This document shows positions 1 to 49,247 of a stretch of 49,247 bases of DNA, piece after piece. How positions within the stretch are numbered: position 1 is the first letter of the stretch; the number at the start of each line of letters is the position of its first letter. Both the position numbers and the translations under genes were made by a program. The notes under the pieces were generated by a model, which had not been told where the DNA came from, made no database searches, and saw only the letters and a program-made list of their open reading frames with translations. This stretch comes from Bacillota bacterium (GTDB lineage Bacteria; Bacillota; Dehalobacteriia; UBA4068; UBA4997), in contig JAFQHN010000012.1 of assembly GCA_017397935.1 (NCBI GenBank), forward strand, positions 1-49,247. The letters are read 5' to 3'.

Positions 1-51
1 ATATACGGCAAACTCTGCAAGATCTGTCAATGATATATTCTTCTCTGCCAT
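1..51 (-). CDS. Start of an unrecognised gene (partial)
   Basis: Only the first 17 codons lie inside the window, reading MAEKNISLTDLAEFAVY. The ATG at 51 has a strong AGGAGG nine bases upstream, so this is a genuine gene start that runs off the left edge. It lies downstream of glyS on the same strand, but a terminator separates the two, so it is probably transcribed on its own. Seventeen residues are too few to assign a family. Confidence 0.6.
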   Translation of the reverse strand, partial: MAEKNISLTDLAEFAVY

Positions 52-150
52 AAATTTTAACCTCCTGATAAAATATTGATTATTATTTTACAGAAAGACA
101 AAAAATATGTTAACCTTCCAAGCCATCAATGCTTCTGATTGTACTTATAC

Positions 151-187
151 ATAAAAATACCCCTGCACCAAAAACGGCACAGGGGCA
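151..187 (-). terminator. Intrinsic terminator after glyS
   Basis: On the minus strand CCCCTGTGCC pairs with GGTGCAGGGG, with two G-U pairs, and a run TATTTTTAT follows. It sits just after the glyS stop codon and would end the glyQS transcript. Confidence 0.8.
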
Positions 188-210
188 GTATTCTCACTTA
201 TATTTTCCGA

Positions 211-2298
211 TTACGCCTTGGCCACCAGTTGAGAAAGCTCACCCAGCTCGGCAGTCAGACCAACCAGCTTTTGCAGCAGAGCCAGACGGTTGTCGCGCAC
301 CTTGGCATCGTCAGCCATAACCATTACCGCCTCAAAGAAAGCGTCGATCTGCGGGCGAATAGCCGCCAGCGCCTTCAATGCAGCAGGATAATTTTGTGCA
401 GCCACCGCCGCCGCCACCTTGGCAGCAGCCTCGTCCTCAGCAGCCATAAGTTCTCGCTCGGCATCCACCTCAAACAGCGCAGCATCCACCGCAAACTCAC
501 CCTTAACATTCTTCAACAGGTTGGCCGCACGGTTATAACCGGCCATCAGCTGGACAAAATCCTCACCCTGCTTAAAATCAGCCAGCGCGTGCGCCTTGCG
601 GTAATTTACCAGCGGCACAGCCAGCTCCAAGCCGGCCACCGCATTGATAACATCATAAGTCACGCCTTCCTCGGCCAGAATATTATCAACTCTCTGGCGG
701 AAGAAATTGTTCATGGCAGCCAAGGTTTCCTCGGCGGTCATCTCCTGCTTAACGCCCTCATACAACGCCAAAGCCTCGGCGCACAGCTCAGCCAGATCCA
801 GTTCCAGCTCATAGCGCAGCAAAATCTGGCTTACACCAATGGCCGCACGGCGCAGCGCATACGGGTCCTGAGAACCGGTCGGGATCATCTTCTGAGAGAA
901 AAAACCGGCCAGACTGTCCAATCTGTCAGCCAGCGCCAAAGCCACACCGGCCTTGGTCTTGGGCAATTCATCACCGGTAAAGCGGGGCAGATAATGCTCA
1001 CGGATGGCGGCGGCCACCTGTTCGGTTTCGCCGTCATTTTTGGCATAATATTCACCCATAATGCCCTGCAATTCGGTAAACTCATAAACCGCGTTGGATA
1101 CCAAATCGCACTTCATCAGCAGAGCTGCACGCTCGGTATCACGCACATCCTCGGCCGCATAACCCAATTTTTCCGCAATCGACAAAGCCAGTTTCTGCAC
1201 ACGGGCCACCTTGGCAGACAAAGTACCCAGTTTCTCATGGAACACAATATGCTCCAAACGGGGTGCGTTATCAATCAGCGCATGGCTGCGGTCCTCATCC
1301 CAGAAGAAAGCAGCATCGGCCAGACGGGCAGAAAGCACCTTCTCATTACCGGCGGCCACGATTTCCAAATGCTGGCTGTTGCCGTTACGCACGGTGATGA
1401 AGTTGGGCAGCAGCTTTTCTCCGGCTGCATCATAAACCGGGAAGTACCGCTGATGCTCACGCATAGGTGTAACCACCAGTTCTTCGGGGATTTCCAGATA
1501 TTTCTTATCAAAACGGCCCAACAGCGCCGTGGGGTATTCCAAAATATACACCAACTCAGAGAGCAGATCCTCGTCAGGCTTAACCGTGCCGCCCGCAACA
1601 GAGGCCACAGCCTTGATCTGCTGCCAGATTTTCTCACGGCGCACACTCTGGTCTACGATAACATAAGCCTTCTGCATGGTGTCCAAATATTCGGCCGGGC
1701 AGGCAATCTCCACGCTGTCCGAGCCTAAGAAGCGGTGCCCACGGCTGATACGGCCGGCAGCAACACCGGCAATTTCCAGCGGCAGCACATCAGCGCCAAA
1801 CAACAGCACCAGCCAGCGGATGGGACGGGCAAAACGCATTTCGTTATAGGCCCAGCGCATCGGCTTGGGGAAGTAAATTTTATGCACCGCCGCCGAGAGC
1901 ATTTCCGGCAGCAGTTCAGCGGTCGGGCGGCCGGCAATCTGCTTTACGGCGTAAACATACTCCACACCCTTAATTTCCTTGGTCAGCACGTCGGCAGGCT
2001 CAATGCCCTGTCCGCGGCAAAAACCCAGCAACGCCTTGGAAGGCTGGCCGTCAGCACCGTAAGCAGCCTTCACGGCAGGGCCTTTGCTCTCGGTACGGCG
2101 GTCGGGCTGCACCTCATCCAGGCCATTGATCAGCAGGGTAATGCGGCGGGGAGTGCCGTAAGTTGCCAATTTCTCATATTGCAAACCGGCCTCGGCCAGG
2201 CTTTCGGTCATAATGGTTTTCAGCTGGTTCAGCGCAGGCTCCATAAACCGCGCAGGAATTTCCTCAATACCGATTTCAAAAAGTAGATCCTTCGCCAT
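211..2298 (-). CDS. glyS: Glycyl-tRNA synthetase beta subunit
   Basis: This 695-residue protein is the beta subunit of the heterotetrameric (alpha2beta2) glycyl-tRNA synthetase, which charges tRNA-Gly in the cytoplasm. The beta subunit contributes tRNA binding. The N-terminus MAKDLLFEIGIEEIPARFM is typical of the family, the HD-like middle region is present, and the C-terminal third has the expected anticodon-binding (DALR-like) character. Length matches the usual 680 to 700 residues. It begins two bases after the glyQ stop, so the two subunits are co-transcribed and probably translationally coupled. A terminator follows directly. Confidence 0.97.
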   Translation of the reverse strand: MAKDLLFEIGIEEIPARFMEPALNQLKTIMTESLAEAGLQYEKLATYGTPRRITLLINGLDEVQPDRRTESKGPAVKAAYGADGQPSKALLGFCRGQGIEPADVLTKEIKGVEYVYAVKQIAGRPTAELLPEMLSAAVHKIYFPKPMRWAYNEMRFARPIRWLVLLFGADVLPLEIAGVAAGRISRGHRFLGSDSVEIACPAEYLDTMQKAYVIVDQSVRREKIWQQIKAVASVAGGTVKPDEDLLSELVYILEYPTALLGRFDKKYLEIPEELVVTPMREHQRYFPVYDAAGEKLLPNFITVRNGNSQHLEIVAAGNEKVLSARLADAAFFWDEDRSHALIDNAPRLEHIVFHEKLGTLSAKVARVQKLALSIAEKLGYAAEDVRDTERAALLMKCDLVSNAVYEFTELQGIMGEYYAKNDGETEQVAAAIREHYLPRFTGDELPKTKAGVALALADRLDSLAGFFSQKMIPTGSQDPYALRRAAIGVSQILLRYELELDLAELCAEALALYEGVKQEMTAEETLAAMNNFFRQRVDNILAEEGVTYDVINAVAGLELAVPLVNYRKAHALADFKQGEDFVQLMAGYNRAANLLKNVKGEFAVDAALFEVDAERELMAAEDEAAAKVAAAVAAQNYPAALKALAAIRPQIDAFFEAVMVMADDAKVRDNRLALLQKLVGLTAELGELSQLVAKA

Positions 2299-2300
2299 GA

Positions 2301-3230
2301 TTACGCCTCCTCCGCTTCATTTTGATTCAAGGGTGCCACACCCAGCTGGCGGCGAATTTCCTCGTCACGCAGCATGGGATAACCCAAACGCTCACGCTGG
2401 GCCACATAAGCCTCGGCGCACAGCTTGGCCAGCGCACGCACACGGGCAATAAAACTCTGGCGCTCGGTAACGCTGATAGCACCGCGGGCATCCAGCAGGT
2501 TAAAGGTATGGGAGCATTTCAGCGCATAATCATAGGCAGGCTGCACCAAACCGGCCTCGATAACCTTGTGGGTTTCGGCCTCATACATCTCAAAAAGCTG
2601 GAACAGCATATCCGCATTGGAAACCTTAAAGTTATAGGTCGAATAATCAACCTCATTCTGGTGGTAAACATCGCCGTAGCTAATATCATCCACCCAGTTG
2701 ATGTCATAAACGCTGTCCACATTCTGAATAAACATGGCCAGACGCTCAATGCCGTAGGTGATCTCGGCACAAACAGGCTTGCAGTCGATACCGCCGCACT
2801 GCTGGAAGTAAGTAAACTGAGTTACCTCCATGCCGTCCAGCCAAACCTCCCAACCCAGGCCCCAGGCGCCCAAGGTCGGGCTTTCCCAGTTATCCTCCAC
2901 AAAGCGGATGTCATGCTCGGCAGGGTCAATGCCAAGAGCACGCAGGCTGTCCAGATAAAGCTCCTGCACATTATCCGGCGAGGGCTTCAAAATCACCTGA
3001 AACTGAAAATAATGCTGCAAACGGTTGGGGTTTTCGCCATAACGGCCGTCGGTAGGCCGACGGGAAGGCTCAACATACGCCACATTCCAAGGCTCCGGCC
3101 CCAGCGCACGCAAAAAAGTAGCCGGGTTCATAGTGCCCGCACCCTTTTCAATGTCATACGGCTGCAAGATGATACAACCACGGTCGCCCCAGAACTTTTG
3201 CAGGTTCAAAATCAACTGCTGAAAATTCAT
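2301..3230 (-). CDS. glyQ: Glycyl-tRNA synthetase alpha subunit
   Basis: This 309-residue protein is the catalytic alpha subunit, which activates glycine with ATP and forms the active enzyme with GlyS. The class II synthetase signature regions are visible: the N-terminal [19 protein letters not shown], the [19 protein letters not shown] stretch and the FTYFQQCGG segment. The ATG at 3230 has AAGGAG spaced correctly upstream (AAGGAGTGACAGAAAA then ATG). It is the first gene of a two-gene operon with glyS. A consensus promoter lies about 155 bases upstream. No T-box consensus was seen in the leader, although synthetase genes in this phylum often have one. Confidence 0.97.
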
Positions 3231-3384
3231 TTTTCTGTCACTCCTTAATTTTTATGGGAGAATTTATTGCAAATTTTATAGCAAAATTTATTTAACAAAC
3301 TTTTCTACTCTATTATTTTCTACTATATTATATCGACATAGGCGGACATTTTTCAGCCAATTACGCCCAATCCCTCAAAATATT

Positions 3385-3413
3385 ATTGTAGCAATTTACT
3401 GCCGCCTTGTCAA
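3385..3413 (-). promoter_or_regulatory. Sigma-A promoter for glyQS
   Basis: On the minus strand TTGACA and TACAAT are separated by exactly 17 bases. The transcript would have a leader of about 145 bases before glyQ. Another TATAAT-like box lies closer to the gene, near 3330, but has no matching -35 box. Confidence 0.75.
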
Positions 3414-3427
3414 TATTTTGCCCAATT

Positions 3428-3763
3428 TCAGTTACCGCGCTCAATCAACTGCCGCCATTCCTCATACTCCCTCAGCGGATTAAGACTTATCGCCTGCTCA
3501 ATATAATAAGCAGCCAACTCCGCCGAGGCAGGAGGCGTCAACGCCACAAAGAGATAATAAGCCAGCAGAAATGCCAGATGTGCCGCCAATTCCGCCTCAT
3601 TCCGCGCCGCATAATGCTGATATGAGGCCAACAGCACAAAAAACAAATTGTTCCGGGCGTTGCCATCCTGCGCCGCATAAAAATCATCCAAATCCGCCGT
3701 TTGCAGCTTACACGCCACATCGACAGCAAGCAGCGGCTCGGAAAAATCAATCCGCAAATCCAT
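3428..3763 (-). CDS. Hypothetical protein, 111 residues
   Basis: I do not recognise this family. The protein is acidic at the start (MDLRIDFSEPLLAVDVACK), then largely helical and rich in alanine and leucine. Helices around residues 40 to 95 carry a pattern reminiscent of TPR-like helical hairpins, for example AAYYIEQAISLNPLREYEEW. There is no signal peptide. It starts 12 bases after the recO stop with an AAGGTAG ribosome binding site overlapping the recO end, so it is the last gene of the phoH-to-recO cluster. Codon use is like that of its neighbours. Confidence 0.7.
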   Translation of the reverse strand: MDLRIDFSEPLLAVDVACKLQTADLDDFYAAQDGNARNNLFFVLLASYQHYAARNEAELAAHLAFLLAYYLFVALTPPASAELAAYYIEQAISLNPLREYEEWRQLIERGN

Positions 3764-3774
3764 AACACACTACC

Positions 3775-4554
3775 TTAAACCTTATAATACAGCAGCAAAT
3801 TTTCCCGTGCCTTTTCCGCCGGGCGCCCCAAAAAGTACGCCAGATAAGCCGCGCAGGCAGCGTCAACCTCCTGCTGCATAGCCGGCGTCACCTTCAAGGT
3901 AAAAATCCGCCGCAAATCCCAGTTCAGCAGGCCGTCCAGCAGGCGGCAAGTCCCACCGGATACCGTCGGCAGTTTAAGCGCCTGCCCGTACGCCGCCGAC
4001 ATCCGTGAGCGGCAGCTGTCACACAGCAGGCCGCCCCTCTCCGCACAGGCCGATAACCTGGGCAGCATAGCGCTGCGGCCGCAATACCCACATTCGCCGA
4101 AGTTCAGCCGATACCCCAGCTCGGCCAGCAAACGCAGCTCAAAATAACGCAGCAGCAAAAACGGCTCATCCAGCGAGCAAAGCAGCGTCAGCGCCGATAC
4201 CCCCAGCACAAACAGGCCCTCCTGCGGTTTTTCCTCAGGCAGGGCCGCGTCCAGCAGTTCACCGATGTATGCCGCACAGGCAATTTTGGTCAAATCCTCA
4301 CGCAGACCGGCCTGCACATCAATCGCCTCGCCCTGGGTTATCACCGCCAACCCCTTGGACGCCGCAAAGGTCAGTTTGGAATAAGAAAACAACTGCGTTG
4401 ACGCCTTCAAGCGGCTGTTGTTGCGGCGCACTCCCTTGGCCAGGCAGGACATTTTGCCAAAACTGCGGCTGAAAACGATCAGCAGGCGGTCGGTTTCATT
4501 GTAATCCCGCCCGCGCAGAATCAGACATTCATCTGTTCTCGCCCGCAAGTCCAT
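3775..4554 (-). CDS. recO: DNA repair protein RecO
   Basis: RecO acts in recombinational repair, binding single-stranded DNA and helping RecR load RecA. The 259-residue product has the OB-fold N-terminus (residues 1 to 80, with GRDYNETDRLLIVFSR and LAKGVRR) and the helical C-terminal domain. A four-cysteine zinc site is visible as CGYCG followed by LLCDSC. Length is normal for the family. GGGGGAGG lies nine bases before the ATG. Era immediately precedes it, and the era-recO order is common in Bacillota. Confidence 0.95.
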   Translation of the reverse strand: MDLRARTDECLILRGRDYNETDRLLIVFSRSFGKMSCLAKGVRRNNSRLKASTQLFSYSKLTFAASKGLAVITQGEAIDVQAGLREDLTKIACAAYIGELLDAALPEEKPQEGLFVLGVSALTLLCSLDEPFLLLRYFELRLLAELGYRLNFGECGYCGRSAMLPRLSACAERGGLLCDSCRSRMSAAYGQALKLPTVSGGTCRLLDGLLNWDLRRIFTLKVTPAMQQEVDAACAAYLAYFLGRPAEKARENLLLYYKV

Positions 4555-4595
4555 CTTCGGCCGCCTCCCCCGTCAATTCTCGCCCCAATATCCAC

Positions 4596-5537
4596 CTATT
4601 TTTTCAGCTGCTTAACATCATAACCAAAGCTTTTCAGCAGCATGGGGTCATCACGCCAATCCTTCTTCACCTTCACACGCAGTTCCAAATACACCTGTTC
4701 CTCAAACAGATTTTCAATCTCGGTGCGGGCCGCGCTGCCGATTTGCCGCAGCATAGAACCTCCCCGCCCGATGATAATGCCCTTTTGACTGTCGCGCTCC
4801 ACATAAATAAACGCTTCCAGATACAGCATACCGTTTTCGCGCCGCTGATACTGGTTCAGCACCACCGCCACCGAGTGCGGAATTTCCTCCCGGGTGGCCA
4901 GAAATATCTTCTCACGGATAATTTCCGCCATGATTTGCCGCTCCGGCTGGTCGGTCACTTCTTCCTCATCATAATACTTGGGCCCGGCGGGCAATACCTC
5001 AGCCAGCGCATCCAGCAGCTCATCCACACCCTCGCCCTCTTTGGCAGAGATTGGCAGAATTCTGGCAAACGGCAGCTTGGCCGCATACACTTCCTCGGCC
5101 GCCGCCAATTCCTCATCGGTCAACAGATCCAGCTTGTTCAGCAGCAAAAAAACCGGCACCTTCTGCCCGGCCAACGCCTGGCAGACAAACGCCTCGCCGC
5201 CGCCGAATTTCTGGCTGGCATCCACCAGATAACAAATCACATCCACATTCCCAAAGGTGACCTCGGCCGCCTTGTTCATGTAATCTCCCAGCTTATGTTT
5301 GGATTTGTGAATACCGGGCGTGTCAAAAATCACCGCCTGCATCCTCTCGTCGGTGTAGATACCCTGAATTTTGGTGCGCGTCGTCTGCGGCTTGTCCGAT
5401 ACAATAGCCACCTTCTGCCCCAAAACCTGATTAAGCAGGGTGCTTTTGCCCGCATTGGGCCGCCCCACCAACGCCACAAACCCTGATTTGAAGCCGACAG
5501 GCTCCGCTTTATGGCCAAAATATGCGTCTAAATCCAT
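4596..5537 (-). CDS. era: GTPase Era
   Basis: Era is an essential GTPase that binds the 3' end of 16S rRNA and assists 30S maturation. All G motifs are present: GRPNAGKS (residues 25 to 32), the TTRTKIQGI switch, DTPGIHK and NKLD. The C-terminal KH domain includes the IIGRGGSMLRQIG loop. I chose the ATG at 5537 because AGGTGG lies seven bases before it. An in-frame ATG at 5561 would add eight residues but has a poor ribosome binding site. The gene follows ybeY closely, which fits a shared role in 16S processing. Confidence 0.96.
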   Translation of the reverse strand: MDLDAYFGHKAEPVGFKSGFVALVGRPNAGKSTLLNQVLGQKVAIVSDKPQTTRTKIQGIYTDERMQAVIFDTPGIHKSKHKLGDYMNKAAEVTFGNVDVICYLVDASQKFGGGEAFVCQALAGQKVPVFLLLNKLDLLTDEELAAAEEVYAAKLPFARILPISAKEGEGVDELLDALAEVLPAGPKYYDEEEVTDQPERQIMAEIIREKIFLATREEIPHSVAVVLNQYQRRENGMLYLEAFIYVERDSQKGIIIGRGGSMLRQIGSAARTEIENLFEEQVYLELRVKVKKDWRDDPMLLKSFGYDVKQLKK

Positions 5538-5578
5538 CTGATAACCACCTATTTTTTTCATTTTACCTGTTTTTTATC

Positions 5579-6064
5579 TTACTCGCGGCTGATTCCCAGA
5601 CTATCCAAAATCTGCTGCTGGCGGCCAAACTGCAACTTTTCCTCGTCCTCGCTGATTTCGTGGTCATAGCCCAGCAAATGCAGCAAACCGTGCACAAACA
5701 AGAAACAAAATTCCCGTTTTTGGCTGTGCCCAAAGCTTGCCGCCTGTTCCGCCATCCGCGGCAGAGAAATTACAATATCGCCCAGAGTGGCGCCGTACTC
5801 AATCTCCTCGTCCGCCTCAAACTGCGGGAACGACAACACATCGGTCGGGCGGTCAACGCCACGGTACTCACGGTTCAGCTCATGTATGCCCTCGTCATCG
5901 GTCAGCGTCAGAGATACCTCCAACCCATCGGGCACAGCGGCAACAGCCCTTTTGCCCTGCCCCAGATTTTCGGTGCGTACGGTCTCGGCCGCCACCGCCA
6001 ACAGCGCCGCCGCCCAATCCTTGGGCAGCAACCAATCAGTTTCATTACCCAGTACCACTTTCAT
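5579..6064 (-). CDS. ybeY: Endoribonuclease YbeY (rRNA maturation)
   Basis: YbeY is a single-domain zinc endoribonuclease for 16S rRNA 3' end processing and ribosome quality control. The diagnostic zinc motif HGLLHLLGYDHE supplies the three histidines, and the ELNREYRGVDRPTDVLSFP segment is also typical. The product is about 161 residues from the ATG at 6064, which has AGAGG eight bases upstream. A TTG two codons earlier is less likely. It sits between the 7TM-HD gene and era in a co-directional cluster. Confidence 0.95.
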   Translation of the reverse strand: MKVVLGNETDWLLPKDWAAALLAVAAETVRTENLGQGKRAVAAVPDGLEVSLTLTDDEGIHELNREYRGVDRPTDVLSFPQFEADEEIEYGATLGDIVISLPRMAEQAASFGHSQKREFCFLFVHGLLHLLGYDHEISEDEEKLQFGRQQQILDSLGISRE

Positions 6065-6082
6065 CGCCAAAACCTCTTTTAC

Positions 6083-8401
6083 TTATTTTTTATTATCAGT
6101 TTTATTATCCGCTTTGCGTTCAGCCTCTTTATTCGGTTTCTCCGCCGCTGTTTCGGCAGTTTTTTCGGTTTCCTTCTCAGCGTTTTTGTCAGCGTTTTTC
6201 TCGGCATTTTTCCTGGCTTCCTCGGCCTGCCGCTGACGCTTGGCCAGTTCCTTGGCCAACTGTTCGGGGTACGGTATCCGATAATGCGACGCCCCTGCCA
6301 AAATCGTGGCAAAAGTCGAGGATATCATATCCAAATCACGGAAGGTCAGCGCACATTGATCCAGCTGCCCCTCGGTCAGTTTGCCCTTCACAATATCACG
6401 CACCATGCCCTCAATCTGCCCCGGCGTGGGGTTGGTCATAGACTGCACCGCGGCCTGACAACTGTCCGCCAGCATTACCAGCGCCGCCTCTCTGGTCTGC
6501 GGAATGGGCCCCGGATAACGGTAGTCCTCCTCACGCACCGGTGCGGTTTCGATATCCGCCGCCTTGGCCGCCTCCACCGCCTTGTTATAAAAGCCCTTCA
6601 CCAAGCCGGTGCCGTGGTGCTGCTCAATAATGTCAATAATTTCCTCCGGCAGCTTATAACTGCGGGCAATATCAGCACCCTCCTTGGTATGTGATGTAAT
6701 AATAAAGGTGCTTAGACTCGGCTGCAATTTATCATGCGGATTTTCACCCGGCTTCTGATTTTCCACAAAGAAGTTGGGGCGCTTAACCTTGCCAATATCG
6801 TGGAAATACGCCGCCACCCGCACCAACAGGCCGTCAGCGCCGATTCGGTCAGCTGCGGCCTCAGCCAGATTACCCACCAAAATACTGTGATTATAAGTAC
6901 CGGGCGCCTCAATCATCATCTTCTTCAACAGGGGGTGGTTGATGTTAGACAGCTCCATCAAACGGATACTGGTGGTGATAGAGAACATACTTTCCAGCAG
7001 GGGCAGCATACCCACCATCATAATCACCGAGATTATACCGTTCAGCACCGACATCAGCACGCCCACCATCAGCGCCTCACGCTCGTAATTCCACATCAGG
7101 CACCATGAAACCGCCACCAACACATAGGCAATACTGATATTAACAGCCGCCAGCGCATAATACGCCCGAGAGCTCATCTTGCTTACCTGCAAAACGCCCA
7201 CCAGGCCGCCCACCAGCGCCGCAAAAATATACAGCATATGTGCGCCGCACATAATACCCACAAAAATGCTGACGATCAGCGTGGCAAAAATAGCCGTCCG
7301 TTTGTTTACCAGCGCCGCCACCAGCATGGCAAAAGCCGGCACGGGGATAGCCAAACCCAGCATCCAGTCGGTAGTCAGCGTGGTATCAAATTTAATCAGC
7401 GTAATGACCCGTGCCACCAGCAAGATAATAATAAACAGCAGCGAGATCATATTGATATTGCTGATACCCAGATTATTGTCGCCGCTCATACGGGTGCAAT
7501 AAAGCTGCAGCAGTCCGTAACAAATCGTCACCAGCATCAGCAGGCCCAGATAAGCCCCCATGCCGCTGCCCTGCCGCTGCAAGCCAACTGCCTCCAATGC
7601 CTCCACATCGGCCGCCGTAACCTCTGCACCGCGTTCAATCAAATGCTGGCCGGGGTATACCGTCACCGTGATCGGCTGCACATCGGCAATCGCCGCCGCC
7701 ACCGCGTCCATAGTGGCCACCTGGTCAAAAACATGGGTAGGCTTAAATTCCAGCAGCTCTTTGGCCTGCAACATAAAATCTGCCGCCTGCCCGCTTTTGG
7801 CCGTTGCCGCAATATTACTTTCGCATTGTTTTATAACTTCCGGCAGAGCCTCCTCACCAAACTCACCCAAACCATAAGCCGCACTCACGGCATTTTTCAG
7901 GCTGTTGCGCAGATAATTTTCATCGACATCCTTTACCGCCAGAAAATATTCCAACAGCGCCCGGTCGGGCGGCTCAGCCTCGTCCTCACCGATAACCGGC
8001 GGGGTCAGCAGCTCATTCAGCGCCGCCAGCTTGCCCTCCTCGGTATCGGCTGAAACTCTGATTTTGTGCAGCGAGTCAAACAGCGTATCCACCTGCACCT
8101 GCATACCCACCACAACTTTGTCGTCATACTTATAAATCTGCTCAACCTCACCGGCGGCCATTTGCTGCGCCTGCTCGGTATAAATCTCGCTGACATAGCT
8201 GGTTGATGCGCCGAAGTAATAAATGTTACGGTCGGCCACCTCGCCCTCTTGCAGATAAACCCGATCAGCGAGCAGGCTGCTGGCCAAAATCAGAAAGGTC
8301 AGCACGATCATCACCAAAAACCAGAACAACCCCATACGGGAGAAACCCTTTTTGGGGTTAATATCAGCAATAGAGAATTTTTTGATCTCCAAAAATATCA
8401 C
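6083..8401 (-). CDS. 7TM-HD membrane phosphodiesterase (PgpH/YqfF type)
   Basis: This 772-residue protein matches the architecture of PgpH-type cyclic-di-AMP phosphodiesterases. An N-terminal membrane anchor (about residues 25 to 45) is followed by an extracellular 7TMR-HDED sensor domain to about residue 275. Seven membrane segments come next, then a cytoplasmic HD domain with HSILVGN, HDIGK (about residue 533), the ITSHTKEG motif and EQHHGTG. Cyclic-di-AMP hydrolysis is known for the family and inferred here. The last 70 residues are a low-complexity Lys/Glu/Ala tail, which is unusual and probably disordered. The start is uncertain: GTG at 8401 overlaps the AGAGG site, and a TTG three codons later is better spaced. 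Confidence 0.9.
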   Translation of the reverse strand: MIFLEIKKFSIADINPKKGFSRMGLFWFLVMIVLTFLILASSLLADRVYLQEGEVADRNIYYFGASTSYVSEIYTEQAQQMAAGEVEQIYKYDDKVVVGMQVQVDTLFDSLHKIRVSADTEEGKLAALNELLTPPVIGEDEAEPPDRALLEYFLAVKDVDENYLRNSLKNAVSAAYGLGEFGEEALPEVIKQCESNIAATAKSGQAADFMLQAKELLEFKPTHVFDQVATMDAVAAAIADVQPITVTVYPGQHLIERGAEVTAADVEALEAVGLQRQGSGMGAYLGLLMLVTICYGLLQLYCTRMSGDNNLGISNINMISLLFIIILLVARVITLIKFDTTLTTDWMLGLAIPVPAFAMLVAALVNKRTAIFATLIVSIFVGIMCGAHMLYIFAALVGGLVGVLQVSKMSSRAYYALAAVNISIAYVLVAVSWCLMWNYEREALMVGVLMSVLNGIISVIMMVGMLPLLESMFSITTSIRLMELSNINHPLLKKMMIEAPGTYNHSILVGNLAEAAADRIGADGLLVRVAAYFHDIGKVKRPNFFVENQKPGENPHDKLQPSLSTFIITSHTKEGADIARSYKLPEEIIDIIEQHHGTGLVKGFYNKAVEAAKAADIETAPVREEDYRYPGPIPQTREAALVMLADSCQAAVQSMTNPTPGQIEGMVRDIVKGKLTEGQLDQCALTFRDLDMISSTFATILAGASHYRIPYPEQLAKELAKRQRQAEEARKNAEKNADKNAEKETEKTAETAAEKPNKEAERKADNKTDNKK

Positions 8402-8451
8402 ACCTCTTTCCCAACCCGAGGTTTAATTTCTTCTTTATATAATGCAGCCGC

Positions 8452-9546
8452 TTATTTATTCTGCGGTTCATCTGCCTGCTTCTGCCGCAGCCGCTGCTCC
8501 TGCCCTGCATAAGCTTCAATGATCTTCTGCACCAGGGGATGACGCACCACATCCAGATCCGTCAGATAACAGAAGGCAATATCCTTTATGCCGTGCAGCA
8601 CCCTCTGCGCATCCTTCAAGCCGGATCGTGTACCGCCGGGCAGGTCTATCTGCGTAATGTCACCGGTGATAACTGCCTGACTGCCCATGCCCATACGGGT
8701 CAGAAACATCTTCATCTGCGGCGGAGTGGTGTTCTGCGCCTCATCCAAAATAATAAACGAGTTATCCAGCGTGCGCCCGCGCATATACGCCAACGGCACA
8801 ACCTCAATCAAACCGCGCTCCATATATTTGGCCGCTGTTTCCGCCCCCAAAACATCATCCAGCGCATCATAAATCGGCCGCAGATAAGGGTTTACCTTCT
8901 CCTGCAAGTCACCGGGCAAAAAACCCAGCTTCTCACCGGCCTCCACCGCAGGGCGCACCAGCACCAGCTTTTTAACCTTACGCTTTTTCAGGGCATCCGC
9001 CGCCTTCACCACCGCCAGATAGGTTTTGCCGGTACCGGCCGGCCCAATACCAAAGGTGATGTCATAGCGGTCAATAGCCTGCAAATAAACATTCTGCCCA
9101 TAAGATTTCGCCCGAATCTGCTTGCCCTTGGGTGTGGTGTAGATAACACGGCTCAGCTCCTCAGCGCTGCCCTGTTCGGCACCGCCCATCCGCTGCTCCC
9201 ACAGCGCGATCTGATAATTAAGCGCCACCCGGTCCAGCTCGCTGCCTTGCTCGGCCAGCTTAAACAGGTTTTGCAGCACCGCAGCCGCCCTCTCCACCGG
9301 CGTTTTCTCACCAAAAATCAGCAATTCCTCACCGCGGGGCACCAGCCGCACCTGCAAGCCGCCCTCCAACAATCGCAGCAGTACCTCGCCGTTATCCAGC
9401 AATTTAACCAACAGCGCATTGGTCAGACGCAGATTTTTGCACGCCTCGGCTGAGGGTTGGCGCAGCGGCACCGCCCCCATGCCCAAATTCGCTTCTTTGT
9501 TGTCAATCATACCGTTATTATTCAGCTGATTATTCATATTTGCCAA
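8452..9546 (-). CDS. PhoH-family ATPase (YbeZ-like)
   Basis: This 364-residue protein is a PhoH-like P-loop ATPase thought to act on RNA together with YbeY. The N-terminal third resembles the KH-like region of the family. Walker A is GPAGTGKTYLAV and Walker B is FIILDEAQN, followed by the TRMGMGSQAVITGD sensor region. The best start is TTG at 9546, seven bases after GGAGG. The in-frame ATG three codons later lies 16 bases from that site. It is the first gene of the phoH-7TM-HD-ybeY-era-recO cluster. A weak promoter candidate (TTGTAT, 18 bases, TATAAA) lies near 9610-9650. Confidence 0.93.
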   Translation of the reverse strand: MANMNNQLNNNGMIDNKEANLGMGAVPLRQPSAEACKNLRLTNALLVKLLDNGEVLLRLLEGGLQVRLVPRGEELLIFGEKTPVERAAAVLQNLFKLAEQGSELDRVALNYQIALWEQRMGGAEQGSAEELSRVIYTTPKGKQIRAKSYGQNVYLQAIDRYDITFGIGPAGTGKTYLAVVKAADALKKRKVKKLVLVRPAVEAGEKLGFLPGDLQEKVNPYLRPIYDALDDVLGAETAAKYMERGLIEVVPLAYMRGRTLDNSFIILDEAQNTTPPQMKMFLTRMGMGSQAVITGDITQIDLPGGTRSGLKDAQRVLHGIKDIAFCYLTDLDVVRHPLVQKIIEAYAGQEQRLRQKQADEPQNK

Positions 9547-9758
9547 GCTTTTTCCTCCAAAATTTGCCGATTTTTCATCAGTTTTTTCTCATTACCGGCG
9601 TATTTATATTATGCTTTATACCGTTGTCTGTATTCAATATACAAGGTTTTGCGTGTCACACTCATCATTATTATATCACAGCTTAACGGCATTTCCAACC
9701 ATAAAATGCACATAATTCATCATCTGCAAATTTTTACACACTTTGTGCAAAATTATTA

Positions 9759-9787
9759 TTGACAAATCCAAAACTATTCGCTATAAT
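9759..9787 (+). promoter_or_regulatory. Consensus sigma-A promoter for first lipoprotein gene
   Basis: TTGACA and TATAAT, both perfect consensus, are separated by 17 bases. The start of transcription would fall near 9794, giving a leader of about 194 bases before the coding region. Confidence 0.85.
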
Positions 9788-9793
9788 TCATGC

Positions 9794-9926
9794 CATAGTA
9801 AAACTTGGTATAAATTGTAGGACAGTAAAACGGTTGAGTTCCCAAGCAACTTATTTTTCATTTTGCCCATACCCCGACTGATTATTGCCCTTGCTGTCCA
9901 AGATTTTGCAGCAAGCGGCTTTTTTG
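9794..9926 (+). promoter_or_regulatory. Candidate attenuator/riboswitch leader, copy 1
   Basis: The leader contains a motif at 9817-9850 (GTAG-ACAGTAAAA-GGTT-AG-T----AGCAA, dashes variable) that is conserved in the second leader at 11171-11205. An intrinsic terminator follows at 9887-9926. The AGCAA of the motif is complementary to the TTGCT in the 5' arm of the terminator, so an antiterminator pairing is possible. GGACAG at 9820-9825 can also pair with CTGTCC at 9894-9899. I do not recognise a named RNA class. The regulatory role is an inference from the architecture. Confidence 0.5.
9887..9926 (+). terminator. Leader terminator before first lipoprotein gene
   Basis: GCC-CTTGCT pairs with AGCAAG-C-GGC, with one bulged C, followed by six T. 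It stands between the promoter and the gene, so it would act as a regulated attenuator and not as an end-of-operon signal. Confidence 0.75.
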
Positions 9927-9987
9927 CTTTTTAATCAATTTGTACCCGGCTTACCAAATTATTAAAACTTCTCAGGAGGTACTCATT

Positions 9988-10977
9988 ATGAAAAAAGTAT
10001 TCAAAATGCTGGCGATGTCCATGGTTTCCGTATTGGCGCTGACAAGCTTTGCAGGCTGCGGCGGCGAGGATGCCAAAACCGACACCACTTACAAAATCGG
10101 CGTTATGCAGTTGATGGATCATGAGGCGCTGAATCTTGCGCAGGACGGTTTTATTGCAGCGCTGACCGAAAACGGCTATGTTGACGGCGACAACATCACT
10201 CTGCTGCTGGAAAACGGCCAGGGCGATACCAACAACCTGTCCACCATCGCTGATAAATTTGTAGCCGAGAATGTTGACCTGGCATTTACTATTGCCACTC
10301 CGTCCACTCAGGCCATGGCCGGCAAGACTACCACCATCCCGATTGTTGCCACCGCCGTTACCAGCTTCACCGAGGCCGGTCTGGTAGCGTCCGATGAACA
10401 GCCCGGCGGCAACATCACCGGCACCACCGATATGAACCCCATCTCTGACCAGATCGATCTGCTGCTTACTCTGGCGCCCGATACCAAAACCGTTGGTTTC
10501 CTTTACACCGCGTCCGAGGATAACTCCGTTTTGCAGTGCAAAATTGCCAAGGAGTATCTGGAAGCAGAAGGCATCGCAACCGTAGAGCGCACCATCACCA
10601 ACACCAATGACGTTCAGCAGGCAACCACCGCCATCGTAGAGGAATGTGACGCCATTTACATCCCCACCGATAACAACTTTGCCTCTGCCATGCCCACCGT
10701 TAATGAGGTCACCATGTCCGCAGGCATCCCCGTTATTGCCGGCGAATCCAACATGGTCAAAACCGGCGGTACTGCCACCGTGGGCATCACCTATTACGGT
10801 ATCGGCTATCAGGCCGGCTTAATGGCAATCGACATTTTGGCCAACGGCGCTGACCCGGCCACCATGCCCATCAAAGGCTCCTCGGAGTTTGAATATTGCC
10901 TGAACGGCGATGTTATGGATGCTCTGGGTATTGCAATCCCGGCTGATCTGGCTGAATTTGTTTACCGCGCCGAATAA
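9988..10977 (+). CDS. ABC transporter substrate-binding lipoprotein (TrpX-like), copy 1
   Basis: This 329-residue lipoprotein belongs to the ABC_sub_bind (TrpX-like) periplasmic-binding family, a group linked to uptake of amino acids or related small molecules. The signal peptide ends in the lipobox FAGC with Cys24 as the lipidated residue. The mature part starts KIGVMQLMDHEALN and includes the family blocks NGQGDTNNLSTIADKF, IPIVATAVTSF, GNITGTTDMNP and GTATVGITYYGIGYQAG. The ATG at 9988 has AGGAGG eight bases upstream. It is about 80% identical to the gene at 11377 by eye. The substrate is unknown and may be tryptophan, tyrosine or something else. Confidence 0.9.
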   Translation: MKKVFKMLAMSMVSVLALTSFAGCGGEDAKTDTTYKIGVMQLMDHEALNLAQDGFIAALTENGYVDGDNITLLLENGQGDTNNLSTIADKFVAENVDLAFTIATPSTQAMAGKTTTIPIVATAVTSFTEAGLVASDEQPGGNITGTTDMNPISDQIDLLLTLAPDTKTVGFLYTASEDNSVLQCKIAKEYLEAEGIATVERTITNTNDVQQATTAIVEECDAIYIPTDNNFASAMPTVNEVTMSAGIPVIAGESNMVKTGGTATVGITYYGIGYQAGLMAIDILANGADPATMPIKGSSEFEYCLNGDVMDALGIAIPADLAEFVYRAE

Positions 10978-11057
10978 TTACCCGCTTACAATTTAATCAG
11001 GGCTTACCAAACAGCATGGGCCGGCATTCGCTTGTCGGCTCATGCTTAAAATTATTG

Positions 11058-11086
11058 TTGACTTTCTGCGATATTTTGGTTATAAT
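11058..11086 (+). promoter_or_regulatory. Sigma-A promoter for second lipoprotein gene
   Basis: TTGACT and TATAAT are spaced by 17 bases. It lies 80 bases after the first lipoprotein stop, so the second gene and the permease/ATPase genes can be expressed separately. A second TATAAT lies at about 11132 without a clear -35 box. Confidence 0.8.
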
Positions 11087-11092
11087 TTAGCT

Positions 11093-11293
11093 TGTAGTAA
11101 CTGGGTATCACTTGTAGGCATCCCAATCCGGTATAATCAAAATTGCAGCATCACAAAGTAGTACATAAATGTAGTACAGTAAAATGGTTAAGCTTCTCAG
11201 CAAAACTCTGTGTTTCAGCAGGCTTTTGGTAATGTGCTGATGGCCCTTGCTCGCTTGGCGTTTTACGCTTATCCGCGGCAAGAGGCTTTTTTT
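11093..11293 (+). promoter_or_regulatory. Candidate attenuator/riboswitch leader, copy 2
   Basis: This leader shares the motif at 11171-11205 with copy 1. The identical blocks are GTAG, ACAGTAAAA, GGTT, AG and AGCAA. It also ends in a terminator that contains TTGCT in the 5' arm. It is longer upstream of the motif than copy 1 and carries a short direct repeat GTAGTAC (11156-11162 and 11171-11177). The sequence between motif and terminator differs from copy 1, which suggests that only the motif and the terminator pairing are kept. The ligand or factor is unknown. Confidence 0.5.
11243..11293 (+). terminator. Leader terminator before second lipoprotein gene
   Basis: GCC-CTTGC-CG pairs with CG-GCAAG-GGC, with small bulges and an inner GCG/CGC stem, followed by seven T. 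It precedes the coding region by about 80 bases. Confidence 0.75.
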
Positions 11294-11376
11294 AGTTTAA
11301 TCCTACAATTTATTACAGGCTGGCAAGCAGTACCGGTTCAACAAAATTATTATATTTTTCAGGAGGTTTTTATACC

Positions 11377-12360
11377 ATGAAAAAAGTACTGAGATTGTTG
11401 TCCTTGCTGTCCATACTTTGTTTAGTCTTTACCGGCTGCGGCAGCGAGGACGCCGAAAACCCCAACGCCGAGTTCAAAATCGGCATCATGCAGCTGATGG
11501 ATCATGAGGCACTTAATCAGGCGCAGGACGGTTTTATCGACGCGCTGGCCGATAACGGCTATGTTGACGGAGAAAACATCACTCTGCTGCTGGAAAACGG
11601 CCAGGGTGACACCAACAACCTGTCCACCATCGCCGACAAATTTATGGCCGAGGAAGTAGATCTGGCATTTACCATCGCCACTCCGTCCACTCAGGCCATG
11701 GCCGGCAAAACCACCAGCATCCCGATTGTCGCCACCGCCGTTACCAGCTTTACTGCGGCCGGCCTGGTACAGTCCGATGAGCAACCCGGCGGCAACATCA
11801 CCGGCACCTCTGATATGAACCCTATTGCTGACCAAATGGAGTTGCTGCTGACTCTCTGCCCCGATGCCAAAACCGTCGGTTTCCTTTACACCGCATCCGA
11901 GGATAACTCCATTCTCCAATGCAAAATTGCCAGGGAGTATCTGGAAGCCAAAGGTATTGCCACCGTTGAGCGCACCATCATCAACACCAATGATGTGCAG
12001 CAGGCAGCCACCGCGCTGGTAGAGGAATGTGACGCCGTTTATGTTCCCACCGACAACAACTGCGCTTCGGCCATGCCCACCATCAGCGAGGCCACGATGA
12101 CCGCAGGTATTCCGCTGATCGTCGGCGAAACCAACAACGTTAAGGCAGGCGGCACCGCCACCGTAGGCATCACCTATTACGGTCTGGGCTATCAGGCCGG
12201 CTTGATGGCCATTGATATTCTGGTTAACGGCGCTGACCCGGCCACCATGCCGATTCAGAGCAGCAGCGAGTTTGAATATTGCCTGAACGGCACCCTGCTG
12301 GACCAACTGGGCATTGAGATTCCCGCTGAATTGCAGCAGTACGCCTTCTATGCTGAATAA
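11377..12360 (+). CDS. ABC transporter substrate-binding lipoprotein (TrpX-like), copy 2
   Basis: This 327-residue protein is a close paralogue of the lipoprotein at 9988, with the same blocks (FKIGIMQLMDHEALNQAQDG, NGQGDTNNLSTIADKF, GTATVGITYYGLGYQAG). Its signal peptide is diverged and ends in the lipobox FTGC (Cys21). The ATG has AGGAGG about nine bases upstream. The permease and ATPase genes follow directly, so this copy is the one physically joined to the transporter. The duplication includes promoter and leader, so both copies probably answer to the same signal. They may differ in affinity or substrate. Confidence 0.9.
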   Translation: MKKVLRLLSLLSILCLVFTGCGSEDAENPNAEFKIGIMQLMDHEALNQAQDGFIDALADNGYVDGENITLLLENGQGDTNNLSTIADKFMAEEVDLAFTIATPSTQAMAGKTTSIPIVATAVTSFTAAGLVQSDEQPGGNITGTSDMNPIADQMELLLTLCPDAKTVGFLYTASEDNSILQCKIAREYLEAKGIATVERTIINTNDVQQAATALVEECDAVYVPTDNNCASAMPTISEATMTAGIPLIVGETNNVKAGGTATVGITYYGLGYQAGLMAIDILVNGADPATMPIQSSSEFEYCLNGTLLDQLGIEIPAELQQYAFYAE

Positions 12361-12418
12361 GCTTTGATTAGATTAGTACCGTTTTCATTAAAAAATTCCC
12401 GTAAAAAAGAGGTCTTTT

Positions 12419-13336
12419 ATGCTTAACATTATTTTAGGTGCAATCGCGCTCGGCTCTCTTTGGGCCGTTATGACAATGGGCGTTTACATTACTTACCGCC
12501 TGCTGGACATCGCCGATCTTTCGGTCGAAGGCTCTCTGGTAACAGGTGCGGCCGTTGGTGCCGTCTGCATTACCGGCGGCATGAATCCGTGGCTCGCCAC
12601 CATTATGGCTCTGCTGGCCGGCATGGTTTGCGGCCTGGCCACCGGCCTGCTGCACACCAAACTGCGTATTCCGCCGCTGCTGGCCGGCATCTTAACCATG
12701 ATTGCGCTCTATTCCATCAACCTGCGTATCATGGGCCGCGCCAACATCACCCTGCTTCATGTAGACAGCGTGTTTACCCCGCTGCAAAACCTGCCCTTTA
12801 TGGCCGGTTTGGAGGCGCAGGGTATCATGACCAAAAACGTAGCCATTCTTATCTGCGGCCTGCTTATCTGCTTTGTGGTTTCGGCCTTCCTGTACTGGTT
12901 CTTCGGCACCGAGATCGGCTGTTCCATCCGCGCCACCGGCAACAATCAGCAGATGGTGCGTGCGCTGGGTATCAACACCGACACCATGATCCTGCTGGGC
13001 CTTATGCTCTCCAACGGTCTGGTGGCCATGTCCGGCGCCCTGATTGCCCAAAACCAGTCTTACGCCGACGTGCAGATGGGCACCGGCTCCATCGTAATCG
13101 GTCTGGCCTCTGTTATCATCGGTGAGGTTCTGTTCGGCAGCACCAAATCGTTTAAGCGCACCCTGCTGGCCATGACGCTGGGCGCCATTACATACCGTAT
13201 CATCATCGCGCTGGTACTCAAAGCAGGTATGCCGGCCAACGATTTGAAGCTGTTTACCGCCATCACCGTGGCTATCTGTCTGGCTCTGCCGCAAATCAAA
13301 TCCTGGGGCCGCAAATTGAAGGGAGGCCATAACTAA
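12419..13336 (+). CDS. ABC transporter permease (TrpY-like)
   Basis: This 305-residue integral membrane protein has eight or more hydrophobic segments and belongs to the BPD_transp_2 (LivH/RbsC-like) permease family that partners TrpX-like binding proteins. Features include the YITYRLLDIADLSVEGS segment near the N-terminus, conserved in this subgroup, and EIGCSIRATGNNQQMVRALG, the cytoplasmic loop that contacts the ATPase. The ATG is preceded by AAAGAGG. Its stop codon overlaps the start of the ATPase gene by one base (TAATG), which implies coupled translation. It is the only permease for the two lipoproteins. Confidence 0.9.
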   Translation: MLNIILGAIALGSLWAVMTMGVYITYRLLDIADLSVEGSLVTGAAVGAVCITGGMNPWLATIMALLAGMVCGLATGLLHTKLRIPPLLAGILTMIALYSINLRIMGRANITLLHVDSVFTPLQNLPFMAGLEAQGIMTKNVAILICGLLICFVVSAFLYWFFGTEIGCSIRATGNNQQMVRALGINTDTMILLGLMLSNGLVAMSGALIAQNQSYADVQMGTGSIVIGLASVIIGEVLFGSTKSFKRTLLAMTLGAITYRIIIALVLKAGMPANDLKLFTAITVAICLALPQIKSWGRKLKGGHN

Positions 13337-14130
13337 TGCTGAAAATTGACAACATCTACAAAACCTTCAATATCGGCACCATTAACGAGAAGCACGCGCT
13401 CAACGGTCTTTCTCTCCACTTGCAGCCGGGTGATTTCGTCACCGTCATCGGCGGCAACGGCGCAGGTAAATCCACTATGTTAAACGCAATCTCCGGTGTC
13501 TGGCCGATCGACTCCGGCTCCATTGTCATCAACGGCAACGATGTCACCGCCCTGCCGGAATACAAACGCGCCATCCATCTGGGCCGTGTTTTCCAGGATC
13601 CCATGCTGGGCAGCGCCGCCAATATGCAGATCCAGGAGAATCTGGCGCTGGCCCTGCGCCGCGGCAAAAAACGCACCCTGCGCTGGGGCATCACCGCGCA
13701 AGAGCGTGAGCAGTACCATGACCTGCTGAAAACCCTTGATTTGGGGTTGGAGGACCGCTTGACCTCCAAGGTTGGCTTGCTTTCCGGCGGACAACGGCAG
13801 GCTCTCACCCTGCTTATGGCCACGCTGACCAAGCCTGACCTGCTGCTGCTGGATGAACACACTGCCGCGCTTGACCCCAAAACTGCCGCCAAGGTACTGG
13901 AAATCTCCGACCGCATTATTGCCGAGAACAAGCTGACCGCGCTGATGGTGACCCACAATATGCATGACGCCATCACCCACGGCAACCGCCTGATCATGCT
14001 GAAAGACGGCCGAATCATTCTGGATATTGCCGGCGAGGAGAAAAAACACCTCACCGTAGAGGATTTGCTGGCCAAGTTTGCCATCGCAGCCGGCGAGGAA
14101 ATGGCCAACGACCGTATGCTGCTGGGCTGA
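13336..14130 (+). CDS. ABC transporter ATP-binding protein (TrpZ-like)
   Basis: This 264-residue ATPase energises the importer. Walker A is GGNGAGKST, the Q-loop is in VFQDPMLGSA, the signature is LLSGGQRQALTLLMATL, and Walker B is LLLLDEHTAALDP, with a switch histidine in MVTHNMHD. The DEHTAALDP form is typical of this transporter subgroup. It overlaps the permease gene by one base and is followed by a clear terminator, so it ends the operon. Confidence 0.93.
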   Translation: MLKIDNIYKTFNIGTINEKHALNGLSLHLQPGDFVTVIGGNGAGKSTMLNAISGVWPIDSGSIVINGNDVTALPEYKRAIHLGRVFQDPMLGSAANMQIQENLALALRRGKKRTLRWGITAQEREQYHDLLKTLDLGLEDRLTSKVGLLSGGQRQALTLLMATLTKPDLLLLDEHTAALDPKTAAKVLEISDRIIAENKLTALMVTHNMHDAITHGNRLIMLKDGRIILDIAGEEKKHLTVEDLLAKFAIAAGEEMANDRMLLG

Positions 14131-14154
14131 ATCACCTAAAATTTAAGCAAAAAC

Positions 14155-14189
14155 AACTCCGCTGATAACAAACCGTCAGCGGAGTTTTT
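14155..14189 (+). terminator. Intrinsic terminator of the TrpXYZ-like operon
   Basis: AACTCCGCTGA pairs perfectly with TCAGCGGAGTT across a ten-base loop and runs into TTTTTC. It ends the operon 25 bases after the ATPase stop. Confidence 0.9.
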
Positions 14190-14213
14190 CTGTTCTTATT
14201 CAGTTTTACGCCG

Positions 14214-14250
14214 AATTGTTTATACGAGTATACCCGTTTGGTTGACAATT
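14214..14250. repeat. 37-base inverted element, copy 1
   Basis: AATTGTT at the left end mirrors ACAATT at the right end, with a core TATAC-GA-GTATA that is itself a palindrome. A second 37-base copy with 32 identical positions lies at 36920-36956. Both copies sit between convergent genes, here between the ABC ATPase and alr. The function is unknown. Confidence 0.6.
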
Positions 14251-14254
14251 ATCA

Positions 14255-15415
14255 TCAGCGATTAAGGTAAATCCTGGGCAGCCGCGGCAGCAAAGAACTA
14301 AGCACCTCATAGCTTATGGTGCCAATGCGGGCAGCAATCTCGTCAGCGTCAATCATTTCCGCCCCCTGCGCCCCCAGCAGCACCGCTTCATCGCCCACCC
14401 CGGCCTCGATACCGGTCACATCCAGCATAAACTGGTCCATACACACCCGCCCGATAATCGGCGCACGGCGTCCGCCCACCAAAACATAGCCGTTGTTGCT
14501 GTTCAGGCGGCTCCAACCGTCGGCATAGCCCAACGGCACGGTGGCAATTTTTGTTTCTCTCTCGGTGACAAAAGTGCGCCCATAGCTGACGGATGTGCCG
14601 ACAGGCACCGTTTTCACCCATGTCAGCCGTGCCTTCACGCTCATCACCGGCGTCAACTGCAAAATCTCACGCCGCACCTCATCCGAGGGATAATAGCCGT
14701 ACAAAGCAATACCGGCGCGCACCATATCCTGCCGGGTGTGGGGCATTTCCAGCAGGGCCGCACTGTTGGCAATATGCTTGCAGGGCACATCCACCCCGGC
14801 AGCAGCCAATGCCGCCGTAAAGCGATTAAATACCGCCAGCTGCTGCTCAGCATAGGTTTTGTCGGCCTCGTCCGCCGCCGCAAAGTGAGAAAACACGCCA
14901 ACCACCCGCAGATTAGGCAGGGCCGCAATTTGCAGCGCCTCATCACGGGCCGCCGCGGTGTCCGCCAGACCGATGCGCCCCATGCCGGTATCCAGCACCA
15001 ACTGCACAGGCGCATAAACGCCCAGCCGGGCGGCCACATCGTTCACTTCCTCGGCCATAGCCAGCGAGAACACGGGCAGAATAATTTGCTGCCGTACCGC
15101 CTGCCCCACGCCGCCCAACAGCGGAGAAAGCAGCATTATCGGCACCGCCCCCAACTCAGATTTCAGTTCCAGCGCCTCGCCCAGCGTGGCCACCGCCAGA
15201 CAGTCCGCACCCTCGGCCAGCAGGCACTTGGCCACCTCCACCGCGCCGTGCCCGTAGGCATCAGCCTTCACCACGGCGGTTATCGGGCAATCCGCCCCCA
15301 CCACACGGCGTATCTCCGCAAAATTGGCCCTAAGCGCCGCCAAATCCACCTCAACCCAGGCAGGGCGGCACATTTTGGCTGCCGCAATTTCCTTTTCCCA
15401 ACACATCTTATCCAT
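14255..15415 (-). CDS. alr: Alanine racemase
   Basis: This 386-residue PLP enzyme interconverts L- and D-alanine and supplies D-Ala for peptidoglycan. The PLP lysine is Lys50 in AVVKADAYGHG. The C-terminal domain carries the catalytic tyrosine region SVSYGRTFVTERE and the VCMDQFMLDVT block. Length is as usual. The ATG at 15415 has only a weak GGGGCG upstream. In-frame ATG codons at residues 4 and 15 are alternatives. It stands alone, with a 37-base inverted element at its 3' end instead of an obvious terminator. Confidence 0.95.
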   Translation of the reverse strand: MDKMCWEKEIAAAKMCRPAWVEVDLAALRANFAEIRRVVGADCPITAVVKADAYGHGAVEVAKCLLAEGADCLAVATLGEALELKSELGAVPIMLLSPLLGGVGQAVRQQIILPVFSLAMAEEVNDVAARLGVYAPVQLVLDTGMGRIGLADTAAARDEALQIAALPNLRVVGVFSHFAAADEADKTYAEQQLAVFNRFTAALAAAGVDVPCKHIANSAALLEMPHTRQDMVRAGIALYGYYPSDEVRREILQLTPVMSVKARLTWVKTVPVGTSVSYGRTFVTERETKIATVPLGYADGWSRLNSNNGYVLVGGRRAPIIGRVCMDQFMLDVTGIEAGVGDEAVLLGAQGAEMIDADEIAARIGTISYEVLSSLLPRLPRIYLNR

Positions 15416-15469
15416 GCAAACGCCCCACTTTATCCATAAAACATCGATGATTATCGCAAACCAAACCTA

Positions 15470-15748
15470 CTATTCTGTCGATTTATTCAGGTTTTTGTCC
15501 TGCCAATACCACCATTTCAACTTTTCCGCCTCGTGCACATCATTCTCGGCATAATATACCGCCAGACGAAAAACATACAGCACACAACGGTCGGAATAGT
15601 GCCCTTTGACCGCCGCATCCGCCTCATATAGCTGCTCCGGATTTTTACCGCGCAAATCGGCTTGCGATTTAACACCAATCGCCAGCAAATCCTGCTCAAT
15701 ACTCGGCCCGATGCCCGGGATCTGCCGCAAATCAGTCAGAAATTTCAT
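15470..15748 (-). CDS. Helix-hairpin-helix protein, Cdd1/pathogenicity-locus family
   Basis: This 92-residue protein starts with a helix-hairpin-helix motif (LRQIPGIGPSIEQDLLAIGV), followed by the tryptophan-rich C-terminal part KLKWWYWQDK typical of the Cdd1 family. The HhH motif suggests nucleic acid binding. The molecular role of the family is not established. The ATG is preceded by GAGGTGACGGGGG. It overlaps the end of the AcpS-NnrD gene by 17 bases, so the two are co-transcribed. Confidence 0.8.
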   Translation of the reverse strand: MKFLTDLRQIPGIGPSIEQDLLAIGVKSQADLRGKNPEQLYEADAAVKGHYSDRCVLYVFRLAVYYAENDVHEAEKLKWWYWQDKNLNKSTE

Positions 15749-17063
15749 CCCCCGTCACCTCATGCGCCGCCAGCAGCCGCTTATAAGCCGCCGGAAGATG
15801 CCGCACAATATCCAGCGCCGTCATGGCGTACTGCGTTTGTGCCGCCGCTGCCAAATCCCCGGCCAGCCCATGCAGATAAACACCAAAAGCCGCCGCCCGC
15901 AGAGGCTGCATACCCTGCGCCAGCAAACCGCCAATCAAACCGGCCAACACATCTCCGCTGCCGCCGGTGGCCATGCCTGCGTTGCCCGTGCTGTTTTGAT
16001 AACAACGCCCGTCCGGGGCCGCAACCAATGTAGCAGGGCCTTTAAGCACCACCACCGCCTGATAATCCACCGCCGCACGCCGCACCGCCGATAAACGGTC
16101 AGCCTCAACATCGGCCACGGTGCAGCCCAGCAGCCGCGCCATCTCACCGCTGTGCGGAGTCAACACGGCCTGCCGCGGTTTAATTTTGGCCTCAGCCAGC
16201 GCAAACAAGCCGTCCGCATCCAGCACTTTATCACCGGGCAGCGCCGCCAAATCAGCCACCAGCTCCACGGTTTCGGCCGCACGCCCCAGCCCCATGCCGA
16301 TGACGGGAATTTTGCCCGCCCAGCGAGCCTGCAACGCCGCAGCAGAGGCCGCCCCCAGACAGCCGTTGGGCGCATACAACGGGCACGAAATCACCTCCGG
16401 CGAGAGCGCATCAATGCCGGCAGGAGCCGCCAGCGTCACCAACCCGGCACCGGAGCGCAAAGCCGCCTCGGCCGCCATACGGGGTGCGCCCGGATACGCC
16501 GCCGAGCCGCCCACCACCAGCACATGGCCAAAATCACCCTTATGCGCGTGGGGAGATCGCCGCGGCAGCCAACCGGCCACCAACTGTTCATCCAAACGCA
16601 CAGGCAAATGCACAGGGTCAGCACCGCCATACAGCGGCACAAAACCCTGCGGTGCCACATCGGCCATAATTGCCGCCGCCCGTTCATCCGCCGCATTAGA
16701 CAAAATTACCGCCGCCAGCACCTGCTCCCGGTCATGGGTAATGCTCACAAGAATTTGCCGCACGCCTGCCGCCGACAATTTCTCCTGCCAAGCCTCGCCC
16801 AGCCTGATTTGCGGCGCACCGTTGGCATCATGCACCAGCTCTGCCTGCCAAAACAAGCCCTGGCTGTCATCCAGCAGGCCGCTTGCCGCCTTAAAAAACG
16901 CCTCTTTGGCCGCAAACGCCGCCGCCAGCGCCTCATCCTCGCGCCCGGTGGCCGCCGCGTAAGCCAACTCCCCGGCGGTAAAGCGCCGCGCCGTGCCTGC
17001 TCTGGCCGCCATATTCTTAAAGCGGCTTTTCTCAATTAAATCTACGCCCAGACCCAGCAGCAT
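15732..17063 (-). CDS. Holo-ACP synthase fused to NAD(P)H-hydrate dehydratase (AcpS-NnrD)
   Basis: This 443-residue protein joins two enzymes. Residues 1 to about 120 are an AcpS phosphopantetheinyl transferase: GLGVDLIE with Asp8, and FAAKEAFFKA with Glu54 and Lys58 as the metal and CoA ligands. Residues about 155 to 443 are an ADP-dependent NAD(P)HX dehydratase with GDFGHVLVVGGS, LTPHSGEMARLLG and the nucleotide-binding NAGMATGGSGDVLAG. The NnrE epimerase domain that normally precedes NnrD is absent and AcpS takes its place. GGGAGG lies eight bases before the ATG. The gene start overlaps the upstream ygiQ-like gene by 32 bases. Confidence 0.9.
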   Translation of the reverse strand: MLLGLGVDLIEKSRFKNMAARAGTARRFTAGELAYAAATGREDEALAAAFAAKEAFFKAASGLLDDSQGLFWQAELVHDANGAPQIRLGEAWQEKLSAAGVRQILVSITHDREQVLAAVILSNAADERAAAIMADVAPQGFVPLYGGADPVHLPVRLDEQLVAGWLPRRSPHAHKGDFGHVLVVGGSAAYPGAPRMAAEAALRSGAGLVTLAAPAGIDALSPEVISCPLYAPNGCLGAASAAALQARWAGKIPVIGMGLGRAAETVELVADLAALPGDKVLDADGLFALAEAKIKPRQAVLTPHSGEMARLLGCTVADVEADRLSAVRRAAVDYQAVVVLKGPATLVAAPDGRCYQNSTGNAGMATGGSGDVLAGLIGGLLAQGMQPLRAAAFGVYLHGLAGDLAAAAQTQYAMTALDIVRHLPAAYKRLLAAHEVTGDEISD

Positions 17064-19083
17064 TCTTGCCGCCTCCCTTTTGCGTCTTTTTACCTTCTTT
17101 GTTCACAAATTTTTTTTCGAATTTCTTATCTAATTTCTTGTCAGAATGTTTGTCGGATTTATAATCTTTCTTGCCGTCTTTTTGGTAATCATGGGTTTTA
17201 GCAGGCGTTTTATCCGTAAATTTCCCCTGCTTATCACCACCCTGCCCCGATTTGCTGCGACGGCGGCTGGAATTAAACTTGGGCGGCTGACCCTCCGGCG
17301 GCACCAGATATTGACGCCCCCAGCCAATCAAATCCTCTCGCCCCAGCTTAATAAGCGCCGCACGCACCAGAGGATAATTCTCCGCCTTGGCAAAATGCAG
17401 CAGCGCCCGTTGCATATCACGCTCGGTGCGGCTTCTGGCCACATAAACCGGCGACATATCATCGGGGTTCAGGCCGGTGTAATACATACAGGTGCTTTTG
17501 GAGCCGGGCGACGGCAGGAAAAGCTGCACCTGCTCCGGCTGATACCCGCCGAATTTCATCTCCAAGGCCAGGCCCAGGGCGTCTTGCAGGGTGCTGCCGG
17601 GGTGCGCCGCGATGAAGTACGGCAGCAGATATTGCCGCTTGCCGGCCTCCTCGCTGGCCTTATTAAAGCGCTCCACAAATTTGCGGTAAACCTTATAATC
17701 AGGCTTGCCCATGGCCGCCAGCACCCGCGGCTGACAATGCTCGGGCGCCACCTTCAAATGGCCGCTGACATGATTTTCGGCCAGTTGGCGCAGAAAATCC
17801 GGCTTTCTGTCCAGCATGATGTAATCATAACGAATGCCCGAGCGAATGAAAACCTTCTTCACATTGGGCAGCGATGAAACACGCCTCAGCAGGCTGATGT
17901 ACTCGCTCATATCCGGCTTCAAATTTTTGCACGGCTCGGGGAACAGGCATTTTTTGCCGCGGCACGGCCCCACTTTTTTGGCCTTATCACAGCCCTGCCC
18001 ACGGAAGTTAGCCGTAGGCCCGCCCAAATCGTGAATATATCCCTTAAAATTCTCTTTCTCGGTCAGGCGCTTGGCCTCACGCAGAATACTCTCGGCGCTG
18101 CGGTTCTGGATCACCGGGCCTTGATGATGACCGATGGAACAAAACGCACAGCTGCCAAAACAGCCGCGGTGCGAAAGCAGCGAAAACTCCACCTCGGCAA
18201 AGGCCGGCACGCCACCCTCGGCATCATAAGAGGGGTGCCAGCGGTTCTTAAACGGCAGCTCATAAATTTCATCCATTTCCGGCGTGGTCAGCGGCCGCTG
18301 CGGCGGATTAACCACCAGCCATTCATCATCATGGCGTTGCAGCAGCGCTTTGCCGTCATAAAAATTCTGTTCCAAATCAATGGTATGGAAGGCCTTGGCA
18401 AAAGCGGTCTTGCTGCGGCTGACCTGCTGCAAGCTGGGCAGTTCCAGCGTACGGCGTTTGGGCAGCGCGCCACCCTGCGGCACACGGTAAGCCAGCCCCG
18501 GAATATGCCGGCAATCCTGCGGCGTACCGCCGCCGACCAGCACCTCGGCCACAGCCTTCAAGGTAAGCTCGGCCATGCCGTAAACCAGCAAATCGGCATC
18601 ACCCTCCATCAGCCAGGAGGGCTTTACGCTGTCCGACCAAAAATCATAGTGGGCAAAACGGCGCATACTGGCCTCCACGCCGCCCAAAATCAGCGGCATC
18701 TGCGGGCCAAAAGCCTCTCTGGCCAACCGGGAATACACCGCCGCCGCATAATCGGGACGCCGCCCGGTTTTGCCGCCGGGAGTATAAGCATCCTGCCGCC
18801 GCGGCTTTTTGCCGGCCGTGTAATGGTTGATCATCGAATCCATATTGCCGGAGCTGATAAGCACACCGTAACGGGGACGCCCCATCACCAGCAGATTATC
18901 GGCACTGTGCCAGTCCGGCTGGGCCAAAATGCCCACACGGTAGCCCAAATGCTCTAACCAGCGGGCGATAAGCGGCGAGCCAAACGAATAATGGTCCACC
19001 ACCGCGTCACCGGTGATAATCAAAAAATCCAGATAATGCCAATCGCGCAGGTTCATGTCCTGACGGTTCATCGGTAAAAACAT
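17032..19083 (-). CDS. ygiQ: YgiQ-family radical SAM protein
   Basis: This 683-residue protein has the YgiQ N-terminal domain (DWHYLDFLIITGDAVVDHYSF and the PRYGVLISSGNMDSMINHYT block). A radical SAM core follows with the CFGSCAFC cluster motif (CxxxCxxC, about residues 305 to 313). After a YgiQ-type C-terminal region the last 70 residues form a Lys/Asp-rich low-complexity tail. The family is conserved but its reaction is not known. The ATG has AGGTTTGG upstream. It lies between the phosphoesterase gene and the AcpS-NnrD gene in a minus-strand cluster. Confidence 0.9.
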   Translation of the reverse strand: MFLPMNRQDMNLRDWHYLDFLIITGDAVVDHYSFGSPLIARWLEHLGYRVGILAQPDWHSADNLLVMGRPRYGVLISSGNMDSMINHYTAGKKPRRQDAYTPGGKTGRRPDYAAAVYSRLAREAFGPQMPLILGGVEASMRRFAHYDFWSDSVKPSWLMEGDADLLVYGMAELTLKAVAEVLVGGGTPQDCRHIPGLAYRVPQGGALPKRRTLELPSLQQVSRSKTAFAKAFHTIDLEQNFYDGKALLQRHDDEWLVVNPPQRPLTTPEMDEIYELPFKNRWHPSYDAEGGVPAFAEVEFSLLSHRGCFGSCAFCSIGHHQGPVIQNRSAESILREAKRLTEKENFKGYIHDLGGPTANFRGQGCDKAKKVGPCRGKKCLFPEPCKNLKPDMSEYISLLRRVSSLPNVKKVFIRSGIRYDYIMLDRKPDFLRQLAENHVSGHLKVAPEHCQPRVLAAMGKPDYKVYRKFVERFNKASEEAGKRQYLLPYFIAAHPGSTLQDALGLALEMKFGGYQPEQVQLFLPSPGSKSTCMYYTGLNPDDMSPVYVARSRTERDMQRALLHFAKAENYPLVRAALIKLGREDLIGWGRQYLVPPEGQPPKFNSSRRRSKSGQGGDKQGKFTDKTPAKTHDYQKDGKKDYKSDKHSDKKLDKKFEKKFVNKEGKKTQKGGGKNAAGSGRRFN

Positions 19084-19122
19084 AATCCAAACCTCATTTT
19101 ATCTCAAAAATTCCTCAGTAAA

Positions 19123-19869
19123 CTATTTGATACGCAGGGGCTTGTGCGCCAGATAATCGCTGCTGATCAGCTGAAACTCAATGCCCCAATGCTGTCCCTG
19201 CAAGGCAAAATCGCTTTTGACACCGTGAAGGTGGCCGTAGAAACAGCGCGAAACCTTATGCTGCCTAAGCAGCTCGATCAGCTCATTATAATCCCGCTTA
19301 TCGTTGACGGGCGGAAAATGCAGCATAACCACCTTCTCATATTGCGCACCGTCGGGCAGCGGGTTGGCCGCCGCCTTTTTCTCGGCATCTTTAAGGGCCA
19401 AATCCAGGCGTATCAGCTCCCGGCGATAAATCTTGGCCGCCTCGGTATCAAAATCCGCACTGCCGGGGCAATACCAGCCACGCGCAGCCGCCACCGCCAT
19501 ACCCTCGGCCAGATAAGCCTGATTTTGCAGCAGCGTAACATTGGGCGGCATGGCTTGCAGCGCCTTGGTTTTGGTATCCCACCAAAAATCATGGTTGCCC
19601 TTGGAAATCACCAGCCGCCCCGGCAGCAGCGCCAGATAAGCGGCATCGTGCGTTATCTCGGCCAGATTCATGGCCCAGCTTAAATCACCCGGCACAAAAA
19701 CCGTGTCATCGTCCGCCACCGCTGCGATAAAATTTTCATACAAACGCTCGGCATGATGCGCCCAATCTCCGCCAAAAACCGACATCGGCTTGTATAAATC
19801 TGCCGCCTGCCCCGGCTGATACGGCGAGGCCAGTGACAAGTGAAAATCAGAAATTACCCAAACGGCCAT
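19123..19869 (-). CDS. Calcineurin-like metallophosphoesterase
   Basis: This 248-residue protein is a predicted phosphohydrolase. The dimetal motifs are seen as WVISDFHLSL, VPGDLSWAMN, KGNHDFWW, VMLHFPP and YGHLHG, which together define the calcineurin-like fold. There is no signal peptide, so it acts in the cytoplasm. The substrate is unknown. AGGAGG lies a few bases before the ATG. It follows the DUF1294 gene by 17 bases. Confidence 0.88.
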   Translation of the reverse strand: MAVWVISDFHLSLASPYQPGQAADLYKPMSVFGGDWAHHAERLYENFIAAVADDDTVFVPGDLSWAMNLAEITHDAAYLALLPGRLVISKGNHDFWWDTKTKALQAMPPNVTLLQNQAYLAEGMAVAAARGWYCPGSADFDTEAAKIYRRELIRLDLALKDAEKKAAANPLPDGAQYEKVVMLHFPPVNDKRDYNELIELLRQHKVSRCFYGHLHGVKSDFALQGQHWGIEFQLISSDYLAHKPLRIK

Positions 19870-19886
19870 AAGCCCTCCTTATAAAA

Positions 19887-20201
19887 TCACACGGCACCGG
19901 GCGTGGGCACCAGCAGATGGCACAGCAAAAACCACAGCGCAATATGCCCAAAAAACGCCGCCGTAAACACCGCCCAAAAGACAGGCTTGCGCGTTTTGTG
20001 ATGAAAAAGCTGCATACCGGCCAGGCCGCCCAGGCCGGCGGAAAGCACACCAAGCAACAGCAGGCGCTTCTCCGGCACACGCCACCAGCCTTGCAGCGCC
20101 GATAATTTGTCCCAGCCCATCAGCGCAAAAAGCACCAAATTCAGCACTATGTAATAAATTCCGGGCAGCTTGGCTGCCGCTTGTGTCAAAGTTTCCAGCA
20201 T
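19887..20201 (-). CDS. DUF1294 membrane protein
   Basis: This 104-residue protein has about four hydrophobic segments. The pattern MGWDKLSALQGWWRVPEKRLLLLGVLSAGLGGLAG followed by HHKTRKPVF is characteristic of DUF1294. In some proteins this domain is fused to a cold-shock domain, but here it stands alone. The function is unknown. AAGGAG lies eight bases before the ATG. It is the first gene of the minus-strand cluster leading to the phosphoesterase, YgiQ and AcpS-NnrD. Confidence 0.85.
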   Translation of the reverse strand: MLETLTQAAAKLPGIYYIVLNLVLFALMGWDKLSALQGWWRVPEKRLLLLGVLSAGLGGLAGMQLFHHKTRKPVFWAVFTAAFFGHIALWFLLCHLLVPTPGAV

Positions 20202-20303
20202 CTTTTCTTCTCCTTAATCAAATTAACTGTAAAAAAAATTGTATATTCAGCACTTAATTATACCATACTAAGCCTGCAAATATAAATAGTAAATTTTATT
20301 CTT

Positions 20304-20336
20304 GTACCGCCCAAACTGATTTTGGCGGGCAAGCCA
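20304..20336 (+). promoter_or_regulatory. Hairpin in the DUF378 leader
   Basis: CTTG-TA-CCGCC pairs with GGCGG-G-CAAG about 20 bases before the DUF378 start and just upstream of its AGGAGG. It may stabilise or regulate the message. No poly-T follows on either strand, so it is not a clear terminator. Confidence 0.35.
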
Positions 20337-20356
20337 CAAAAAAAGGAGGCATTCTT

Positions 20357-20575
20357 ATGCTGAGATTTAACGCCATCGACTACATCGCCCAACTGTTGGT
20401 GATTGTCGGTGCAATTAACTGGGGTTTGGTCGGCTTCCTCAACTATGATTTGGTCGGCGCGATTTTTGGCGGCGCAGCCTCGGCCATCAGCCGCTGCATT
20501 TTTGCGCTGGTGGGTTTGGCCGGCCTGTATGTCATCAGCTTTTTGTTCCGCAAGGACAACAGCCAACCTGCATAA
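20357..20575 (+). CDS. DUF378 small membrane protein
   Basis: This 72-residue protein has two membrane segments. It starts MLRFNAIDYIAQLLVIVGAI and contains the NWGLVGF segment and a C-terminal helix ending in LFRKDN, typical of DUF378 (YuzA-like) proteins. The role is unknown. AAAGGAGG lies nine bases before the ATG. It is a single-gene unit with a strong terminator shared with the convergent acetyltransferase gene. Confidence 0.88.
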   Translation: MLRFNAIDYIAQLLVIVGAINWGLVGFLNYDLVGAIFGGAASAISRCIFALVGLAGLYVISFLFRKDNSQPA

Positions 20576-20601
20576 TCCTGCATAACCAAGAAATCAATCA
20601 A

Positions 20602-20640
20602 AAAGCACCTGCCGCAATTACTGACAGGTGCTTTTACTTT
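20602..20640. terminator. Bidirectional terminator between DUF378 and GNAT genes
   Basis: AAAGCACCTG pairs with CAGGTGCTTT, with a small mismatch near the loop. T-runs flank both sides, so it can serve both convergent genes. Confidence 0.85.
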
Positions 20641-20649
20641 TACTTAGGT

Positions 20650-21303
20650 TCAGAATAATTGACCGGGCAATTTCAACTTTTGCTTAGGCGCAAACTGCCT
20701 GTCAAATTCCTCAGCCACAGTCTCATCCACATAATAACCGGTGGGGGTATGATAAACACCGCTCACTCCATCCAGAAAACCGGGTTGCAGCTCCTTCAAC
20801 AAAAAATACGGCAGCAATTCAGCGTCAGGCTCGCCATGATAACGAATACCGCGCGTGCCGGCCAGCACAAAGCCACTTTGGCCGTAAAAATCAATGTTGC
20901 CCTCGATGCAAACGGCACCGGCCCCCATTTGGGCGGCTCTCGCCAGCGAATAATCCAGCAGCACTTTGCCATATCCCTGCCGCTTATACTGCGGGGCAAT
21001 TGCTATCGGGCCAAAGGTCATAATCGGCAGCACCCGACCGTCATCAGCCGCAATTTTGGCGCGCATATACATCACCTGGCCGATGATCTCGCCGTCTTTT
21101 TCCAACACTAAATTAAGCTCCGGCACAAAATCAGCATCATTACGCAAACAATGCAGCACAAAATGCTCCAAGCAACCGGGGCGATAGACATTCCAAAAAG
21201 ACTCTCTTACCAGATTTTCCACCATCCAATGATCGGCAGCGGTTTCCAAACGAACAAGACAATCATAACCGTTAATTTTAAGTTTTTCCGTAAAGTTTTC
21301 CAT
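20650..21303 (-). CDS. GNAT-family N-acetyltransferase
   Basis: This 217-residue protein has the GNAT fold: FGPIAIAPQYKRQGYGKVLL supplies the acetyl-CoA pyrophosphate loop, and GNIDFYGQSGFVLAG is the C-terminal motif. The substrate cannot be told from sequence. I chose the ATG at 21303 because GGGGGG lies just upstream. An ATG eight codons earlier has no such site. It has its own promoter about 195 bases upstream and a shared terminator downstream. Confidence 0.85.
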   Translation of the reverse strand: MENFTEKLKINGYDCLVRLETAADHWMVENLVRESFWNVYRPGCLEHFVLHCLRNDADFVPELNLVLEKDGEIIGQVMYMRAKIAADDGRVLPIMTFGPIAIAPQYKRQGYGKVLLDYSLARAAQMGAGAVCIEGNIDFYGQSGFVLAGTRGIRYHGEPDAELLPYFLLKELQPGFLDGVSGVYHTPTGYYVDETVAEEFDRQFAPKQKLKLPGQLF

Positions 21304-21496
21304 AATTTCCCCCCTGATAATGGTCAAAATGACAATTTTTCACACATTTTATCGGAAGGTTGAGAGAATTGCCGCCAACCTCCCGGTCAGCCCGCAATCT
21401 CCAAGGTGTTGTTTTTAATCAAACAGCATACTCCTGCCAAACAATTTTTGGCTCAATTTATTCCGTGCGCCTGTTGCCAGCCGCCTCGGTAACTTC

Positions 21497-21525
21497 ATTA
21501 TAGTTGTTATCCGCCGCTTTTGCAA
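21497..21525 (-). promoter_or_regulatory. Promoter for the GNAT gene with a long leader
   Basis: TTGCAA and TATAAT on the minus strand are separated by 17 bases, immediately after the recG stop. The resulting untranslated leader (21304 to about 21490) is near 190 bases. I see no terminator hairpin or known riboswitch in it. Confidence 0.65.
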
Positions 21526-21546
21526 GCAAATTCTCCGCAATTTCGG

Positions 21547-23856
21547 TTAAGATTCCAACAATTCGCTGCGGCGCAGCACCTCTTGCGCCAACGGCCACCG
21601 CAAATATTCGCCGTCGGCCAGCAAACGCAGCGCATCCTGCCGTGCAGCCTCCACCAACCGCAAATCACGCGCCAAATCGGCATATTTCAACGCTGCCAGG
21701 CCGCTTTGCCGTGTACCCAAAATTTCACCAGCACCGCGCAGACGCAAATCCGCCTCGGCAATCACAAAGCCGTCATTGGTTTCGGTCAGCGTTTTGATGC
21801 GCTCTCTGGCCACCTTGCTCCGGGCATTGTTCAGCAAAATGCAGTAGCTCTGCTCGGCACCGCGCCCCACACGCCCCCGAAGCTGATGCAGCTGGGCCAA
21901 GCCAAAGCGCTCGGCGTCCCTAATCAACATCAGCGTGGCGTTGGGCACATCCACGCCCACCTCAATCACCGTTGTCGCGACCAAAATCTGCACCTCGCCG
22001 ACGGCAAAACGGCTCATAACGGCGGCCTTCTCCTGCGGTTTCAGCTTGCCGTGCAGCAAATCCACCCGAAAACCGTCAAATTCCTGCCGCAAGCGCTCCG
22101 TCAGTTCAATCGCCGAGGCCAACTCCAACTTTTCGCTTTCCTCCACCAGCGGGCAGACAACATACGCCTGCCGCCCCTTGGCCAGCTCCTGCCGCACAAA
22201 ATTATGAGCCCTCTCCTCCAAATCATAGCTGACGGCGAAGGTTTGTATCGGTTGGCGCCCCGGCGGCAGTTCATCAATCACCGATACCTCCAAATCACCG
22301 CAAAATGTCATGGCCAGCGTGCGTGGAATCGGCGTGGCCGTCAACACCAGCACATCCGCCTGCTCGCCTTTTTTCCGCAGGGCGTTGCGTTGATTCACCC
22401 CAAAACGGTGCTGTTCATCCGTCACCGCCAGCCCCAAATCGGCAAAAATCACATCATCGGAGAACAGCGCGTGGGTGCCCACCAGTACATCCAACTCGCC
22501 CGCCGCCAGCCGCGATAACAACTCCCGTCGCTCGGCCGCAGGTGTATCGCCCGTCAGCAGCGCACAGGAAAGGCCCAATTTGGCCAGCAGAGGCTGCAAG
22601 TTCTTAAAATGCTGCCCGGCCAGAATTTCGGTCGGGGCCATCAGCGCACCCTGCCGCCCCGCCTGTCGGTTGTGATACAGCGCCGCCGCCGCAATAACGG
22701 TTTTGCCGCTGCCCACATCCCCCTGCACCAGCCGCCGCATCGGCTCGGGCCGCCGCAAATCATCAAAAATCTCCGCCATAACACGCCGCTGTGCCCCCGT
22801 CAGCGCAAAGGGTACCGCCTGCATAAACTCATCGACCAGCACTTGGGGCGCCGGCAGCTGAGGCCTTGGCCAAGGCTGCTCCTGCTGCGGCAAACGGTTG
22901 GCCAGCACCGTCAACTGCGTCACCAGCAACTCCTCATAAGCCAGACGCTGCCGCCCGCACTCCACCTCGTCCTCGCTCTGCGGAAAATGCAGCTGATACA
23001 GCGCCTGCTTCAAGGGCAGCAGACCGTTTTGGGCCAGCAAATCCTCCGGCAGGCCGTCCGCCAGATACGCCGAATAACGCTCCCACGCCGTCTGCACCAG
23101 TTTTCGCATACTTTTCTGGTTAAGATTGGCCGTCAGCGCGTAGACCGGCAGCAACCCCGTATCGCTGGGGCGCACCGCAAATTCGTAATCCTGCACATTT
23201 ATTTCACGCGCCGCAAAACGCCTCTCCACCTTGCCGAAAACCACAATCTCACGCCCGGGCAGCATCTGCTCCTGCAAATGCGTTTGATTATACCACACCG
23301 CGGTCAGGTTGTCGGTGCCGTCGGTCAGCAGTACCTTCAATATAGTCAGGCGGCGGTTGGGGCGCAGCATTGTGTGGCTGAGGATTTTGCCGCAGACTAC
23401 CGCCTCGCCCTCCTCCACATCGCACATCGGCAGCGGCCGGGGGCGGCGCTCATAATCTCGCGGCAGGTTAAAAAGCATATCACGCACGGTGTAGATGCCC
23501 AGCTTTCTAAGCAGCGTGGCGCGTTTGGGCCCCACACCCTTCAAATATTCAATCGAAACGCCCAGATTGTCCGGCTTTATCACCTGTTTTAGCTGGGGTT
23601 TTGCAGTATTTTCCTCCGGCCACTCACATTCGGCCAGCAAAAAAGTAATCTGCTGCCAAAGTTCGGCTCGCTCGGCCAATGCCGCCTCCTGATAATCCTC
23701 GGCCAGGGCGGTCAGTTTACCGGCCGCGTTCCGTGGCAAATCTGCCGCCAAACCCACCAGCCACGCACCAAAACCGCCCAGCACGCTGCTCTCTAAAAAA
23801 CCCTGCCGCTGTTCCAGCAGCAAAACCTGCGCAATTTTCTCCGGCATATCAGCCAC
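21547..23856 (-). CDS. recG: ATP-dependent DNA helicase RecG
   Basis: RecG remodels stalled replication forks and Holliday junctions. The wedge/OB domain begins around SIEYLKGVGPKRATLLRKLG. Helicase motifs follow: VQGDVGSGKT, MAPTEILAGQH, the DEQH box in AVTDEQHRFG, LVLTATPIPRTLA, and the C-terminal QLHQLRGRVGRG. The product has roughly 90 residues before the wedge domain, longer than the E. coli type and as found in several Bacillota. GTG at 23856 is chosen because GGAGG lies eight bases upstream. An earlier GTG at 23892 has no ribosome binding site. Confidence 0.93.
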   Translation of the reverse strand: MADMPEKIAQVLLLEQRQGFLESSVLGGFGAWLVGLAADLPRNAAGKLTALAEDYQEAALAERAELWQQITFLLAECEWPEENTAKPQLKQVIKPDNLGVSIEYLKGVGPKRATLLRKLGIYTVRDMLFNLPRDYERRPRPLPMCDVEEGEAVVCGKILSHTMLRPNRRLTILKVLLTDGTDNLTAVWYNQTHLQEQMLPGREIVVFGKVERRFAAREINVQDYEFAVRPSDTGLLPVYALTANLNQKSMRKLVQTAWERYSAYLADGLPEDLLAQNGLLPLKQALYQLHFPQSEDEVECGRQRLAYEELLVTQLTVLANRLPQQEQPWPRPQLPAPQVLVDEFMQAVPFALTGAQRRVMAEIFDDLRRPEPMRRLVQGDVGSGKTVIAAAALYHNRQAGRQGALMAPTEILAGQHFKNLQPLLAKLGLSCALLTGDTPAAERRELLSRLAAGELDVLVGTHALFSDDVIFADLGLAVTDEQHRFGVNQRNALRKKGEQADVLVLTATPIPRTLAMTFCGDLEVSVIDELPPGRQPIQTFAVSYDLEERAHNFVRQELAKGRQAYVVCPLVEESEKLELASAIELTERLRQEFDGFRVDLLHGKLKPQEKAAVMSRFAVGEVQILVATTVIEVGVDVPNATLMLIRDAERFGLAQLHQLRGRVGRGAEQSYCILLNNARSKVARERIKTLTETNDGFVIAEADLRLRGAGEILGTRQSGLAALKYADLARDLRLVEAARQDALRLLADGEYLRWPLAQEVLRRSELLES

Positions 23857-23903
23857 CGCCAGCACCTCCGCATTTATCACCAAATTATGCACAAATTATC
23901 AGC

Positions 23904-23936
23904 AAAAAGGGACACAGACCGCCGGCCCATGTCCCC
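23904..23936 (-). terminator. Terminator between fakA and recG
   Basis: On the minus strand GGGACA pairs with TGTCCC across a GC-rich loop and is followed by TTTTT. It separates the asp23-fakA unit from recG, so recG transcription either reads through or begins from a nearby unrecognised promoter. Confidence 0.65.
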
Positions 23937-23997
23937 CAAAAATTCCATTACAATGCCCGACGACCGTAAAATAAGCTATCCGCCAACGCCAAATTGC

Positions 23998-25689
23998 TTA
24001 TTCCACCGCCATCAGATAATGATATACAGCCTGTCCGCCGAACTGGGCCTCCACCTCGTAATCGGGGTAGATTTCGGCCAGCTCTGCGGCCAGCGCCTCG
24101 GCCTCATCAGCCGTTACGCCCTCGCCGTAAAGCAGAGTGATCAGGCTGGTGTCCTCGCCGAACATCAGCGGAGCCAATGCCAGCACGGCCTCGTTGATAG
24201 TCGGCTGCACCACCGAAATTGTGCCGTCCAGAATACCCAGAATGTCGCCCTCATGAATATCCTGTCCGTCAGCCGAGGAATCACGCACAGCATAAGTAAC
24301 CTGCGCATTTCTCACCACCGAGAACGCCTCGGTCATCGCCTCGGCATTTTCCTCGGCGGTTGCATCGGCATCAAAGTCCATCATCGCGGCAATACCCTGC
24401 GTGATATGTTTGCTGGGCACCACCACCACCGGCTTTTCGGCCAGCTGACAGGCCTGGTTGGCCGCCATAACGATATTGCTGTTGTTGGGCAGAATTACCA
24501 CCTGCTCGGCCGGCACAGACTTAATCGCGCGCAGAATATCCTCGGCGCTGGGGTTCATGCTCTGGCCGCCGCTGACCAACGCCGCCACGCCCATCTCGGT
24601 GAAAATCTGATCCAGACCTTCGCCTGAGGAAACCGCAACCACGCCGCAGCAGGGCAGTTCCACCGTCGGCATATCAGCCAAAACCTCGGTCACAGCCTCG
24701 GCCGCACCGGCCAAAATTTCATCCAGCTGCGCCGCATTATGTTCATCCTCGGTGAAGAGGGTTTCACGGTGCTGGTCCTTCATATTGTCAATCTTCAAAT
24801 CGTGCAAAGAGCCGAATTGCAGCGCATAGCTTAACACCGCACCGGGGTTGGCCGTGTGAATATGCGTCTTAACCACGCTCTCATTGCCCACGATAACCTG
24901 GCTCTCGCCCATATCCTGCAAATGCGCACGGTAAGCGTCAACATCAATGTTTTGGCCGTGGATGAAGAACTCGGTGCAATAATGGTTGACCAAATCAGCG
25001 GTATCGTCCTCCTCGGGCTGGGCCATAAAATCAACCTTGCCGCCAACAGCCAGTTCAACCTCAAACTCCTCGCCGCGTACACCACGCAAGCCGCCCTCAA
25101 AAATAGCAATCAAGCCGCTGGCGCCCGAATCGACCACGCCGGCCTGCTTCAACGCCTGCAACTGGTTGGTGGTATTGGCCAGCGCAACATGACCCTCGGC
25201 CAGCATAACCTCCAACAGGGCGTCAACCGCCATTTCGGGCGTATCGGCCACCGCTTTATCAGCCGCCTCCGACATCTTGCGGGCCACGGTGAGGATAGTA
25301 CCCTCCACCGGCCGCATAACCGATTTATAAGCCAGCTCTACACCCTTTTGCATGGCACGGGCAAAATCAGCCGCCGAAACCTGCTCGGCACCGTCTAACC
25401 CCTGAGAGAAGCCACGCAAAATCTGGCTGAGAATTACACCGGAGTTGCCACGCGCACCCAACAGCGCACCGTGCGCCAAAACCTTGGCCACATCAACAAC
25501 TGTTGTTTGGGCCGGCACATCACGCACCGCCGAGGTCATCGTCAGCCCCATGTTGGTGCCGGTATCACCGTCAGGCACGGGGAAAACATTCAGCGCGTTG
25601 ATTTTCTCTTTATTGGCAGTAAGATTGGCCGCACCGCCAATAAAAAAGGCCGCAAACTCTTTAACCTTCAAAAAACTGTTCAATATCAA
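23998..25689 (-). CDS. fakA: Fatty acid kinase catalytic subunit FakA (DAK2 family, YloV)
   Basis: This 563-residue protein matches FakA/YloV. The N-terminal DAK2 kinase domain has NVFPVPDGDTGTNMGLTM as the nucleotide and metal loop and GARGNSGVILSQILRGF. The middle and C-terminal domains, with VVAVSSGEGLDQIF and ILPNNSNIVMAANQA, are as in the family. FakA phosphorylates fatty acids held by FakB proteins. No fakB gene is in this window. No ATG start exists. TTG at 25689 or, better spaced from AGGAGG, TTG at 25683 is used. The asp23-like gene lies just upstream, the usual arrangement. Confidence 0.93.
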   Translation of the reverse strand: MILNSFLKVKEFAAFFIGGAANLTANKEKINALNVFPVPDGDTGTNMGLTMTSAVRDVPAQTTVVDVAKVLAHGALLGARGNSGVILSQILRGFSQGLDGAEQVSAADFARAMQKGVELAYKSVMRPVEGTILTVARKMSEAADKAVADTPEMAVDALLEVMLAEGHVALANTTNQLQALKQAGVVDSGASGLIAIFEGGLRGVRGEEFEVELAVGGKVDFMAQPEEDDTADLVNHYCTEFFIHGQNIDVDAYRAHLQDMGESQVIVGNESVVKTHIHTANPGAVLSYALQFGSLHDLKIDNMKDQHRETLFTEDEHNAAQLDEILAGAAEAVTEVLADMPTVELPCCGVVAVSSGEGLDQIFTEMGVAALVSGGQSMNPSAEDILRAIKSVPAEQVVILPNNSNIVMAANQACQLAEKPVVVVPSKHITQGIAAMMDFDADATAEENAEAMTEAFSVVRNAQVTYAVRDSSADGQDIHEGDILGILDGTISVVQPTINEAVLALAPLMFGEDTSLITLLYGEGVTADEAEALAAELAEIYPDYEVEAQFGGQAVYHYLMAVE

Positions 25690-25697
25690 AAGCCTCC

Positions 25698-26054
25698 TTA
25701 ATCCAGTACGCGTACACCCTGCACTACCAGGTTTACGCCATTAAGCCGAATACCCAGGTACTCTTGAACATTGTACTGAATTCTCTGAATTACATTGTTG
25801 GCAATCTCCGAAATCTTCGTGCCATAACCTACAATAATGTACACATTAACCTGCGGTTGTCCGTCTTTATCCAAAATTTCAACACCACGGCTGAACGAAT
25901 CCTGGCCGAGCAGCGTTGCCAAGCCGTCCTTCAAGGTTTTAGAGGACATTCCAACTACACCAAAACAGTTTGTGGCCGCAAGGCCGATATAGGTGGCCAA
26001 GACATCACGGGAAATCTCAACGGCACCCAAATTATTATCCGATACACGAATCAT
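25698..26054 (-). CDS. Asp23/Gls24 family protein
   Basis: This 118-residue protein belongs to the Asp23/Gls24 (DUF322, YloU) family found next to fakA across Bacillota. Typical blocks are GAVEISRDVLATYIGLAATNC, VNVYIIVGYGTKISEIANNV and the C-terminal VNLVVQGVRV. The role may be in envelope stress or membrane association but is not settled. The ATG at 26054 has AGGAGG eight bases upstream. An in-frame GTG three codons earlier overlaps that site and is rejected. Confidence 0.93.
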   Translation of the reverse strand: MIRVSDNNLGAVEISRDVLATYIGLAATNCFGVVGMSSKTLKDGLATLLGQDSFSRGVEILDKDGQPQVNVYIIVGYGTKISEIANNVIQRIQYNVQEYLGIRLNGVNLVVQGVRVLD

Positions 26055-26084
26055 AATAAACACCTCCTAATATCCTCATTCTAT

Positions 26085-26113
26085 ATTATAACCTAATTGC
26101 AGCAAAATTCCAA
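26085..26113 (-). promoter_or_regulatory. Promoter for asp23-fakA
   Basis: On the minus strand TTGGAA and a perfect TATAAT are spaced by 17 bases. It faces away from the rpmB promoter in the same intergenic region. Confidence 0.7.
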
Positions 26114-26215
26114 CTATAAATTTTACAAAAAATCATCTAATCACCACCAAAAAAATCTTAAAAAACGGTCAAAAAACTTTATGCAAATAAAAATAAAAAA
26201 TTTTACAAAAAACAC

Positions 26216-26244
26216 TTGCAACCGCAGGTTTTTTTTGCTAAAAT
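26216..26244 (+). promoter_or_regulatory. Promoter for rpmB
   Basis: TTGCAA and TAAAAT are spaced by 17 bases in an A/T-rich region. The leader before rpmB is about 90 bases. I see no known ribosomal-protein leader fold in it. Confidence 0.65.
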
Positions 26245-26340
26245 AGAAAAGGTTATTCCCTTGGTGTCCTAACCGCTTAGAATGCCGGGGCTTAACAAAT
26301 CTGAAAGGTCATATTGCCTGTATAAAAGGAGGTGGAACCC

Positions 26341-26529
26341 ATGGCAAAATGCGAAGTTTGCGGCAAGACTATGCAGACCGGTATGAAAGTCAGCCATTCT
26401 CATATCCGCACCAAGCGCAAGTGGAAGCCCAATTTGCAGAGAGTCAGAGTGGTTGTAAACGGCACTCCGCAGAGAGCAACCGTATGCACACGCTGCCTGC
26501 GTTCCGGAAAAGTTCAGCGGGCAATCTAA
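26341..26529 (+). CDS. rpmB: 50S ribosomal protein L28
   Basis: This 62-residue protein is ribosomal protein L28 in the cysteine-containing form. It starts MAKCEVCGKT and ends CTRCLRSGKVQRAI, so two CxxC pairs form a zinc site. The SHSHIRTKRKWKPNLQ block is diagnostic. AGGAGG lies before the ATG at 26341. An in-frame ATG three codons upstream overlaps that site and is rejected. It is a single-gene unit, divergent from asp23-fakA. Confidence 0.97.
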   Translation: MAKCEVCGKTMQTGMKVSHSHIRTKRKWKPNLQRVRVVVNGTPQRATVCTRCLRSGKVQRAI

Positions 26530-26542
26530 TTATAGCAAATTA

Positions 26543-26574
26543 AACAGCAGCTTAACATGGGTTGCTGTTTTTTT
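26543..26574 (+). terminator. Terminator after rpmB
   Basis: AACAGCA pairs with TGCTGTT and runs into seven T. Confidence 0.85.
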
Positions 26575-26637
26575 GTGCCCCGGCGCCCGCCCCGCCATAT
26601 AATACAGCAGCGCTTAACACCGCAAGGAGGCCCTGCC

Positions 26638-26853
26638 ATGCGAACCGAGGAAGAAGTTTTGGCACTTACGCTGGAATACGAGAACCGTTTGGCCGCTGCC
26701 GTGGCCCGCCGGGAGCACCACACCCTGCTTAATGAGGACAGTGAACTGCTGATATTATCGCTGGTGGATAAGCTGGAGGTGCTGTTTTGGCTGCTGCAAA
26801 AGGATTTACCCTGCGATAACGCCACCGAAGCTGCCGCCAAGCTTTATCATTAA
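26638..26853 (+). CDS. Small hypothetical protein, 71 residues
   Basis: I do not recognise this protein. It is short, acidic and helical, with the N-terminal MRTEEEVLALTLEYENRLAA and a leucine-rich centre (LLILSLVDKLEVLFWLLQKD). There is no signal peptide or cysteine motif. The ATG at 26638 has AAGGAGG eight bases upstream, which supports translation. It lies after the rpmB terminator, so its promoter is not obvious and read-through is possible. A strong terminator follows. Confidence 0.65.
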   Translation: MRTEEEVLALTLEYENRLAAAVARREHHTLLNEDSELLILSLVDKLEVLFWLLQKDLPCDNATEAAAKLYH

Positions 26854-26879
26854 AAAATATTGCCCGCATATACAAAAAA

Positions 26880-26910
26880 TTACCCCCGAAACAGACTTCG
26901 GGGGTAAAAT
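26880..26910. terminator. Bidirectional terminator after the 71-residue gene and the EF-G-like gene
   Basis: TTACCCCCGAA pairs perfectly with TTCGGGGGTAA across a six-base loop. The minus-strand side is followed by a T-run of six, and the plus side by AATTTTG. Confidence 0.9.
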
Positions 26911-26920
26911 TTTGCATAAA

Positions 26921-28951
26921 TTATTTGTCTTTATTGGCAGCAGCGATAACCTTGTCAGCAATCGGAGCCGGAGCTTCCTCATAGCCATCAGGCTGCATGG
27001 TAAACTTGCCGCGGCCCTGGGTCATCGACTTCAAATCAATGGTGTAACGGGAAAGCTCAGCCAGCGGGATACGCGCGGTGATAACCTGCACCTTGCCGTC
27101 CTTCTCCATGCCCATAATGCGGCCACGGCGAGCGCCGTTAACATCGCCCATGATGTCGCCGGTATATTCATCGGGAACACGGATCTCCACGCTCATGATA
27201 GGCTCCAACAGCACCGGCTTAGCCTGCTCAAACGCCTTGCGGAAGGCGATGTTGGTGGCAATCTTAAAGGCCATTTCCGAGGAGTCAACATCGTGATAAG
27301 AACCATCAGTCAAAGTTACCTTGATGTTGGTAACGGGGTAGCCGGCCAGCGTACCCTCCATGATAGCTTCCTTCATGCCCTTTTCAACAGCGGGGATGTA
27401 CTGCTTGGGCACCGATCCGCCAAAGATTTTTTCCTCAAACACAAATTCCTGGTCATAGCAGGGTTCCAGGTCAATGAAGACATGACCATACTGGCCGTGA
27501 CCGCCGGACTGCTTCTTGTGTTTGCCTTCAACACGGGTAGCCTTGCCGCGGATAGTTTCCTTATAGGGCAGAATACGCGGAACAGTATCCACCAGTACAT
27601 TAAACTTGCGCACCAGGCGTTCCAGCGTGATGTCAACATGGGTGTCACCCATACCGGTAAGCAGGGTTTGATGAGTAACAGGGTCCTTCACACAATGCAG
27701 AGTGGGGTCTTCCTCCAAAATCTTCTGCAAAGCAGCACCCAGTTTATCTTCGTCGGCCTTGCTCTTGGGCTGAATAGCCACGGTGTAGGTCGGCTGAGAG
27801 AACTCGATCGGCAGCAGCTCCTGCGGCTTATCCTTCATGCACAGCACATCATTGGTGCCGGTGTTGGCCAGCTTGGCAAATACGCCGATATCGCCCCAGC
27901 AAAGCTCGGTAACAGGCACAGTACCCTTGCCCAGCATGGTGGCCAGGCCGGAGATTTTTTCTTCCTTCTCTTTGGTAACATTGTAAAGCGCAGTTACAGC
28001 GCCCAAATTACCCTGATATACCTTAAACAAATTCAGTTTGCCCACAAACGGGTCGGTAATGGATTTGAAAACCTGCAAGGCCAGCGGCTTGTCGGCATCC
28101 TCAGCAGGCAGACAATCAACCGGCGAGGGCAGATAAGAGGCACAGAAGCCCAGCAGAGTTTCAATACCCAGGTTGTTAAGCGCCGAGCCGCACAGTACAG
28201 GTGCAAACAGGCCCTTGGCAATAGCACCGCGGAGACCGACTTTGATTTCGGCAGGGGTCAGCTCTTCGCCTTCCAGATACTTCATCAGAATTTCGTCATC
28301 ACCGTCGGCAGCATATTCCATCAGGCGGAAATGTGCATCCTCAACATCCTCGGCCATTTCTTCGGGCATCGGGATTTCGGTGGTTTTGCCGTCCTCAAAC
28401 AGATAAGCCTTCTTGGAGAGGACATTTACCACGCCCTTAAAGCTATCGGCCTGACCAATGGGCAGCTGAACCGGCACAGCGGCACGCTCCAGGGCATTAC
28501 CCAACTGATTGATACAACGATTGAAGTCAGCATTCTCGCGTTCCATCTTATTGATGAAAATGATGGTGGCCTTGCTCAATTCCTTGGCGCGCTCAGCCAT
28601 CAGCTCGGTCCCCACGCCCACGCCGGAAGATGCGTCAACCGTCATCAGCACGTTCTCACACACAGGCAGGGCCGCATCAACTTCGCCGACAAAATCCAAA
28701 AACCCCGGAACATCGAGCAAATTCAGCTTTACATCGTTCCACTCACAAGCCAGCAGAGAAGTGTTAACGGATACCTTCTTCTTAACCTCTTCGGGGCTGT
28801 AATCAGAAACCGTATTGCCCTCAGTCACCTTGCCCAGACGCTTTACTGCGCCGCATTGAAAAGCAATGGCTTCGGCCAAACTCGTCTTACCGGTCCCTTG
28901 GTGTGATGCAATAGCGATGTTACGAATGTTCTCTGGTTTATAAACCTTCAT
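26921..28951 (-). CDS. Elongation factor G-like GTPase
   Basis: This 676-residue protein has the whole EF-G domain plan but belongs to the EF-G-like (FusA2-type) branch. The P-loop is SHQGTGKTS (residues 16 to 24), where true EF-G has a DAGKT form. The switch II motif reads DVPGF where EF-G has DTPGH, so the catalytic histidine is replaced by phenylalanine. The G4 motif is NKME, not NKMD. Domains III to V are present, with GSYHDVDSSEMAFKIA and GDIMGDVNGARRGRI. It is unlikely to be the main translocase. Its role, perhaps in ribosome rescue or stress, is unknown. GGAGG precedes the ATG. Confidence 0.88.
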   Translation of the reverse strand: MKVYKPENIRNIAIASHQGTGKTSLAEAIAFQCGAVKRLGKVTEGNTVSDYSPEEVKKKVSVNTSLLACEWNDVKLNLLDVPGFLDFVGEVDAALPVCENVLMTVDASSGVGVGTELMAERAKELSKATIIFINKMERENADFNRCINQLGNALERAAVPVQLPIGQADSFKGVVNVLSKKAYLFEDGKTTEIPMPEEMAEDVEDAHFRLMEYAADGDDEILMKYLEGEELTPAEIKVGLRGAIAKGLFAPVLCGSALNNLGIETLLGFCASYLPSPVDCLPAEDADKPLALQVFKSITDPFVGKLNLFKVYQGNLGAVTALYNVTKEKEEKISGLATMLGKGTVPVTELCWGDIGVFAKLANTGTNDVLCMKDKPQELLPIEFSQPTYTVAIQPKSKADEDKLGAALQKILEEDPTLHCVKDPVTHQTLLTGMGDTHVDITLERLVRKFNVLVDTVPRILPYKETIRGKATRVEGKHKKQSGGHGQYGHVFIDLEPCYDQEFVFEEKIFGGSVPKQYIPAVEKGMKEAIMEGTLAGYPVTNIKVTLTDGSYHDVDSSEMAFKIATNIAFRKAFEQAKPVLLEPIMSVEIRVPDEYTGDIMGDVNGARRGRIMGMEKDGKVQVITARIPLAELSRYTIDLKSMTQGRGKFTMQPDGYEEAPAPIADKVIAAANKDK

Positions 28952-29060
28952 GAAACTTTCCTCCTTACTACAAGATATTTTATTTTAAGATTTTTATATT
29001 ATCAGATGTCACAGGCATCTTAAAAATAATCTATCAAAAACAACAATGTGAATAAGGGTA

Positions 29061-29115
29061 ATCAGCCGGCACGGTTTTTTATTATAAGCCGCCATCCCGG
29101 CTGATAATTTTTTAA
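29061..29115 (+). terminator. Hairpin with T-run in the EF-G-like/flippase intergenic region
   Basis: ATCAGCCGG pairs perfectly with CCGGCTGAT, with an inner CGG/CCG stem, and AATTTTTTAA follows on the plus strand. No plus-strand gene lies just upstream, so this may be an attenuator in the leader of the flippase gene or the end of a small RNA. The rest of 28952-29262 shows only the EF-G-like ribosome binding site and A/T-rich sequence. Confidence 0.45.
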
Positions 29116-29271
29116 TCATATATTGATAATTATACTTTTTTCGCAAAAATCCTCTTAACAATCCATATTTATTTTGCAAACCGCGCATAAAACCGCCGCC
29201 AAAACATAAATTTTTCTGCATAGACGAAGGTAGAGGCCCCATATTCGGCCGGCCCCAAGGAGTTGACCGCC

Positions 29272-30822
29272 GTGCAGACCAAGTTTAACAACCTGTTTTG
29301 GAGTGCTGCCATACTGTTGGTCTGCAACTTTATCTCCCGTGTGCTGGGCTTTGTATATAAGATTATTCTGGTGCGGCTGATCGGTACCGCCGGCATTGGT
29401 GTCACCGAGATGACAGGGCCGGTGTATTCGTTTGCGCTGGTGGCCGCCTCCATGGGCATACCGCTGGCGGCCGGCCGTCTGCTTGCGTTGGAGATCGGGC
29501 GGCACAACCACCAAAACCTGCGGCGCATACAGCGCACGGCCATGATACTGCTGTTGGTGCTGGGCAGCCTTACCACCGTCATTTGCTTTTGCTTTGCCCC
29601 CAACCTGCTGGCCCGCTTTGGCAGCGCCGAGGGCGCAGTTTATCTCCGTTATCTTTGCCCGGCCATACTGCTGGTCACCGTCTGTTCGGGGTTTCGAGCG
29701 TATTTTCAGGCCACCAAGCAAATCGGTATCATCGGCATCTCCCAGAATTTTGAGCAAATTGTCCGGGTGGCGGCCGGCAGCCTGCTGGTTTATCTGGCCC
29801 TGCCTTACGGCCTGGGTGCAGCGGTAAAAGCAGTAGCCCTGGCCACGGTGCTGGGCGAAGCCTGCGGCCTGCTGTTCATTTTACGGGCATATCTTGGCCA
29901 GCGGCCGCACAACCCCCTGCCGCCCACCATCTCCCGTGCCGATACCGTACTGCGGCTGTTTGCCTTTGGGGCGCCCGTTACCGTGCAAAGACTGCTGATG
30001 TCAGCCATTTTAATGCTGCAAGCACTGCTGATACCTCTGGCCCTGCAAAAAAGCGGTTTATCCCCTGCCGCCGCCACCGATGCCTACGGCAACTTTTCGG
30101 GCGTGGCACTCTCTCTCATCCACCTGCCGGGCATTTTTACCGCCACGCTGGCCATGGCGCTGCTGCCTTCCATCGCCGAAAGCGACAACAACCCCACCAT
30201 GTTAAACAGCCGTATCAATCAAAGCCTGCATATCACCGCCGTTATTGCGCTGCCGTTTATGCTGCTGTTTTACCGCTTTGCCGATGAGCTTTGCAGCTGG
30301 CTGTTCCATGCACCTGCGGCGGCTGATTCGCTGCGCATCCTGGCCTCGGCGGCCTTTTTCATCTACGCCCAAACCGCGCTTACCAGCATCTTGCAGGGCA
30401 TGGGCAAGTTAAAAGCCCTGTTTGCCGGCCTGATAATCTCCGGCGGGGTATTTCTGGCGGCCGTCTGGCTGCTGGTGCCCATCTTTGGCATTACCGGCGC
30501 CGCCCTGGCCGAACTGCTTTTTGCCGGCACCGCCTGCACGATAAATTACGCTTTTCTGCGGCACTTTACGGCACTGCGGCTGCAAGTTACCAACATCATC
30601 ATTAAACCACTGACAGCCGCCTGTTTCGGCGTTATAACAGCAAGAACAGCAGAGATATTACTCCCTGCTGCTCTCAATTTGTCATCATATACCAATTTTG
30701 TCATAATCTGTGCCACCGGCAGCGCGGCTTATCTGCTGCTGTTGGTGTGGCTGGATGGCCTGCCGCGGGTTTTCCGCCATTATCTGCGGCCGTTATTCAT
30801 CAAAAAAGCCAAAAAGTCTTAA
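29272..30822 (+). CDS. SpoVB/MurJ-like polysaccharide flippase
   Basis: This 516-residue multi-pass membrane protein belongs to the MVF/oligosaccharide flippase superfamily and is closest in style to SpoVB and YtgP. The start QTKFNNLFWSAAILLVCNF, the SRVLGFVYKIILVRLIG segment and the FRAYFQATKQ block are typical. About 12 to 14 hydrophobic segments are visible. It probably moves a lipid-linked cell-wall precursor across the membrane. GTG at 29272 lies nine bases after AAGGAG. A TTG at 29263 is too close to that site. It converges on lepB with a three-base gap and no visible terminator. Confidence 0.85.
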   Translation: MQTKFNNLFWSAAILLVCNFISRVLGFVYKIILVRLIGTAGIGVTEMTGPVYSFALVAASMGIPLAAGRLLALEIGRHNHQNLRRIQRTAMILLLVLGSLTTVICFCFAPNLLARFGSAEGAVYLRYLCPAILLVTVCSGFRAYFQATKQIGIIGISQNFEQIVRVAAGSLLVYLALPYGLGAAVKAVALATVLGEACGLLFILRAYLGQRPHNPLPPTISRADTVLRLFAFGAPVTVQRLLMSAILMLQALLIPLALQKSGLSPAAATDAYGNFSGVALSLIHLPGIFTATLAMALLPSIAESDNNPTMLNSRINQSLHITAVIALPFMLLFYRFADELCSWLFHAPAAADSLRILASAAFFIYAQTALTSILQGMGKLKALFAGLIISGGVFLAAVWLLVPIFGITGAALAELLFAGTACTINYAFLRHFTALRLQVTNIIIKPLTAACFGVITARTAEILLPAALNLSSYTNFVIICATGSAAYLLLLVWLDGLPRVFRHYLRPLFIKKAKKS

Positions 30823-30825
30823 ATT

Positions 30826-31368
30826 TTAGTTCAATGCACCGAATTCAGCCATCGGCCAGTAAATAAAGAAGGCCTTGCCCTTAACATTTTCAATCGGCAC
30901 AAAGGGGTCCTTCCACAGGTGGGCGTCAAAGCTGTAATTGCGGTTATCGCCCAGCAGCAGCACACAGCCCTCCGGCACCTTCACCGGGCCAAAATCATAG
31001 TTCATCGGGGCGCTGATGTAAGGCTCATCCAGCGCCTCGCCGTTAAGGTACAACACGCCGCCGGTAATGTAAATTTCATCCCCCGGCATACCGATAACAC
31101 GCTTCAACATATCCTCGCCCAGGCCCACATCCTCGGCAATACTGGCAGTGGGCTCAAACAGCACAATATCCTGAAACTGCGGCTCGCCAATATAATAACC
31201 GATGCGATTGACCAGAATACGGCTGTTTACCGGCACCGTGGGCACCATGGATGAGGTGGGAATCATACGGTTATCCACCAGAAATCCCTTAACCAGCAGC
31301 GAAATCAACAGCGCCAGGCCAAAAATAATGATAATTTCCTTAGCGCCCTGAAAAATTTTTTGCAGCAT
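30826..31368 (-). CDS. lepB: Type I signal peptidase
   Basis: This 180-residue membrane protease removes signal peptides from secreted proteins. One N-terminal membrane segment (about residues 11 to 29) anchors it. The catalytic serine is in IPTSSMVPT and the catalytic lysine in MLKRVIGMPGDE. The LLGDNRNYSFDAH box completes the family signature. The ATG at 31368 has GAGGAG six bases upstream. An ATG seven codons earlier is not supported. It lies downstream of folE on the same strand and may be transcribed with it. Confidence 0.95.
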   Translation of the reverse strand: MLQKIFQGAKEIIIIFGLALLISLLVKGFLVDNRMIPTSSMVPTVPVNSRILVNRIGYYIGEPQFQDIVLFEPTASIAEDVGLGEDMLKRVIGMPGDEIYITGGVLYLNGEALDEPYISAPMNYDFGPVKVPEGCVLLLGDNRNYSFDAHLWKDPFVPIENVKGKAFFIYWPMAEFGALN

Positions 31369-31427
31369 TATTATCTCCTCATAAAACACACTATCTGTTA
31401 AAAATTCAGTTCAATATTATACCCAAA

Positions 31428-32027
31428 TCAGCGGCCCCAAATCAAAGACATCGCCTCGGCACGGGCCTTCATATCCTTCTCAAAATGGCCGCGCACCGCC
31501 GAGGTCACCGTCATCGAGCCGGGTTTCTGCACACCGCGCATGGTCATGCACATATGCTCAGCCTCAATCACCACCAGCACGCCGCGGGGGTCCAGCGCCT
31601 CCATCACAGCGTCAGCCATCTGGGTGGTCAGACGCTCCTGCACCTGCAAACGGCGGGCAAAACCGTTGGCCATTCTGGCCAGCTTAGAAAGGCCGGTGAT
31701 TTTGCCGTCCTTGGGGATATAAGCGATGTGCGCCTTGCCGTAAAAAGGCAGCATGTGATGCTCGCACATCGAGTAAATGGCAATATCCTTTACCAGCACC
31801 AGTTCACCGTGTTTATCGGTGGTAAACTGCTTATACAGGTGCTGTTTGGGGTCCTCACGCAGGCCGGACAAAATCTCGGCATACATACGGCCAACACGGG
31901 CCGGAGTCTCCAACAGACCTTCACGGTCAGGGTCCTCGCCCACCGCCAGCAAAATCTCACGCACAGCCGCCTCAATTTTGGCCTGGCGTTCCTCGGGCGA
32001 AAGCTCCAACTTAAAATCGGTCATCAT
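31428..32027 (-). CDS. folE: GTP cyclohydrolase I
   Basis: This 199-residue enzyme converts GTP to dihydroneopterin triphosphate, the first step of folate (and related pterin or queuosine) synthesis. Zinc ligands lie in [19 protein letters not shown] and in [12 protein letters not shown]. The [18 protein letters not shown] block is typical. GGAGG sits three bases from the ATG at 32027 and six from the ATG at 32024, so the latter may be the true start. It has its own promoter and a hairpin right before the ribosome binding site. No other folate gene is in the window. Confidence 0.96.
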
Positions 32028-32039
32028 AATCCTCCATCT

Positions 32040-32055
32040 CTGCGGTACTCCGCAG
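32040..32055 (-). promoter_or_regulatory. Hairpin beside the folE ribosome binding site
   Basis: On the minus strand CTGCGG-AGTA-CCGCAG forms a six-pair stem with a four-base loop that ends a few bases before GGAGG. It may protect the 5' end or affect initiation. The effect is inferred. Confidence 0.45.
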
Positions 32056-32100
32056 AAGTTATTATCATATTTTGGTTCACATCAACTGCAAACCCATTAT

Positions 32101-32129
32101 ATTTTATGCTTTTTTGGCTGTTAAGTCAA
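32101..32129 (-). promoter_or_regulatory. Promoter for folE
   Basis: On the minus strand TTGACT and TAAAAT are spaced by 17 bases, giving a leader of about 65 bases. Confidence 0.75.
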
Positions 32130-32180
32130 GGGGATTAGCTTCGGTGTGCAGTTTTTCTGCATAAATTTCAGCATATCTAC

Positions 32181-32209
32181 TTGATTTTTGCATTTACTTA
32201 TGTTATATT
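32181..32209 (+). promoter_or_regulatory. Promoter for the tRNA-Gly/tRNA-Arg unit
   Basis: TTGATT and TATATT are spaced by 17 bases and lie 29 bases before tRNA-Gly. Confidence 0.7.
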
Positions 32210-32238
32210 TACTGTTAGTCGGTCGGGCTATGAGCTAT

Positions 32239-32312
32239 GCGGGTGTAACTCAATGGTAGAGAGTCAGCCTTCCAAGCTGAATACGAGGGTTCGATTCACT
32301 TCACCCGCTCCA
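32239..32312 (+). tRNA. tRNA-Gly (anticodon TCC)
   Basis: GCGGGTG pairs with CACCCGC as the acceptor stem, the anticodon loop reads CTTCCAA, and the T arm is GAGGGTTCGATTCACTTC. CCA is encoded. The T stem is slightly irregular, with a mismatch between GAGGG and CACTTC. It is the first of two tRNAs in a unit. Confidence 0.93.
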
Positions 32313-32329
32313 TTTTTTCAATTTAATAT

Positions 32330-32680
<351 letters not shown>

Positions 32681-32708
32681 TCTCCAAAAACTATCTATCA
32701 TAAAAATT

Positions 32709-32741
32709 CAAGCCCCCGCCAACACCTCGGCAGGGGCTTAA
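32709..32741 (-). terminator. Terminator after rdgB
   Basis: On the minus strand TAAGCCCCTGCC pairs with GGCGGGGGCTTG around a short loop, and AATTTTTA follows. Confidence 0.75.
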
Positions 32742-32743
32742 AA

Positions 32744-33337
32744 TTATTCGGCCAGCTTCAACAGCACCGGCAGCATTTGGCGCAAAGCCTTGGCACGGTG
32801 GCTGATTTCATTTTTGGCAGCCATATCCAGCTCGGCCATGGTATGTGTGCCGTCCTCCATAATAAACAGAGGGTCATAGCCAAAACCCATGGTGCCGCGC
32901 TCCTCATAGCCAATGCGGCCTTCGCAGGTGCCGTTGGCAGTAAAGCTCTCGCCCTCAGCAGACACCAACGCCAGCGCGCAGACAAAACGGGCCGTGCGCT
33001 CATCGGGCGGACAATCGGTCATCGCAGCCAACAGTTTGCGATTGTTGGCATCATCATCCTTGTCCTCGCCGGCATAACGGGCACTGCGCACCCCGGGCTC
33101 TCCCTGCAAATAATCCACCGCCAGCCCCGAATCGTCAGCCAGCGTCCAAAGTCCCGTTGCTTTGGCCGCAGCCGCCGCCTTAATATAAGCGTTGCCCTCA
33201 AAAGTCGGCGCATCCTCGGGCGGCAGCTCCACCTGCGGATAATCAGCCAGCGAGCAAACCTGCCAACTGCTGTCCGCCAGCAGCTCCTTAATCTCAGCCA
33301 CCTTATGTTTATTTCCGCTGGCAATCAACAATTTCAT
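32744..33337 (-). CDS. rdgB: XTP/dITP diphosphatase (RdgB/HAM1)
   Basis: This 197-residue enzyme hydrolyses non-canonical purine nucleotides such as ITP, dITP and XTP to monophosphates, keeping them out of nucleic acids. The SGNKHKVAEI motif, the LADDSGLAVDYL block, PGVRSARYAGE and GFGYDPLF are all present. The ATG at 33337 has GGGGG nine bases upstream. A TTG two codons earlier is an unlikely start. It follows rph closely, the widespread rph-rdgB order, and ends in a terminator. Confidence 0.96.
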   Translation of the reverse strand: MKLLIASGNKHKVAEIKELLADSSWQVCSLADYPQVELPPEDAPTFEGNAYIKAAAAAKATGLWTLADDSGLAVDYLQGEPGVRSARYAGEDKDDDANNRKLLAAMTDCPPDERTARFVCALALVSAEGESFTANGTCEGRIGYEERGTMGFGYDPLFIMEDGTHTMAELDMAAKNEISHRAKALRQMLPVLLKLAE

Positions 33338-33367
33338 CGCCAAATCCCCCTTACAGTTTTCGATAAT

Positions 33368-34093
33368 TTACTCAGCCAGAGCCTCGTTTTGCAGCTGCAT
33401 CAGCTTATCCACGCCCAATTCCGCCAGATCCAGCAGCTCATTCAGCTGCGCACGGCCAAAGCTGTTATGCTCGGCAGTACCCTGCACCTCCACCAGCTCA
33501 AAATTATCACCCTTGCGCAGCATGATCACATTCATATCCACATCGGCGCGGCTGTCCTCCTCATAACACAAATCCAGGCGCGGCTCACCGTCAATAATAC
33601 CCACGCTGACGGCCGCCACCTGCCCCAGCAGCGGCAGTTCACCATCAGGCAGCCAACCCTGCTGCTGCATATAACGAAGTGCCTGCACGGTAGCAATATA
33701 CGCACCCGTAATAGAGGCCGTTCTGGTGCCGCCATCGGCCTGCAAAACATCACAGTCAATGCGGATGGTGTACTCACCCAGGCGGCTCAAATCCACGGCT
33801 GCCCGCAGGCTGCGGCCAATCAACCGCTGGATCTCGGTGGCGCGTCCGTCCGGTTTGGCGCCGGGGCGACGGTTACGCTGCTCGGTGGCACGGGGCAGCA
33901 TGGCATATTCCGCCGTCAGCCAGCCCTCGCCGCAGCCCTTCATAAAAGGCGGCACACCCTCCTCCACCGTGGCCGTGCAAATAACCTTGGTGTTGCCGGT
34001 GATCATCAAAGCAGAGCCCTCGGCATAAGGCATAAAACCCGGCTGAACGCTGCAAGCGCGCAGAGAATCCGCCGTTCTGTTATCAATACGCAT
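33368..34093 (-). CDS. rph: Ribonuclease PH
   Basis: RNase PH trims tRNA 3' ends by phosphorolysis. The 241-residue product has the diagnostic RNRRPGAKPDGRATEIQRLI block, the phosphate-binding QADGGTRTASITGAY and the DLCYEEDSRADVDMN active-site region. The ATG at 34093 has GGAGGAG upstream at good spacing. A longer frame to 34150 would run through the leader hairpin and is rejected. It is the first gene of the rph-rdgB unit. Nearby tRNA genes encode CCA. Confidence 0.96.
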   Translation of the reverse strand: MRIDNRTADSLRACSVQPGFMPYAEGSALMITGNTKVICTATVEEGVPPFMKGCGEGWLTAEYAMLPRATEQRNRRPGAKPDGRATEIQRLIGRSLRAAVDLSRLGEYTIRIDCDVLQADGGTRTASITGAYIATVQALRYMQQQGWLPDGELPLLGQVAAVSVGIIDGEPRLDLCYEEDSRADVDMNVIMLRKGDNFELVEVQGTAEHNSFGRAQLNELLDLAELGVDKLMQLQNEALAE

Positions 34094-34129
34094 AAAAATC
34101 TCCTCCCCAATTATCACAAAAATACCCAT

Positions 34130-34205
34130 AAAAAAGAAGTCCGCTGACAAAAAAACTGACGGCGCAGCATAGCCGGCCTTGCCCTTTTGTCATCCAACGG
34201 ACTTC
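34130..34205 (-). promoter_or_regulatory. Large attenuator-like hairpin upstream of rph
   Basis: On the minus strand GAAGTCCG pairs perfectly with CGGACTTC, and inside it GACAAAA pairs with TTTTGTC. Six T follow directly, so this reads as an intrinsic terminator. No minus-strand gene lies upstream, since the neighbour at 34361 is on the plus strand. A TATAAT box at 34235-34240 would start a transcript just before the hairpin, but no good -35 box was found. It may be an attenuator for rph-rdgB or the end of a short RNA. Confidence 0.55.
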
Positions 34206-34360
34206 TGCTGCTTATTCTGCCCTGCGGCCGGCTGATTATACTCACAAAATTCTGACAAAAATTTCTGCCGCCCACAGCCACCTTTGATACATAATCCACC
34301 CCGTACGCAGCCATAATAGCATTGTGGTTGCCAAACAATTAAAAAAGAGGTGAAAACACA

Positions 34361-34528
34361 ATGGTAAACAATCGTATCAACAACCAGCAGAACAATCAGC
34401 AGTCTAACCAGCAGAACAACCAGAAGTCCAATCAGCAGTCTAACCAGCAGAACAATCAGCAGAACAACCAGAAGTCCAATCAGCAGAGCAACCAGCAGAG
34501 CAACAGAAGCAACAACAACTGCCGTTAA
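34361..34528 (+). CDS. Asn/Gln-rich repeat microprotein, 55 residues
   Basis: This 55-residue protein consists almost only of Asn, Gln and Ser, with a few Lys and Arg. It starts MVNNRINNQQ, contains NQQNNQKSNQQS twice, and ends NNNCR with a single cysteine. AGAGGTG lies eight bases before the ATG, and a strong terminator follows at 34585, which supports a real expressed gene. I do not recognise a named family. The composition is loosely like gamma-type small acid-soluble spore proteins, but the motifs of that family are not evident. Confidence 0.7.
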   Translation: MVNNRINNQQNNQQSNQQNNQKSNQQSNQQNNQQNNQKSNQQSNQQSNRSNNNCR

Positions 34529-34584
34529 ATCAGACGGTAATTCCCCTGAAAAAAGTAGTTTTCTAACCCGAGAATAACAGGCAA

Positions 34585-34628
34585 AAATAATAAATCGGTA
34601 TTTAACATACCGATTTATTATTTTTTTA
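34585..34628. terminator. Bidirectional terminator
   Basis: AATAATAAATCGGTAT pairs perfectly with ATACCGATTTATTATT around a short loop. T-runs lie on both sides, so it serves the microprotein gene and the convergent GIY-YIG-like gene. Confidence 0.93.
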
Positions 34629-34661
34629 TGCCTATCCGCCGTCGGGCGGCATTACTGCAAT

Positions 34662-35249
34662 TTATTCTTTATATGCACGGGCGGCAGCAGTCATCTGCTT
34701 GCGGCAGCGCTTAACCTCGGCGCCGTACTGGTTGTTTACATTGTTGCTAAGATTCAGCACCGGTGCATTGGCGGTAATCATAGCGGGGATCAGCTGATTG
34801 ATGGTATCCGGAGTGGCGGCCACAAAGCCGATGTAAAGATTTTCATGCATCCATTCGGTCAACTTGGCTTCGCTTTCGGGTGTCAGCGCATAGTTGTCAA
34901 AACGGTCAACATCCTCCGGGTCATTACTGCGCGGCTTGGCCTGCAAATCATACTTGTAAGCCAGCAAAGCAGCCAAAGAACGGCGCAAACCGGTGGCACC
35001 GGTGTCCTCGCCCCACAAATGGCGCGGAATCTGGGCGGTGGCGTCCACATACAGCATAGAGGGGCCTTCCACCTTGTTCAGGCCCAAGCCCAGCTCTCGT
35101 CCGGAATAAAATACCGCAAAAATACCTGCGGTTTCGGAAATTTTTGCCAGGTAATCGGACGGTACCTCATCCAGTTTTTTATTGTTGGCTTGCAGGTTCA
35201 GAGTCATCTGCTGGGCAACCTGCCAAACAACTTGTTCTTTTTCAATCAT
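34662..35249 (-). CDS. GIY-YIG-like protein (tentative)
   Basis: This 195-residue cytoplasmic protein is not firmly recognised. The order of segments resembles a divergent GIY-YIG nuclease family: a start strand with GIFAVFYSG, then GPSMLYVDATAQ, GATGLRRSLAALL and a later ALTPESEAKLTEWMHENLYIG. The TLRRSL-ALL and LT-WM-NL patterns are the best clues. The GIY and YIG motifs themselves are not intact, so catalytic activity is doubtful. GGGAGG lies nine bases before the ATG. It follows hpt by about 100 bases on the same strand and ends at a strong terminator. Confidence 0.45.
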   Translation of the reverse strand: MIEKEQVVWQVAQQMTLNLQANNKKLDEVPSDYLAKISETAGIFAVFYSGRELGLGLNKVEGPSMLYVDATAQIPRHLWGEDTGATGLRRSLAALLAYKYDLQAKPRSNDPEDVDRFDNYALTPESEAKLTEWMHENLYIGFVAATPDTINQLIPAMITANAPVLNLSNNVNNQYGAEVKRCRKQMTAAARAYKE

Positions 35250-35353
35250 GTCATTCGACCTCCCTTGATATATTCAGGCTTTTTATTGCATTTTTAGGTT
35301 TAATTGCCGATAATCGACAACTTTTGTACCTTATAATTACCAAAATTCAATTT

Positions 35354-35920
35354 TTATTGGGCATCGGGCAAAAATAACTCACCCAAATACGGCAGACCAC
35401 GGAAATATTCCTCATAATCCAGGCCATAACCCACCAAAAATTTATCCGGCACCACCATACCGGCAAAATCAACCTCCAACGGCTGCTTTCTGGCCTCCTT
35501 TTTATCAAAGGCTGCGCAAAGCTTTAAGCTGGCCGGTCCCCGTTTACTCAAACGGTCCAACAGCAGGCTGAGCGTCAGTCCGCTGTCGATAATATCCTCC
35601 ACCAGCAGCACGTGCTGCCCGGTAATATCCAATATCAAATCCTTGTAAATAGTTAATTCTCCGCTGCTGGCCGTGCCCACATAGCTGGAAACCTGCATAA
35701 AGTCTATCTTGGCCGGGGTTTTAAGCTCTCTCAGCAAGTCAGCATGGAATATCTCTGCACCCTTCAAGATGCAAACCAGCAAGATCTCAGGTGCCCCAAT
35801 CTCGGCATAATAAGCGTCAATCTGCGCGGCCACAGACTTCACCATCTGCTGCAATTCTTCGGCCGAGGTTATTTCCTCAATCCGGCAGTCAGCAGGGTTA
35901 AATTGCGGCTGGTTTGACAT
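35354..35920 (-). CDS. hpt: Hypoxanthine phosphoribosyltransferase
   Basis: This 188-residue purine salvage enzyme makes IMP or GMP from hypoxanthine or guanine and PRPP. The PRPP motif is LLVEDIIDSGLTLS, preceded by ILKGAEIFHADLLREL. The C-terminal PDKFLVGYGLDYEEYFRGLPYLG block is diagnostic. The ATG at 35920 has GGGAGG at the right distance. A longer in-frame start at 35971 lacks a site. Hpt usually neighbours tilS or ftsH, but here it stands before a GIY-YIG-like gene. Confidence 0.95.
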   Translation of the reverse strand: MSNQPQFNPADCRIEEITSAEELQQMVKSVAAQIDAYYAEIGAPEILLVCILKGAEIFHADLLRELKTPAKIDFMQVSSYVGTASSGELTIYKDLILDITGQHVLLVEDIIDSGLTLSLLLDRLSKRGPASLKLCAAFDKKEARKQPLEVDFAGMVVPDKFLVGYGLDYEEYFRGLPYLGELFLPDAQ

Positions 35921-36133
35921 GAAAACACCTCCCGAAGTCAGTTTCAGCAAAAATTTCGTCAAAAATTTCATCCTGATTTTTTATAAATTTTTGTCTGCTG
36001 TTATTTATTCTCCCATAATTGGCAAAACCCTGCTAAAATTCTCAGGCTTTTATGTATTTTCTCAAAAACTCTCACATATTTTTTTGACAGAAATGCGGTT
36101 TCCGCCGCCCATCTGTTTTCAGGAGGGATTTTT

Positions 36134-36844
36134 GTGAGAAAAATCAAGAAATTTTTATTGCCCGCCGCTGCCGTGCTGATGATTTTGGCCGCAGGCATCA
36201 TGCTGTACCCCGCCTTAACCGCCCCCAAGATGCCACCCGCCGAGCTGGCCGCCGTGGCCGTTGACAACCTGCTTTCCGCCGAGAGCCTGACATTCTCCAC
36301 CGAGAGCAAGCTGCTGCTGAACAATGAAATCACCCCGCTGGGCAAGTTAAACGGTGAGATTTGCGGCGAAAATTACCATGTGCAGGGCGAGGTGCTGGGC
36401 AGCCGGGTGAATATTTATCAGCTGGGGCAGCGGACGCTAAGGCAGGACAGCCTGACCGAACAATGGCTGGATTTGGCCGACGGAGAGCTGCTTACCAATC
36501 AATCGCTGCTGGGAGACCTTGACCCGCGTACAGTTTTTCATCTGACTGCCATACTGGATGCCACCGCTGCCGATACCGAGGAGATTGACGGCGAAAAGTG
36601 CTTTAAGCTGGGCTTTACGCCCCAAACCGCCGATGGCTATTATGAAAAATACTTTGATGATCTGGCCTGCACGCTGTGGATAAATGCCCAAAATCAAATA
36701 CGCCGCGCCGAAATTTGTGCCAACGCCCATGCCGGCAGCCAAAGCAGCACCCTGACGCTGACCTGCGATTTTACGGATTATAACGCCACGCCGGAGATAA
36801 CGCCGCCCGTTGTGGCCCCGAATCAGCAGCAGCCTGCCGCATAA
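36134..36844 (+). CDS. Membrane-anchored exported protein of unknown function
   Basis: This 236-residue protein has an N-terminal signal anchor (KKFLLPAAAVLMILAAGIML) with positive charges before it and no lipobox cysteine. The rest is extracytoplasmic. Segments such as ESLTFSTESKLLLNNEI, LGKLNGEICGENYHVQGEVL and TLWINAQNQIRRAEI suggest a beta-rich LolA/LppX-like fold, which is only a guess. A proline- and glutamine-rich tail ends the protein. The start is GTG, eight bases after AGGAGG. It is a single-gene unit with its own terminator. No promoter was recognised in 35972-36133. Confidence 0.75.
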   Translation: MRKIKKFLLPAAAVLMILAAGIMLYPALTAPKMPPAELAAVAVDNLLSAESLTFSTESKLLLNNEITPLGKLNGEICGENYHVQGEVLGSRVNIYQLGQRTLRQDSLTEQWLDLADGELLTNQSLLGDLDPRTVFHLTAILDATAADTEEIDGEKCFKLGFTPQTADGYYEKYFDDLACTLWINAQNQIRRAEICANAHAGSQSSTLTLTCDFTDYNATPEITPPVVAPNQQQPAA

Positions 36845-36866
36845 AAATGTGCCTAAAAACATATCA

Positions 36867-36908
36867 AAAACCGACCGAACAGCGTACGCCGTGCGGCCGG
36901 TTTTTTTT
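36867..36908 (+). terminator. Terminator after the exported-protein gene
   Basis: AAAACCG-CCG pairs with CGG-CGGTTTT around an internal GC-rich loop, followed by eight T. Confidence 0.85.
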
Positions 36909-36919
36909 GGGTTTTGGTC

Positions 36920-36956
36920 AATTGTTTACGCGAGTATATGCGTTTGGTTAACAATT
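36920..36956. repeat. 37-base inverted element, copy 2
   Basis: AATTGTT mirrors AACAATT at the ends, and ACGC mirrors GCGT inside. It has the same length as the copy at 14214 and 32 of 37 identical positions. It also lies between convergent genes, here the exported-protein gene and the ABC permease gene. Confidence 0.6.
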
Positions 36957-36973
36957 ACTGATTAAGATGTGGC

Positions 36974-39328
36974 TTAATAATTTTGGTTTTCATAAGCAGC
37001 ATCCTGCCGTTTTATCTGCTCCATCATCTGCTTATACTCAGCCTCATCGGGGATAATATAACGTTCCTCGCAAATCAGGCGGCCCTCTGCATCATCCTTG
37101 TAGGTCACCTCATAATAAGGTACAGCGCAGGCCTCCTGCCAGATGTCATAATAACGCACCAAGTCAATACGGCCGTAACTTACGCTTTGCTTCATAAGCT
37201 CGGCAATCTCGGCGGCGTTGTTGGCCGGCGTCAGCACCCGTCCGGATTTATACGGAATACCGTTTCGCATCGTCACGCCCTCAACAAAGCCGGTTTCACT
37301 CTCATACGGCTTATATACATCGGCAGTTACGGTAGTTTCAGCGGCCTCATATACGGTTTTTGCGGTAACATCGCCGGTATATTCCGTCGGCTGGGGCAGA
37401 TATTCCACCACGCTGACCAGACGGTACAAATCCTGATTGGCGGTCAGCGCATCATCACCGTAATACTTTTTGATAAGCTGAATGGTGCGCGGCATACCGG
37501 GATAAACGCTGACATCCATATACCAGCTGTTGGTGTAATCCCGGCCGTACTCGGTTTCCTCCATACTCTCATAGAAGTGCAGAGTAATGTTGGCCACCGG
37601 CACACCCGTCAGCAGCTCTTCACCGGAGAGTGCGGCAAATTCCTCGGTGAAAACCTGCACAAACTCTTTGCCCTCGGCGGCGGTCATTTTGCCGGGCTCA
37701 TAATAATGGGCGTCATTTATACCCAGATTATTCAGCTCTGCGGGGAACACACCGTAATCATCCAGCTCATCATTATACATAAACAGCTGGTTCTGCCATT
37801 CATCGCTGCCCAGCAGCACACGGTAAGCATCGGCATTCTCAAATATATCGGCGCAGTTCACGCTTCTGGCCACCTGTCTGCCGTTGTCAAGGGTATAAAC
37901 CACTTCTACCCACCGGCTGCTGGACCAGTTGTAATAGTCGCCGTCCTCATATTCACGGTAGCCGTATTGCTGCGGCTGAGAGTTAAGAATACTTACCAGC
38001 GCAGCCACATTCTCCGGCTCGGCAAAGCTCATCATATTGTGTTCTTTGATATAATCATCAATGCCAAACTGCCAGTAAGAGTTTTCATACGGATTGTAGC
38101 CATAATAACGGTAGTCATCATAGCTAAGCGACAAAATATTGCCCTCTACATGAACAGCGGCCACCCGGTCAGCCTCGGCCTGCCAGGCATCAAATTTGCC
38201 GATGTCAAAAGCATAATAACCCAGAATTGCACTGACCAGCACAATGCAGATACCCACCTGCGGCCAACCGCGGCGGATGGCCCGGAAATCGCTCTTGATG
38301 AAAATTTCCAGCAGCTGAGCAAAGAATGTGGTGGCAATAACTACGCCGAAATACAGCCAAAAGAGATTCTCATTACCGATGGCATAGAACATAATACCGC
38401 CCAGACAGCCGCACAGCAGCACATAAGGATATTTGAAAACAGGACGCTGCCAGCCAAATGCCAGCGTAGAACCGGCACACTCGCTGCTGCGCTTTTTATA
38501 CAGCCACAGCGCCGCCGCAACCGTCAGCACCAGCAGCACAAAGCCTGCCAGCCAATCCTGCCAGAAGATATGCGTACCGTACTCCCAATCATAACCGGAG
38601 AAGCTGATCCAGCAGTAACGCACCAGCACAGAGGCGCGGGTCAGCAGGTTGTTCAGTACATCGGCTCCGTACAGATAATGGGAATAGAACACATCGCTCA
38701 GCAGCTCTCGCAGCAGGCCAACCGCCGGTGCCAGGCCGTAAATACCCACCAAAATCTTCAAGGCGGCGGGCATACTGCCGGCCAGCATCATCGCCAGCGT
38801 TGTCAGCGCAAACATCAGCATATAAGCCAGAATGTTCAGCAGCACAAACTGCACATAATCCGCCAGCACCAGATAAGGCAGGATACCGGCCATGGCCATC
38901 ATCAGCAGGTTTAACAGATGAGCCAGCGCATACGGCGCCAAAAACACCAGCAAACCGGCCAGCATATTGGCCGCAAAATACTTCTCTCTGCGGATGGGCA
39001 GGCTGTGGTAAAAATCCACCTGCTGCCGTACCTGCAAATAACGGAACAGCGTGAAGGCTGCCAGCGCCGCCCCCACAATGATAATCATGCTGCTGCCCAC
39101 CTGGAAAACCTGCACCAACTCTTCTACACGGTTGTTATTGAAGTAACTTGCATTATCAGCATATACATTCCACAACATCGCCGTCATTACGGGCAGGTTG
39201 AGGATAAAACCGATCAATGCCAGCAGGGGCAGCCAAATGTGCCTTTTGATAATTTTGGCGGTAAGCTGGCCCAGGGTTACACCGCCGTTTGCCGACTGTT
39301 TATCAGATAAAGAGTTTTTTAAGGTCAT
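36974..39328 (-). CDS. ABC transporter permease with large C-terminal domain
   Basis: This 784-residue protein is the membrane part of the GntR-controlled ABC system. About eight to ten hydrophobic segments fill residues 30 to 390, including the QQVDFYHSLPIRREKYFAAN loop typical of YtrC/YtrD-like permeases. From about residue 400 to the end a long soluble domain follows, rich in Tyr, Glu and Asp. Its stretch around YDDYRYYGYNPYENSYW is notable. This resembles DUF6449-type permeases. The substrate is unknown. Cell-wall antibiotics are a known signal for the related Ytr system. The gene overlaps the ATPase gene by 26 bases. Confidence 0.85.
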   Translation of the reverse strand: MTLKNSLSDKQSANGGVTLGQLTAKIIKRHIWLPLLALIGFILNLPVMTAMLWNVYADNASYFNNNRVEELVQVFQVGSSMIIIVGAALAAFTLFRYLQVRQQVDFYHSLPIRREKYFAANMLAGLLVFLAPYALAHLLNLLMMAMAGILPYLVLADYVQFVLLNILAYMLMFALTTLAMMLAGSMPAALKILVGIYGLAPAVGLLRELLSDVFYSHYLYGADVLNNLLTRASVLVRYCWISFSGYDWEYGTHIFWQDWLAGFVLLVLTVAAALWLYKKRSSECAGSTLAFGWQRPVFKYPYVLLCGCLGGIMFYAIGNENLFWLYFGVVIATTFFAQLLEIFIKSDFRAIRRGWPQVGICIVLVSAILGYYAFDIGKFDAWQAEADRVAAVHVEGNILSLSYDDYRYYGYNPYENSYWQFGIDDYIKEHNMMSFAEPENVAALVSILNSQPQQYGYREYEDGDYYNWSSSRWVEVVYTLDNGRQVARSVNCADIFENADAYRVLLGSDEWQNQLFMYNDELDDYGVFPAELNNLGINDAHYYEPGKMTAAEGKEFVQVFTEEFAALSGEELLTGVPVANITLHFYESMEETEYGRDYTNSWYMDVSVYPGMPRTIQLIKKYYGDDALTANQDLYRLVSVVEYLPQPTEYTGDVTAKTVYEAAETTVTADVYKPYESETGFVEGVTMRNGIPYKSGRVLTPANNAAEIAELMKQSVSYGRIDLVRYYDIWQEACAVPYYEVTYKDDAEGRLICEERYIIPDEAEYKQMMEQIKRQDAAYENQNY

Positions 39329-40199
39329 AACCGGCCACCTCCGTTTCCATAATAAAGAATTCTTCCAGCGTCAGCGGCAAAACTTCCATGAAAATGGGGT
39401 TAGCCGACGCCACCCTGGCGGCAATTTCTTCATGCGTGCCGCGGGCAATAATGGTGATCAGCGAGCCTCGGTTCTCCTGCACCACAATGTTGAGGCCAAG
39501 GGCGTTGATGTCGGCACCCTCGGGCAGTACACATTGAACCTTACCGGCGCCCAGCTTCATATCGTCGATGTCTTTTTCCAGCAGCACGCCGCCTTTATGC
39601 AGCAGGCCCACATGGTCGCAGATGTCCTCCAACTCTCGCAGGTTATGAGAAGCGATAATCGGGGTCAGCTCACGGTCAGCAACCTCGGCCGCGAACAGAC
39701 TTTTAACGGTATTACGCATTACAGGGTCCAGACCGTCGAAGGTTTCATCGCAGAAGATGTAATCGGTGCCGGCGGAGAGGCCCAGAATAACCGAAAGCTG
39801 CTTCTTCATACCTTTACTGAAAGTGTTTACCTTGCGCAGCTGGGGCAAGTCAAAGCCCTCCATCAGGCTGCTGAAACGCTGAATGTCAAAATTGGGATAA
39901 ATGTTTAAGTAATAACGGGCGACTTCCAGCGGAGTGGTGTTGGCAAAGAAATACTGCTCATCCGAGATGTAATACAGACGGCGTTTAACCTCCAAATTCT
40001 CCCACACGGTTTGCCCGTCAATGGTCAACACACCGGTATCCGGCTTATAAATGCCGCTGAGCAAGCGCAGCAGCGTACTTTTGCCGGCGCCGTTGGTGCC
40101 CACCAGACCAAAAATTGCGCCCTTGTTAATGTTAAGGCTGATGTCATTAAGCGCCAGGACATCATTAAATTTTTTGCTCACATTTTGTGTCACTATCAT
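39303..40199 (-). CDS. ABC transporter ATP-binding protein (YtrB-like)
   Basis: This 298-residue ATPase has Walker A GTNGAGKST, signature-region KVNTFSKGMKKQLSVILGLS and Walker B YIFCDETFDGLDP, with a switch histidine in IIASHNLRELED. The KGMKKQ form of the signature is common in YtrB and BcrA-like exporters. Its ATG overlaps the GntR stop by four bases (ATGA), so translation is coupled. A C-terminal region of about 80 residues beyond the core ATPase is also normal for this group. Confidence 0.9.
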   Translation of the reverse strand: MIVTQNVSKKFNDVLALNDISLNINKGAIFGLVGTNGAGKSTLLRLLSGIYKPDTGVLTIDGQTVWENLEVKRRLYYISDEQYFFANTTPLEVARYYLNIYPNFDIQRFSSLMEGFDLPQLRKVNTFSKGMKKQLSVILGLSAGTDYIFCDETFDGLDPVMRNTVKSLFAAEVADRELTPIIASHNLRELEDICDHVGLLHKGGVLLEKDIDDMKLGAGKVQCVLPEGADINALGLNIVVQENRGSLITIIARGTHEEIAARVASANPIFMEVLPLTLEEFFIMETEVAGYDLKKLFI

Positions 40200-40576
40200 T
40201 TTACTATACCCCCTTCATCAAACGCTCTGGCCGCATCCTCCAAAAACTGCTCTCTGGTAATGCCGAAGTTTTTCGCCTTCTCTACCAGATGTGCCAGCTC
40301 CTGCCGGTTGCGGTCCCGGCTTATAGCTTGCAGGGTATCCTGCCCGGAGGCCAAAAAACTGCCCCGACCCGGCACCGAATACACGATGCCCTTCTTTTCC
40401 AGCTCGCTGTAAGCACGTTGGATGGTGTTTGGATTGATTGCCAGCTCTACCGCCAGACTACGCACCGAAGGCAGTTGCTGATCAGCCGCCAGCAGGCCGT
40501 TGACCGCCAGCTCCTCGATTTTTTCCATCAACTGCTGATAAATCGGGCGTCGGTCTTTGTAATCAATCGTTATCAT
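40196..40576 (-). CDS. GntR-family repressor (YtrA-type)
   Basis: This 126-residue regulator has a winged helix with the GntR pattern: PIYQQLMEKIEELAVNGLL, LPSVRSLAVELAINPNTIQRAYSELEKKG and GRGSFLAS. The short C-terminal tail, without a large effector domain, is typical of the YtrA subfamily, which represses its own ABC operon. The ATG at 40576 has AGGAGG eight bases upstream. An ATG 18 codons earlier lacks a site. It heads the gntR-ATPase-permease operon, and a perfect inverted repeat lies at the promoter. Confidence 0.92.
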   Translation of the reverse strand: MITIDYKDRRPIYQQLMEKIEELAVNGLLAADQQLPSVRSLAVELAINPNTIQRAYSELEKKGIVYSVPGRGSFLASGQDTLQAISRDRNRQELAHLVEKAKNFGITREQFLEDAARAFDEGGIVK

Positions 40577-40635
40577 CTTCGCATCCTCCTTTCCTGCCTC
40601 AAATCTTTTACAAAATTTTTGCTCACACATAGTCC

Positions 40636-40665
40636 AAAAGGCCGAGGTATCACATCCCCGGCCTT
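40636..40665 (-). promoter_or_regulatory. Attenuator-like hairpin in the gntR leader
   Basis: On the minus strand AAGGCCGGGG pairs with CCTCGGCCTT, one pair being G-U, and TTTTGG follows. On the plus strand the same position is an A-C mismatch, so the RNA form favours the minus strand. It stands about 60 bases before the gntR start. Confidence 0.5.
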
Positions 40666-40780
40666 GATTTTAATGCAGGTGCGCATCTGCCATATCTTAT
40701 ACCCCAACACAACCGTACTCTCCACAAAACCGCCATACACATCACATCCTGCGGCACCTACATCCAAACCGGACATCACA

Positions 40781-40857
40781 CTATCACTTTTTATAAACTA
40801 TCACACATATAAACTATCACAAATTTATGTAAAATACTGTGCTTTGGCGGCTATCAC
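40781..40857 (-). repeat. Four GTGATAG direct repeats in the gntR leader
   Basis: GTGATAG on the minus strand occurs at 40781-40787, 40798-40804, 40814-40820 and 40851-40857. The first three are spaced 16 to 17 bases apart, about one and a half helical turns, and two of them continue as GTGATAGTTTATA. They lie just downstream of the operator in the transcribed leader. Confidence 0.5.
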
Positions 40858-40913
40858 AACTGTACCAAGCGACCCAACTGTATCAATGCAGTTAATACAC
40901 TTGGTACAGTTGT
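40856..40913. promoter_or_regulatory. Likely GntR (YtrA-type) operator
   Basis: Two 14-base arms, ACAACTGTACCAAG and CTTGGTACAGTTGT, form a perfect inverted repeat with 30 bases between them. An inner AACTG/CAGTT repeat lies in the spacer. The arm next to the promoter starts directly after the -10 box. Binding by the GntR protein is inferred from position and from the known autoregulation of the family. Confidence 0.6.
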
Positions 40914-40942
40914 AATATAACATTCTTTGCCAACCTTGTCAA
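40914..40942 (-). promoter_or_regulatory. Promoter of the gntR-ABC operon
   Basis: On the minus strand TTGACA and TATATT are spaced by 17 bases. The leader to gntR is about 330 bases, long for such a small operon. Confidence 0.75.
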
Positions 40943-40974
40943 TAGGTTTTGGTAAAATTTTTCGGCATCTTTAT

Positions 40975-41014
40975 AAAAAATAAGGTGACAACTTTTTTGG
41001 CAAGTCATCACCTT
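40975..41014 (-). terminator. Terminator after the histidine kinase gene
   Basis: On the minus strand AAGGTGA-GAC pairs with GTTGTCACCTT, with a small mismatch, and ATTTTTTA follows. Confidence 0.8.
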
Positions 41015-41021
41015 GGTTTAA

Positions 41022-42116
41022 TCATCCGGTCTGGTCTGTCAGCGGCAGGGTAACGATGAAGGATGCACCCTCTCCCGGACGGCTGACAACCTCAATATCG
41101 GCCCTGAGCAGCGAGATAATGCGCTTTACCATGGCCAAACCCAAGCCGTTGCCCTCGGTTTTGTGCGAGGTGTCGGCCTGATAAAATTTCTCAAAAATCA
41201 GGCGCTGTTCGGCCTCGGATATGCCAACACCCTGGTCGGTTACCGTCACCACCGCGGCAGAGGGCAGTTTTTCCAGCAGCACATCCACACGGCCGCCCTG
41301 CGGGCTGAATTTGATGGCGTTGCCCAGCAGATTTAACCACACCTGCATTAACAGCTCATCGCTGCCGCAATATTTTACCTCGGGCAGTTCCAGATTCAGC
41401 TCAATATCTTTTTTCTGCCACTCATCCTGCAACACCAGCAGGGCCTGCCGCAAATGCTCATCCAGCATAAAGCAGCTTGGCTGCACCTTAACTGCGCCGT
41501 TTTCCAGCTTGGAAAGCTCTAAGATGTTGGTGGACAGCGTGGAGAGCCGTTTGGCCGAGCTATGCACCAACCGGGCATACTGGCGGCGCTCCTCGGGTAT
41601 CAAATTCTCATCTTGCAGCAGGGCGGCGCAGCCCTGGATGGAAGCCAGCGGCGTTTTGAACTCATGCGAAACATTGGCCACGAAATCATTACGCATCTTA
41701 TCCAAATTACCCAGCGATTCGATCATCTGGTTGAGGGAGGCTGACAACACGCCCAGCTCGCTGCGGTCATCGGTCTCGATACGAACATCAAAATTACCCT
41801 GCCCCACCAGCTTAATGGCGTCCAGAATATGGCGCATGGGCACCATCACCAGCCGGTTGATGGCCACCGTCATCAGCAGGCTGAGCAGCATACCGCCGGC
41901 AACTATGGCAGCCAAAGTAACCGTCCGCGCGTTTTCCTGGCTGTCGAGCCACCCCTTGGCTTCCGCAAAAAACAGGATACAGAACATAATCAGCAGCAGC
42001 GAGCAGCTGATGCCGAACACCAGCAGCAGAGTGCGCAGATAAATTGTCAGCTTGGGGAACACGCCTTTGCCGTAAAGCGCCTTCATAAATTTCTGCCCGC
42101 GCTCCAACCCGCTCAC
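41022..42116 (-). CDS. Sensor histidine kinase
   Basis: This 364-residue kinase has two membrane segments (about residues 26 to 51 and 66 to 90) and a short extracytoplasmic loop of about 15 residues. A HAMP linker follows. The DHp motif NVSHEFKTPLASIQG carries His151, and the ATPase domain has NLLGNAIKFSP, DQGVGIS, IFEKFYQAD and GNGLGLAMVK. The short outer loop points to intramembrane or partner-based sensing. GTG at 42116 overlaps the regulator stop (GTGA). An ATG ten codons later is possible. Confidence 0.92.
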   Translation of the reverse strand: MSGLERGQKFMKALYGKGVFPKLTIYLRTLLLVFGISCSLLLIMFCILFFAEAKGWLDSQENARTVTLAAIVAGGMLLSLLMTVAINRLVMVPMRHILDAIKLVGQGNFDVRIETDDRSELGVLSASLNQMIESLGNLDKMRNDFVANVSHEFKTPLASIQGCAALLQDENLIPEERRQYARLVHSSAKRLSTLSTNILELSKLENGAVKVQPSCFMLDEHLRQALLVLQDEWQKKDIELNLELPEVKYCGSDELLMQVWLNLLGNAIKFSPQGGRVDVLLEKLPSAAVVTVTDQGVGISEAEQRLIFEKFYQADTSHKTEGNGLGLAMVKRIISLLRADIEVVSRPGEGASFIVTLPLTDQTG

Positions 42117-42784
42117 CGCAGCACCGCCTTATAACCCAAGCCACGCACCGTAACGATCTCAAAATCCTCGTTGCCCTTAAAGCGGTCTCTCAGGCGGTTG
42201 ATATGCACATCCACGGTGCGCTCGTCCGTGGTTGAATCCATACCCCAGATCTCATCCAGCAGCTGCTGGCGGGTAAAAATTTTGCCGGGATAAGAGAGCA
42301 GCTTGAACAACAGATAAAATTCCTTCTGCGGAAGCGGTTGTTCTCCCGACGGAGAGGTTACCGTCAGCGCATCGTAATCCAGCATGGTGTCACCCACCTG
42401 CAAGCGGTGCTCGTTGGCAATTTGGGCGCGGCGCAGCAGGGCACGCACCCGCAAAATCATCTCATTGATGTCAATGGGCTTAACCATGTAATCATCCACA
42501 CCGGCCAGGAAGCCTTTTTGCTTGTCGGCGTAGCTGTCTTTTACCGTCACCATCAAAATGGGCATATCATAATTGCTTTGGCGCAGCAGCGTGGTCAGCT
42601 CGATGCCGTCCATGTTGGGCATCATCACATCCGAGATTATCAAATCGGCCTGCTCGTTTTCCAAAATTCGCAGCGCATCCTCGCCGTCCTCGGCCAGCAG
42701 CGGCAGATAACCGTTGTGACGCAGCACGCTTTCCATCATCTTCCGCAAATCGGCGTCGTCCTCTACCACCAAAATTTTGAACAT
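42113..42784 (-). CDS. OmpR/PhoB-type response regulator
   Basis: This 223-residue regulator has a receiver domain with acidic residues Glu8, Asp9 and Asp10, the phosphorylated Asp52 in LIISDVMMPNMDG and Lys104 region VTVKDS. A winged-helix DNA-binding domain follows, with LPQKEFYLLFKLLSYPGKIFT and DVHINRLRDRFK. AAGGAGG lies close before the ATG. It pairs with the kinase encoded downstream with a four-base overlap. The genes on either side are unrelated in theme, though the adjacent ABC exporter could be a target. Confidence 0.95.
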   Translation of the reverse strand: MFKILVVEDDADLRKMMESVLRHNGYLPLLAEDGEDALRILENEQADLIISDVMMPNMDGIELTTLLRQSNYDMPILMVTVKDSYADKQKGFLAGVDDYMVKPIDINEMILRVRALLRRAQIANEHRLQVGDTMLDYDALTVTSPSGEQPLPQKEFYLLFKLLSYPGKIFTRQQLLDEIWGMDSTTDERTVDVHINRLRDRFKGNEDFEIVTVRGLGYKAVLR

Positions 42785-42912
42785 GGAAGTCCCTCCTTTT
42801 TTCTGTATTTTATCCTGCCAAAATAAACTTAATATTAAACCTCTGCCTATATTTTAACATATCCGCCCGGTATTTGCCAAGATGTGCTGCTAATCACCTG
42901 TATTTGGGGGAT

Positions 42913-42955
42913 AAAAAAAGCGCTGCACCCCAAGTTTCCGGGGAGAGCGCTTTTA
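42913..42955 (-). terminator. Terminator of the B12 operon
   Basis: On the minus strand AAAAGCGCT-CCCC pairs with GGGG-AGCGCTTTT, and TTTT follows. It lies just after the short CobU-like gene. Confidence 0.88.
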
Positions 42956-42969
42956 GCTGCATATTTATT

Positions 42970-43335
42970 TCAGATTTGTTTCGGCAGTTCGCCTTTTATC
43001 ACCTGCGGCAGGCCGCAAACCACACGCACCACACAATCAGCCTCCTCTGCCAGCAGCGCGCACAGCCGCCCCACCGATTTACGGAACCGCCGGCCCTCCT
43101 CCTGCATGGGGATAATGCCGCAGCCGACCTCGTTGCAGATAACAACCTGCTTTTGCGCCAGAACCCTGGCCAAAGCATCCACCGCCGTACGGTCATAATC
43201 AGCCACCAACTGCTCCACACCGAAAATTACCGGTGTTTCGGCCGCCAAATCGCTGCTCATCTGCCCGGCAGAATAGCCAAGCTTGGCCGCCAGGGTGCGT
43301 TTACCGGCAGCCTCACCGCCCACAATTAAAATCAT
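42970..43335 (-). CDS. Short CobU-like protein
   Basis: This 121-residue protein is a compact relative of CobU. It has a modified P-loop (IVGGEAAGKRT) and the C-terminal block VICNEVGCGIIPMQEEGRRF with RKSVGRLCALLAEEADCVV that is diagnostic for CobU. The middle part, where the guanylylated histidine normally lies, is missing. Its ATG overlaps the stop of the longer CobU gene by four bases, so both are made together. It may complement the longer paralogue, bind a nucleotide only, or be a remnant. It is the last gene before the terminator. Confidence 0.75.
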   Translation of the reverse strand: MILIVGGEAAGKRTLAAKLGYSAGQMSSDLAAETPVIFGVEQLVADYDRTAVDALARVLAQKQVVICNEVGCGIIPMQEEGRRFRKSVGRLCALLAEEADCVVRVVCGLPQVIKGELPKQI

Positions 43336-43859
43336 TCCGCCGCACCGCCTTTCATCAACACCGGTATGCCGCAAACCAGCTCATAAACCGCATCGGCCCG
43401 CTCGGCCAGCGCTGCATTTATCTGCCCCAACGCCCGCACATAAGCCTGCGTCAGCTCATCAGCCTGGGCATAAGCACCATCGCTGCCGACATCATTGGTA
43501 ACCACCAGCAGGTGTGTGCATTGTTTGGCCAGCGCCGCCACACCGGCCAGCACTTTATCTACGGGATTATAGAAGGCACCGTCAACAAACATCTCATTGG
43601 CGGTCAGGTGGCAGATACATTCCAGCAGGGCCGTACCGCGCGCAGGCAACACCAAACCGGCCAAATCACGGGGGCGTTCAATGGTGATAAAGCCCTGCGC
43701 TTGGTGCAGGCGGCGGTTATAGGCAATCTTCTCCGCCCCACCGTCACCCTCGGTTTGCAGGGCGGCAATATAATAATGCGGCGCAGGCAGTTGCAGGCAC
43801 AAATCCTCGGCATAAACACTTTTGCCGCTGCCGCTGCCGCCGGTCAGCAGAATCAGCAT
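43332..43859 (-). CDS. cobU: Adenosylcobinamide kinase/guanylyltransferase (CobU-like)
   Basis: This 175-residue protein is CobU-like. CobU phosphorylates adenosylcobinamide and adds GMP in corrinoid salvage. The P-loop is LTGGSGSGKSVYAE, LLECICHLTANEMF fits the family centre, and VVTNDVGSDGAY with VYELVCGIPVLMKG fits the C-terminus. The expected HR motif carrying the guanylylated histidine reads AYNRR here, so that residue seems replaced by Asn. The first step may be retained and the second lost or taken over by another protein. It overlaps the ATPase stop by seven bases. Confidence 0.82.
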   Translation of the reverse strand: MLILLTGGSGSGKSVYAEDLCLQLPAPHYYIAALQTEGDGGAEKIAYNRRLHQAQGFITIERPRDLAGLVLPARGTALLECICHLTANEMFVDGAFYNPVDKVLAGVAALAKQCTHLLVVTNDVGSDGAYAQADELTQAYVRALGQINAALAERADAVYELVCGIPVLMKGGAAE

Positions 43860-44662
43860 ATTTTTTCCTCGATTATATTATCGGCTGTGTTATCGTCCGC
43901 CGCCCATTGAGAGAGCATTTGCCGCATCCACGCCGCCACATCCATATTGTAAACGGGATTTAAGTTCTTGGCGGTGAGTACCTCGTCAATCGCACCGGTG
44001 GCCACCGTTTGGCCGTGCCGCAGCAGCACAGCTGCCGTACCAAAGGCCTTCACCAGCGACAAATCATGCACCACCGAAACAACCGCCCGCCCCGGTTTTT
44101 GCAGCCAGCGTTCAATCAGCGAGAACACCTGCTTTTGGTAGACCAAATCAAGGTGGTTGGTCGGTTCATCCAGCAGCAGCAGACGGGGCTGCTGGGCAAA
44201 AACCTGCGCCAGAAAAGTCCGCTGCAACTCACCGCCGGAGAGGGTGAGCACCGATTGTTTGCGCTGCGCCGCCATACCCGTCAGCGCCAGCGCCTCCTCC
44301 ACGGCCTCGTCATCGTCATCGGAACGGTTGGAGAGAAGCCCCGGCGCATAAGCATAACGCCCCAGCCGCACAACCTCCTCCACCGTGAAGGCATAGCCCA
44401 CAAAATGCGATTGCGTAAGCACACCCATACATTGAGCGCGGCGAACAGGCTTCATTTTGGCCACATCCTCGCCCTCAAACAGCACACGGCCGGTATAATC
44501 CACGCCCTGCGTAATTGCCGAAAGCGCCGTGGATTTGCCCGCACCGTTGGGGCCCACAATCATCAGCCAATCGCCCTCGGCCACGGTAAAGCTTAAATCC
44601 TTGACAATGTCAAGATTGCCCAGCCGCACCGAAAGCTTTTGCACATCCAGCATATCAGCCAT
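43853..44662 (-). CDS. btuD: Corrinoid ABC transporter ATP-binding protein (BtuD/FecE type)
   Basis: This 269-residue ATPase has Walker A GPNGAGKST, signature LTLSGGELQRTFLAQ, Walker B LLLLDEPTNHLDL and a switch histidine in VVHDLSL. It belongs to the FecE/BtuD/FhuC group that serves FecCD-type permeases. An acidic insertion (NRSDDDDEA) lies before the signature. A C-terminal extension of about 30 residues reaches the overlapping CobU gene. Assignment to corrinoids and not siderophores rests on the B12 riboswitch upstream and CobU downstream. Confidence 0.88.
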   Translation of the reverse strand: MADMLDVQKLSVRLGNLDIVKDLSFTVAEGDWLMIVGPNGAGKSTALSAITQGVDYTGRVLFEGEDVAKMKPVRRAQCMGVLTQSHFVGYAFTVEEVVRLGRYAYAPGLLSNRSDDDDEAVEEALALTGMAAQRKQSVLTLSGGELQRTFLAQVFAQQPRLLLLDEPTNHLDLVYQKQVFSLIERWLQKPGRAVVSVVHDLSLVKAFGTAAVLLRHGQTVATGAIDEVLTAKNLNPVYNMDVAAWMRQMLSQWAADDNTADNIIEEKIC

Positions 44663-44664
44663 TT

Positions 44665-45699
44665 TTACTGCCCCTTTCTGGTGTTATAGAAGATGAACAC
44701 AAAGACCACCGCACCCACCAGGCTGGTGACCACGCCAATCGGCAGTTCTTGCGGATTAAGCAAAATGCGCGCCACCAAATCAGCCAGCAGCAGGAAAACA
44801 GCGCCGCCAAACAACGATGACGGCAGCAGCCTACGATGGTTGGGACCCACAATCATCCGCACCATATGCGGCGTAACCAGACCAACAAAGGCGATGGTGC
44901 CGCCAATGGACACGCAAACACCAATCAGCACCGAAACCGTTATCAGCACCACCAGCTTGGTGCGCCGCACATTTACGCCGATATGCCGTGCATTATCCTC
45001 GCCCACGGCAAAAGCATTCAACTCCTGTGCCGAGGCCAGCAGCACACCGCCGCAGACCAGCAGCACCGCCGCCAGCACCGCCGCGTTCTCATAGCTGCTG
45101 CCCTGCAAGCTGCCCATTGTCCAGAATGTGATCTGCTGTACCTTATCCGCCGCAAAAGTGACGATCACACTCATTGCGCTGGACACAAACATCGAATATA
45201 TCACACCGATTAAAATAATGGTGTTGGTGGCCAGCGAATAATCCAGCTTATACGCCAAACCCAAAATTATCAGCAGCGAGCCAAGGGCAAACAGAATAGC
45301 CATGATCATGGTGCCGGCAAAGGGCACCGCGCTGAAATTTAAGCCAAAGGCAATAGCAATCACCGCGCCCAACGCCGCACCGGATGATACACCCAGTGTC
45401 GAGCCGTCGGCCAGCGGGTTTTTCAGCAGGCCCTGCATGGCCGCACCGGCCAGCGACAGCGCCGCACCCGTCAGCGCCACGCACAGCACCCGCGGCAGGC
45501 GCACCGTCAGGATGATTGCAGGAGCCAAACCCTCGGGCTGCGGCTGGCGCAGCAGCGCATTTGATATGACGGTAACAGTTTCAGACAGGGGGATATTTAC
45601 GCTGCCGACGCACACACACAGGCACAGCACCGCCATAAAAACCCCGCCAAAGCCAAGGTATTCCCACCAGCGCACTTTATCAAGCCGTTTATTCATCAA
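44665..45699 (-). CDS. btuC: Corrinoid ABC transporter permease (BtuC/FecCD type)
   Basis: This 344-residue permease has about ten membrane segments and FecCD family markers: RLPRVLCVALTGAALSLAG near the first third, KNPLADGSTLGVSSGAALGA, and the C-terminal FVGLVTPHMVRMIVGPNHRRLLP followed by LLADLVARI. It would import the corrinoid delivered by the lipoprotein encoded upstream. The gene order lipoprotein, permease, ATPase is the standard one. It starts 33 bases after the lipoprotein stop. Confidence 0.92.
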   Translation of the reverse strand: MMNKRLDKVRWWEYLGFGGVFMAVLCLCVCVGSVNIPLSETVTVISNALLRQPQPEGLAPAIILTVRLPRVLCVALTGAALSLAGAAMQGLLKNPLADGSTLGVSSGAALGAVIAIAFGLNFSAVPFAGTMIMAILFALGSLLIILGLAYKLDYSLATNTIILIGVIYSMFVSSAMSVIVTFAADKVQQITFWTMGSLQGSSYENAAVLAAVLLVCGGVLLASAQELNAFAVGEDNARHIGVNVRRTKLVVLITVSVLIGVCVSIGGTIAFVGLVTPHMVRMIVGPNHRRLLPSSLFGGAVFLLLADLVARILLNPQELPIGVVTSLVGAVVFVFIFYNTRKGQ

Positions 45700-45732
45700 A
45701 AAAACTCCAAATCAAAAAATCCCAATAAGTAA

Positions 45733-46665
45733 TTATTCTGCCCCCAGAAGAAAATCATGCAGCAATCTTGCACCCTCTGCCAGGCGGGGGGCCGGACGGG
45801 AAAGCTCATCATTTTGCAGGCTGAGAATAGCACCGTTTTTAACCGCCGTCACATTCTGCCAGCCTGCACGGCTCAAAATCTCCTCCTGCGGGGTGGGGCC
45901 GTCACCAAAATACATGGTGATGGTCACAATATAATCAGGGTTACGCTGCAAAACCTGCTCCTCCGAAATCTCCGCCCAACCGGAAACATCATCAAAGCAG
46001 TTTTTGGCGCCCAGCATCGCACAAATCTCATTCATAAAGGTGTCGGCGCCGGCCGTCCACAAGCCATATTGCAAGGGAGAAACCTCAAAATATACGGTTT
46101 TATCGCTGTTATCCGCAGCATTCTGGGCAACCTCATCAAATGTCGCCTGCATATCCGCCACCACAGCGGAGGCTTTATCCTGCTTACCCACCAACTCACC
46201 GATCAGCTTAATAGAATCATAGACCTCGGCAATATTCTGGGCATCGCACACCACCACCTTGATACCGGCAGCCTCCAACTGAGCAATCTGCGCATCGTCC
46301 TGCGCCATATCAGCCATCAGCAGCACCTGCGGCTGCAACGCAATAATCTGCTCGATATTGGTGTCATAACCGGACTGCACCGAGGTAACTTCCAGCACCT
46401 CAGCCGGATAATTGCAATATTCGCCGCGGCCCACCAGCGTATCACCGGCGTCCAGCGCATATAAAATCTCACAAACTGAGGCCGTCAAAGCCACAATTTT
46501 GGTGGCAGGCTCATCCAGCGTGACCTCCCGGCCCATCATATCAGTCACGGTAACAGCGGCATCACTATTATCCCCGGCGGGCGTTTCTCCTCCGCAGCCG
46601 CACAGGCAGGTAAGCAGCAAAGCCGCCAACAGCAGCACGGCAATTTTTTGTTTCAGCACATTCAT
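45733..46665 (-). CDS. btuF: Corrinoid-binding lipoprotein (BtuF-like)
   Basis: This 310-residue protein is a type III binding protein for a FecCD-type importer. The signal peptide ends in a lipobox LCGC with Cys24 (from the ATG at 46665). The mature part has VTVTDMMGREVTLDEPATKIVAL, GRGEYCNYPAEVLEV and QIIALQPQVLLMAD. The ATG at 46665 lies nine bases after AGGAG. A longer in-frame start at 46689 is not supported. It is the first gene after a cobalamin riboswitch, which supports B12 or related corrinoids as cargo. Confidence 0.9.
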   Translation of the reverse strand: MNVLKQKIAVLLLAALLLTCLCGCGGETPAGDNSDAAVTVTDMMGREVTLDEPATKIVALTASVCEILYALDAGDTLVGRGEYCNYPAEVLEVTSVQSGYDTNIEQIIALQPQVLLMADMAQDDAQIAQLEAAGIKVVVCDAQNIAEVYDSIKLIGELVGKQDKASAVVADMQATFDEVAQNAADNSDKTVYFEVSPLQYGLWTAGADTFMNEICAMLGAKNCFDDVSGWAEISEEQVLQRNPDYIVTITMYFGDGPTPQEEILSRAGWQNVTAVKNGAILSLQNDELSRPAPRLAEGARLLHDFLLGAE

Positions 46666-46732
46666 CCTTGTTCTCTCCTTTATCAGCATAGAAAATAATT
46701 CTTAATAGTCCGGCAACAACATTTCAAGCAGG

Positions 46733-46765
46733 AATAAAAAATGCCCCCGAGAAAACTCAGGAGCA
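46733..46765 (-). terminator. Terminator of the cobalamin riboswitch
   Basis: On the minus strand TGCTCCTGAG pairs with CTCGGGGGCA around a TTTT loop, followed by six T. It lies between the aptamer and btuF and is the likely expression platform. Confidence 0.85.
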
Positions 46766-47013
46766 AGCCAATTATACAGCAATAGGCGGGCATAATATGC
46801 CCGTTTTTCCACCTGATCCCAGCAGTGTTTTACACGCAAGCAGGTCTCCCGGCTTAGCATCATCCTAATAAGGCGTCTTCCCATCGGTTTCCCGACAGTG
46901 ACTTATTGCCTGTTCGTCAGCTTCACGGTTGCTGGGTTAGCCCAGAAATTTCATCTGATTCCCTCGTAGTGCGGCAGCAAATGCCTTCAACGGTACCTCT
47001 CGGCACAAATGCG
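46766..47013 (-). promoter_or_regulatory. Cobalamin (B12) riboswitch
   Basis: The minus strand carries the B12 box AAGCCGGGAGACCTGC (46837-46855). It also carries GTCACTGTCGGGAAACCGAT and GGGAAGACGCC, the GGGAATCAGATGAAA block, and CCGTGAAGCTGACG, all in the order of the class. A CGGGCA/TGCCCG hairpin at 46787-46803 and a terminator at 46733-46765 follow. Together they would stop transcription of the btuFCD-cobU operon when adenosylcobalamin or a related corrinoid is plentiful. Confidence 0.93.
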
Positions 47014-47034
47014 TGTTCTATTCAGTTATCTACT

Positions 47035-47062
47035 ATTATACTATTTCCACGCCAAAAGTCAA
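47035..47062 (-). promoter_or_regulatory. Promoter of the riboswitch-controlled operon
   Basis: On the minus strand TTGACT and TATAAT are spaced by 16 bases and sit directly before the aptamer. Confidence 0.75.
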
Positions 47063-47115
47063 TTTATTACGCCGTATTTTTGCAAAAACCAGCAGTTTGG
47101 TCTACGAAGCATGGA

Positions 47116-47144
47116 TTGTTTTGACTATATAAATCGGTTAAAAT
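47116..47144 (+). promoter_or_regulatory. Promoter for the XRE-type regulator gene
   Basis: TTGTTT and TAAAAT are spaced by 17 bases, about 42 bases before the start codon. Confidence 0.55.
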
Positions 47145-47186
47145 AAATAAAAACCCCATTTTGTATATAACAAGGAGTGAACAACT

Positions 47187-47804
47187 ATGGATAATGCAAA
47201 AATCGGTGAGCTTATTAAGAAACTGCGCGATGAGCAAAATTTGACCCAACAGCAGCTGGCCGATAAGTTAAATATCAGCAATAAAACCGTCAGCAAGTGG
47301 GAGAACGGACTGGGCTGCCCCGATGTCTCGCTGCTGCCGCAATTATCCGCGATCTTCGGTGTGGATACCGCCGATTTACTGGCCGGCCGACTTAACACCC
47401 AAAATGTGCTGTGCGGCAATCTGCAAAAGCTGCAATTTTACATCTGCCCCAACTGCGGTAATTTATTGATGGCCATGGGCGAGGCCAAAATCAACTGCTG
47501 CGGCAAGACCCTGACCGCTGCACCGCTGCAAAAAGCCCCGGCCGCCAAGCAATTAACCGTGGAATTGTTGGAGGACGAACTGTTCATCACCTCATCTCAC
47601 GAGATGACCAAGCAGCATTACATCGCCTTTATCGCCCTGCTCTCCGCCGACACTCTGCAACTGAGAAAACTCTACCCGGAGTGGGAGCTGCAAACCCGTC
47701 TGCCGTGTATGCCCCGTGGTCAGTTGCTGTGGTATTGCACCAGGCACGGTCTGTTCTACCAAAATTTTTATTATAAAAAACTGCCGCAGCATAACGGCAA
47801 ATAA
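47187..47804 (+). CDS. XRE-family regulator with zinc/desulfoferrodoxin-like C-terminus
   Basis: This 205-residue protein starts with a helix-turn-helix of the XRE type (IGELIKKLRDEQNLTQQQLA then SNKTVSKWENGLGCPDVSLL). After a linker it has YICPNCGNLL and a second cysteine pair (INCCGKTL) that suggest a zinc site. The tail ELFITSSHEMTKQHYIAFIA resembles the desulfoferrodoxin fold, with conserved His residues, and ends in WYCTRHGLF. This composition is known among clostridial regulators and suggests redox or metal sensing, but no target is evident. AAGGAG precedes the ATG. Confidence 0.85.
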   Translation: MDNAKIGELIKKLRDEQNLTQQQLADKLNISNKTVSKWENGLGCPDVSLLPQLSAIFGVDTADLLAGRLNTQNVLCGNLQKLQFYICPNCGNLLMAMGEAKINCCGKTLTAAPLQKAPAAKQLTVELLEDELFITSSHEMTKQHYIAFIALLSADTLQLRKLYPEWELQTRLPCMPRGQLLWYCTRHGLFYQNFYYKKLPQHNGK

Positions 47805-47878
47805 AAAGGATTTTGCACTTATTGCCCGAATTTAGTATCCAAACAATCAGCAATAAATAATCAGCAGGGAGGACAACG

Positions 47879-48481
47879 ATGAATTTTGCTAAATTGACCG
47901 ATAACCTGACCAAACGCGGCTGGGCCGTCAGCACCTTTGCCAATAAAGAGGACGCCGCCGCTTATCTTAACCAGCAAATTGACGGGCAGACCGTGGCCTT
48001 TGGCGGCTCTATGACGCTGAAACAAATGGGGCTTTATGAGCAGCTCAGCGAACATAACAAGGTAATCTGGCATTGGAAGGCCGCCCCCGGCACCGAGGAT
48101 GAGGTGCGCCATAACGCCCAACACGCCGCAGTTTATCTGTCCTCCGTCAACGGCGTGGCTGAAACCGGCGAGCTTATCAATATCGACGGCAACGGCAACC
48201 GCGTTTCAGCAATTCAATACGGCCCACAAAAAATATATCTGGTAATCGGCAGCAACAAAATTGCCCCCGATTATGAACAGGCACTTTGGCGCGCACGCAA
48301 TATTGCCGCCCCCAAAAACGCCCAACGCCAGCACCGCAACACCCCCTGCGCCATCAACGCTGACCGCTGCTATGACTGCAACAGTCCGGAACGAAGCTGC
48401 CGTGCCCTGTCGGTACTGTGGTGTCCTCCGCGCGGTGCCGAATATGAAATTATCCTGATTGACGAGCCGCTTGGCTATTAA
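47879..48481 (+). CDS. LUD-domain protein (LutC/YkgG-like)
   Basis: This 200-residue protein belongs to the LUD (lactate utilization) family. Markers are VAFGGSMTLKQMGLYEQL, VYLSSVNGVAETGELINIDG and KIYLVIGSNKIAPDYEQAL. A cysteine-rich C-terminus (CAINADRCYDCNSPERSC) follows. Stand-alone proteins of this type are common in Clostridia and their role is not clear. They are not always linked to lactate. AGGGAGG lies before the ATG. It follows the XRE gene by about 75 bases and ends in a clear terminator. Confidence 0.88.
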   Translation: MNFAKLTDNLTKRGWAVSTFANKEDAAAYLNQQIDGQTVAFGGSMTLKQMGLYEQLSEHNKVIWHWKAAPGTEDEVRHNAQHAAVYLSSVNGVAETGELINIDGNGNRVSAIQYGPQKIYLVIGSNKIAPDYEQALWRARNIAAPKNAQRQHRNTPCAINADRCYDCNSPERSCRALSVLWCPPRGAEYEIILIDEPLGY

Positions 48482-48499
48482 AATTTGCCATAAAAAGCA

Positions 48500-48530
48500 A
48501 CAACCCCTCATAGCGAGGGGTTATTTTATT
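48500..48530 (+). terminator. Terminator after the LUD gene
   Basis: AACCCCTC pairs with GAGGGGTT around a five-base loop, followed by ATTTTATT. Confidence 0.88.
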
Positions 48531-48558
48531 GCCAGAAATTATCGCAGCCGGAGCAGAA

Positions 48559-48966
48559 TCAACCGAAACCGTAATTTACCAGCCGCCACTTGCCGCCCGC
48601 CTCTCTTTTAAGCTCCCATGTCCAGCCGGAATATGTGCTGTTGGCATTCAAAGAGCCGTCACCGCCATGTTTGCCTACCTCAAAAGAAGATGTAATTATT
48701 ATAACCTCATCGGCCCCATAATGCTCCGCCAACTCGGCAAACTCCTCCTGGTGTTCATCGCCAACATAGCCAGTTTCGGTAAGTGTACAATCAAAAAAAC
48801 TTAGCTTAAAATATGTACGAACAGTATTGATAGCAGACTCAATATCCTGCTCGGAATAAATTGCGGAGGTCTGCGGAATAACCTCGGCACCGGATATATT
48901 GCCGCCCAACATATTAAACAACAACAGCCCTGCCACGCAGCAAATCAAAAATTTCTTCACAACCAT
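48559..48966 (-). CDS. Small exported protein (DUF4829-like)
   Basis: This protein of about 135 residues has an N-terminal signal peptide (KKFLICCVAGLLLFNMLGG) and a mature part with DIESAINTVRTYFKLSFFDC, YGADEVIIITSSF, GGDGSLNANSTYSGW and WRLVNYGFG. The pattern resembles DUF4829 proteins, which have no known function. The start is uncertain: ATG at 48966 or GTG at 48960, the latter better placed after GGGGTG. The gene lies between the convergent LUD gene and the rRNA operon end. Confidence 0.7.
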   Translation of the reverse strand: MVVKKFLICCVAGLLLFNMLGGNISGAEVIPQTSAIYSEQDIESAINTVRTYFKLSFFDCTLTETGYVGDEHQEEFAELAEHYGADEVIIITSSFEVGKHGGDGSLNANSTYSGWTWELKREAGGKWRLVNYGFG

Positions 48967-49059
48967 ACACCCCATTTCTCAATTTTCTCAATAATAAAAC
49001 ACTATCCACTAATATAATCATAACAAAATATTAGCATTTTCGCAATGACCCATAAATCA

Positions 49060-49095
49060 AAAAAAGCCCCACCCTCAATACTGAGGGAAGAGCCT
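49060..49095 (-). terminator. Terminator of the rRNA operon
   Basis: On the minus strand GCTCTTCCCTCA pairs with TGAGGGTGGGGC, with a few mismatches, and seven T follow. It lies just after the 5S gene. Confidence 0.85.
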
Positions 49096-49114
49096 GTAAA
49101 TGGGCAAAAAAAAA

Positions 49115-49228
49115 TTCTGGCGGCGTCCTACTCTCCCAGGGAAAACCCAAGTACCATCGGCGCTAAGGAGCTTAACTGCTGTGTTCGGAATGGGAACAGG
49201 TGTGACCTCCTCGCTATTGCCACCAGAA
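49115..49228 (-). rRNA. rrf: 5S ribosomal RNA
   Basis: On the minus strand the sequence starts TTCTGGTGGCAATAGCGAGG and contains the conserved CCCATTCCGAACACAG and GGTACTTGGG segments. It ends with GCCGCCAGAA, which pairs with the 5' end. The rest of the rRNA operon lies beyond the right edge. Confidence 0.95.
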
Positions 49229-49247
49229 ACTATTTAACTATCTAAAA

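Follow-up and report, generated by a model that had tools for sequence, protein, structure and literature searches.

Leader control of TrpX-family transporters

T-box leaders (RF00230) of trpXYZ-type operons lie 5′ of ABC_sub_bind lipoprotein-permease-ATPase operons and carry a terminator in the 5′UTR. The Streptococcus suis trpXYZ operon is under T-box control and is induced by Trp limitation (PMC9382623). Distant orthologs of the lipoprotein genes described here (L016 and L017) stand behind T-boxes that read UUC (Phe) at the specifier position, and the T-boxes of L076 and L081 read UGG (Trp), in both cases judged by eye from alignments. L076 and L081 belong to a group of other ABC_sub_bind genes of the genus (L076, L077, and L078–L083) that follow T-boxes; these paralogs are more distant, at 36–38% identity. 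Because T-boxes occur at L016 and L017, at the genus paralogs, and at S. suis trpXYZ, control by leaders of the terminator type is common in this family of transporters. Several of the genus T-boxes score slightly under the RF00230 gathering score and may escape annotation pipelines. L077 (G000:C13:58727-59644), which lies in the same genome as the leaders under study, has an apparent internal TAA stop and may be a pseudogene.

The window, meaning the whole analyzed stretch of 49,247 nucleotides from a gut bacterium, contains two leaders ahead of tandem lipoprotein genes. They share with T-box leaders the position 5′ of an ABC_sub_bind operon and the terminator in the 5′UTR, but they lack the TGGNACCGCG element and the specifier loop and are too short. 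RF00230 does not match them at the gathering score or at E values up to 10, which places them outside the T-box family, whereas the same Rfam library detects T-boxes at L016, L017, L076, L077, and L081. The first-pass annotation could not match the leaders to a named class and proposed an Rfam search; across 4227 families, that search gives no match to the leaders at the gathering score, and no match at E ≤ 10 is credible, in agreement with the annotation. The matches at the gathering score in the window are 5S, a cobalamin riboswitch, and two tRNAs, all outside the leaders. The cobalamin riboswitch is at 46822-47003 on the minus strand (80.5 bits), and by sequence the minus-strand genes downstream of it resemble genes for a B12-type periplasmic binding protein, a permease, an ATPase, and a CobU-like protein.

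Two further systems are comparable in layout. TRAP-controlled trp leaders of Bacillus likewise have a terminator ahead of a transport gene that may be related to tryptophan, but the window leaders lack, by eye, the regular series of (G/U)AG repeats. The TRAP gene (PF02081) is not found in the genome by a search that is positive in B. subtilis, and the leaders do not qualify as TRAP leaders. Short-aptamer terminator riboswitches share the promoter, the 5′ motif, the intrinsic terminator, and, in leader 1, a possible alternative fold; the window leaders differ in having no phylogenetic conservation, covariation, or Rfam match. The favored reading, held with moderate confidence, is that they form a lineage-restricted transcription-attenuation leader of a TrpX-family ABC transporter that was duplicated with its gene.

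Organization of the locus

The transporter genes and their divergent neighbor are as follows.

8452-9546, minus strand: PhoH-like gene (named by sequence), divergent from the adjoining SBP1
9988-10977, plus strand: SBP1, ABC_sub_bind/TrpX-like lipoprotein (PF04392, E 6.6e-75), with the Shine-Dalgarno sequence (SD) AGGAGG immediately 5′
11377-12360, plus strand: SBP2, second ABC_sub_bind/TrpX-like lipoprotein (PF04392, E 1.2e-76)
12419-13336, plus strand: ABC permease (PF02653, E 3.5e-28), downstream of SBP2
13336-14130, plus strand: ABC ATPase (PF00005, E 7.6e-28), downstream of the permease

Both lipoproteins belong to the wider PF04392 family. Their scores against the TrpX equivalog model NF041285 are 310.6 and 313.4 bits, under its cut-off of 390, and because of this shortfall the transporter's substrate can be called no more than probably an aromatic amino acid.

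Promoters, shared motif, and terminators

The leader elements, all on the plus strand, are as follows.

9759-9787, plus strand: promoter P1, TTGACA-17-TATAAT, 12 of 12 consensus positions
9810-9849, plus strand: leader 1 shared motif, ATAAATTGTAGGACAGTAAAACGGTTGAGTTCCCAAGCAA, from local alignment with leader 2
9887-9925, plus strand: intrinsic terminator T1, GCCCUUGCUG...CAGCAAGcGGC-U6, hairpin of -16.1 kcal/mol
11058-11086, plus strand: promoter P2, TTGACT-17-TATAAT, 11 of 12 consensus positions
11165-11203, plus strand: leader 2 shared motif, ATAAATGTAGTACAGTAAAATGGTTAAGCTTCTCAGCAA, from local alignment with leader 1
11242-11294, plus strand: intrinsic terminator T2, GGCCCUUGC...GCAAGaGGC-U7, hairpin of -22.3 kcal/mol

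The first-pass annotation had described a consensus promoter, a shared upstream motif, and an intrinsic terminator before the coding start of each lipoprotein gene, with diverged sequence between motif and terminator, and all four elements of this description hold. The start codons lie approximately 200 nt (SBP1) and 290 nt (SBP2) beyond each gene's own promoter. The motifs, of approximately 40 nt, are alike in 34 of 41 aligned columns, and their alignment score of 41 is not reached in any of 1000 dinucleotide shuffles (maximum 35). The terminator arms are also alike, and the intervening stretch is much less so. This better preservation of motif and arms points to possible constraint beyond descent.

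A simple terminator scan overlooks both T1 and T2, presumably on account of their long loops and bulge. Each leader nevertheless holds a G+C-rich hairpin followed by a U-tract between promoter and coding start, the layout of an intrinsic-terminator attenuator. Neither leader has a plausible promoter in the interval from terminator to SD. The terminators are therefore internal to the leaders, and a free-standing sRNA upstream of a gene with its own promoter is rejected on the same ground.

With three mismatches allowed, the motif core has no match elsewhere in the window, and the 1.59-Mb genome holds no exact or one-mismatch match to the motif besides the two copies. A direct near-repeat, GTAGTACA...GTAGTACA, lies at 11155-11178 in leader 2, just before and within the motif, and contains the odd palindrome TGTAGTACA.

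Probable duplication of gene and leader

The SBP1 and SBP2 proteins share 79% identity, and their genes share 72% identity at fourfold-degenerate sites, compared with 50–67% at fourfold sites for all other pairs tested. These values fit a young tandem duplicate in this lineage, with gene conversion as the alternative. In the tree, SBP1, SBP2, and the pair from G002 and G004 appear without resolved branching. Because the paralogs would be a young tandem duplicate, the likeness of their leaders would be largely shared descent: the motif identity is modestly above the neutral 72%, and the motif was selected as the best segment. Likeness between the leaders of recent tandem duplicates is, alone, not evidence of a conserved RNA.

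The main rival explanation starts from this point. It holds that the leader is a constitutive attenuator or a neutral 5′UTR, in which the terminators allow a fixed, partial read-through and the motif persists by recent descent only. The fourfold identity of the paralogs nearly accounts for the motif similarity as this rival proposes, but it does not predict that the sequence between motif and terminator arms would have diverged more than they have. A constitutive leader is possible, if doubtful, and the comparison with relatives bears on it in both directions.

Comparison with related genomes

The genus sample comprises nine genomes, the window genome and eight others, and includes metagenome-assembled ones. 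In seven of the eight congeners, the orthologous gene and promoter are present with a 5′UTR of approximately 60–90 nt that contains neither motif nor terminator. Three of these (G002, G004, and G005) have the gene beside a PhoH-like sequence with the same promoter, approximately 75–90 nt from the start codon, and four (G001, G006, G007, and G008) carry the gene as a tandem pair downstream of a single short 5′UTR of approximately 60–85 nt. The very short 5′UTRs of G006 and G007 (L013 and L014) carry a hairpin, AAAGGCGATTT(T/C)GCCTTT, near the presumed transcription start, which is possibly a 5′ stabilizer.

The remaining congener, G003, has the gene beside a PhoH-like gene and a leader of approximately 145 nt with a degenerate core in GTAGAACAGTAAGATG and GCCCTTGC. 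Its likeness to leaders 1 and 2 alone is weak, since 61 and 19 of 1000 shuffles, respectively, do as well. A motif pattern search returns two exact matches in the window genome and one in G003, with the remainder at control level. This distribution suits the constitutive reading insofar as the leader is freely gained or lost within the genus, whereas the recurrence of the core GTAGNACAGTAA in the G003 leader does not.

The first-pass annotation had named non-conservation of the motif and its terminator pairing in related genomes as evidence against its reading, and had proposed a model built from leaders of homologous operons. Beyond the absence of motif and terminator in the seven congeners, a covariance model built from the two leaders recovers only those two copies, with no other credible match in 9 genus, 43 class, and 299 phylum genomes. 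A sequence-only model was built and set aside, its information content being too low for megabase searches. A DNA similarity search with leader 1 across the genus gives no leader homologue, and viral contigs contain no relative of the leaders. Three low-ranking covariance-model matches were judged to be chance: L101 is the terminator region that follows a gene for a ribosomal protein (by sequence, L7/L12), L102 runs antisense inside an ORF, and L099 scores below both.

The same results weigh on the proposal of a new riboswitch class, in which a ligand-binding aptamer would have the motif at its core and would control the terminator by its formation. A motif and terminator ahead of transporter genes with no Rfam match are what such a class would look like, but homologues are confined to the two copies, and seven of eight congeners lack the element at their orthologous gene. 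A conserved, covarying aptamer is not seen in related leaders, of which few exist for such a test.

Folding and alternative pairing

The pairing of the motif's AGCAA with TTGCT of the terminator 5′ arm was proposed in the first-pass annotation as the signature of a switch. Both words are present in both copies, but the pairing is at chance level and energetically poor. A 5-nt complement to the terminator arm arises in 14–24% of composition shuffles of the motif; joint shuffling of the two copies by aligned columns gives 8.6%. Forcing the pairing costs 10.9 kcal/mol in leader 1 (-16.6 versus -27.5) and 11.1 kcal/mol in leader 2 (-40.1 versus -51.2). Each copy inherited its motif and arm as a unit, and the second therefore adds no independent evidence.

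In favor of an aptamer, each motif copy can be folded into a small hairpin, GGUU-RA-GYU...AGC-AAC(U). Between the copies, however, six of its seven pairs are invariant and one varies on one side only, leaving no compensatory change, and the whole structure is equaled by 126 of 500 shuffles. Two or three sequences are in any case too few for a meaningful covariation test. With the AGCAA/TTGCT pairing at chance level as well, a new riboswitch class is unlikely. A more specific version is distinctly unlikely: a young, genus-restricted RNA switch would have replaced the T-box control of the family and would sense a free amino acid or other metabolite directly, with GUAGNACAGUAARAYGGUU in the binding site. 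If the leaders bound an amino acid, they would show the recent origin of a riboswitch in one lineage.

Leader 1 has better alternatives to the AGCAA/TTGCT pairing, in which GGACAGUAA pairs with UUGCUGUCC or AAAACUUGG pairs with CCAAGAUUUU. One complement, recovered by inverted-repeat analysis and folding, is specific to leader 1.

9820-9828, plus strand: candidate antiterminator strand, GGACAGTAA, forming 9 bp with TTGCTGTCC (9891-9899), which is part of the T1 5′ arm and loop

A complement of 9 bp has a shuffle p of 0.08. The best antiterminated fold (-27.5 kcal/mol) and the terminated fold (-26.0 kcal/mol) of leader 1 are near-isoenergetic. The counterpart is absent from leader 2, where the longest complement is 7 (p 0.75) and the predicted fold contains the terminator with no comparable alternative. 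Whole-leader folding energies are unremarkable and no more stable than shuffles (z -0.64 for leader 1 and -0.56 for leader 2), as a constitutive leader would also have it.

Protein binding and leader-peptide alternatives

The motif may instead be a protein binding site, either a DNA operator or the site of an RNA-binding antiterminator, and not an aptamer. The palindrome TGTAGTACA and the near-repeat of GTAGTACA in leader 2 would suit such a site, but leader 1 and G003 have only imperfect versions of the palindrome. In these two leaders, the distance from the presumed start to the motif downstream is approximately 20–30 nt, a consistent spacing that leader 2 breaks at approximately 75 nt. The genome has no other such site and does not encode TRAP, the known Trp RNA-binding attenuator, making a protein site very unlikely.

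Attenuation by ribosome stalling at aromatic codons of a leader peptide is hardly credible. Short frames cross the leaders, one from TTG at 9834 with two Tyr and two Phe codons before its stop and one of 18 codons from ATG at 11184, but start codon, Shine-Dalgarno sequence, and frame are conserved neither between the two copies nor in G003.

Proposed mechanism of attenuation

In the favored attenuation reading, RNA polymerase would start at P1 or P2 and reach an intrinsic terminator 100–200 nt on. The substrate-binding lipoprotein would be expressed only from read-through transcripts, which from P2 would also give the permease and ATPase. The 5′ part of leader 1 (AAAACUUGG, GGACAGUAA) would pair with the terminator 5′ arm and loop and cause antitermination; because the two folds are near-isoenergetic, read-through there is plausibly adjustable. 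T1 and T2 would be active in vivo, read-through would presumably be regulated, and the signal would be tied to aromatic amino acid supply. The whole promoter-leader-gene unit would have been copied during tandem duplication of the lipoprotein gene.

The promoters, terminators, co-transcriptional folds, two-state energies of leader 1, and shared motif argue for this account, as do the high fourfold identity of the paralogs, the congener genes with the same promoter but no such leader, the position of the terminators inside the leaders, and the T-box control elsewhere in the family. Counting against it, the G003 leader, the only other one with the core motif, has no evident terminator, the leader 1 alternative pairing is not kept in leader 2, and whole-leader stability does not exceed that of shuffles; T1 and T2 may merely hold expression at a constant low level. 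Of the earlier proposal of an attenuator or riboswitch, the promoter-leader-terminator layout fit for attenuation stands, whereas the aptamer-like motif pairing with the terminator, and with it the inference of a riboswitch, fails the annotation's own test of conservation and is not supported. The comparison suggests rapid leader turnover, in which T-boxes, plain short 5′UTRs, and terminator-bearing leaders replace one another in a single transporter family.

Directly 3′ of SBP1, at 11013-11046 on the plus strand, is a 14-bp hairpin of -25.5 kcal/mol (z -6.24) with an A/T-rich rather than U-rich tail. It is probably the 3′ end or a stabilizer of the SBP1 transcript. T2 would also halt read-through from SBP1, though this hairpin may already end that transcript.
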